Below are positions 1 through 26,640 of a DNA stretch of 26,640 bases, one piece after another. Source of the stretch: a virus; IMG/VR virus record IMGVR_UViG_3300038548_000332, positions 1-26,640 of that record; one strand, written 5' to 3'. Position numbers and translations under genes: made by a program. The notes beneath the pieces are model-generated. The model worked only from the letters and a program-made list of their open reading frames with translations. It searched no databases and was not told the DNA's origin. Every line of letters begins with the position of its first letter. Positions within the stretch are counted from its first letter, which is position 1.

Positions 1-1
1 A

Positions 2-307
2 AAACCAACAGCAAAAATAGGTAGGCATTTATTTTGGTCGAACTTTGAAATAGATGAAAACTTTGAAGCAAATCAACCAAAGGATTTTATAATGCTAGGA
101 ACTGTAAAAGGCTCTGAGCAACTTAAAGAATGGCTAGGTATAAAATACGAGGGTAACATATACTATAATGGTAATCATGACCCCTGCCAGGTACTAAGAA
201 ACTGTGTGCATCCTCTAATGGGACAGCATGTGTTTAATTTTACCTCAATTTTAGGGCTATTTTTTGGCATGGGTTTTAAAATTCATTCATTTGGTAACGA
301 TTCATAA
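2..307 (+). CDS. Probable DNA methyltransferase, C-terminal part (5' end outside window)
   Basis: The frame is open from the first bases of the window, so the gene begins upstream; the first internal Met is at base 92. About 101 residues are visible. Near the start is GRHLFWSNFEI, resembling the R-x-x-FW-x-N segment of cytosine-5 DNA methyltransferases. Further on, YYNGNHDPCQVLRNCVHP followed by LMGQHVFN resembles their C-terminal region, where a GN-x-V-x-P-like motif precedes the last helix. This is motif resemblance only, and the catalytic Pro-Cys loop would lie outside the window. Such enzymes in phages usually protect the genome from host restriction. The last roughly 25 codons run through the late-promoter repeat at 238-266 and look like tail residues rather than part of the enzyme fold. 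Family is tentative; a coding region is more secure. Confidence 0.5.
   Translation, partial: KPTAKIGRHLFWSNFEIDENFEANQPKDFIMLGTVKGSEQLKEWLGIKYEGNIYYNGNHDPCQVLRNCVHPLMGQHVFNFTSILGLFFGMGFKIHSFGNDS
238..293 (+). promoter_or_regulatory. Late promoter of tail operon with 29-bp activator-like box (copy 1)
   Basis: Bases 238-266 are identical to 19425-19453, containing CCTCAATTTTAGGGCTA and ending in TTTG (263-266). Nineteen bases later comes TTCATTTG (286-293), one mismatch from the Bacteroidota -7 consensus TAnnTTTG, so the end of the repeat acts as the -33 TTTG. Predicted transcription start is near 299, giving a leader of about 25 bases before the sheath ATG at 325. The upstream part of the repeat, with the small inverted element CCT-N7-AGG, is not explained by the core promoter and is inferred to bind a phage regulator. 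The box lies inside the 3' end of the methyltransferase frame. Confidence 0.65.
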
Positions 308-324
308 ATCAAAAACCATTTATT

Positions 325-1836
325 ATGAGTGATGCCGTAGGACTTGAAAGGATATCGAAAGTTGTAGGATATAAAATCATTAAAGGAGATTTCTCGGAGA
401 CCTCGCCAAATTTACCCCAAAGAATTGCAATACTTGCTGAGGCGAACACTGCCAATCAAGGTTCATTGGATTTGACCCCTAAGCAAATTACATCGGCCCA
501 ACAGGCGGCCAATTTATATGGACTTGGTTCACCAATATACCATATAATGAGAATTTTGCGACCACAACAGGGGTCTGGTATTGGCGGAATTCCGACAGTC
601 GTATATCCACAAGCGGAGGCTGGAGGAGCAACCGCACGTGAAATTGATGTGACACCCGTTGGTGTGGCCACTAGTAATGGAACGCACACATTGAAAATTG
701 CCGGAAGGAACGGAATTGATGGTGTATTTTATGATATAAACATCGTAGATGCTGACACCATTGCGATTGTTTCAGGTAAAATTAGAGATGCTGTGAATGC
801 GGTTTTGAACGCGCCAGTTTCGGCCGTTGCAACCGCTACAGAAGCAACACTGACAACTAAATGGGCTGGATTGACAGCCCAAGAGGTGGAGGTTTCAGTT
901 GATTTGAATGATACTGATTTGGGAATTACATATGTGGTGAGTGAGTCGGCCGCTGGTTCGGCAACTCCATCTGTTTCCGCTGCACTTGCGTTGTTCGGAA
1001 ATGATTGGAACACAATTGTAATCAATTCATATGGTACGGTTACCGCGGTGATGGACACGTTGGAAGCATTCAACGGAATTCCAGATCCAACAACACCAAC
1101 TGGAAGATATGATGGGATTATTTTCAAACCATTCATTGCATTTACCGGTTCGTTGGCAGATGATCCAACATCGATCACAGATCCACGAAAAGACCAAGTG
1201 ACGATTGCCATTTGTCCCGCGCCATTGAGCACAGGACTTTCTATGGAAGCCGCTGCAAATATGTGTCGATTAGCTGGCCGACAATTTCAAGACTCTCCAC
1301 ATTTGGATGTTTCCGGACAATCTTATCCAGACATGCCGACCCCGCTTGACATCGGAAGCATGAGCGACTATGAAAACCGAGATGCCTTTGTGAAATTAGG
1401 AAGTTCAACAGTTGAGTTGTCAAATGGTGTTTATAAAGTTGCCGATTTTGTGACGACATATCACCCGGATGGTGAGTTGCCTCCACAATTTAGATATTGC
1501 AGAAATTTGAACTTGGATTTCAATGTTCGTTTTGGATATTTCTTGTTAGAGGAAATCAATGTTGTTGACCACGCAATCGCAGGTAATGACGACACGGTGA
1601 CGGCTTCAAAAGTTGTCAAGCCAAAGCAATGGAAACAAGTCATTGACAGATATGCCGAATCATTGGCATTGAGAGCCTTGATTGTTGATCCGAGTTTCAC
1701 ACAAGACTCAATAACGGTTGATATCAGTTCGACAAATCCGGATAGACTTGAAACTTTTTTCAAGTACAAAAGAACTGGATTTGCACGAATATCCTCCACA
1801 ACTGCGGAGGCTGGATTTAATTTTGGAAATGTTTAA
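325..1836 (+). CDS. Contractile tail sheath protein
   Basis: 503 residues, about the length of Mu gpL and related sheath proteins. The N-terminal third has the Mu-like signature in which a run of Ala residues leads to a FG/YG-x-GS element (AQQAANLYGLGSPIYHIM), followed by a domain with Gly-rich turns and a C-terminal domain with the NLNLDFNVRFGYF segment. The sheath polymerises around the tail tube and contracts to drive the tube through the host envelope. It is the first gene of the tail operon, directly behind the late promoter, and is followed after 10 bases by the tube gene, the usual sheath-tube order. The start is an ATG after an A/T-rich leader with no clear Shine-Dalgarno sequence. 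Identification is from family-level pattern and gene order. Confidence 0.85.
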   Translation: MSDAVGLERISKVVGYKIIKGDFSETSPNLPQRIAILAEANTANQGSLDLTPKQITSAQQAANLYGLGSPIYHIMRILRPQQGSGIGGIPTVVYPQAEAGGATAREIDVTPVGVATSNGTHTLKIAGRNGIDGVFYDINIVDADTIAIVSGKIRDAVNAVLNAPVSAVATATEATLTTKWAGLTAQEVEVSVDLNDTDLGITYVVSESAAGSATPSVSAALALFGNDWNTIVINSYGTVTAVMDTLEAFNGIPDPTTPTGRYDGIIFKPFIAFTGSLADDPTSITDPRKDQVTIAICPAPLSTGLSMEAAANMCRLAGRQFQDSPHLDVSGQSYPDMPTPLDIGSMSDYENRDAFVKLGSSTVELSNGVYKVADFVTTYHPDGELPPQFRYCRNLNLDFNVRFGYFLLEEINVVDHAIAGNDDTVTASKVVKPKQWKQVIDRYAESLALRALIVDPSFTQDSITVDISSTNPDRLETFFKYKRTGFARISSTTAEAGFNFGNV

Positions 1837-1846
1837 ATAAAATACT

Positions 1847-2260
1847 ATGTCAGTAATAGGTGGCGATATTATAGAAATCACGTACAATCACCCTACTCAG
1901 GGCTCAGGGATTATTTTCCCTAAAGCCGCGGAGGATAGCACGTTTGATCCAGGTGGTTTTACATCGAACGATGATGATAACATGGTTGATGGGTCAGGTG
2001 AAATGATTGATCAATTGAATCGAAAAAGATGGTCTTTTGAGGGAACCATTGCATGGGATATGAACACCCGGGAGGATCTTGATAAAATGCAAGACTTGCA
2101 AGGCGATCCCGTTCTTGCTGATTGGACTATTACCCACATAAACGGAACCGTTTGGGGTGGCACTGGAAAACCAGTTGGTGACATGAAAGGCAACGGTAAT
2201 GCCGCAACATTCCCGCTCAAGCTTGCTGGAGGCGGAAAAATGAAAAAAATAATCGGGTAA
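1847..2260 (+). CDS. Tail tube protein
   Basis: 137 residues, the usual size for a phage tail tube monomer. It sits between the sheath and the assembly chaperone, the position of the tube gene in Mu- and P2-like phages. The chain opens with VIGGDIIEITYNHP and ends with a Gly/Lys-rich strand (TFPLKLAGGGKMKKIIG), consistent with the beta-sandwich tube fold whose hexameric rings stack to form the inner tail. No catalytic motif is expected or seen. The leader TAAATAAAATACT just before the ATG recurs nearly unchanged before other highly expressed structural genes in this window. Assignment rests on size, fold-like pattern and position. Confidence 0.75.
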   Translation: MSVIGGDIIEITYNHPTQGSGIIFPKAAEDSTFDPGGFTSNDDDNMVDGSGEMIDQLNRKRWSFEGTIAWDMNTREDLDKMQDLQGDPVLADWTITHINGTVWGGTGKPVGDMKGNGNAATFPLKLAGGGKMKKIIG

Positions 2261-2324
2261 CTTTTATCAGTTACATGATTATTATTACCTACTTTGGGGA
2301 AAATACTAACTAAATTTTAAGAAA

Positions 2325-2726
2325 ATGGCTAACGTAACACCAGAAATTGCGACCAATGAAATGAACGCATGGTTGGATTCTAAAAAGATCATGACCAACA
2401 CACGGGAATCAAACGAGGATTCTACACAATTACTTATTGATGCAATGGTTGAGGGCATTATCACTATTGATGAAGAGTCAAAAGTGATTAGTCACAACTT
2501 AATGTTTCCAATCGGTGATGGCGAAGAGATAAAAGTATTGGAATATCGTCAAAGGCTTAGTGACCGATTGTTGGAACCTTATATGAAAGGGGTTAAACCA
2601 ACCGATGCTGATGGAAGATTGATTGCATACATTTGTGCTTTGACACAAAATTCAAGGGGAATTATTAAAAACATGGATAGTGTTGATAAAAAAATAGCCC
2701 TCGCGATTGCGGTTTTTTTTCTATAG
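2325..2726 (+). CDS. Tail assembly chaperone, short (unshifted) product
   Basis: 133 residues ending IALAIAVFFL-stop. It lies between tube and tape measure, the position of lambda gpG and Mu gp41-like chaperones that coat the tape measure during tail assembly. It is mostly helical and acidic. The last codons run through eight T residues (2713-2720), where ribosomes can slip into the -1 frame to make the longer product. It is separated from the tube gene by 64 bases of AT-rich DNA with no obvious gene or hairpin. Function is inferred from position and from the frameshift arrangement, a hallmark of these chaperones. Confidence 0.75.
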   Translation: MANVTPEIATNEMNAWLDSKKIMTNTRESNEDSTQLLIDAMVEGIITIDEESKVISHNLMFPIGDGEEIKVLEYRQRLSDRLLEPYMKGVKPTDADGRLIAYICALTQNSRGIIKNMDSVDKKIALAIAVFFL

Positions 2727-2890
2727 AGCAAGAAAGTTTGGACAACATGATCAAAAGTGTTGTCCGAGCATTTTATTGGAAACCTAACATCATAAAAGAT
2801 TTATATCATGACAGGATAGATTATCAAGGGTTGTTATTTTGGTACGATGACGTTGACGAAGTTGATAAAAAAATGAAATCAAAAAAATAA
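2325..2890 (+). CDS. Tail assembly chaperone, -1 frameshifted product
   Basis: Slippage in G-GTT-TTT-TTT-C (T TTT TTT at 2714-2720) moves the ribosome into the -1 frame, which is open from 2690 to a stop at 2888-2890. The join gives about 188 residues: the first 132 of the short form plus 56 more (SIEQESLDNM onward). The extension contains FYWKPNIIKDLYH and LLFWYDDV, matching the Phe/Tyr-Trp-x-Pro and Leu-Leu-x-Trp pattern of the second domain in GpT/GpE-type tail chaperones. It has no good start codon of its own near the overlap and ends one base before the tape measure ATG. In lambda the long form recruits the tape measure to the tube; the same is inferred here. Confidence 0.75.
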
Positions 2891-4876
2891 ATGCCGGCAT
2901 CGTTCACCATACCCTCGATATTCACCGCGATTGATAAATTTTCCGCTCCCGTCAAAAAGATGGGGGCATCAACCGCCCGTTTCGCATCAAAAGCAGAGGC
3001 AAATCTTGGCCGTGGCGAACGCGCATTTCGAAAACTTACATCACCACTTCAGAAACTTAACAGACTATTAGGAGGGTTCGGGGTGCTCATTGGTAGTGCC
3101 TTGATTGTATCAGCACTTACAAGCGCGGTTAAAGTCGTTAGAGATTTTGAACAAGCAAATGCAGATTTGTCAGCGGTCATGGCAACCGCATCAGGTCCGC
3201 AATTAAAACTACTTTCGGAGGATGCTAAAAGATTAGGTGCCACCACTGCGAAGTCCGCCACGGATGTGGTTTCCTTACAGGAAGCGTTTGCGCGCCTTGG
3301 ATTTGAAACGCCCGCTATAATTAACATGACCGAGGCAACCATTGCGGGGTCAATCGCAATGAATGCTGAACTTTCCGACACTGCCGAGTTAGTTGGTGCC
3401 ATGGTGAGGACCTTCGATGACTTTAGTTCAATCGATACTCCTACAATCATCGATCAGATGACCACCGCAACGCAAAAATCAGCGTTGAATTTTGAGAAAT
3501 TACAGACATCATTGCCAATTGTTGCCGGTGCGGCAAATGCTGCAGGAATTCCGTTCACCAAACTGTTGGCATTACTTGGAAAATTATCTGATTCTGGAAT
3601 TGATGCAAGTTCCTCCTCAACTGCATTAAGAAATATTTTCTTAGAAAGTGCTAAACAGGGTCTTAATTATAGCCAAATACTCACCAAAATTGTCAAAAGT
3701 CAAGACAGTTTAACCGCTGCAAACGATGAATTTGGCAAAAGGGCGGCCGTTTCAGGTGTTATTTTGGCTAAAAACTTAGCTGCCACAGATAAATTGGCAT
3801 TTTCAATTCAGAACGCTATAAATCCCGCTGCAGAGGCGGCTAAAAAGCGATTGGCAACAATGAATGGTGCATTGACCATTTTGGAAAGTTCATATCAAGG
3901 ATTTATTCTAAGTATTGAAGATGGAACGGGAGCATATGCGGAAACATTGACAATGATGATCATGGTTGTTTCTCAAATGTTCAGTTTAGCAAGTGGAGTA
4001 GAAGTGGCCACTTCCAAATTGACAGAACAGGAATTAAAAGCCAGATCAATGGCGAAAACTGGAATATTCTTGTTGAAAGCTATTGGTTTATTAATTGGGT
4101 CCATAATTGCTTTCAAAGTCGTGTTGATTGCCTCAAGAATTGCACTCGCAGTTTACAACATATCGTTGGGAATTGCCGCGGCTGCAAATGGAGTGCTGAC
4201 ATTATCAGTTGCCAAAAATTCATTAGCATTGGGAGCGTATAAAGTTGTTGCTTTCATAGTTGCCGGTGCTACAAAATTATTCACGGCCGCGCAGTGGTTG
4301 TTGAATATCGCATTGAATGCAAATCCCATTGGATTGGTTGTTCTTGGAATTGCCGCTTTGATTGGAATAATTACTTTAGTCATAAATAAATACAATACAT
4401 GGGGGGCGGCTTTGTCTCTGTTGTTGGGTCCTTTGGGATTCATAATCAATTTAATTCAGTCATTTAGACGAAATTGGGATATGATCAAGGATGCGTTTTC
4501 CGAGGGTGGAATAAAGGCTGGATTGTTGGCAATTGGCAAAGTAATATTGGACGCCATATTGATGCCTTTACAACAGGTGTTCCAATTGATGACGAATTTA
4601 CCAGGTGTTGGTGACTTTGCATCAAAAGCCGTTGCAGGCATTGAAAAATTCAGGAGCGGTTTAGGAGTTAATGTCACAACAGATGAGTCAGGAAGTGCAG
4701 TTGCACCGGCAATAAATCCTGAGGTATCGAAACAAGAATCATTGAGGAAAACCATTGATGAACAACGTCAAAATGTATCTATAGATATCAATGATAAAAC
4801 AGGACAAGCGGACGTAACGAGTGATAATGAATTTATTCCTATTAACTTAACATCAACATTTGGACTCGCAGGATAA
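2891..4876 (+). CDS. Tail tape measure protein
   Basis: 661 residues. The first 330 or so are Ala/Ser-rich helices of the TP901/Mu tape measure type (TTAKSATDVVSLQEAFARLG, GAANAAGIPFTKLLALLGKL). Residues about 390-525 are strongly hydrophobic with several membrane-like segments, and the C-terminal 100 residues are polar. Tape measures set tail length and leave the tube at infection, the hydrophobic part being thought to help DNA cross the inner membrane. At about 1.5 angstroms per residue, a family rule, the tail would be close to 100 nm. The ATG follows the chaperone stop directly (TAAATG), implying coupled translation, and the end overlaps the next gene by one base. Confidence 0.9.
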   Translation: MPASFTIPSIFTAIDKFSAPVKKMGASTARFASKAEANLGRGERAFRKLTSPLQKLNRLLGGFGVLIGSALIVSALTSAVKVVRDFEQANADLSAVMATASGPQLKLLSEDAKRLGATTAKSATDVVSLQEAFARLGFETPAIINMTEATIAGSIAMNAELSDTAELVGAMVRTFDDFSSIDTPTIIDQMTTATQKSALNFEKLQTSLPIVAGAANAAGIPFTKLLALLGKLSDSGIDASSSSTALRNIFLESAKQGLNYSQILTKIVKSQDSLTAANDEFGKRAAVSGVILAKNLAATDKLAFSIQNAINPAAEAAKKRLATMNGALTILESSYQGFILSIEDGTGAYAETLTMMIMVVSQMFSLASGVEVATSKLTEQELKARSMAKTGIFLLKAIGLLIGSIIAFKVVLIASRIALAVYNISLGIAAAANGVLTLSVAKNSLALGAYKVVAFIVAGATKLFTAAQWLLNIALNANPIGLVVLGIAALIGIITLVINKYNTWGAALSLLLGPLGFIINLIQSFRRNWDMIKDAFSEGGIKAGLLAIGKVILDAILMPLQQVFQLMTNLPGVGDFASKAVAGIEKFRSGLGVNVTTDESGSAVAPAINPEVSKQESLRKTIDEQRQNVSIDINDKTGQADVTSDNEFIPINLTSTFGLAG

Positions 4877-5433
4877 TGGATTTAGAAGTAATTGAAACAG
4901 GAAATGGCGGTGATTTGGTGAAAAACCCAAAGGATTTGAGCGTAATTGATGGATTTCAGAACATGCCATATTTGGCAATGTTTGGTGGGTCTCCAGGTTT
5001 TCCAACCCCGGTTGATCGTCCCGAAAACAGTCAAGCGTTTGATTGGTGGGGTAATAGTTTATTATTGAACGACAACCAAAGCGTCCAATTCAATTCTTTG
5101 ACTGAGGAAATATTGACCAAAGTTGCATTGAATAGTTCCGGAGCCGCAAGGATTGAGCAAGCCATCAAAGATGATTTGGATTTTATGACCGAGTTTGCAA
5201 ATGTGGATGTGTCTGTTTCAATCATTTCTGATGATAAGGTTGCAATTGGCATTGTTTTAATTGAACCGGACAATGAACAAAACAAAGCTTTTATCTTTAT
5301 TTGGGATGCAACCAATGAAGAACTTTCCGCGGTTCCTGATGAAGGTGGCGGAAATATTATTAAATTATTTGTCAAAACCCCTGAAGGTAATTTCATTTTA
5401 ACACCTGAAGCGGATAAATTATTGTTCATATGA
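4876..5433 (+). CDS. Mu gp46-like baseplate wedge protein
   Basis: 185 residues. The key feature is FDWWGNSLLL at residues 55-64, corresponding to the GWWGD signature of the phage GP46 family, followed by a Ser/Leu stretch, an acidic helix (IEQAIKDDLDFM) and alternating beta strands. In Mu, gp46 is a baseplate wedge component encoded just before gp47 (the J protein), and the order here is the same. It overlaps the tape measure by one base (TAATG) and the J gene by four bases, so translation is probably coupled. The N-terminal 50 residues are longer than in Mu and not recognised. Confidence 0.65.
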   Translation: MDLEVIETGNGGDLVKNPKDLSVIDGFQNMPYLAMFGGSPGFPTPVDRPENSQAFDWWGNSLLLNDNQSVQFNSLTEEILTKVALNSSGAARIEQAIKDDLDFMTEFANVDVSVSIISDDKVAIGIVLIEPDNEQNKAFIFIWDATNEELSAVPDEGGGNIIKLFVKTPEGNFILTPEADKLLFI

Positions 5434-6611
5434 TTATTATTCCAACTATATCTGAACTTTTTACTAGCATATTAGCCGATTTAGAAGCCACTTATGGTGA
5501 CAGTATTCCGCTATTTGGGAAAAACTTTTTGAGAGCATTGGCAGCCGTCCAGGCAGCAAAATTGAAAATATACTATTATGCAATTGCGAAAACCCAGAAA
5601 AATATTTTCGTTGACACTGCAGATCCCGAGGCATCGGGTGGAACACTTGAAAGATTTGGAAGGGTTAAACTCGGAAGGAACCCATTTCCAGCGAAAGCCG
5701 CACAATATGCCGTTGATGTAACCGGGACAATTGGCGCGGAAATTCCAGCGTCAACAACTTTCAAAAGCAATGATGACAGTTTGAGCCCCGGAAAATTGTT
5801 TGTGTTGGATAGTGCTCACATATTGGTGGCAACTACTGATTCAATAACATTGAGAGCATTGGAAGCTGGATTGGATAGTAAGTTGGTAATTAGTGATTTA
5901 TTATCAGCAACATCCCCAATTGCAAACGTGGATAAGACCGCAACGGTGACGGCCGAAACAGTGGAACCACTTAGTGAGGAGGATATTGAATTATATCGAC
6001 AACGGGCATTAGCTTCTTACAGGTTGGAAGCTCAAGGAGGCGCGGCAACTGATTATAGATTATGGTCATTTGATGCTCAAGGTGTGCAACAAACATATCC
6101 ATACGCGCGTACGGGAGACGCTAACGAAATTGATTTATTTGTAGAGGCTACCGTTGCTGACAGTATAGATGGAAAGGGCACGCCATCCTCAGGAATATTA
6201 GATGATGTTGAAGAGGTGGTTGAGTTTGATCCAGATGTCACCAAACCACTAAATGACAGGGGTAGGCGTCCATTGGGTGTTTTCATTGTTCATTTTTTAC
6301 CAATTAATGTGAGAGAGGTTGACATTGTAATTGATTCATTTGTTGGATTGACACCTGAAATTGAAACATTAATATTCAGTGCGCTTGAATTGGAAATTGA
6401 TTTGATAAGACCATTCATTGGCGGAGCTGATATTTTGGAGGAAAAAAACGACATACTTGATCTCAATAAAATTGTTAGCATCATATTAAACGCGAGGCCC
6501 GGAAGTATATTTGGAACAATAACATTGAAAATTGATTCAGTTCCAGTGAGTACATTCACGTTTATCAACGGTGATATCCCGAATTTAGACACCGTTACAT
6601 ATACGCCATGA
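5430..6611 (+). CDS. Baseplate J-like protein (Mu gp47 type)
   Basis: 393 residues, typical of the Baseplate_J family. The central YAVDVTGTIGAEIPASTTFKS matches the conserved strand-turn in which a Gly precedes an I-P-A/T-G-T element. Further on, RQRALASYRLEAQGGAATDY matches the family's R-x-R-x(n)-Q-G-G-T/A-x-x-D-Y motif before the wedge-binding domain. J proteins form the wedge core that links hub and sheath to the tail fibres. The gene begins inside the end of the gp46-like gene and overlaps the next by four bases. Function is secure at family level. Confidence 0.88.
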   Translation: MIIIPTISELFTSILADLEATYGDSIPLFGKNFLRALAAVQAAKLKIYYYAIAKTQKNIFVDTADPEASGGTLERFGRVKLGRNPFPAKAAQYAVDVTGTIGAEIPASTTFKSNDDSLSPGKLFVLDSAHILVATTDSITLRALEAGLDSKLVISDLLSATSPIANVDKTATVTAETVEPLSEEDIELYRQRALASYRLEAQGGAATDYRLWSFDAQGVQQTYPYARTGDANEIDLFVEATVADSIDGKGTPSSGILDDVEEVVEFDPDVTKPLNDRGRRPLGVFIVHFLPINVREVDIVIDSFVGLTPEIETLIFSALELEIDLIRPFIGGADILEEKNDILDLNKIVSIILNARPGSIFGTITLKIDSVPVSTFTFINGDIPNLDTVTYTP

Positions 6612-7312
6612 GTGTAATTGAAAGAATACTGAAATTAACCGATCAACTTTATCCTTCAGGAAGGGCTTTTAAGTTTGCAAAGGATAGTGAGTTCAAAAAA
6701 TTACATGAAGGATTGGCACTCAGTGAGGAACGTGCATATAATGATGCATTAGCCATTTTGGACAGCATATTGCCAGACAACGATAATTTTTCTTTGGATG
6801 ATGCTGCCGATTGGGAACGAAGACTGGGATTGATTACGAATTTGAGTGTTTCGCTTGAAGATCGTAAAGCGGCAATACTTAGGAAAATGAATCACCCCGG
6901 AACCATACCGGCAAGACAACATTTTCTATATTTAGAGGGTCAATTGCAATCCGCTGGATTCGATGTTTTTGTTTTTGAAAACAAATTTCCGGATGGTGGT
7001 GGTGGTATTGAAACAAGAACGCCAGGTGTAGTGTCTGGAACTTCTGGAAAATTAATACAGCACGGACCGGTAAATCATGGGTCAACACAACATGGTAAAT
7101 CTTTTTTTGATAAGGTGGTCAATAGTATAAATCCAGATGTTGACAAGCTTTTTGATGTTGGTTCAAACCTCAGAAGCACATTTTTTATAGGATCTGATCC
7201 GGTAGGTGATTTTGCAAATATAGATGCAGAAAGGGAGGCGGAATTTAGACAATTGATTTTAAAAATTAAACCAGCTCAAACGGTTGGGTATTTATTCATT
7301 AACTATATATAA
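6608..7312 (+). CDS. Mu gp48-like (DUF2313) tail protein
   Basis: 234 residues. LYPSGRAFKF at residues 14-23 and the helical region DDAADWERRLGL through RKAAILRKMNHPG match the DUF2313/YmfQ family, which follows J in Mu-like phages and belongs to the tip of the baseplate wedge (P2 gpI equivalent). The second half is less usual: a short HG-rich stretch with three HG repeats (QHGPVNHGSTQHGKSF) and then a variable domain ending in a conserved-looking helix (FRQLILKIKPAQTVGYLF). The last part resembles the DUF2313 C-terminus, so the HG segment may be an insertion. It overlaps the J gene by four bases and ends two bases before the fibre-like gene. Confidence 0.7.
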   Translation: MSVIERILKLTDQLYPSGRAFKFAKDSEFKKLHEGLALSEERAYNDALAILDSILPDNDNFSLDDAADWERRLGLITNLSVSLEDRKAAILRKMNHPGTIPARQHFLYLEGQLQSAGFDVFVFENKFPDGGGGIETRTPGVVSGTSGKLIQHGPVNHGSTQHGKSFFDKVVNSINPDVDKLFDVGSNLRSTFFIGSDPVGDFANIDAEREAEFRQLILKIKPAQTVGYLFINYI

Positions 7313-7314
7313 CC

Positions 7315-7893
7315 ATGGCAATTAATATAAACGACAAACCAAACGTAACACCACCCGGAGGAGATTTTGAATTTGCAAAAATAAAAGATGAAACCACTCC
7401 CGGTGCGAATGATGGTGTGCCATTAAACGATATCGTTTATGGTGATTTTCACCAGTTTTTCGCAAAAATTGTAGAACAATCGGGTATTGCATATAATGGT
7501 TTGCAGGAAAATCTAACTAATGGGTATCAATATTTAGAAGCCTTAAAAAAATTATTTGTTCAAACAGATCCGGGAAATCAATTAAAGACCAAAGTTATTG
7601 AAATTGGAGACTGGGACATGGATGCAACACCAAATATAAACGTTGCTCATGGTGTAGTAGCTGCAAATATAAGAACTGTTTTTGTGATGATCAGTAATGA
7701 TGAAGCACCTTTATTTTATTTTGATTTAAGCAAAGCAAATTCATCTGGTGTTGTAGATGGATTCTTTCAAATTGATGTTAATACAGGTACAGACATATTT
7801 TTAGAACGAAGGACAGGGGGTAGTTTTGATAGTACTAGTTTTAACGCGACACCATTCAATAGAGGATGGATTACCATAGTATATGAAGCATAA
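7315..7893 (+). CDS. Putative tail fibre / virion host-contact protein
   Basis: 192 residues directly after the J and gp48-like genes, where Mu- and P2-type phages encode the tail fibre. The N-terminal 80 residues (start ININDKPNVTPPGGDFEFA, then a helix with NLTNGYQYLEAL) look like an attachment domain. After residue 97, IEIGDWDMDATPNINVAHG begins a compact beta-rich domain of the sort found at fibre tips. No chaperone domain is visible. Base composition is more AT-rich than in the flanking tail genes, as expected for an exchangeable host-range module. The function is inferred from position and shape; a direct family match was not recognised. Confidence 0.45.
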   Translation: MAININDKPNVTPPGGDFEFAKIKDETTPGANDGVPLNDIVYGDFHQFFAKIVEQSGIAYNGLQENLTNGYQYLEALKKLFVQTDPGNQLKTKVIEIGDWDMDATPNINVAHGVVAANIRTVFVMISNDEAPLFYFDLSKANSSGVVDGFFQIDVNTGTDIFLERRTGGSFDSTSFNATPFNRGWITIVYEA

Positions 7894-8308
7894 CATATTA
7901 ATATTAATCCTGTCACTATCTTCTTGCGTATCGTTTTTAGAGGATCAGATTAGAATAATTGATTCTGATATACTTCCGTTTTACGAAATGTTTATACATG
8001 AAGGTATAAAAAGAAAGAAAAACTATTCATCGGTGCATATATCTATTAGATTTAGTGATAATATAGACACTAGAGGGACAAACTATCACAGGATAGACGG
8101 TGTGGTCGATATTCTTATAAACAAAAGATTGTGGGATGAATCCAGTGACAACGTAAGAGAGGTTGTGATAATGCATGAATTAGGGCATGGCATATTAGGA
8201 AGGAATCATAAAAAAGACTGTAATAGCCTAATGATAAAAGGAGCTACTTGTAAATATGTCGCATACACAAGAAACAGAAAAGAAATGCTTGATGAATTAT
8301 TCAGATAA
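7883..8308 (+). CDS. Lipoprotein zinc metallopeptidase-like protein
   Basis: 141 residues. The N-terminus (MKHNILILILSLSSC) is a lipoprotein signal peptide with lipobox L12-S-S-C15, so the mature protein should be lipidated at Cys15 and anchored in a membrane. Residues 98-109, HELGHGILGRNH, give the zinc-binding HExxH with Glu99 as catalytic base and His109 as likely third ligand. The spacing is HExxH-x3-G-x2-H, one residue longer than classic metzincins. SLM (115-117) is a candidate Met-turn, and the chain ends in LDELFR. It overlaps the fibre gene by 11 bases and the next gene by one, so it is expressed with the tail. A lipidated peptidase is unusual there: it may alter the host envelope, or be cargo. 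Substrate unknown. Confidence 0.7.
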   Translation: MKHNILILILSLSSCVSFLEDQIRIIDSDILPFYEMFIHEGIKRKKNYSSVHISIRFSDNIDTRGTNYHRIDGVVDILINKRLWDESSDNVREVVIMHELGHGILGRNHKKDCNSLMIKGATCKYVAYTRNRKEMLDELFR

Positions 8309-9036
8309 TGGCAATCCTTAACATAAATACAGACGCGGTTGTCGCCCACACCAACAGACTTGAAAAAATGCATCGGTCGGCATTACCGGTGGCCATTCGT
8401 GGTTCGCTGAATAGTGCTGCGTTTGATGTTAAACTCAAGACAATGCCGTTGAGTGCCAAACGTGAATTCACCGAAAGGAACAAGACCTTTTTCAAGGCAA
8501 ACAGCCGTGTTGCGATGGCGAAAGGATTTGATGTGAAGTCAATGAAAGCTTTTGTTGGATTCACTGGAATAAGATTGAAAGGCGGGAATAATTTTTCCGT
8601 GAATGATTTAACACAACAGGAATTTGGTGGAACAATAAAAAAGCGATCATTCATTCCAACCGATGCCGCTAGGGGAGGAAACAAAGCAAAGCCGGTCCGA
8701 CCTTCCAACCGATTATCAAAAATAAATAATATTGTTAATCAAAATAGATTTTCAGGAAATAGAAAACAGAGATTTATAAAAGCCATAAATAGGGCTGGAA
8801 AAGGTGGTTATGTTTTAGGTGGTTCTACACTGGGTCAAAATACACTTTTCAAAGTTAATTCATTGAATAAAAAAGGTGGATTCAAAATTACACCGTTGTA
8901 TGATTTTAAAGAAGGTAGAAATGTCAGGGTTAAACCAACACATTTCATGAGCAAAGCATCATTAGTTTCAGGCAGAAAAATTGAGGCTTTCTATGTTAAA
9001 GAAGCCAAACGACAATTTGAACGATTAAGAAAATGA
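8308..9036 (+). CDS. Minor tail protein Z-like / tail completion candidate
   Basis: 242 residues, very basic (Lys/Arg-rich). The N-terminal half, with ALPVAIRGSLNSAAFDVKLK and FTERNKTFFKANSRVAMA, matches the pattern of prophage minor tail protein Z/gp10-like proteins: a helix ending in Asn-x-x-A-F-x-x-K, then F-x-x-R-N/T and F-F-K. The middle contains an LTQQEFGGTI element, also seen in that family. The C-terminal part is Gly/Lys-rich and likely disordered, perhaps nucleic-acid or virion bound. The ATG overlaps the metallopeptidase stop (TAATG). In lambda gpZ and HK97 gp10 the role is tail completion; that is plausible but not shown. Confidence 0.5.
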   Translation: MAILNINTDAVVAHTNRLEKMHRSALPVAIRGSLNSAAFDVKLKTMPLSAKREFTERNKTFFKANSRVAMAKGFDVKSMKAFVGFTGIRLKGGNNFSVNDLTQQEFGGTIKKRSFIPTDAARGGNKAKPVRPSNRLSKINNIVNQNRFSGNRKQRFIKAINRAGKGGYVLGGSTLGQNTLFKVNSLNKKGGFKITPLYDFKEGRNVRVKPTHFMSKASLVSGRKIEAFYVKEAKRQFERLRK

Positions 9037-10253
9037 GTTGGATCGAACGATTAAATAATAAACTTATTATCACTTGTGGTGATGGCAGGGAGTTCACTCC
9101 TAAATGGAAAAATGCCGTCAAAACATTGGAATACAATGTGACTGAATTTAATTTCCCGGAGGTTTCAGGAACATTGGTTAAAAGACAAAGACCAAAGGGT
9201 CGTAAATATGGGATTGAATTTTATTTTGAAGGTGAGGATAATATTGAAGTGTCAAATGATTTTGAAGCATCCTCAAACGATCCGCGTCCATGGGTGATTT
9301 CACATCCTTATTATGACCGGATTGTCGTTCAACCGTTGTCATTGAATATTGATAACACCAAACATAATTCAACTAAGATCACAGGCACCATTATTGAGAC
9401 CATCACGGACACCAATCCACGAACGAGTGTTGATGCTCAGGATAAAATTATCGCAGATCAGGGCGCATTAAATACCACTTTTGAGGAGTCTTACGTGAAT
9501 GATGTATCACCGGTGATTGATGATGTGAATCAAATGAATGAAAATAATGACGCTTTATTTTTAGAAGGTGAGAAAGCAATCACGGACACATCAGATTTTG
9601 AAAGTTATTTCAACGCTTTCAACACTGCTAATTCAGCGATATTGAACGCAATAGATGAGCCACTCACGGCAATTAGAACATTGCAAGCGGTGATAAATGC
9701 ACCGGCCTTATTTTTAGTAGGGATTGAATTGAGGGTTGAAACTTTAAAAACTCAATTCGAAAAATTGCTTCAATCGATTGTTGGTATAACAGAATTTTCA
9801 CTGAAAAAATTGTTTGAAAATAATGCCGGTGTATTGGTTTCTGCCATGGCGCTTGCTTTGGTTTCTAATTCAACATTCAGTAGTCGGACCGATGTTTTCA
9901 GTTTTATTGAGGGATTAATTGACGACTATGCAAATTATTTGACCAACCTGGACAATATTCAAAGTGACAATTCAAATTCACCGGATAGTTTTGTTCCGGA
10001 TTTCAGGTCACAACTATTATTGAATGATTTGATAAATTTCACAGTTTCTAATTTGTTTGAAATTGCGATTGATTCACGTCAAGAAAGGTCTATAATATTA
10101 GAGGAGGACAACAACATCATCAATGTGGCACATAGATTTTATGGATTAGAGATCAATGATTCCACAATTGATGAACTGATTTCAACCAACGAAATTGGGT
10201 TGAATGAATATTTGGGATTGAAAAAAGGTAGGAAAATCGTATATTTCGTTTGA
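9033..10253 (+). CDS. DNA-circularisation-type tail protein with LysM-like C-terminus (Mu gp43 position)
   Basis: 406 residues. It starts SWIERLNNKLIITCGDGREF, the opening of the DNA_circ_N family (Mu gp43), followed by a beta domain in which GTLVKRQRPKGRKYGIEFYF and HPYYDRIVVQPLSL stand out. Residues about 130-330 are helical. The last 50 residues (NNIINVAHRFYGLEINDSTI, then GLKKGRKIVYFV) look like a tail-protein-X/LysM module, which in phages binds peptidoglycan or the baseplate. Despite the family name, such proteins are tail/baseplate components near the hub. It overlaps the preceding gene by four bases and is followed after one base by the next. Confidence 0.65.
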   Translation: MSWIERLNNKLIITCGDGREFTPKWKNAVKTLEYNVTEFNFPEVSGTLVKRQRPKGRKYGIEFYFEGEDNIEVSNDFEASSNDPRPWVISHPYYDRIVVQPLSLNIDNTKHNSTKITGTIIETITDTNPRTSVDAQDKIIADQGALNTTFEESYVNDVSPVIDDVNQMNENNDALFLEGEKAITDTSDFESYFNAFNTANSAILNAIDEPLTAIRTLQAVINAPALFLVGIELRVETLKTQFEKLLQSIVGITEFSLKKLFENNAGVLVSAMALALVSNSTFSSRTDVFSFIEGLIDDYANYLTNLDNIQSDNSNSPDSFVPDFRSQLLLNDLINFTVSNLFEIAIDSRQERSIILEEDNNIINVAHRFYGLEINDSTIDELISTNEIGLNEYLGLKKGRKIVYFV

Positions 10254-10254
10254 T

Positions 10255-11355
10255 ATGGACAATAATCAATTAGTTGACGTAGTAAAAACCCTCAAGAAAA
10301 CAGAGCTTGTTTTTGGCACAAACAATTGCACACTCAGGGTTGGTAAATCTGATGTTAAAGTCGAGGACCAAGATGGTGATGAATTGATTTCAATTTATCC
10401 AGAAATAAGGGAACGAGAATATCGGGTTTTATATAGTTCACCAACGTTGAATAAGCACGGGACATCAACCGCACAAGAATTAGTTGATTTCTGGGAACTC
10501 AATAATTTTTTTTTTGATGTAGGTTCACAAGTCATTGCGGACGGTCGTGTTGAATTCCGTGCGGACCTACCAATCACCATTGGATTTCCTGCAGTTGGTG
10601 CCATATATTTTGTTGAACAACCAACATTGATACTTGGAGTATGGAAACAATACACCTCGGGGGATTACATAAAAGACACCGACACCGGAAGCCTCAGCGA
10701 TTGGATAAAAACGAATAAAAAATCAAGGTTCACAACATCGGAATTTCGTGTTCTTGACAATGTTGACCAGTCAAAACAGCTTGCTTTTAATCTTTCCAAT
10801 TTCATCACCGCAATAACAAGAACATTTACATGGCCGGATAAAGATGGTACAGTTTTTATGGCTGAAGATGATGACAAACAAGCGTTAATAAGCTTTAGAA
10901 AAGTTGTTGGACAGTTAGTCACAGACCTTTCTACTGAATTGGATAATATTATAACATTTCCAATTGCAAACCCAATGCCAACAGCCCCAACAGTTTTGGA
11001 TTTTGATGGAACTATTTTATCAATACTTCAAAGACACCCAACAAAAAACAGTAGAATATTGTATAATTTTGTTCTCACAAATTCAAGCAATTCAGCGGTT
11101 AATGTTACCGTTAATATTAGAGCATCTATTGATGGTGGATTGACTTATCCTGTTATCGCAAACACTGAAACATTCCCAATGTTACCAAAATCAGGCGGTG
11201 ATAATGCTTCCTCATTTCCAAGCATAGGCGAATGGATTAGTGATCAACCATCATTGGTGCCTGTTTTTGTGAAGGTTCAGGTATTTGCAGACATAACAAA
11301 TGTTGTCACTGTTGAACCCGGATCAACTCTGAATTTAGACGGACGTTACAAATAA
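10255..11355 (+). CDS. Putative virion protein, tail-fibre-like
   Basis: 366 residues, no firm family. Around residues 183-208 is AFNLSNFITAITRTFTWPDK followed by DGTVFM, which resembles the segment found in many phage tail fibres and spikes: an Asn-x-S strand, a T-x-R-T turn, then P-D-x-D/S-G-T. The remainder is predicted mainly beta, with a C-terminal domain (TNSSNSAVNVTVNIRASIDG) like an immunoglobulin or jelly-roll sandwich. It lies between the gp43-like protein and the hub, inside the tail operon, so a structural role is likely. What it binds cannot be said. Confidence 0.45.
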   Translation: MDNNQLVDVVKTLKKTELVFGTNNCTLRVGKSDVKVEDQDGDELISIYPEIREREYRVLYSSPTLNKHGTSTAQELVDFWELNNFFFDVGSQVIADGRVEFRADLPITIGFPAVGAIYFVEQPTLILGVWKQYTSGDYIKDTDTGSLSDWIKTNKKSRFTTSEFRVLDNVDQSKQLAFNLSNFITAITRTFTWPDKDGTVFMAEDDDKQALISFRKVVGQLVTDLSTELDNIITFPIANPMPTAPTVLDFDGTILSILQRHPTKNSRILYNFVLTNSSNSAVNVTVNIRASIDGGLTYPVIANTETFPMLPKSGGDNASSFPSIGEWISDQPSLVPVFVKVQVFADITNVVTVEPGSTLNLDGRYK

Positions 11356-11359
11356 AATT

Positions 11360-12232
11360 ATGAGCAAGCTAAAAATTGAAAATATCAACATAGAAGCTAG
11401 TGAATCAGCACTGAAAGCAATCTTGACTATTGGATTAGTTGCAAATTATTCAAAATTTGTCAATGGACTTATCTACACTTTTTATATAGATGCCGTTGTT
11501 GGTGATTGCAAGCCGGACGATAATGAACCGGGGTATTGGATAAAGCACAATTATGACAAATTTAACTTCATATCAATTGTTGATGATAACTATGATTTTG
11601 TATCCAACAACTCAGTGGATATCAGTTCGATTGAAAATTGGGATATATTTGGCTATAAGTTAATTGGATCTGTTTTCGGCTTTAAAGATTTCATGTCTCT
11701 TAGAAGTATTATAAAAGTATTGATAGAATCAAAATGCGGAGGTGATTATTCTACATTTGAATCAACATTGAATAATAATGAAAAAGGAATAGCTTATAAG
11801 ATTATACCGACTAAAATAGTTAAAAAACGCGGTTATATTTTTTTCTCAGATCAGTGTGGAGGTGACGAAATAGCCTCAAACTATGTTGAATCATATATAG
11901 GCATGGCTGAATTAGCTAGGAAAAAAAGATATTTAAAATTTGTTTTGTATGTGTATTCAGAACTAGAAAATTCAGACGGTCTCAAGGCTGAAAAAAGAGT
12001 CAGAGAGAACCAATTATTAACCCAATTTGTAGAAAGGGGTGTTATGAAGAAGTCGGACGATGATGTAGATGGTCTATCCGATTGGTTGAACGGAACTTCA
12101 GGGACAGAGTTCGAAAACGATAGTTTGATAAATAGTCTTAACATAGGCACATATACATTGAATGATCCCGGATTGACGAAACAACAGTTCGTTGATAATT
12201 GTATTGGTATTTTAGAAAACGGATTGTACTAA
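11360..12232 (+). CDS. Hypothetical protein in tail operon
   Basis: 290 residues, not recognised. It starts SKLKIENINIEASESALKAI, has no signal peptide or membrane segment, and is acidic overall. Paired Cys-Gly-Gly elements occur (SKCGGDYS and DQCGGDEI, about 52 residues apart). A helical, charged stretch (EKRVRENQLLTQFVERGVM) precedes a C-terminal segment, LSDWLNGTSGTEFENDSLIN. The first 200 codons use many ATA and AGA codons, unlike flanking baseplate genes, suggesting independent acquisition. It follows the previous gene after four bases. A virion role is inferred only from the operon. Confidence 0.6.
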   Translation: MSKLKIENINIEASESALKAILTIGLVANYSKFVNGLIYTFYIDAVVGDCKPDDNEPGYWIKHNYDKFNFISIVDDNYDFVSNNSVDISSIENWDIFGYKLIGSVFGFKDFMSLRSIIKVLIESKCGGDYSTFESTLNNNEKGIAYKIIPTKIVKKRGYIFFSDQCGGDEIASNYVESYIGMAELARKKRYLKFVLYVYSELENSDGLKAEKRVRENQLLTQFVERGVMKKSDDDVDGLSDWLNGTSGTEFENDSLINSLNIGTYTLNDPGLTKQQFVDNCIGILENGLY

Positions 12233-12241
12233 ATCTAATTA

Positions 12242-13297
12242 ATGATACTTAAAATTGACGATAGAATCCGGAACCGAAAGGTTGAATTTTTCAACAACTT
12301 TTCCCTTCAATTGAAATATGATAGTGTTGCATCAACGTTTTCATTCTCATTCCTATACAATCCAGACAATCAAGAACACGTTGAATTGGGTGTAATTGGT
12401 CATTATCACATTGGAAGGCTGGAACATAATGGTCAATTATTAGTCACCGGTTACATCTTATCAAATGTTTTCAAGGACACTGAAAAAAAGAATCTTGCAA
12501 ACTTCAGTGGCTATTCATTGCCTGGAGTTCTGGAGGATTCAAGCATTCCTGTTGATTTGTACCCGCTGCAATTTGATGGGCTATCATTGAAGGAAATCGC
12601 TGAAAAATTGGTTTCTAAATTCGATTTCAATATTGTCATAGATTCATCGGTACGTGCGCGCATGAACCAAGTGTTTGATGTTTCAACGGCAAATGAAAAA
12701 CAGTCAATCAAACAATATTTGGCGGAATTGGCTTCACAAAAAAACATCATATTAAGCCATGATGAAAAGGGTAATTTGCTATTTACTCAAGCCAAAGCTA
12801 ATCAACAACCAATATTGAACTTCGATGGTGGAATTCCATTCACATCAATGACGCTGAAATTCAATGGACAACCGATGCACTCACATATCACAGTGATGAA
12901 ACAAGCCAGTTCGGAAGGTGGAAACGCTGGTCAATCAACAATCCGCAATCCTTATGTCCCGTTTGTATTCAGACCGAAAACAATAATTCAAAGTTCAGGT
13001 GATGATAATGACACGTCAGAAACAGCGAAAATGGTTTTGGCTAGTGAATTGAAAAACTTTAAATTAACCATTGTCACAGATAGATGGGAGATAGATGGTG
13101 ATATCATAAAGCCAAACAACATCATTTCGGTGACGAATGCCGAAATATCATTGTTTAAAAAGACTGAATGGTTTATTGAATCAGTAACTTTGACCGGTGA
13201 TGAAAAGAAAACCGTTGCAACACTTAAATGCGTATTGCCTGAGGTGTACAATGGTCAAACACCAAAGTATATTTTTGAAGGTATTAATTTACACTAA
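12242..13297 (+). CDS. Baseplate hub protein, late control D / Mu gp44 type
   Basis: 351 residues, the usual size of Mu gpP (gp44), P2 gpD and T4 gp27-like hub proteins. The order of elements fits: an N-terminal beta-barrel half (FSLQLKYDSVASTFSFSF), a VTGYI strand, the LPGVLEDSSIPVDLYPL turn, an inserted helix domain (SLKEIAEKLVSKFDF), a second barrel (GGIPFTSMTLKFNGQPMHSH) and a C-terminal strand-rich region (WFIESVTLTG). The hub forms the trimeric centre of the baseplate above the spike. It comes just before the spike gene, separated only by a small gene. The N-terminal Met is 9 bases past the preceding stop, after an AT-rich leader. Confidence 0.8.
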   Translation: MILKIDDRIRNRKVEFFNNFSLQLKYDSVASTFSFSFLYNPDNQEHVELGVIGHYHIGRLEHNGQLLVTGYILSNVFKDTEKKNLANFSGYSLPGVLEDSSIPVDLYPLQFDGLSLKEIAEKLVSKFDFNIVIDSSVRARMNQVFDVSTANEKQSIKQYLAELASQKNIILSHDEKGNLLFTQAKANQQPILNFDGGIPFTSMTLKFNGQPMHSHITVMKQASSEGGNAGQSTIRNPYVPFVFRPKTIIQSSGDDNDTSETAKMVLASELKNFKLTIVTDRWEIDGDIIKPNNIISVTNAEISLFKKTEWFIESVTLTGDEKKTVATLKCVLPEVYNGQTPKYIFEGINLH

Positions 13298-13307
13298 AAT
13301 AATAGTC

Positions 13308-13526
13308 ATGAAAAAAGAAAAGAAAAACGAGCCTATTGTAATGTATGGTGAAGCACCTATGAAACTCAATAAAGAAAGGAAATGGTTTGATGTATATATT
13401 GAAGATGTTAATATCAAAAATAGAAAACTTAAAATATTTAAAAGGTTTGAATTTATAATCAAAGGACTAACATTTAAAGGATTACGTTCAATCAATTTAT
13501 CTATTTATCAATCCGATATGTTTTGA
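13308..13526 (+). CDS. Small basic hypothetical protein between hub and spike
   Basis: 72 residues, from the ATG at 13308. The frame is open further upstream to a Met at 13197, but that part overlaps the hub gene and reads as a shadow of it. The protein begins MKKEKKNEPIVMYGEAPMKL and is rich in Lys, Ile and Phe, with alternating hydrophobic residues suggesting a small beta domain (FDVYIEDVNIKNRKLKIF). No homologue is recognised. It interrupts the usual hub-spike adjacency, and its 3' end (ATGTTTTGAAC) overlaps the TTG start of the spike gene, so it may couple spike translation. More AT-rich than its neighbours. Confidence 0.55.
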   Translation: MKKEKKNEPIVMYGEAPMKLNKERKWFDVYIEDVNIKNRKLKIFKRFEFIIKGLTFKGLRSINLSIYQSDMF

Positions 13527-14047
13527 ACTTAGTCAAAATTATATCTTCTGAATTCGACAATTTAAAGAGGCGAATTGTGAAGTTTCTCAGGTATGGATTG
13601 AGTGATGTACAAACGTCATTTCAAGCGAGTCCATATGGAGTTGATTCAAATCCAATTAAAGACATGATTGCAGTATATACCGCAACTCAAGAAAAGGGAA
13701 AAACGGTCATTGTTGGATATATCAACACAAATCAAATTGCTGATGTAGGTGAAAACCGTATATTTTCCACTGACTCTGAGGGTAATGTAGTGATGTTTTT
13801 GCATTTGAAAAATGATGGCACAGCGGAATTTGGTGGAGATGATGATTTCATGGTTAGATTCAATGAATTACAAACAGGATTTGATGAATTGGTTAATGAT
13901 CATAATGACTTGGTACAGGCATTTAATACGCATGTACATCCGGGCGTTACATCCGGGGGAGCATCAACATTAATAACAATTGAACCTGAAGTACCTTCAT
14001 CGGCAGATATAACACCGGCCAAGATCGAGGAAATAAAAACTTTGTAA
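13523..14047 (+). CDS. Baseplate spike, Mu gp45 / gpV-like
   Basis: 174 residues, starting at a TTG that overlaps the preceding stop. No in-frame ATG precedes it without entering the small upstream gene, so the start is uncertain by a few residues. The N-terminal half is the small OB-like domain (TVIVGYINTNQIADVGENRI, FSTDSEGNVVMFLHLKNDGT) that precedes the needle in Mu gp45. The helix NDLVQAFNTHVHPG carries His137-x-His139, the HxH arrangement that in P2 gpV and related spikes coordinates iron at the tip. The trimeric spike pierces the outer membrane. Function is supported by these features and by its place after the hub. Confidence 0.75.
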   Translation: MNLVKIISSEFDNLKRRIVKFLRYGLSDVQTSFQASPYGVDSNPIKDMIAVYTATQEKGKTVIVGYINTNQIADVGENRIFSTDSEGNVVMFLHLKNDGTAEFGGDDDFMVRFNELQTGFDELVNDHNDLVQAFNTHVHPGVTSGGASTLITIEPEVPSSADITPAKIEEIKTL

Positions 14048-14069
14048 CACAAATTAACTACTTTGCAAT

Positions 14070-14396
14070 ATGAACAATTCAGTATTTTATAATTCGGAAG
14101 CCATATTTGTGGATTCGGTCACAGAAAATTGTGATAAAATTGCGAAAATTGATTTAATTCTTGATGCACTTTTGACCAGTGCCATGGTTGCGGCTGGAAA
14201 TGATAATATCCGTGAATATTCTTTGAATGATGGTCAAACCGTTATTCGAACCGAGTACAGCGGAACGGATGCCGTGATGAAGTCATATCGATCATGGGAA
14301 TCAATTAGGCAAATATACATCAACAGGGTCAACGGTAGAATGGTGAGGCTTGTTGATGGCAAAAGCGTAAACAACGGGAGACATGGAGGACGTTAA
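14070..14396 (+). CDS. gpW-like head-tail connector
   Basis: 108 residues. The central part (IAKIDLILDALLTSAMVAAG, then IREYSLNDGQTVIRTEYSG) follows the gpW pattern: two helices around a short strand pair with a D-G-Q-T turn, as in the lambda gpW family. The last segment (SIRQIYINRVNGRMVRLVDG) is a basic helix plus tail. In lambda, W stabilises filled heads and sits just before the portal gene B; here the gene overlaps the portal gene by 14 bases. The identification is by pattern and position. It begins 22 bases after the spike stop. Confidence 0.55.
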   Translation: MNNSVFYNSEAIFVDSVTENCDKIAKIDLILDALLTSAMVAAGNDNIREYSLNDGQTVIRTEYSGTDAVMKSYRSWESIRQIYINRVNGRMVRLVDGKSVNNGRHGGR

Positions 14397-16032
14397 AAAA
14401 AAGAAATTCATTGAAAAAGCTGTTGATAAATTCAACGGTATGTTGGGTATATCATTCGGTAATGATAAGATAAAAGGAGAACCACAAATGGAAGCCCGTT
14501 CCAGATCACACGGAGTATCAAGCAACATTTTTTCAGTGCCATTTGACGGTGAAAAAAATCTTGGTGAGATAGGACCCATAAAAGATTACTTTTTGCAATA
14601 TGACCTTTTAAGATTAAGGTCATGGCAATCATATCTGGAGAGTGAAATCACCCAAACTGTTTTGGGGAAATATACGAAATGGATAATTGGATCGGGTTTG
14701 AAATTACAATCTGAGCCAAACAAAACCGTCTTGGAATCTGAGGGTATAAATGAGGATCTTGATAATTTCACAAAGAATGTCGAGGCGAGATTTGGACTTT
14801 ATTCGAAATCAAAAACTGCAGATCATTCCGGAATGAGCACGTTGAATTCAATTGCAAAAACGGCATATTTGAATTCAATTGTTGGTGGTGATGTGTTGGT
14901 TGTTCTTAGATTGGTCAAAGGTGTTGTGAAAGTCCAATTGATTGATGGTGAACATGTGAGAACTGACAGATTTGGGATTCAAAATGTTCCTCAAACACTT
15001 GAAAATGGAAATATTATCATCAATGGAATTGAGATGTCAAGCACTGGTGAACATATTTCATACCGCATTTTGAATTCTTTGTTCAAAAGCCAAACAATAA
15101 GGGCCAAAACTAAGTCCGGATTAACTCAGGCATTTTTGATATATGGTTTTAGATATCGATTGAATAATCACAGAGGATTGCCGTTGATATCCGTTGTTCT
15201 GGAGCCTTTGAAAAAACTTGAGAGATACAAAGAGGCTACCGTTGGGAGTGCTGAGGAGCGGCAAAAAATAGCATTCTTTATTGAACATGGCGTGAATTCA
15301 ACCGGTGAAAATCCCATGGGAAAACAAATGGCAAAGGCATTTGATATAAATGCAAATGATTCCGACCTCCCCAAAGATATCAACGGGACTGAATTGGCCA
15401 ACACCATCGCGGCAACCACCAATAAAGAGACATACAACATGCCTCAGGACTCCACATTGAAGCAATTGGAGAGTAAAAATGAACTTCATTTCAAGGACTT
15501 TTATAATGTAAATATTGATTTGATATGTGCATCAATTGGAATTCCACCTGAAGTGGCAATGTCTAAATATGACAGTAATTTTTCCGCAAGTAGGGCGGCA
15601 TTAAAGGATTGGGAGCACACAATTTTGATTGAACGTCAGGCATTCAAGGAACAATTTTATCAAAACGTTTATCTATTTTGGTTGGAATTCAACATTTTGC
15701 AAAACAATGTTTCAGCACCTGGATATCTCATTTCAGGGAAACAAAGTATAGTAAAACAGTCTTATCAAAGCTGCAGATTCATTGGTGCGGGTGTTCCTCA
15801 TATCGATCCGCTCAAAGAAGTTGAAGCCGAACGCGCCAAATTAGGTCCGGCCGGTGCTCAGATTCCATTGACCACGGTTGAGAAATCAACGGAGGCGTTG
15901 AACGCGGGTGACTCAGAACAAAATTTGACTCAGTTTATTAAAGAGGTTGAGGATTTCAAGAAATCCGGAATTGAGGTTGTTCCACCAACACCGGCAACAA
16001 CACCACCAAACGATGATGATGATGGTGAATAA
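14383..16032 (+). CDS. Portal protein (lambda gpB family)
   Basis: 549 residues, the usual portal length. The N-terminal part contains MEARSRSHGVSSN, the R-x-R-S motif of lambda-type portals, then VLGKYTKWIIGSGLKLQSEP, matching the V-G-x-G-x-x-L-Q turn. The ring-forming domain has VVLEPLKKLERYKEATVGSA, and the clip and crown include ICASIGIPPEVAMSKYDSNF with SASRAALK, a conserved C-terminal element. The protein ends in an Asp-rich tail (DDDDGE). Portals form the dodecameric DNA gate of the head. No terminase precedes it, although lambda-type phages normally have terminase, W and portal together. Confidence 0.9.
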   Translation: MEDVKKKKFIEKAVDKFNGMLGISFGNDKIKGEPQMEARSRSHGVSSNIFSVPFDGEKNLGEIGPIKDYFLQYDLLRLRSWQSYLESEITQTVLGKYTKWIIGSGLKLQSEPNKTVLESEGINEDLDNFTKNVEARFGLYSKSKTADHSGMSTLNSIAKTAYLNSIVGGDVLVVLRLVKGVVKVQLIDGEHVRTDRFGIQNVPQTLENGNIIINGIEMSSTGEHISYRILNSLFKSQTIRAKTKSGLTQAFLIYGFRYRLNNHRGLPLISVVLEPLKKLERYKEATVGSAEERQKIAFFIEHGVNSTGENPMGKQMAKAFDINANDSDLPKDINGTELANTIAATTNKETYNMPQDSTLKQLESKNELHFKDFYNVNIDLICASIGIPPEVAMSKYDSNFSASRAALKDWEHTILIERQAFKEQFYQNVYLFWLEFNILQNNVSAPGYLISGKQSIVKQSYQSCRFIGAGVPHIDPLKEVEAERAKLGPAGAQIPLTTVEKSTEALNAGDSEQNLTQFIKEVEDFKKSGIEVVPPTPATTPPNDDDDGE

Positions 16033-16210
16033 TGATGTTTATATTCAGGCAAAATATGTCGTTATAATTGATTTTATGAATGAACATCCCAATGATAGCC
16101 AATTTTTGATAACTCAATTATTGAAGAAAATACAGACAGATAGTGAATTGATTGGGTACGAAAAAGGGTTTCAAGAAGCGGTTGAACTTGACAACAAAAA
16201 AAGCGGATAA
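16022..16210 (+). CDS. Small hypothetical protein after portal
   Basis: 62 residues from the ATG at 16022; three in-frame ATGs sit immediately upstream (16013-16021) in a GAT repeat, so the exact start is open. Longer starts lie deep within the portal gene and are shadow sequence. The chain is charged and helical (MVNNDVYIQAKYVV, MNEHPNDSQFLITQLLKKIQ) with no membrane segment or known domain. It overlaps the portal stop by 11 bases, implying coupled translation. In many phages a small gene follows the portal, but the function is not known here. Confidence 0.55.
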   Translation: MVNNDVYIQAKYVVIIDFMNEHPNDSQFLITQLLKKIQTDSELIGYEKGFQEAVELDNKKSG

Positions 16211-16247
16211 ATTTTGATTATATTTAAAAACATCAAATCCATAAATT

Positions 16248-16850
16248 ATGACAGGCATTGATTTTAGTTCACTATATAATTTATATAGTAAGTTCAATTA
16301 TCCATTCTATGACTCCGGAAGGTTCAATGTAAATTTTGGAGCATTCCGAGATGATTCGGAAACAACAGATGAATTCAATGATATTATATTCTTGACATTC
16401 ATTGATGATTTTGGACGTCCAAATGTATTGACCATAAAAGGCACTACCAAACCTGGGGCTTATTGGCTTGGTGATAAAATGGGAAATTCCAAAGGGACGT
16501 TTGTTTTAGATGAAGGATATTATAGACAATGTTTCATGGAAGGATTACACCGTGGAAAATACCAATGCTTGGTGCAAGCTGCGATGGGTATTTTCAAAGG
16601 TCGTAGAGATAACAATAAAAATGGAGTCATTGACTATGATGGTCCTGTGTATGATGACGTAACAGGCTTGAATTTTCACACAACGAGTTTCCTTAATGAT
16701 AAGGAAAAGGTTGGTGCTTATTCAGCCGGTTGTCAGGTTGCCCAAGATGATAAAGATTTATTGATGATGTTGCCTATCATATTGAAAAGTATGGAAATCT
16801 ATGGTGGCAAAGTCAGTTATGCGTTGTTTAACAAAAAAGATTTTTTCTAA
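16248..16850 (+). CDS. Putative endolysin with YkuD-like active-site pattern
   Basis: 200 residues. Near the C-terminus, GLNFHTTSF carries His144 and VGAYSAGCQV carries Ser159-x-Gly-Cys162. This H-x(n)-S-x-G-C arrangement is that of L,D-transpeptidase/YkuD enzymes, whose Cys attacks peptidoglycan stem peptides. The N-terminal half (LTIKGTTKPGAYWLGDKMGN) is a beta domain. Related Bacteroidota prophage proteins sit with lysis genes, so a cell-wall cleaving role is inferred. It has no signal peptide and would need a holin or spanin-type partner. It is followed one base into the next gene by the permuted papain-like peptidase. The exact fold is uncertain. Confidence 0.5.
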   Translation: MTGIDFSSLYNLYSKFNYPFYDSGRFNVNFGAFRDDSETTDEFNDIIFLTFIDDFGRPNVLTIKGTTKPGAYWLGDKMGNSKGTFVLDEGYYRQCFMEGLHRGKYQCLVQAAMGIFKGRRDNNKNGVIDYDGPVYDDVTGLNFHTTSFLNDKEKVGAYSAGCQVAQDDKDLLMMLPIILKSMEIYGGKVSYALFNKKDFF

Positions 16851-17380
16851 TGGAAAATGATATCGAAAGCGGTGATGTTGGTTTGGTCCGGAGATACGCC
16901 ACTTGGAACCCATTATCATGGATAAGTGCTGCAGTTAGATTTTTCACCGGATCCCGTTGGAATCACGCCATTGCATTTATTGAGTTGCCTCAAGGCTTAT
17001 TTGTAATTGAAGCGGTTGAAACCGGTGTAAGAATGTGTTCATATTACAATTGGAAACAGAAGTATGGATATGATTTGCTAGTTATCAGATACTGTAATCC
17101 AGAGTTTTCGAAGCATGAAATTGAAAAAAGGTTAATTTTTCACTTGGGTAAACCTTATGATTTCACCGCATTGATAAATCATCAAGTTGTTTTTCAAGTT
17201 GCTAGATGGTTTGGAAATCGCAAATGGATTGGAAGAACTAACAAGTCCGGTGCTGATGAACAAATATATTGCTCTGAATTGATTGCAATTGCATATAATT
17301 TTGAAAAGTGGTGGACATATACCGCGGAGGATTTGAGGCACGAAAACCATCAAGTCATTTACGAAGGTAGTTCCAGATAA
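16850..17380 (+). CDS. Permuted papain-fold (YiiX/NlpC-P60-like) cysteine peptidase
   Basis: 176 residues. SGDVGLVRR at residues 7-15 and WNHAIAFIE (37-45, His39), then FVIEA with Glu54, and finally IYCSELIA with Cys141, give the His-then-Cys order of circularly permuted NlpC/P60 enzymes of the YiiX/DUF830 group. The Asp/Glu between could be the third catalytic residue. Such proteins cleave amide or ester bonds in peptidoglycan or lipids. Here it overlaps the preceding endolysin-like gene by one base and precedes the membrane-protein cluster, so a lysis role is plausible. No signal peptide is visible. Confidence 0.7.
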   Translation: MENDIESGDVGLVRRYATWNPLSWISAAVRFFTGSRWNHAIAFIELPQGLFVIEAVETGVRMCSYYNWKQKYGYDLLVIRYCNPEFSKHEIEKRLIFHLGKPYDFTALINHQVVFQVARWFGNRKWIGRTNKSGADEQIYCSELIAIAYNFEKWWTYTAEDLRHENHQVIYEGSSR

Positions 17381-17392
17381 CAATTTCCCGTT

Positions 17393-17467
17393 TTTAACCT
17401 CACGGTTTTCTGGTTTGAAATACCCTGTTTTCAGTGTTGACATTGTTTGTCGATAAACGTAATTTCG
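17393..17467 (+). promoter_or_regulatory. Putative promoter of lysis membrane genes (possible degenerate late box)
   Basis: This 105-base gap (17381-17485) is the only sizeable one in the + strand late region apart from 19195-19485. TTTTAACCTCA at 17392-17402 resembles the start of the late-promoter box with one extra A. TTTG follows at 17446-17449, 48 bases after CCTCA, against 47 in the two intact copies, but the -33 TTTG and the middle of the box are not conserved. A second reading is TTGACA (17437-17442), 17 bases, TAATTT (17460-17465), which also fits GTTG-N20-TAatTTcG. Either could drive the gene at 17486. Which one is used cannot be decided from sequence. Confidence 0.4.
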
Positions 17468-17485
17468 TTCAAATAATGACTTAAA

Positions 17486-17749
17486 ATGTGGGAATTGACC
17501 AGTAGTTTTTTATTTGCTCTCCTTTTATTGATCACCATACCAATAATATTGACGCAATACAGGGCGTTAAGTAACTCAAGGCGGTTAAATAAGGATTTAT
17601 CTACTGAAAATTATGAACTAGATAAAGAAAACATGGAATTAAAATCCACGCATAAAGTGATTATGCATAGAATTCACGACATTAAGGAAAAATTTGAAAC
17701 TCATGGCAAAGAAATTGAAGAAAGATTCAAAAAACAAGGAGGCGAATGA
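17486..17749 (+). CDS. Small membrane-anchored coiled-coil protein (spanin-like candidate)
   Basis: 87 residues: one N-terminal membrane segment (about residues 6-24, SSFLFALLLLITIPIILTQY) and then a charged helix (NKDLSTENYELDKENMELKS, HRIHDIKEKFETHGKEIEER) with coiled-coil spacing. That layout, a single N-terminal TM with a long periplasmic helix, is the one of inner-membrane spanins such as Rz, and it lies between enzymes and a holin-like gene. No matching outer-membrane lipoprotein partner was found beside it. It shares four bases with the next gene (ATGA). Spanin is an inference; holin accessory or tail protein remain possible. Confidence 0.5.
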   Translation: MWELTSSFLFALLLLITIPIILTQYRALSNSRRLNKDLSTENYELDKENMELKSTHKVIMHRIHDIKEKFETHGKEIEERFKKQGGE

Positions 17750-18261
17750 GCACCCAGATGATAAAAAAACTCAGAAATCAACTACAGAGAGCACGGGCAA
17801 CGATAATCCGAATCCCCCAGCGGACGAGGACGTTCCTTAAACTTGCAATTGATCTGATTAAGGAGACAAGGATTTTTTGGCTCTTGTTTGCTGTTTCATG
17901 TATTATGCTTGTATATCAAATCCCTGAATATATTAAGGGTGTTACTCCTCGATATTCATTTTTTATTTTCAATCCTGAAAAGATGATGACATCTAGGAAT
18001 GCGCTTTGGCATTTAGGAAACAAAATCAGTTGGTGTATTTACATTTATTGCATTTACTACTTAGTGCCGAAAGATCATAAGCCGTACATGAAATTATTTC
18101 TTATCATGCAGGTTTCGTTGTTAGTTGAATTCTGTTTGTTTTACAATGCCGCATGGTTTATGATGATGGATAGCAAAGTTGGGTTTTCTCAATTTTTTAT
18201 TATCTTTAATGCGTTAATTCTAATTCACGTAACATGCCAGAACAAGCCGCTCAAGCCGTAG
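17746..18261 (+). CDS. Multi-spanning membrane protein in lysis region
   Basis: 171 residues. A basic N-terminus of about 45 residues (KKLRNQLQRARATIIRIPQR) is followed by at least four hydrophobic segments: IFWLLFAVSCIMLVYQIP, ISWCIYIYCIYYLV, LFLIMQVSLLVEFCLF and FSQFFIIFNALILIHVTC. The basic N-terminus should lie in the cytoplasm. No family is recognised. It shares four bases with the upstream gene and 28 with the downstream one, so the three are translated together. Role in lysis or superinfection exclusion is possible but only by neighbourhood. Confidence 0.55.
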   Translation: MSTQMIKKLRNQLQRARATIIRIPQRTRTFLKLAIDLIKETRIFWLLFAVSCIMLVYQIPEYIKGVTPRYSFFIFNPEKMMTSRNALWHLGNKISWCIYIYCIYYLVPKDHKPYMKLFLIMQVSLLVEFCLFYNAAWFMMMDSKVGFSQFFIIFNALILIHVTCQNKPLKP

Positions 18262-18635
18262 AACAAGCAGAACTGATTGCTCTATTATTCAAAATTTTAC
18301 AATTCGTCATCGTTGGTCTGTTAGGTTTGATTACATGGTGGGCGAAAAATGAGTTTAGGAAATCCGAAGAAAAGGAAAAATCATCGGCAAAAGAGAGACT
18401 AGACCGTGCAGAGAAATTAGTTGAATACAAAGAGGAACAAGCTAATAAATTAGTTGAATACAAAGAGGAACAAGCTAAAATAATTGCAGCCTTAAAAAGT
18501 GATTTGAGAAGCAATACCGAGTCAGACACCACAATCAGTAAAACGCTTGAAGAATTCAAAGTATGGTTTGCTGATCTCAAAAAAATCATGGATAAACTCG
18601 TTGTTGATGTAGAAATTCTAATAAACAAAAAATAG
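18234..18635 (+). CDS. Single-TM coiled-coil protein with duplicated 11-residue repeat
   Basis: 133 residues: a short N-terminus, one membrane segment (ALLFKILQFVIVGLLGLITW, about residues 16-35), then a long charged helix to the end. Within the helix KLVEYKEEQAN is present twice in tandem, an 11-residue (hendecad) unit encoded by a 33-bp direct repeat at 18414-18479. Hendecads continue a coiled coil with slight unwinding, so the duplication would lengthen the rod by one unit. Topology resembles the preceding spanin-like gene. No enzyme motif. The start overlaps the previous gene by 28 bases. Confidence 0.55.
   Translation: MPEQAAQAVEQAELIALLFKILQFVIVGLLGLITWWAKNEFRKSEEKEKSSAKERLDRAEKLVEYKEEQANKLVEYKEEQAKIIAALKSDLRSNTESDTTISKTLEEFKVWFADLKKIMDKLVVDVEILINKK
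18414..18479 (+). repeat. Tandem 33-bp duplication within a coiled-coil gene
   Basis: Two copies of a 33-base unit (18414-18446 and 18447-18479) differ only at the last base. Each encodes KLVEYKEEQA plus Asn or Lys. Near-complete identity at synonymous positions indicates a recent duplication, by slippage or unequal recombination, that kept the frame. Confidence 0.9.
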
Positions 18636-18642
18636 TTAAACC

Positions 18643-19194
18643 ATGGGTGATCATAAAGAAAGAACCGGACAAACCCGGATATCAAAAATACTTCAGGGTA
18701 TTGGAAAAGCATTGCCAGCATTGGCCGGTGACATTGTCAATGTGGTAACGTCACCAAATCCATTTGGTGGCGCATGGAACGTGTTAAAAGGAAAATTGAA
18801 ATCTGAATTAACCGGTGAAGTTGGTGACAACTTCCATGATGAATTGGAAAATGTTTCAGGTGAAGATAAAGATTTGTTCTTAGCTGGATTAGCAGATGTT
18901 GCGGGTGCCAGGACTATGTACGCTAAAACAGGACATGAACAAGCTGACAAGGTTGCAGAGAACATAATGAAAAGAAATTTGCCTTATCTGGTTGGGTTGG
19001 CATCGGTTAATATATTGATATTGGTGTTTTCTGAAAAGTTAGATTTAAACACTCCAGTTGTATTGGCTGTAGGAAACGTCATCGGAATGGTGATCCAAAG
19101 TTTGATCAATGAAAGGGCTCAAGTTGTTGGGTTTTATATGGGGAGTTCTATAGGCAGCAAGATCAAAGACAAAGCCAAATCTTTGTTTAATTGA
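18643..19194 (+). CDS. Holin-like protein (3TM-type family candidate)
   Basis: 183 residues. The middle has a soluble helix (DLFLAGLADVAGARTMYAK, HEQADKVAENIMKRNLPYLV) followed by two to three hydrophobic stretches (LVGLASVNILILVFSE, PVVLAVGNVIGMVIQSLI) and the tail AQVVGFYMGSSIGSKIKDK. The ARxMY, NLP, and E-R-x-Q-V-x-x-F-Y-x-G-S-S-x-G-S-K elements resemble phage/GTA 3TM holins. The first 70 residues are Gly-rich and soluble. A holin would time release of the wall enzymes. It is the last gene of the late region before a strong terminator. Family identification is by motif recall. Confidence 0.5.
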   Translation: MGDHKERTGQTRISKILQGIGKALPALAGDIVNVVTSPNPFGGAWNVLKGKLKSELTGEVGDNFHDELENVSGEDKDLFLAGLADVAGARTMYAKTGHEQADKVAENIMKRNLPYLVGLASVNILILVFSEKLDLNTPVVLAVGNVIGMVIQSLINERAQVVGFYMGSSIGSKIKDKAKSLFN

Positions 19195-19232
19195 ATTTAC
19201 CTCAGTTAGTACTCGATAAAAAAAGCAAATAT

Positions 19233-19262
19233 TAAAAGGACCTCATTCGGGGTCCTTTTTCA
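19233..19262. terminator. Bidirectional intrinsic terminator
   Basis: AAAAGGACC and its partner GGTCCTTTTT form a stable hairpin with a short loop around CATTC, followed on the + strand by a T-run (19256-19260) and on the minus strand by TTTTAA. It ends the lysis operon and, from the other side, the ribbon-helix-helix gene, whose stop codon (19243-19245) lies inside the hairpin. Confidence 0.85.
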
Positions 19263-19416
19263 TTCTATGGTGCGGGAATTCTTGATAATACGACTCGATG
19301 TGTGAGGGTATTTTATGTTTAATAAAGTTGGCAATTGATATTCCCGTGTGCTTTTTTATGTTTTTCAAGTCCTCCATTTGAGAATCCGAGATTCTTTGTA
19401 TTTTAAATTCTCCCAT
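19243..19416 (-). CDS. Small ribbon-helix-helix DNA-binding protein
   Basis: 57 residues, encoded on the minus strand from ATG at 19416-19414 to TGA at 19245-19243. The chain is one beta strand (EFKIQRIS, 3-10), helix A (DSQMEDLKNIKKHTG, 11-25) and helix B (SIANFIKHKIPSHIESYYQ, 27-45), with the Gly between helices that is typical of Arc/MetJ/CopG repressors. A dimer would insert its two strands into the major groove. It is the only minus-strand gene found in the window and begins 8 bases from the late-promoter repeat at 19425-19453. It may therefore control head and tail promoters, its own promoter, or both. Fold recognised from pattern; target inferred. Confidence 0.65.
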   Translation of the reverse strand: MGEFKIQRISDSQMEDLKNIKKHTGISIANFIKHKIPSHIESYYQEFPHHRMKKDPE

Positions 19417-19424
19417 CTTGATAT

Positions 19425-19480
19425 TTTTACCTCAATTTTAGGGCTATTTTTTGAGATGCACAACAATTCCACATAATTTG
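19425..19480 (+). promoter_or_regulatory. Late promoter of head operon with 29-bp activator-like box (copy 2)
   Basis: Bases 19425-19453 are identical to 238-266. The terminal TTTG (19450-19453) is followed after 19 bases by ATAATTTG (19473-19480), so the second TTTG is at exactly the same distance as in copy 1, although the DNA between is different. Predicted transcription would start at about 19485-19487, almost on the ATG at 19486. On the minus strand TAAAATTG (within the repeat) lies 20 bases after GTTG and could serve the ribbon-helix-helix gene. The rest of the gap 19195-19485 is occupied by that gene and the terminator. Confidence 0.65.
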
Positions 19481-19485
19481 TGTAC

Positions 19486-20505
19486 ATGGCAAAGCAAATC
19501 TTACTATACGGTGAAATTTTTAGCTTCTCATCTGAGATGTTTTTGACCGAAATGGAGGCATTAAAAGACGATGACATCGTTTTAAGAATCAACACAATTG
19601 GTGGTGATCCTGAGTCCACATTTGGAATGATTAGTAAGTTTCAAGAACATGAGGGCCTAAAAACAATTAAAGTTGACGGTCGTGCATTCTCAATGGGGGC
19701 GTTTTTCCTTTGTTATGTTGATTTTGCTGAGGCACTTGATGTTTCGAGTTTCATTTTGCATCGTGCAAGATTTCCGGAATGGATGGAAGCAAGCGAAACA
19801 TTTTTTGATGAAGCAACACGCGCAAGGCTTGACAATGTGAACAAAGCATTGAGAAAAGCATTGGAGGCAAAAATTGATGTTACCAAATTTGAAAAGATTT
19901 CAGGGGTCACAATCGATCAATTGTTCTCCATGGATGGCCGCATTGATGTGACATTGAATGCCAAACAAGCCAAACAGATAAAATTGATTAACAAAATCAA
20001 TCCCATTACACCGGAAATTCAAGCATCTATTCAATCCAATAGTGGTGAAATGATGCAGATGGCCGCAAAGTTTGTGGACACTACTGAGGCAAAAGAGGAA
20101 GTTGTTGAAGAAATTAAAATTTTAAATAAAGATACTAATATGGACTTAGCTAAATTAAAAACCGATCACCCCGCCTTGTATGCTCAGGTTATGCAAGCCG
20201 GAATGGAGGCGGGCGTTTCACAGGAAAAAGACAGGGCGGGCGCATGGATGGCGTTTGCTGACATTGACATAAAGGCAGTGACCGAAGGTGTGAAAAGTGA
20301 CAAAGCATTATCCGCAACGGATATGGCTGAGTTGACCCGAAAGGGTATCAGTGCCAAATTGATTGGCAATGCTGAAGAAGAAGCACCAGGTGATGTTGTT
20401 GTTCCTCCAACCAAAGACAAGGTTGTTCCGGAAGCGCAAGTGAAGGTGAATGAATTCGAAGCCGCTGTAAATAAAAAATTGGGTCTTAAAACTGAACAAA
20501 CATGA
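19486..20505 (+). CDS. Prohead protease fused to scaffold (ClpP-like, lambda gpC type)
   Basis: 339 residues from the ATG at 19486; a GTG six bases earlier is in frame but would overlap the -7 box. KQILLYGEI is the first strand of the ClpP/SppA-like fold. GRAFSMGAFFLCY carries the nucleophile Ser69 and SFILHRARF carries His92, the usual order for phage prohead proteases. Residues from about 150 are linker, and from 219 a helical scaffold (LKTDHPALYAQVMQAGMEAG, EKDRAGAWMAF). Protease and scaffold act inside the procapsid. No leader of normal length separates promoter and start. It shares four bases with the decoration gene. Confidence 0.85.
   Translation: MAKQILLYGEIFSFSSEMFLTEMEALKDDDIVLRINTIGGDPESTFGMISKFQEHEGLKTIKVDGRAFSMGAFFLCYVDFAEALDVSSFILHRARFPEWMEASETFFDEATRARLDNVNKALRKALEAKIDVTKFEKISGVTIDQLFSMDGRIDVTLNAKQAKQIKLINKINPITPEIQASIQSNSGEMMQMAAKFVDTTEAKEEVVEEIKILNKDTNMDLAKLKTDHPALYAQVMQAGMEAGVSQEKDRAGAWMAFADIDIKAVTEGVKSDKALSATDMAELTRKGISAKLIGNAEEEAPGDVVVPPTKDKVVPEAQVKVNEFEAAVNKKLGLKTEQT
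20140..20505 (+). CDS. Internal start: free scaffold protein (Nu3/Mu Z-like)
   Basis: An in-frame ATG at 20140 would yield the last 121 residues of the protease gene alone, beginning MDLAKLKTDHPALYAQ. The upstream bases TAAATAAAGATACTAAT closely match the leaders of the tube (TAAATAAAATACT) and capsid (AAAAAATAATACT) genes, yet here they lie inside a coding region. Lambda Nu3 and Mu Z are made in the same way from within the protease gene. The helical, charged protein would be the main scaffold during procapsid assembly. Evidence is leader resemblance plus precedent. Confidence 0.6.
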   Translation: MDLAKLKTDHPALYAQVMQAGMEAGVSQEKDRAGAWMAFADIDIKAVTEGVKSDKALSATDMAELTRKGISAKLIGNAEEEAPGDVVVPPTKDKVVPEAQVKVNEFEAAVNKKLGLKTEQT

Positions 20506-20948
20506 GCAGTCAAGAAATTTTAAATCAAACGCCAAATCAAATTCAGATAAATACTGACACCTCGAAGATTTTCGTTTGGCAACCACGCAGTGAAGTTGGT
20601 GATTATACCAACAACAGTGGTGGTGATTTGGACCTCGTTGCCGGGACGGTAATGGGTAGAATCGGGGCGACAAACATTTTGATTCCTTTGGAAAGTGATG
20701 CCGCTGATGGCAGTCAATTTCCTGTTGGAATTTTGATGCATGATATTTCAGTTCTTAACACAGCATCCGCAAAATTAACTTTTGTAGTTTCTGGTGATGT
20801 AGCTGAAGAAAAGTTGGTTTTTGTCAAAGTAGGTGATGACCTTGATACAGTGATTTCATTGCGTACTATGCGTGATAGAATTGGAGCCGATACCGTTGGT
20901 ATCAAATTGGTTTCCGTGGACGAATTAACAAATTTCGATAATTCTTAA
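20502..20948 (+). CDS. Head decoration protein (gpD-like)
   Basis: 148 residues placed between protease/scaffold and capsid, the position of gpD in lambda. The middle (GGDLDLVAGTVMGRIGATNI, LIPLESDAADGSQFPVGILM) matches the decoration pattern: Leu-x-x-G-T-V-x-G, then a turn with D-G-x-x-x-P-x-G-I-L. Trimers would sit on capsid three-fold axes and stabilise the packaged head. The chain is mainly beta, with a disordered N-terminus typical of gpD. It starts inside the last codon of the protease gene and ends 11 bases before the capsid gene. Confidence 0.75.
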   Translation: MSSQEILNQTPNQIQINTDTSKIFVWQPRSEVGDYTNNSGGDLDLVAGTVMGRIGATNILIPLESDAADGSQFPVGILMHDISVLNTASAKLTFVVSGDVAEEKLVFVKVGDDLDTVISLRTMRDRIGADTVGIKLVSVDELTNFDNS

Positions 20949-20959
20949 AAAATAATACT

Positions 20960-22009
20960 ATGACAATTTCAACTACAGATGCGAGAGCATTATTCACGAA
21001 AATGTTAATCGATGTCTATCGTGAAAGGCCTGTCGTTATGGGTTTTTTAAGATCGTTTTTCGTTGACAAGATCGAGAGCACAAAAGAACTTTCAATTGAG
21101 GTTCAACGTGGAACTGAAAAGGTGGCGGTCGATGTGATCCGTGGATCAATCGGTAACCGGAACACCTTCGCTAGAAGTTCTGAGAAAATTTTTGTTCCAC
21201 CTTACCATCGTGAATATTTCGATGCAACTGATTTGTCATTGTATGATAGATTATTTGGAAGCACTGCTATTGATGCGGGCGCATTCACTGATTTCTTGGG
21301 ACAAGTTGCAGAGAAATTGGGCATGTTACAGGATAAAATTGAGCGTGCTCATGAAATCCAATGTGCTCAAGTATTTTTGACTGGAATTGTTGAGTTGATC
21401 AATGGTACAAACATTGATTATAAAAGAAAGGCCGCATCATTGGTTGATCTTGGAGCGGGTAACTATTGGTTAACCAACACGGTTAATCCTAATGAAATTT
21501 TAGAACAAGGTTCTGAATTCGTTAGAACGAAAGGAAAAGGACAAGGTATGAATTACAATGTCTTGTTAGGATCACAAGCCTACAATGATTATGTGAATAA
21601 TGACATTGTCAAGGAACGTGCTGACATTAGAAACTTTGGTTTAGATGCAATTCGTGCCCCTCAGAGGGAAGCAACCGGAGGAACTTTGCATGGTGAAGTT
21701 TCTGCAGGGTCTTACAAATACAGATTGTGGACTTATCCTGAATTTTTTGATAATGCTGCAGGGGATAGTGTTCCATATCTTGATCCAAAAAGCATCATCA
21801 TTTTACCTGAGAATCCAAGGTTCTCAATGGGATTCGCTGCAGTTCCGCAATTGGTAACTGATGGAATTGGCGTGACGAAAGGGAAATTCATATTCGGTGA
21901 TTACATCGATGAAAGGGAGGCAACTCACGATTACGACATTAAGTCTGCAGGACTTGCAATCCCTGTTGGCGTTGATCAAATTTTCACAGCTCAAGTTGTA
22001 GCAACCTAA
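20960..22009 (+). CDS. Major capsid protein (gpE family)
   Basis: 349 residues, similar to lambda gpE. The start TTDARALFTKMLIDVYRERP and the following FLRSFFVDKIESTKELSIEV show the N-terminal pattern of the gpE/PF03864 family, and DKIERAHEIQCAQVFLTGIV and NPRFSMGFAAVPQ are conserved later elements. The HK97 fold is shared by the family. It follows decoration protein with the leader AAAAAATAATACT and is the most abundant virion protein in lambda-type phages. It ends two bases before the Ala-rich gene, and the terminator at 22522 follows that gene. Confidence 0.9.
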   Translation: MTISTTDARALFTKMLIDVYRERPVVMGFLRSFFVDKIESTKELSIEVQRGTEKVAVDVIRGSIGNRNTFARSSEKIFVPPYHREYFDATDLSLYDRLFGSTAIDAGAFTDFLGQVAEKLGMLQDKIERAHEIQCAQVFLTGIVELINGTNIDYKRKAASLVDLGAGNYWLTNTVNPNEILEQGSEFVRTKGKGQGMNYNVLLGSQAYNDYVNNDIVKERADIRNFGLDAIRAPQREATGGTLHGEVSAGSYKYRLWTYPEFFDNAAGDSVPYLDPKSIIILPENPRFSMGFAAVPQLVTDGIGVTKGKFIFGDYIDEREATHDYDIKSAGLAIPVGVDQIFTAQVVAT

Positions 22010-22011
22010 TA

Positions 22012-22485
22012 ATGGATAAGGCAGAAAAAAATTATACTGTTATTTCTTACTCCGTTGGAGGTAGGAATAACAAGGTGTATAAATCCGGTGATAAGGTGAA
22101 GGAAAGTAACTTTCCACCTGGTAATGCTGAGGACCTTGTTAAAGGTGGGTTTTTAAAAGAATTCACCAAAAAAGAACAAGCGAAAGCCGATAAGGTCGCT
22201 CAAGCTGCGCAGGATGCCGCTGAACAAGCTAAAAAGGATGATGCGACAAAAGCATTGAAAGATGCCGAAAATGCAGTGGAGGAAGCTAATATGGCTGTTG
22301 ACATTGAACTTGAAAAAGTTGATGGTTTGAAAGGTCAACTTGCAAGTGATAATGATGGGGATGTGGATAAAGCGGTTATACAAACACTTGAAGGTGAATT
22401 GGTTGACGCTGAGGGCGCATTGAAATCAGCACAGGAAGTTGCAGAACTTGCTATGGCAGATTTGGAAGCCTTAAAAGGTAGTTAG
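22012..22485 (+). CDS. Ala-rich coiled-coil protein after capsid gene
   Basis: 157 residues. The first 45 (KNYTVISYSVGGRNNKVYKS, KESNFPPGNAEDLVKGGFLK) form a small domain with a Val-x-x-x-Gly-D and an F-P-x-G-x-x-x-x-L-V-x-x-G-F-L pattern, found in phage head genes placed after the capsid. The remaining residues are Ala/Glu/Lys-rich helices with coiled-coil spacing (AQAAQDAAEQAKKDDATKAL). Lambda gpFI lies at this position, but sequence resemblance is only general. Role in packaging or head completion is an inference. It follows the capsid gene after two bases, before the terminator. Confidence 0.5.
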   Translation: MDKAEKNYTVISYSVGGRNNKVYKSGDKVKESNFPPGNAEDLVKGGFLKEFTKKEQAKADKVAQAAQDAAEQAKKDDATKALKDAENAVEEANMAVDIELEKVDGLKGQLASDNDGDVDKAVIQTLEGELVDAEGALKSAQEVAELAMADLEALKGS

Positions 22486-22521
22486 TAGGAAGTAGTTTTT
22501 TAGTTATTTTCAACAATGGTG

Positions 22522-22558
22522 ATCCCCTCCCCTCATAGGGGTTGGGGATTTTCTTTTT
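22522..22558 (+). terminator. Intrinsic terminator ending just before the next start codon
   Basis: ATCCCCTCCCCT and AGGGGTTGGGGAT form a GC-rich hairpin with a CAT loop and a one/two-base internal bulge, followed by TTTTCTTTTT. The last T precedes the ATG of the next gene at 22559. It would reduce readthrough from the capsid genes into the connector genes. Confidence 0.85.
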
Positions 22559-22936
22559 ATGGGACTTATAGAAACGATAAAACAAGACATTCAAAAAATC
22601 ACAACCGACCTTTCAGGTTTCGGAATTGAGATTAATTTGACAACTCCAGATGACGCGCTTAGTGTGGACATTGTTGGTTTGCACACGAAACACCATTTGG
22701 GGATTGACACGGAGGGAAATCAAGTCAATACAAAAAACACTCACATTGCAATAAGTGAACAAGTACTGATTGACCTTGGATATCCAGTGAGAAACGCCAA
22801 TGAAGAGGTGTTTTTAAGAGATCATAAAGTTTTGGCAAAGGACAGCACTGGGGTTTTAAAAAGTTATGTGATTCGGGAATGGCTTCCGGATGAAACAATT
22901 GGATTGATTGTTTGTATATTGGGTGATTATCAATAG
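22559..22936 (+). CDS. Head-tail connector (gpFII-like candidate)
   Basis: 125 residues. The opening helix (GLIETIKQDIQKITTDLSGF) is followed by FGIEINLTTPD, a beta region with GLHTKHHLGIDTEGNQVNTK, and a final WLPDETIGLIVCILGD strand. The FG-x-x-I/E then KHHL-x-x-D-x-x-G-x-x-V pattern recurs in head-tail attachment proteins of lambda/Bacteroidota phages. Position after capsid and before the tail-terminator candidate supports a neck role. The ATG directly follows the terminator T-run, and no separate promoter is visible in front of it. Annotation as gpFII is tentative. Confidence 0.55.
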   Translation: MGLIETIKQDIQKITTDLSGFGIEINLTTPDDALSVDIVGLHTKHHLGIDTEGNQVNTKNTHIAISEQVLIDLGYPVRNANEEVFLRDHKVLAKDSTGVLKSYVIREWLPDETIGLIVCILGDYQ

Positions 22937-22941
22937 CAATT

Positions 22942-23547
22942 ATGGCAGTACAGATTCCAACCCTTATTCCACCTGAAAGTTTTGAGTTTGTTCGTGATCG
23001 AATCGCGGAAATACTACTTGAGGAAATCACTAATCAATTTGCATTGGGTGGTGAAGATGCATTGAACTTGACACAAGTTGCATTGGAACGAACCGTTCCA
23101 TTTGATAAAGAGGAAATGCCATGCATTAATGTGAATATGCAGAGGTCTACACAAGAAACTCAAGTTGCCGTGAATACGGATGAAGTCGCGTTGTTCAATA
23201 TTGATTGTTATCAATCCGGTATCACAACGGGCACAAACAAAGGTGATGTGTTGGCAAAGTTGAAATTACATCGATTAATGGGTGTTGTTCGCTCTATACT
23301 TGAAAATCCAAGATATAAAACACTCGGGTTCGCTCCAGGTTTCATCATGAATCGCCATATGGTTTCCATGGATTTCGCACCGGTTGATCCAATGGATGGA
23401 TTGAGTGTTTCCATGGGGAGGGATTTGTTTTCTGTGAAGATTCCAGAAAATACGGAATTGATCACGCCAACGGTTGCCGCTGGATTCGATACCGAAATGA
23501 GATTGAATTTAACCGATAAGGGTTATACTTACACAGTAAACGAATAA
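22942..23547 (+). CDS. Putative tail terminator / neck protein
   Basis: 201 residues. Starts with a helix (PPESFEFVRDRIAEILLEEI) like that of Mu gp37/gpU tail terminators: P-x-x-x-F-x-x-I-R-x-x-I-x-x-I-L. The central strand region contains PCINVNMQRSTQETQVAVNT and FNIDCYQSGITTGTNKGD, then a helix AKLKLHRLMGVVRSILENP with the R-x-x-x-x-V-R-x-I-L pattern of these proteins. Tail terminators cap the tube at the head end. It follows the connector gene after five bases and precedes the tailspike, completing the neck set. No catalytic motif. Confidence 0.55.
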   Translation: MAVQIPTLIPPESFEFVRDRIAEILLEEITNQFALGGEDALNLTQVALERTVPFDKEEMPCINVNMQRSTQETQVAVNTDEVALFNIDCYQSGITTGTNKGDVLAKLKLHRLMGVVRSILENPRYKTLGFAPGFIMNRHMVSMDFAPVDPMDGLSVSMGRDLFSVKIPENTELITPTVAAGFDTEMRLNLTDKGYTYTVNE

Positions 23548-23551
23548 TGCC

Positions 23552-25324
23552 ATGGCAGATGAAAACATTGAAAATGCACCCATTATAAACAACTTTGCAG
23601 ATGATATGTATTGTTGGATACTTGATCCAAACTCAAGTCCTCAGACTAACCGTTTTCTACTTTCAAAGTTCATTCAAGAACAAAGGATCACATATGCGGT
23701 GAACACCGGAAGTGCCAACGCGATAGAACTTGTTTTGAAATCACCAATAACATCATATGTTGAAGGTCAGACATTGACTTTCAGAGCCCCTGCCGCAAAT
23801 ACAGGTGCGGTGACGATTAATGTTGACGGTGTTGGTGTGTTGGATATTGTTGATCGTAGTGGGGCACCATTGGCATCCGGTGATATACCATCTGGATCAT
23901 TGAATATTGTTCAATATGACAATGCGAATTTTCAACTATTGGTTTCGGCGGGTGGCGGTGGCGGTGGTGGTATTACAATCCCTTCAAACATCATATTTGT
24001 TTCCGATCAAGGGAATGATGGTACAGCAGTTATAAATAACCCTGAATTGCCTTGGCTGTCTATAGAGGAGGCTATAAAGCAGATTCCAACACTCACAGAT
24101 GGGTATTTAGTGCATGTTTATCCCGGACTATATGATCAATCGGTAGATTTTGACGGATCAATTGACGGGGTTGCAAAAACTATAAATATTCACTTTGAAA
24201 ATGGGGTTAAAATACTGAATACAAACGGAGGATCGTTATTTACTCTAAGAATAATAAACGCAACTCTTATAAATATTACTGGTAGTGCTGACATAGAGGC
24301 TAGTGTAAATAATGCATCACATACAATCGTCAGACTAGATGATCTTGCTATATGCAATTTTAAAAGAATTTCAGGAGATGCAGGAGTAGGGGCTGAGCTT
24401 GAGCCGACAGATGAAAGCTACGTTAATATTGAAGAAATAACATTAGATTTAGCCGACTCTGTAAAAGGAGTTATAGTGCAAGGATCTGGGTTTTATAAAA
24501 TAGGTCAAATAAAAATAACGAATGCGACAGGAGGAGAAGCTTTAAATATAATAGGTACTGGGTTTGCACAAATTGAAGTTGGATTAATAAATTCTAATCG
24601 TGATGGGGTAATATTTGCACAAGAGGCATTTTTAAAAGTGGCTAAATTAACAGCTACTGAAAAAGGTATAGATACAACAACGGGCGTTACTAATGCAGTA
24701 ATTGAAATAGGAATAATAGAAACTACTAATGGTCGTGGTATTGATGGTTCATTTAATGACAGTCATATACAAGTTCGTAGGGTTCATACAGTTAATGAGA
24801 GTTGTATCTACAATACTGACATGAACAGAACCTATATACGGTTTGATATCATAGAGTCCGATACAGATATAGCATTAGAAGCGTTAAACTGCAACAGAGA
24901 GAACCATGTAGTAGGCATAAGAGCAATTGGCGCAACATACGCAGTTGATTTATTAGCACAAACAACAGCATCAACAGGTGTTACTAGAATTCAAATACAG
25001 GAAATAATAGGAGGTATTCATGGTGTCAGGATAAGACAGGCAGCAGTAGGAAGGATTCATTTTTTAGTAGATTTAATATCGTGCATTATCCAAAGCACAG
25101 GAGTAGGTGTTACAGATTTTCCTTTAGATATAAACTGGATCGCTCTTAGTGCAGGAACAGGATTTCTAAAAATGAAAGATTGCGAGTTAATAGCTAATGG
25201 GGCAACCTCTTCAATTAGAAACGATGGCGGTGTAAACTTTGATATTGATGGTTATAACGTTCATTCAGCAACCGCTTTAGACGCGACAGATTTAACAGTT
25301 TCAACAATAACAGAATTATTTTAA
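23552..25324 (+). CDS. Tailspike-like beta-helix protein
   Basis: 590 residues in three parts. Residues 1-130 are a virion-attachment domain with an SYVEGQTLTFRAPAANTGAV element (V-E-G-x-x-x-x-F-x-A-x-x-x-N-T-G) found in many phage tail-fibre N-termini. Seven consecutive Gly (about 133-139) form a linker. The remainder (from IFVSDQGNDGTAVINNPELP) is a right-handed beta-helix of the pectin-lyase type: short strands with repeated V/I-x-I and N/D turns, VHVYPGLYDQSVDFDGSID being the first coil. Such spikes bind or depolymerise surface polysaccharide. No catalytic pair could be assigned. The C-terminal 450 codons use more ATA/AGA than the N-terminus, indicating a swapped receptor module. Confidence 0.75.
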   Translation: MADENIENAPIINNFADDMYCWILDPNSSPQTNRFLLSKFIQEQRITYAVNTGSANAIELVLKSPITSYVEGQTLTFRAPAANTGAVTINVDGVGVLDIVDRSGAPLASGDIPSGSLNIVQYDNANFQLLVSAGGGGGGGITIPSNIIFVSDQGNDGTAVINNPELPWLSIEEAIKQIPTLTDGYLVHVYPGLYDQSVDFDGSIDGVAKTINIHFENGVKILNTNGGSLFTLRIINATLINITGSADIEASVNNASHTIVRLDDLAICNFKRISGDAGVGAELEPTDESYVNIEEITLDLADSVKGVIVQGSGFYKIGQIKITNATGGEALNIIGTGFAQIEVGLINSNRDGVIFAQEAFLKVAKLTATEKGIDTTTGVTNAVIEIGIIETTNGRGIDGSFNDSHIQVRRVHTVNESCIYNTDMNRTYIRFDIIESDTDIALEALNCNRENHVVGIRAIGATYAVDLLAQTTASTGVTRIQIQEIIGGIHGVRIRQAAVGRIHFLVDLISCIIQSTGVGVTDFPLDINWIALSAGTGFLKMKDCELIANGATSSIRNDGGVNFDIDGYNVHSATALDATDLTVSTITELF

Positions 25325-25326
25325 TC

Positions 25327-25752
25327 ATGGAAAATCAAGAACTAACAGTAAATGAAATTGATTGCATTGCAAATTGCAACATCAATGGCATCTCAATAGA
25401 GTATACAATTAATGGAATATTAAAAAGACAGGTTGTCACAGGAAATACAAATATGATTACATCCAAGAGTATTTCTGTGTACAGGGAAGAACACCTATTG
25501 GATTCAAACGGAGATATTTTTGAACTTAATAGATTACCTCAATACAACGTATCAAATTCACAGGTATATGATGCTATTTACAATGGTTTAACTATACCTG
25601 GATTCAACCGAGGAAATGATCAATACTTAATGGCTCTTAATGGTCTAGTGAATAGGTGTGTTGATTTAGGGGGTGATCCATTGGGGCAAAACGGACATCA
25701 ACCTTGGGATGAAACCGATGGAACTTTGAAGCCTGAATATGTAACACCATAG
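25327..25752 (+). CDS. Hypothetical protein after tailspike
   Basis: 141 residues, not recognised. The N-terminal half is beta-like (INGISIEYTINGILKRQVVT), the C-terminal half contains GFNRGNDQYLMALNGLVNRC and ends WDETDGTLKPEYVTP. No membrane segment. It follows the tailspike after two bases and is co-expressed with it; proteins at this place often assist spike folding or cap it, but nothing in the sequence shows that. Codon use resembles the C-terminal part of the spike, so both may have been acquired together. Confidence 0.55.
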   Translation: MENQELTVNEIDCIANCNINGISIEYTINGILKRQVVTGNTNMITSKSISVYREEHLLDSNGDIFELNRLPQYNVSNSQVYDAIYNGLTIPGFNRGNDQYLMALNGLVNRCVDLGGDPLGQNGHQPWDETDGTLKPEYVTP

Positions 25753-25771
25753 TACATTTTATATGTCAGGT

Positions 25772-25802
25772 ATTGAATATATAAGAATGTTTTCTATCTT
25801 TA
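25772..25802 (+). promoter_or_regulatory. Promoter of the small HTH-like gene
   Basis: ATTG (25772-25775), 19 bases, then TATCTTTA (25795-25802) matches the Bacteroidota TTTG-N19-TAnnTTTG pattern with one mismatch in each box. A 14-base operator-like inverted repeat (25783-25796) fills the spacer and touches the -7 box. Predicted transcription starts about 13 bases before the ATG at 25821. Confidence 0.6.
25783..25796. promoter_or_regulatory. Operator-like inverted repeat, site 1
   Basis: AAGAATGTTTTCTA, arms AAGAA and TTCTA around TGTT (one arm mismatch). Shares the W-AGAA-TRTT-TTCT-W form with two sites at 26140 and 26170. It lies between the -33 and -7 boxes, where a bound protein would block RNA polymerase. 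Confidence 0.55.
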
Positions 25803-25820
25803 AGAAAAAATTCTAACAAC

Positions 25821-26048
25821 ATGGCCAATACAAAAGAAATTCCTAAAAAAATATATGACCCTTTCAAGGCTCACCAAATATTCAGTTTGAACCGTATAAG
25901 CACCATCACGGGCATAAACAAGGATAAATTGTATAACAATGCAAAGGGCGCATCAAAATCAAACAATTTGACAACTTCCGAAAAGGAGAAAATAAAAGCC
26001 GTGGTAAGTGAAGCGCAAAAAGATTTTTTCGAACTATTGGAAGAATAA
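25821..26048 (+). CDS. Small HTH-like regulatory protein
   Basis: 75 residues, mostly helical. SLNRISTITGINKDKLYNNA looks like a helix-turn-helix: a first helix with hydrophobic I and T-I-T, the turn at G-I, then a recognition-type helix NKDKLYNN. It is followed by NLTTSEKEKIKAVV, resembling the T-x-x-E-x-x-x-I helix after the HTH in Cro/XRE-like proteins. No dimer tail is evident. It is expressed alone, between the promoter at 25772 and the terminator at 26094, and its promoter carries an operator-like site, suggesting autoregulation. Alternative: an early non-regulatory peptide. Confidence 0.5.
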   Translation: MANTKEIPKKIYDPFKAHQIFSLNRISTITGINKDKLYNNAKGASKSNNLTTSEKEKIKAVVSEAQKDFFELLEE

Positions 26049-26093
26049 ACAACGCACCAACATTATTTGACTTTGGAAAATAGGTCATGAGTG

Positions 26094-26120
26094 CCCTCAC
26101 CAAATTGGTGGGGGTTTTTT
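26094..26120 (+). terminator. Intrinsic terminator between HTH-like gene and recT
   Basis: CCCTCACCA pairs with TGGTGGGGG (nine pairs, one G-T) around an AAT loop, followed by six T (26115-26120). It separates the HTH-like gene from recT, which has its own promoter. Confidence 0.9.
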
Positions 26121-26139
26121 GTTTGCATACTTCTTATTT

Positions 26140-26153
26140 AAGAATATTTTCTT
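26140..26153. promoter_or_regulatory. Operator-like inverted repeat, site 2
   Basis: AAGAATATTTTCTT, perfect AAGAA/TTCTT arms around TATT. It lies upstream of the recT -33 box, 30 bases from site 3, close to three helix turns, so two bound dimers would face the same side of the DNA. Confidence 0.6.
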
Positions 26154-26161
26154 GATTCCAG

Positions 26162-26191
26162 TTTGGTTTTAGAATATTTTCTATAAATTGC
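26162..26191 (+). promoter_or_regulatory. Promoter of recT
   Basis: TTTG (26162-26165), 18 bases, then TAAATTGC (26184-26191), a weaker match to TAnnTTTG. Operator site 3 fills the spacer. The predicted start leaves a leader of roughly 20 bases before the ATG at 26215. Box placement could shift by two bases (TATAAATTG). Confidence 0.5.
26170..26183. promoter_or_regulatory. Operator-like inverted repeat, site 3
   Basis: TAGAATATTTTCTA, perfect TAGAA/TTCTA arms around TATT, inside the recT promoter spacer. Same position relative to the -7 box as site 1 in the HTH-like gene promoter. Confidence 0.6.
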
Positions 26192-26214
26192 GCATGTACT
26201 AACAAATAAAAAAG

Positions 26215-26640
26215 ATGACTAATAACAAATTGGCCCTCACCAAATCTATGTTGGAAGAGCCGGAAAAACTGTCTGGAATTTTTGAATTGGAGCCATTCAA
26301 ACAAAGTTTCGTTGATAATTACACCAACGTCACCGGGAACAAAAACGGTGATTTGGTTTGGGAGCGTGAAAAAATGGTGTTCATGCAAAAGCTTTTTTCT
26401 GATAAAAAAATTGCCAAATGTACAAGGATGAGTATTTACGGTGCATTCACTCAATTGGCAACTTCTGGATTGAGTTTGGTTGATGACAATGCGTATTTGA
26501 TCCCCTATGGTGAAGTGTTACAATTTCAAATTGGTTGGAAAGGTCGTTTGGAACAAATTTCACGAATGGAGTCAATTATTGAAATTGATGAACCTATGGT
26601 GGTTTATGCATCTGATGATTTTGATTATAATTTAGCACCT
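26215..26640 (+). CDS. recT: RecT-family ssDNA-annealing protein, N-terminal part (runs off the window)
   Basis: The first 142 residues are present and open to the window end. It starts MTNNKLALTKSMLEEPEKLS, with a helix and then MSIYGAFTQLATSGLSLVDD. The AYLIPYGEVLQFQIGWKGRL segment fits the RecT family: A-Y-L-I-P-Y-G, then F-Q-I-G-x-K-G. RecT anneals single-stranded DNA in phage recombination and replication, normally beside an exonuclease, SSB or helicase loader that should lie past the window end. Transcribed from its own promoter, after a terminator, in the same direction as the late genes. The ATG follows an AT-rich leader (AACAAATAAAAAAG) with no Shine-Dalgarno. Confidence 0.85.
   Translation, partial: MTNNKLALTKSMLEEPEKLSGIFELEPFKQSFVDNYTNVTGNKNGDLVWEREKMVFMQKLFSDKKIAKCTRMSIYGAFTQLATSGLSLVDDNAYLIPYGEVLQFQIGWKGRLEQISRMESIIEIDEPMVVYASDDFDYNLAP

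Follow-up and report, generated by a model that had tools for sequence, protein, structure and literature searches.

A putative ribbon-helix-helix regulator with paired, lineage-specific operators at the head and tail operons of Bacteroidota phages

The DNA considered here is a viral contig of a contractile-tailed phage (26.6 kb; hereafter ‘the window’, meaning the whole analysed stretch of 26,640 nucleotides), in which a gene for a small ribbon-helix-helix (RHH) protein lies between two separate blocks of late genes. We propose that this protein is a regulator dedicated to two structural-gene operons, tail (sheath) and head (protease/capsid). It would bind a 17-bp dyad, probably as a pair of dimers, and the dyad is carried twice, upstream of the tail operon and between the RHH gene and the head operon. 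Bound about 49 bp upstream of the transcription start, beside the -33 element, the protein would most likely recruit RNA polymerase, and head and tail genes would thereby be switched on together; at the head site, the bound protein would also shut off RHH synthesis and cap its own level. It is highly probable that the RHH protein is the factor binding both sites, and to the fuller reading, in which activation of both operons is combined with self-repression, we assign a probability of roughly 60%. An earlier note on this DNA had suggested a self-contained switch acting on both operons; at the level of sequence, that suggestion is supported by the co-occurrence of gene and box in relatives, by promoter spacing, and by the overlap of the dyad with the RHH promoter.

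The tail block of the window begins at 325, ahead of the portal gene, and the head block at 19486; the minus-strand open reading frame (ORF) of 57 codons lies between them, and the plus strand carries every other recognised gene (Table 1). The closest cultured counterparts of its sheath, portal, protease, and capsid proteins belong to Flavobacterium phages FCL-2 and FL-1 and Cellulophaga phage phiSM, in which the sheath gene lies downstream of the capsid genes in one run. Searches of cultured phages gave no DNA match to the window and no RHH protein match. The hairpin at the end of the RHH gene has a counterpart in a similar place in locus L135, with other stem bases. At the left edge of the window, a contig-edge ORF runs through box copy 1 to position 307; in the related contig G001 the upstream gene ends before the box, so that the gene end in the window may be misread. 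A perfect 32-nt direct repeat with 33-nt spacing (18414-18478) lies within ORF 18234-18635, corresponding to about LVEYKEEQA repeated.

Table 1. Features of the window that bear on the proposed regulation (putative elements assigned from sequence).
Feature	Position	Strand	Remarks
Putative operator copy 1, same 17 bp as copy 2, centre 249	241..257	+	upstream of tail (sheath) operon
Putative -33 TTTTTTG, tail-operon promoter	260..266	+	from sequence
Putative -7 TTCATTTG, tail-operon promoter	286..293	+	last base 44 nt from dyad centre; identical in G001
Tail sheath gene, first of tail operon	325..1836	+	phrog_165, E 1e-80
Hairpin flanked by T runs; may be a bidirectional terminator	19234..19259		at 3' ends of RHH gene and upstream plus-strand operon
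RHH (Arc/CopG-like) regulator gene, 57 aa	19243..19416	-	strand at about residues 4-9, helices 11-24 and 28-46
Putative operator copy 2, 17-bp imperfect dyad TACCTCAATTTTAGGGC, centre 19436	19428..19444	+	between RHH gene and head operon
Putative -7 TAAAATTG, RHH promoter	19433..19440	-	inside operator copy 2
Putative -33 TTTTTTG, head-operon promoter	19447..19453	+	20 nt upstream of -7
Putative -33 TTG, RHH promoter	19461..19463	-	20 nt upstream of -7 on minus strand
Putative -7 TAATTTG, head-operon promoter	19474..19480	+	last base 44 nt from dyad centre; conserved in G001
Head maturation protease gene (ClpP-like), first of head operon	19486..20505	+	PF00574, E 5e-7; head maturation protease PHROGs

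The product of the minus-strand ORF (MGEFKIQRIS...KKDPE), described in the earlier note as Arc/CopG-like and antisense to the other genes, is, by its predicted strand-helix-helix fold and its sequence relationship, a member of the ribbon-helix-helix (Arc/MetJ/CopG) superfamily. A 60% identical protein is encoded in the same place in the nearest relative (tblastn, E 1e-16), and single-sequence searches of viral contigs with the window protease and with the RHH protein gave no match. About 160 loci were gathered by sheath and capsid alignment searches, and the 55 that include the protease and its upstream region were scored with an RHH family profile seeded from four members; homologues were present in 31 of the 55, on the minus strand and ahead of the head protease (about 1 kb from it in L148). 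The AlphaFold2 model of the window protein (pLDDT 84.5) has an extended N-terminus followed by the two helices. The top Foldseek and VIA-align matches of the model were RHH proteins, with E-values non-significant for so short a chain, and P22 Arc and plasmid CopG were among the closest structural matches. The family profile matched the RHH protein ORF56 (PDB 2k9i; E 0.0025), and 7 of 20 family members matched the Arc-like repressor family phrog_582 (best E 1.6e-4); the window member by itself matched an unnamed PHROG only. Its Pfam RecU match (E 0.03) falls short of the family cut-off and was disregarded. A chance antisense reading frame, to which the shortness of the ORF and the overlap of its 3' end with the terminator hairpin might point, has next to no probability given that the RHH fold is indicated by both model and profile, and is already refuted by the protein-level conservation at this place in 31 loci. 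Six loci (L093, L110, L120, L121, L123, and L128) have tandem double-RHH ORFs in the same place as the single RHH genes, which would fit a two-domain DNA-binding unit, as if the dimer were fused in one chain.

The boxes at 238-266 and 19425-19453, of which the window has no further copy, match at all 29 nt. Within them, the 28-mer TTTACCTCAATTTTAGGGCTATTTTTTG occurs exactly twice (239-266 and 19426-19453; chance expectation 0.00 with at most 3 mismatches), and the direct-repeat pair spans 37 nt at 92%. As had been noted earlier, the RHH gene starts near copy 2, its start codon being 9 nt from the 28-mer. As to the symmetry of the box, given earlier as CCT-N7-AGG, CCTCAATTTTAGG has 5 of 6 symmetric pairs, which is unremarkable by itself, but dyads recur at the same promoter position in relatives. 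A third TTTACCTCA, matching the first half of the box, occurs at 19196-19204, between the final gene of the tail/lysis operon, which it closely follows, and the terminator, either by chance or as a half-site.

The exact window box is absent from all other viral contigs searched. Every split contig (sheath mapped, tail block ahead of portal) has an element common to the region before the sheath gene and the region before the protease gene, which is the RHH/protease divergent region where an RHH gene is present; the co-occurrence of gene and repeat extends to ten further RHH-bearing split contigs that carry a common element at both places. The boxes, mostly 17-bp dyads, vary in sequence by lineage (TACCTCAATTTTAGGGC in the window, TTACAT-N5-ATGTAA in G002, TTCC-N9-GGAA in G003, and AATGTATACATT in G008), as does the length of the shared stretch (about 70 nt in G004, 57 nt in G005, 24 nt in G011, and about 95 nt in the Bacteroidota genome bin G040, which also has the paired box). 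For seven of eight viral lineages, the similarity of the pair exceeds that of all 300 control windows, and the eighth has TTCC-N9-GGAA at both places. A third copy of the box was sought in all contigs and none was found. One might regard the repeat as a relic of promoter duplication at the time the tail block moved, kept alike by recombination and having no regulatory role, the more so as the long duplicates of G040, G004, and G005 include the -7 region. We consider this very improbable: G002, G003, and G008 have little beyond the dyad in common between the two copies, the remainder having diverged, which argues for a common binding factor and not for recombination between copies. Likewise, the boxes differ between lineages and agree within each, which favours a common binding factor over mere duplication, and the position of the dyad recurs. 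Such lineage-to-lineage change is as expected under coevolution of the operator with its presumptive RHH protein.

The RHH gene goes with the divided arrangement of the late genes. It is present in 11 of the 12 split contigs, namely the window, nine viral contigs (three of them, G011, G012, and G022, closely related), and a genome bin from Bacteroidota, and in none of 14 contigs in which the sheath gene follows the capsid genes and head and tail form a single run (Fisher p 1.6e-6; 7.6e-6 without near-copies; both values uncorrected for kinship). The RHH gene is likewise missing from five Bacteroidota genome loci (Allomuricauda, Pedobacter, Christiangramia) whose sheath gene comes after that of the capsid. 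In the capsid tree, the RHH-less rows form two clades plus single rows, and the label switches four times. In L088, the place directly before the protease start (about 2880-2905) is taken not by an RHH gene but by a GC-rich hairpin, ATACCCCCC-N6-GGGGGGTAT, with a T run after it.

The earlier note held that relatives keeping the repeat without the gene would speak against a switch of this kind, and there is one such relative: G023 (L104) has a paired 33-nt box (16089-16121 and 29033-29065) with its dyad 44 nt from a perfect -7 element, and no RHH-family ORF in its 39.5-kb contig. It is the sole exception to the link between gene and box, all other mapped split contigs having the gene. The contig may be incomplete, with the gene in an absent part; alternatively, the gene may have diverged past recognition, or another protein may read the box. 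A 56-residue ORF of G023 (9352-9522), considered as a substitute regulator, has no Pfam match and no relative in the other contigs and was rejected. From G023, one could argue more generally that the box is read by another phage or host factor, such as a late activator, and that the RHH protein is a chance neighbour or controls something else. We judge this improbable, since elsewhere the RHH gene adjoins one of only two sites in every mapped split contig, the RHH-less phages with head and tail together have no dyad at this position, and G023 itself may be incomplete or have a regulator that escaped recognition.

In flavobacterial sigma-A promoters, TAnnTTTG occupies -12 to -5 (PMC9723704). 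The putative late promoters of the window read TTTTTTG-N20-TAATTTG (head) and TTTTTTG-N19-TTCATTTG (tail), both off the sigma-A consensus, with the -33 TTG about 20 nt upstream. Across most lineages, 43-45 nt separate the dyad centre from the final base of a TAnnTTTG-like -7 element downstream of it, which places the dyad at about -49 from the start site; exceptions are G008 (38.5 nt) and G011 (47 nt). When all spacings from 20 to 51 nt were tried on 24 protease-side promoters, the joint score of dyad and -7 element peaked at 44 nt (10.72, versus 9.4-10.3 at other spacings; block-shuffle null 9.20, sd 0.15). The 44-nt peak was not distinct among ten sheath-side promoters, a set too small alone, and no dyad peak was found at this position in phages with head and tail together. 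For the window, the 44-nt assignment used the second-ranked -7 candidate, and the single-sequence scan of the spacing analysis missed its protease-side dyad. Elements of the -7 type are AT-rich and easily found by chance. A perfect TAnnTTTG is present in 5 of 22 late promoters of RHH phages versus 10 of 14 in RHH-less ones (p 0.006); where head and tail genes form one run, most phages have a perfect TATATTTG. A combined score of -33 and -7 puts the late promoters of RHH phages only marginally below those of RHH-less phages (p 0.06). A dyad near -49, beside the -33 element of a promoter whose -7 is poorer, would occupy the place expected of an activator site. Its recurring position upstream of the late -7 elements favours activation of the late operons, and its place next to -33, combined with a non-consensus -7, makes recruitment of RNA polymerase the most likely effect of the bound protein. 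The head operon is expected to start at about 19485, and its mRNA may be almost leaderless; no more than a few bases separate the end of the -7 element from the protease start codon, both in the window (19474-19488) and in several relatives.

The earlier suggestion that the -7 element of the RHH gene lies inside the repeat agrees with the sequence: a putative minus-strand promoter, TTG-N20-TAAAATTG, leads to the RHH start, with its -7 within the dyad of box copy 2. The dyad overlaps this -7 in the window and in L135, and in six other lineages its centre is 18-23 nt upstream of the end of the RHH gene's -7. The overlap favours self-repression, since protein bound at the head site would block its own promoter and so would shut off its own synthesis. 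It would also suit a different reading, in which the RHH protein binds both sites and represses head, tail, and its own gene, keeping the structural genes silent until late in infection. Repression is the usual mode among characterised RHH proteins, and SvtR of the archaeal virus SIRV1 represses both its own gene and a structural one through a site that lies far ahead of the promoter (PMC5569661). We nevertheless think repression of the late operons unlikely, as the dyad lies upstream of the late core promoters instead of covering them, with a distance to -7 that recurs, and as the late -7 elements are poorer than in RHH-less relatives, whereas a strong promoter under repression would show the reverse.

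For the preferred reading, that of late activation with self-repression, SvtR still provides a precedent for a viral RHH protein controlling itself and a structural gene: like the window protein it is small, and its sites are imperfect inverted repeats at its own promoter and that of a virion structural gene. It differs in being a repressor, in acting on an archaeal promoter, and in not being described as tied to paired head and tail operons. AmrZ (AlgZ) of Pseudomonas aeruginosa is a precedent for an RHH protein with both activities, since it activates another promoter while repressing its own (PMC3325190); it also resembles the proposed circuit in its dyad site of about 18 bp with short half-sites. 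AmrZ is, by contrast, a global regulator of its host, has own-promoter sites at a greater upstream distance (-93 and -161), and needs other factors.

P22 Arc and plasmid CopG are like the window protein in fold and size, and Arc is also a phage regulator; they are repressors of immunity or copy-number genes. We know of no paired late operators for either, nor are Mu C and phi29 p4, to our knowledge, RHH proteins. Mu C (PMC4461284) and phi29 p4 (PMC3100819) are phage-encoded activators of late promoters, as proposed here for the RHH protein, and p4 both activates and represses (PMC3100819). Late-gene control in Bacteroidota phages seems little described, and a literature search on late-gene promoters and transcription of Flavobacterium phages found no paper in the collection searched.

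That an RHH-family activator couples head and tail operons in split-late-gene Bacteroidota phages through a fast-evolving operator is a proposition on which we would place even odds. If it is true, a compact two-site circuit recurs across many phages with different operators and would explain how head and tail production is kept in step despite the late genes lying in two separate blocks. Each lineage would then have its own protein and its own dyad pair, giving about ten natural protein-operator pairs in one promoter frame, in which protein residues can be matched to DNA bases across lineages, and the system would be a test case for RHH activation of a -7/-33 type promoter.

A code relating residues to half-sites was considered and rejected. 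In L103, L116, L124, and L132, Gly follows the strand and TTCC-N9-GGAA is present exactly or with a single mismatch, but L115 and L118, which have Asn, score like L124, and L094, L100, L110, and L123 have Gly without the motif, so that the association may be taken as a hint only. The divergent regions of L130 and L152 each contain two dyads, about 28 and 26 bp apart, respectively, and only the protease-proximal one is in the 44-nt frame.

Follow-up and report, generated by a model that had tools for sequence, protein, structure and literature searches.

At the end of the window, which comprises an entire virus record (26,640 bases), a gene for a 75-residue protein stands between two intergenic gaps and is followed by recT. 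The sequence AGAA-N4-TTCT occurs in the record as exactly four copies, all of them in these two gaps: 25753-25820 (68 bp, before the 75-residue gene) and 26049-26214 (166 bp, before recT). We designate the copies O1a, O1b, O2a and O2b (Table 1); O1a and O1b are spaced 19 bp apart and O2a and O2b 30 bp apart. A preliminary description of this DNA had placed three 14-bp copies at 25783-25796, 26140-26153 and 26170-26183. All three are present at these places, as is the 30-bp spacing of the two at the second promoter, but its total of three was one short, the fourth copy, O1b, having been overlooked. The same description had regarded a like density of sites inside coding DNA as evidence against operators; this was examined and not seen, there being no exact site in coding DNA.

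Table 1. Features of the region around the 75-residue gene (positions in the window).
Feature	Position	Strand	Description
-33 element of P1 (TTG)	25773..25775	+	the -7 box follows 19 bp later, in the window as well as in relative G001
Operator O1a	25784..25795	.	AGAATGTTTTCT; occupies the P1 -33/-7 gap
-7 box of P1, TATCTTTA	25795..25802	+	5/6 match to TAnnTTTG; identical in G001
Operator O1b	25803..25814	.	AGAAAAAATTCT; over the expected transcription start of P1
75-residue protein gene	25821..26048	+	product predicted all-helical and weakly HTH-like; lies between the two operator pairs
Intrinsic terminator	26093..26115	+	10-bp stem, then a T run; closes the unit of the 75-residue gene
Operator O2a	26141..26152	.	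AGAATATTTTCT; upstream of the -33 element of P2
-33 element of P2 (TTG of TTTG)	26163..26165	+	match to the TTTG consensus
Operator O2b	26171..26182	.	AGAATATTTTCT; occupies the P2 -33/-7 gap
-7 box of P2, TAAATTGC	26184..26191	+	6/6 match to TAnnTTGY, 4/6 to TAnnTTTG
recT	26215..26640	+	Pfam RecT, E 3.5e-11; truncated where the record stops; first of the genes under P2

We compared the clustering with shuffled sequence. The two gaps (234 bp) were shuffled 5,000 times with dinucleotides preserved: 4,960 of the shuffles contained no AGAA-N4-TTCT, 40 contained one copy and none contained more. When all 4-base arms with G or C were considered, at spacers of 0-10, no gap shuffle gave three copies. 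Copies with one mismatch are not in excess (11 observed against a mean of 16.4 in whole-window shuffles), so the signal is the exact cluster. The full 14-mer with up to two mismatches has 11 matches, against a shuffle mean of 4.25 and a maximum of 10 in 100 shuffles.

The promoter consensus of Flavobacteria consists of TTTG at -33 and TAnnTTTG at -7 (PMC2483708, PMC9723704, in the parts of both papers that describe it), and a second -7 motif, TAnnTTGY, is reported in Flavobacterium psychrophilum in the corresponding part of PMC9723704. A sigma-70 promoter scan of our sequence gave 6 hits against 6.9 in shuffles, not above chance, and the Bacteroidota consensus was used instead. On this basis each gap holds one promoter, P1 before the 75-residue gene and P2 before recT, and the terminator parts the two transcription units. 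The two sites that had been described as occupying the same place against the -7 box do so to within 2 bp: the operator ends 1 base inside the box at P1 and 1 base before it at P2. Nothing in Rfam matched positions 25300-26640, and a tRNA scan found none.

The nearest relative that we found is IMGVR_UViG_3300023220_000261 (49,149 bases; hereafter G001), which shares 79% identity with the window in RecT, 73% in the capsid and 61% in the 75-residue protein; a nucleotide search of the window in phages matched nothing. G001 retains all four sites around the same gene, with spacings of 19 and 29 bp. O1a is represented there by AGAATCTTTTCT, O1b by AGAAAAATTTCT, and both O2a and O2b by AGAAAATATTCT. 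The two sites at P2 have thus changed at the same two bases, and both are the exact reverse complement of the AGAATATTTTCT of the window, a flip that would be tolerable for a symmetric site bound by a dimer. From the -33 TTG through to the start codon, the P1 block hardly differs between the two phages, whereas the DNA ahead of it is different and the open reading frames preceding P1 look unrelated by eye. The gene there in the window (25327-25752, 141 residues) has no Pfam match, looks unlike the G001 reading frame at that place and marks the edge of the conserved cassette. At the -7 box of P2, G001 reads TAAATTAG.

Across its 49 kb G001 contains seven AGAA-N4-TTCT sites where 0.9 are expected, and six of them form three pairs. 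The third pair, whose members are 30 bp apart (one at 47900), lies 16 kb from the others and before a 57-residue gene at 47975. The lone seventh site, at 42311, overlaps a stop codon and may be a chance occurrence. In both phages at P1 and P2, and at the promoter of the third G001 pair (P3), a TTG and a -7 box stand 18-19 bp apart with a site between them that ends within 2 bp of the -7 box. This arrangement holds for two of the four window sites and three of the seven G001 sites, against 0.33-0.78% of background positions, with either -7 motif counted; the background was drawn from both genomes or from simulated gap DNA. The sites outside it are O1b and O2a, their G001 counterparts, the site at 47900 and the lone site at 42311. 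The clustering, the layout kept in G001, the third pair and the fit to the -33/-7 gap support the earlier view of an operator region on two early promoters, with the conservation of the sites beyond the adjoining DNA judged from one relative, G001. We conclude that these sites are very probably operators at which some repressor occludes early promoters.

Elsewhere in the window and G001 we made observations that stand apart from the operators. Tail-type genes (labelled by eye) within 325-22009 of the window precede the portal (14383) and capsid (20960) genes, and G001 has the same order; Flavobacterium phage FCL-2 has the opposite one, with portal and capsid before the sheath. A 57-residue gene on the reverse strand (19243-19416; G001 counterpart 24494-24670) runs against the direction of the late genes, and its product appears ribbon-helix-helix-like by eye. 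We considered this protein as an Arc-like binder and set it aside because its model is poor (pLDDT 63).

The best candidate for the binder, judging from gene position and co-occurrence, is the 75-residue protein, which is encoded between the operator pairs. Its AF2 model, made from the single sequence, is all-helical with a pLDDT of 81.8. Foldseek matches to this model are weak (best E 1.7) and are mostly HTH DNA-binding proteins, including the N-terminal domain of AcrIIA15, Aca11, HipB and 434 Cro; the best VIA Z is 5.0. No Pfam or PHROG family matched the protein above its cut-off. One Pfam match to the window protein, DVNP (E 0.00064, 20.6 bits against a cut-off of 25), we take as chance, because it falls under the family cut-off and the G001 homologue has no such match. 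In phages, tblastn with the 75-residue protein gave a single, chance-level match, and the protein shows no sequence kinship to the 57-aa G001 protein. Clustered sites and the 75-residue gene occur together in the window and in G001. Out of 30 other loci found, 17 records with a related capsid were searched, and none showed this combination; many of the 17 are fragments, so absence there says little. A single stray AGAA-N4-TTCT site is present in two of the 17.

We propose the following circuit. In a tailed phage of Bacteroidota, a small dimeric HTH protein would bind the palindrome W-AGAA-N4-TTCT-W. One operator at each of P1 and P2 occupies the stretch that separates the -33 from the -7 element, where a bound dimer would bar RNA polymerase. 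The second operator, which covers the expected transcription start at P1 and lies 30 bp upstream at P2, may strengthen repression, perhaps cooperatively. The pair spacings of 29-30 bp, like those of 27-34 bp in the collection of loci discussed below, fit cooperative binding; P1 differs at 19 bp. Transcription from P1 would cover the 75-residue gene alone and stop at the terminator, and P2 would start the recT operon. The 75-residue protein would behave like Cro, being made at once and then shutting its own promoter, that of recT and, as in G001, a third. That its gene is autoregulated we regard as likely, and we put at about an even chance the specific proposal that the operators are bound by the 75-residue protein in such a Cro-like loop.

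Related words occur beside repressors elsewhere, and this bears on who else might bind. A pair of AGAAWATWTTCT words with a gap of 15-22 bases is found at 11 viral and 24 genome loci, and 14 of these 35 have the start of a repressor-type HTH gene no more than 200 bp away, a count that holds partly by construction because the repressor profile HMM was seeded from nine of the 14. The five others comprise copies of seed loci (L055, L080) and further loci (L061, L076, L078). Pfam S24 exceeds its cut-off at L038, L079 and L061, HTH or S24 matches fall under the Pfam cut-off at L067 and L071, and L056 has none of these. At the remaining 21 loci, G001 (L053) among them, there was no repressor match at E <0.001, and several of the 21 lie in coding frames. 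At L038, in G003, a perfect -7 box, TAAGTTTG, begins 1 bp after the site. The neighbours of AGAAWATWTTCT pairs are larger XRE/S24 repressors, with no homologue of the 75-residue protein adjoining, and hhalign found no kinship between the 75-residue protein and three small neighbours of S24/XRE repressors (76, 76 and 85 aa). Since the word adjoins several repressor genes, it is either used by several repressors or favoured. One further locus from the exact paired-word scan, L037, seems unrelated; there the word falls in a tandem gene repeat. In two Muricauda/Flagellimonas genomes (L070 359-401 and L077 2871-2913) the paired AGAAWATWTTCT stands before a gene whose product, judged by eye, we take to resemble an AbiEi-type antitoxin.

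These neighbours raise a possible, though rather doubtful, alternative in which the sites are operators of a CI-like lysogeny repressor (XRE, alone or with S24) encoded beyond the record, with the 75-residue protein as the regulated first early gene. The repressor-type genes adjoining AGAAWATWTTCT pairs at 14 of 35 loci speak for it, as does the G003 pair, with an S24 repressor on one side and a divergent early operon on the other. So does a relative whose capsid is 44% identical, IMGVR_UViG_3300028666_000051 (G017). Its complete lysogeny region (L129 13902-16890) contains an integrase, an S24 repressor, an operator pair and a divergent 76-residue first early gene; in the gap, a perfect palindrome of 19 bp is accompanied by an imperfect one at a distance of about 30 bp, in a sequence unlike that of the window. 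As G017 is temperate and has the same layout, the lineage includes lysogenic members. Against a CI-like repressor, the 49 kb of G001 carry the same operators with no S24 domain or integrase, and the window has no S24, HTH_3 or integrase match. The stretch of the window from the late genes to the 75-residue gene contains neither a repressor nor an integrase gene. We found no integrase or lysogeny repressor in either record, both of which may be incomplete; G001 lacks end repeats, so a segment could be missing.

The sole HTH_3 protein of G001 (68 residues) could be an alternative binder. Its gene is free-standing in the early region (L049 18382-18588; G001 38382-38588), 6.5 kb downstream of the recT start. 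The protein resembles controller proteins of restriction-modification systems and fits the repressor profile poorly (E 0.24). Its three other relatives (L134-L136) lack AGAA-N4-TTCT, which counts weakly against this XRE protein, and we did not retain it.

Other readings fare less well than a phage repressor. We think it unlikely that the sites serve an activator or form part of a phage-specific promoter. A site does lie between the -33 and -7 elements at three promoters, and a MerR-like protein would fit the gap of 18-19 bp. However, a gap of about 19 bp may be no more than what is usual in Bacteroidota, O1b lies after a -7 box and O2a before a -33 element, and the Pfam scan, which covered few proteins, gave no MerR family. 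Quite improbable, too, is binding by a repressor of the host or a resident prophage, for example a LexA-like S24 protein of Bacteroidota, that would tie the phage to the state of its host. Some phages employ host LexA and Bacteroidota LexA motifs vary, as sections of PMC8565304 describe, but the motifs given there, CTAA-N5-TTAG and GGA-N5-TCC, differ from ours in arms and spacing and are absent from the operator gaps, and neither AGAA nor TTCT occurs in the main text of that paper. The repeats near recT could recall the iterons of a replication origin, yet only two sites lie in each gap, they are tied to promoter elements and the third G001 pair is 16 kb away, making this highly improbable. 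Chance occurrence in AT-rich DNA, with which the ordinary frequency of one-mismatch relatives would agree, is refuted in practice by the gap shuffles and the conservation in G001.

Returning to the Cro-like circuit, we tentatively entertain a further reading, in which a strictly lytic phage of Bacteroidota has lost integrase and CI and kept a one-gene, Cro-only circuit. The 75-residue protein, of a new HTH family, would then use paired AGAA-N4-TTCT operators to exert feedback on its own synthesis and on early promoters lying 16 kb from each other. If so, the matched flip of the P2 sites would offer a natural experiment on the evolution of operator symmetry. Our impression, short of a survey, is that few operator sequences of Bacteroidota phages have been described. 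A defined word with a defined -33/-7 placement leads to testable reporters and to a search word for related switches, and it makes it possible to examine whether a Cro-like brake persists in lytic phages of this lineage once lysogeny has been lost. The presence of the word next to XRE/S24 repressors in other phyla would also allow a study of how recognition helices match their operators.

Several known systems invite comparison. Flavobacterium phage FCL-2 and Cellulophaga phage phiSM have related capsids (about 32% identical) and only two or three scattered AGAA-N4-TTCT matches, with no cluster; in FCL-2, repressors and integrases are reported to be absent in the relevant part of PMC4541368. 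The Hankyphage, a Bacteroides phage, has a CI-like master repressor, RepC-HP (PMC12135933, in the part devoted to it). The LexA regulon of Bacteroidota, in the account of it within PMC8565304, is similar to our system in its palindromic operators, phage-like repressors and phylum, and departs from it in the motifs discussed above. Closer in sequence are the AGAAWATWTTCT pairs at XRE/S24 genes (G003/L038, Fulvivirga imtechensis L056/L080, Bacteroidales L067, clostridial L071), where the same paired word lies at promoters with a spacing of 29-34 bp. Those pairs are between or before repressor genes, whereas we found no such gene in the window or G001.

The CI-Cro operators of lambda and 434 are several short palindromes that overlap early promoters and are spaced for neighbouring dimers. 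Unlike in lambda and 434, no divergent CI gene adjoins the operators here: the window has no HTH_3 or S24 gene, and G001 has no S24 gene and only the distant HTH_3 gene. The operators lie instead on two tandem promoters either side of a small gene, and in G001 also 16 kb away. The likeness resides in the copies of a short palindrome on early promoters, in a spacing suited to neighbouring dimers and possibly in a small HTH candidate as the first early gene. Among the open-access articles matching the exact operator words, none concerned phage operators by its title. The kind of system is known; within the open-access literature searched, the operator sequence and its placement on Bacteroidota-type promoters appear to be new.
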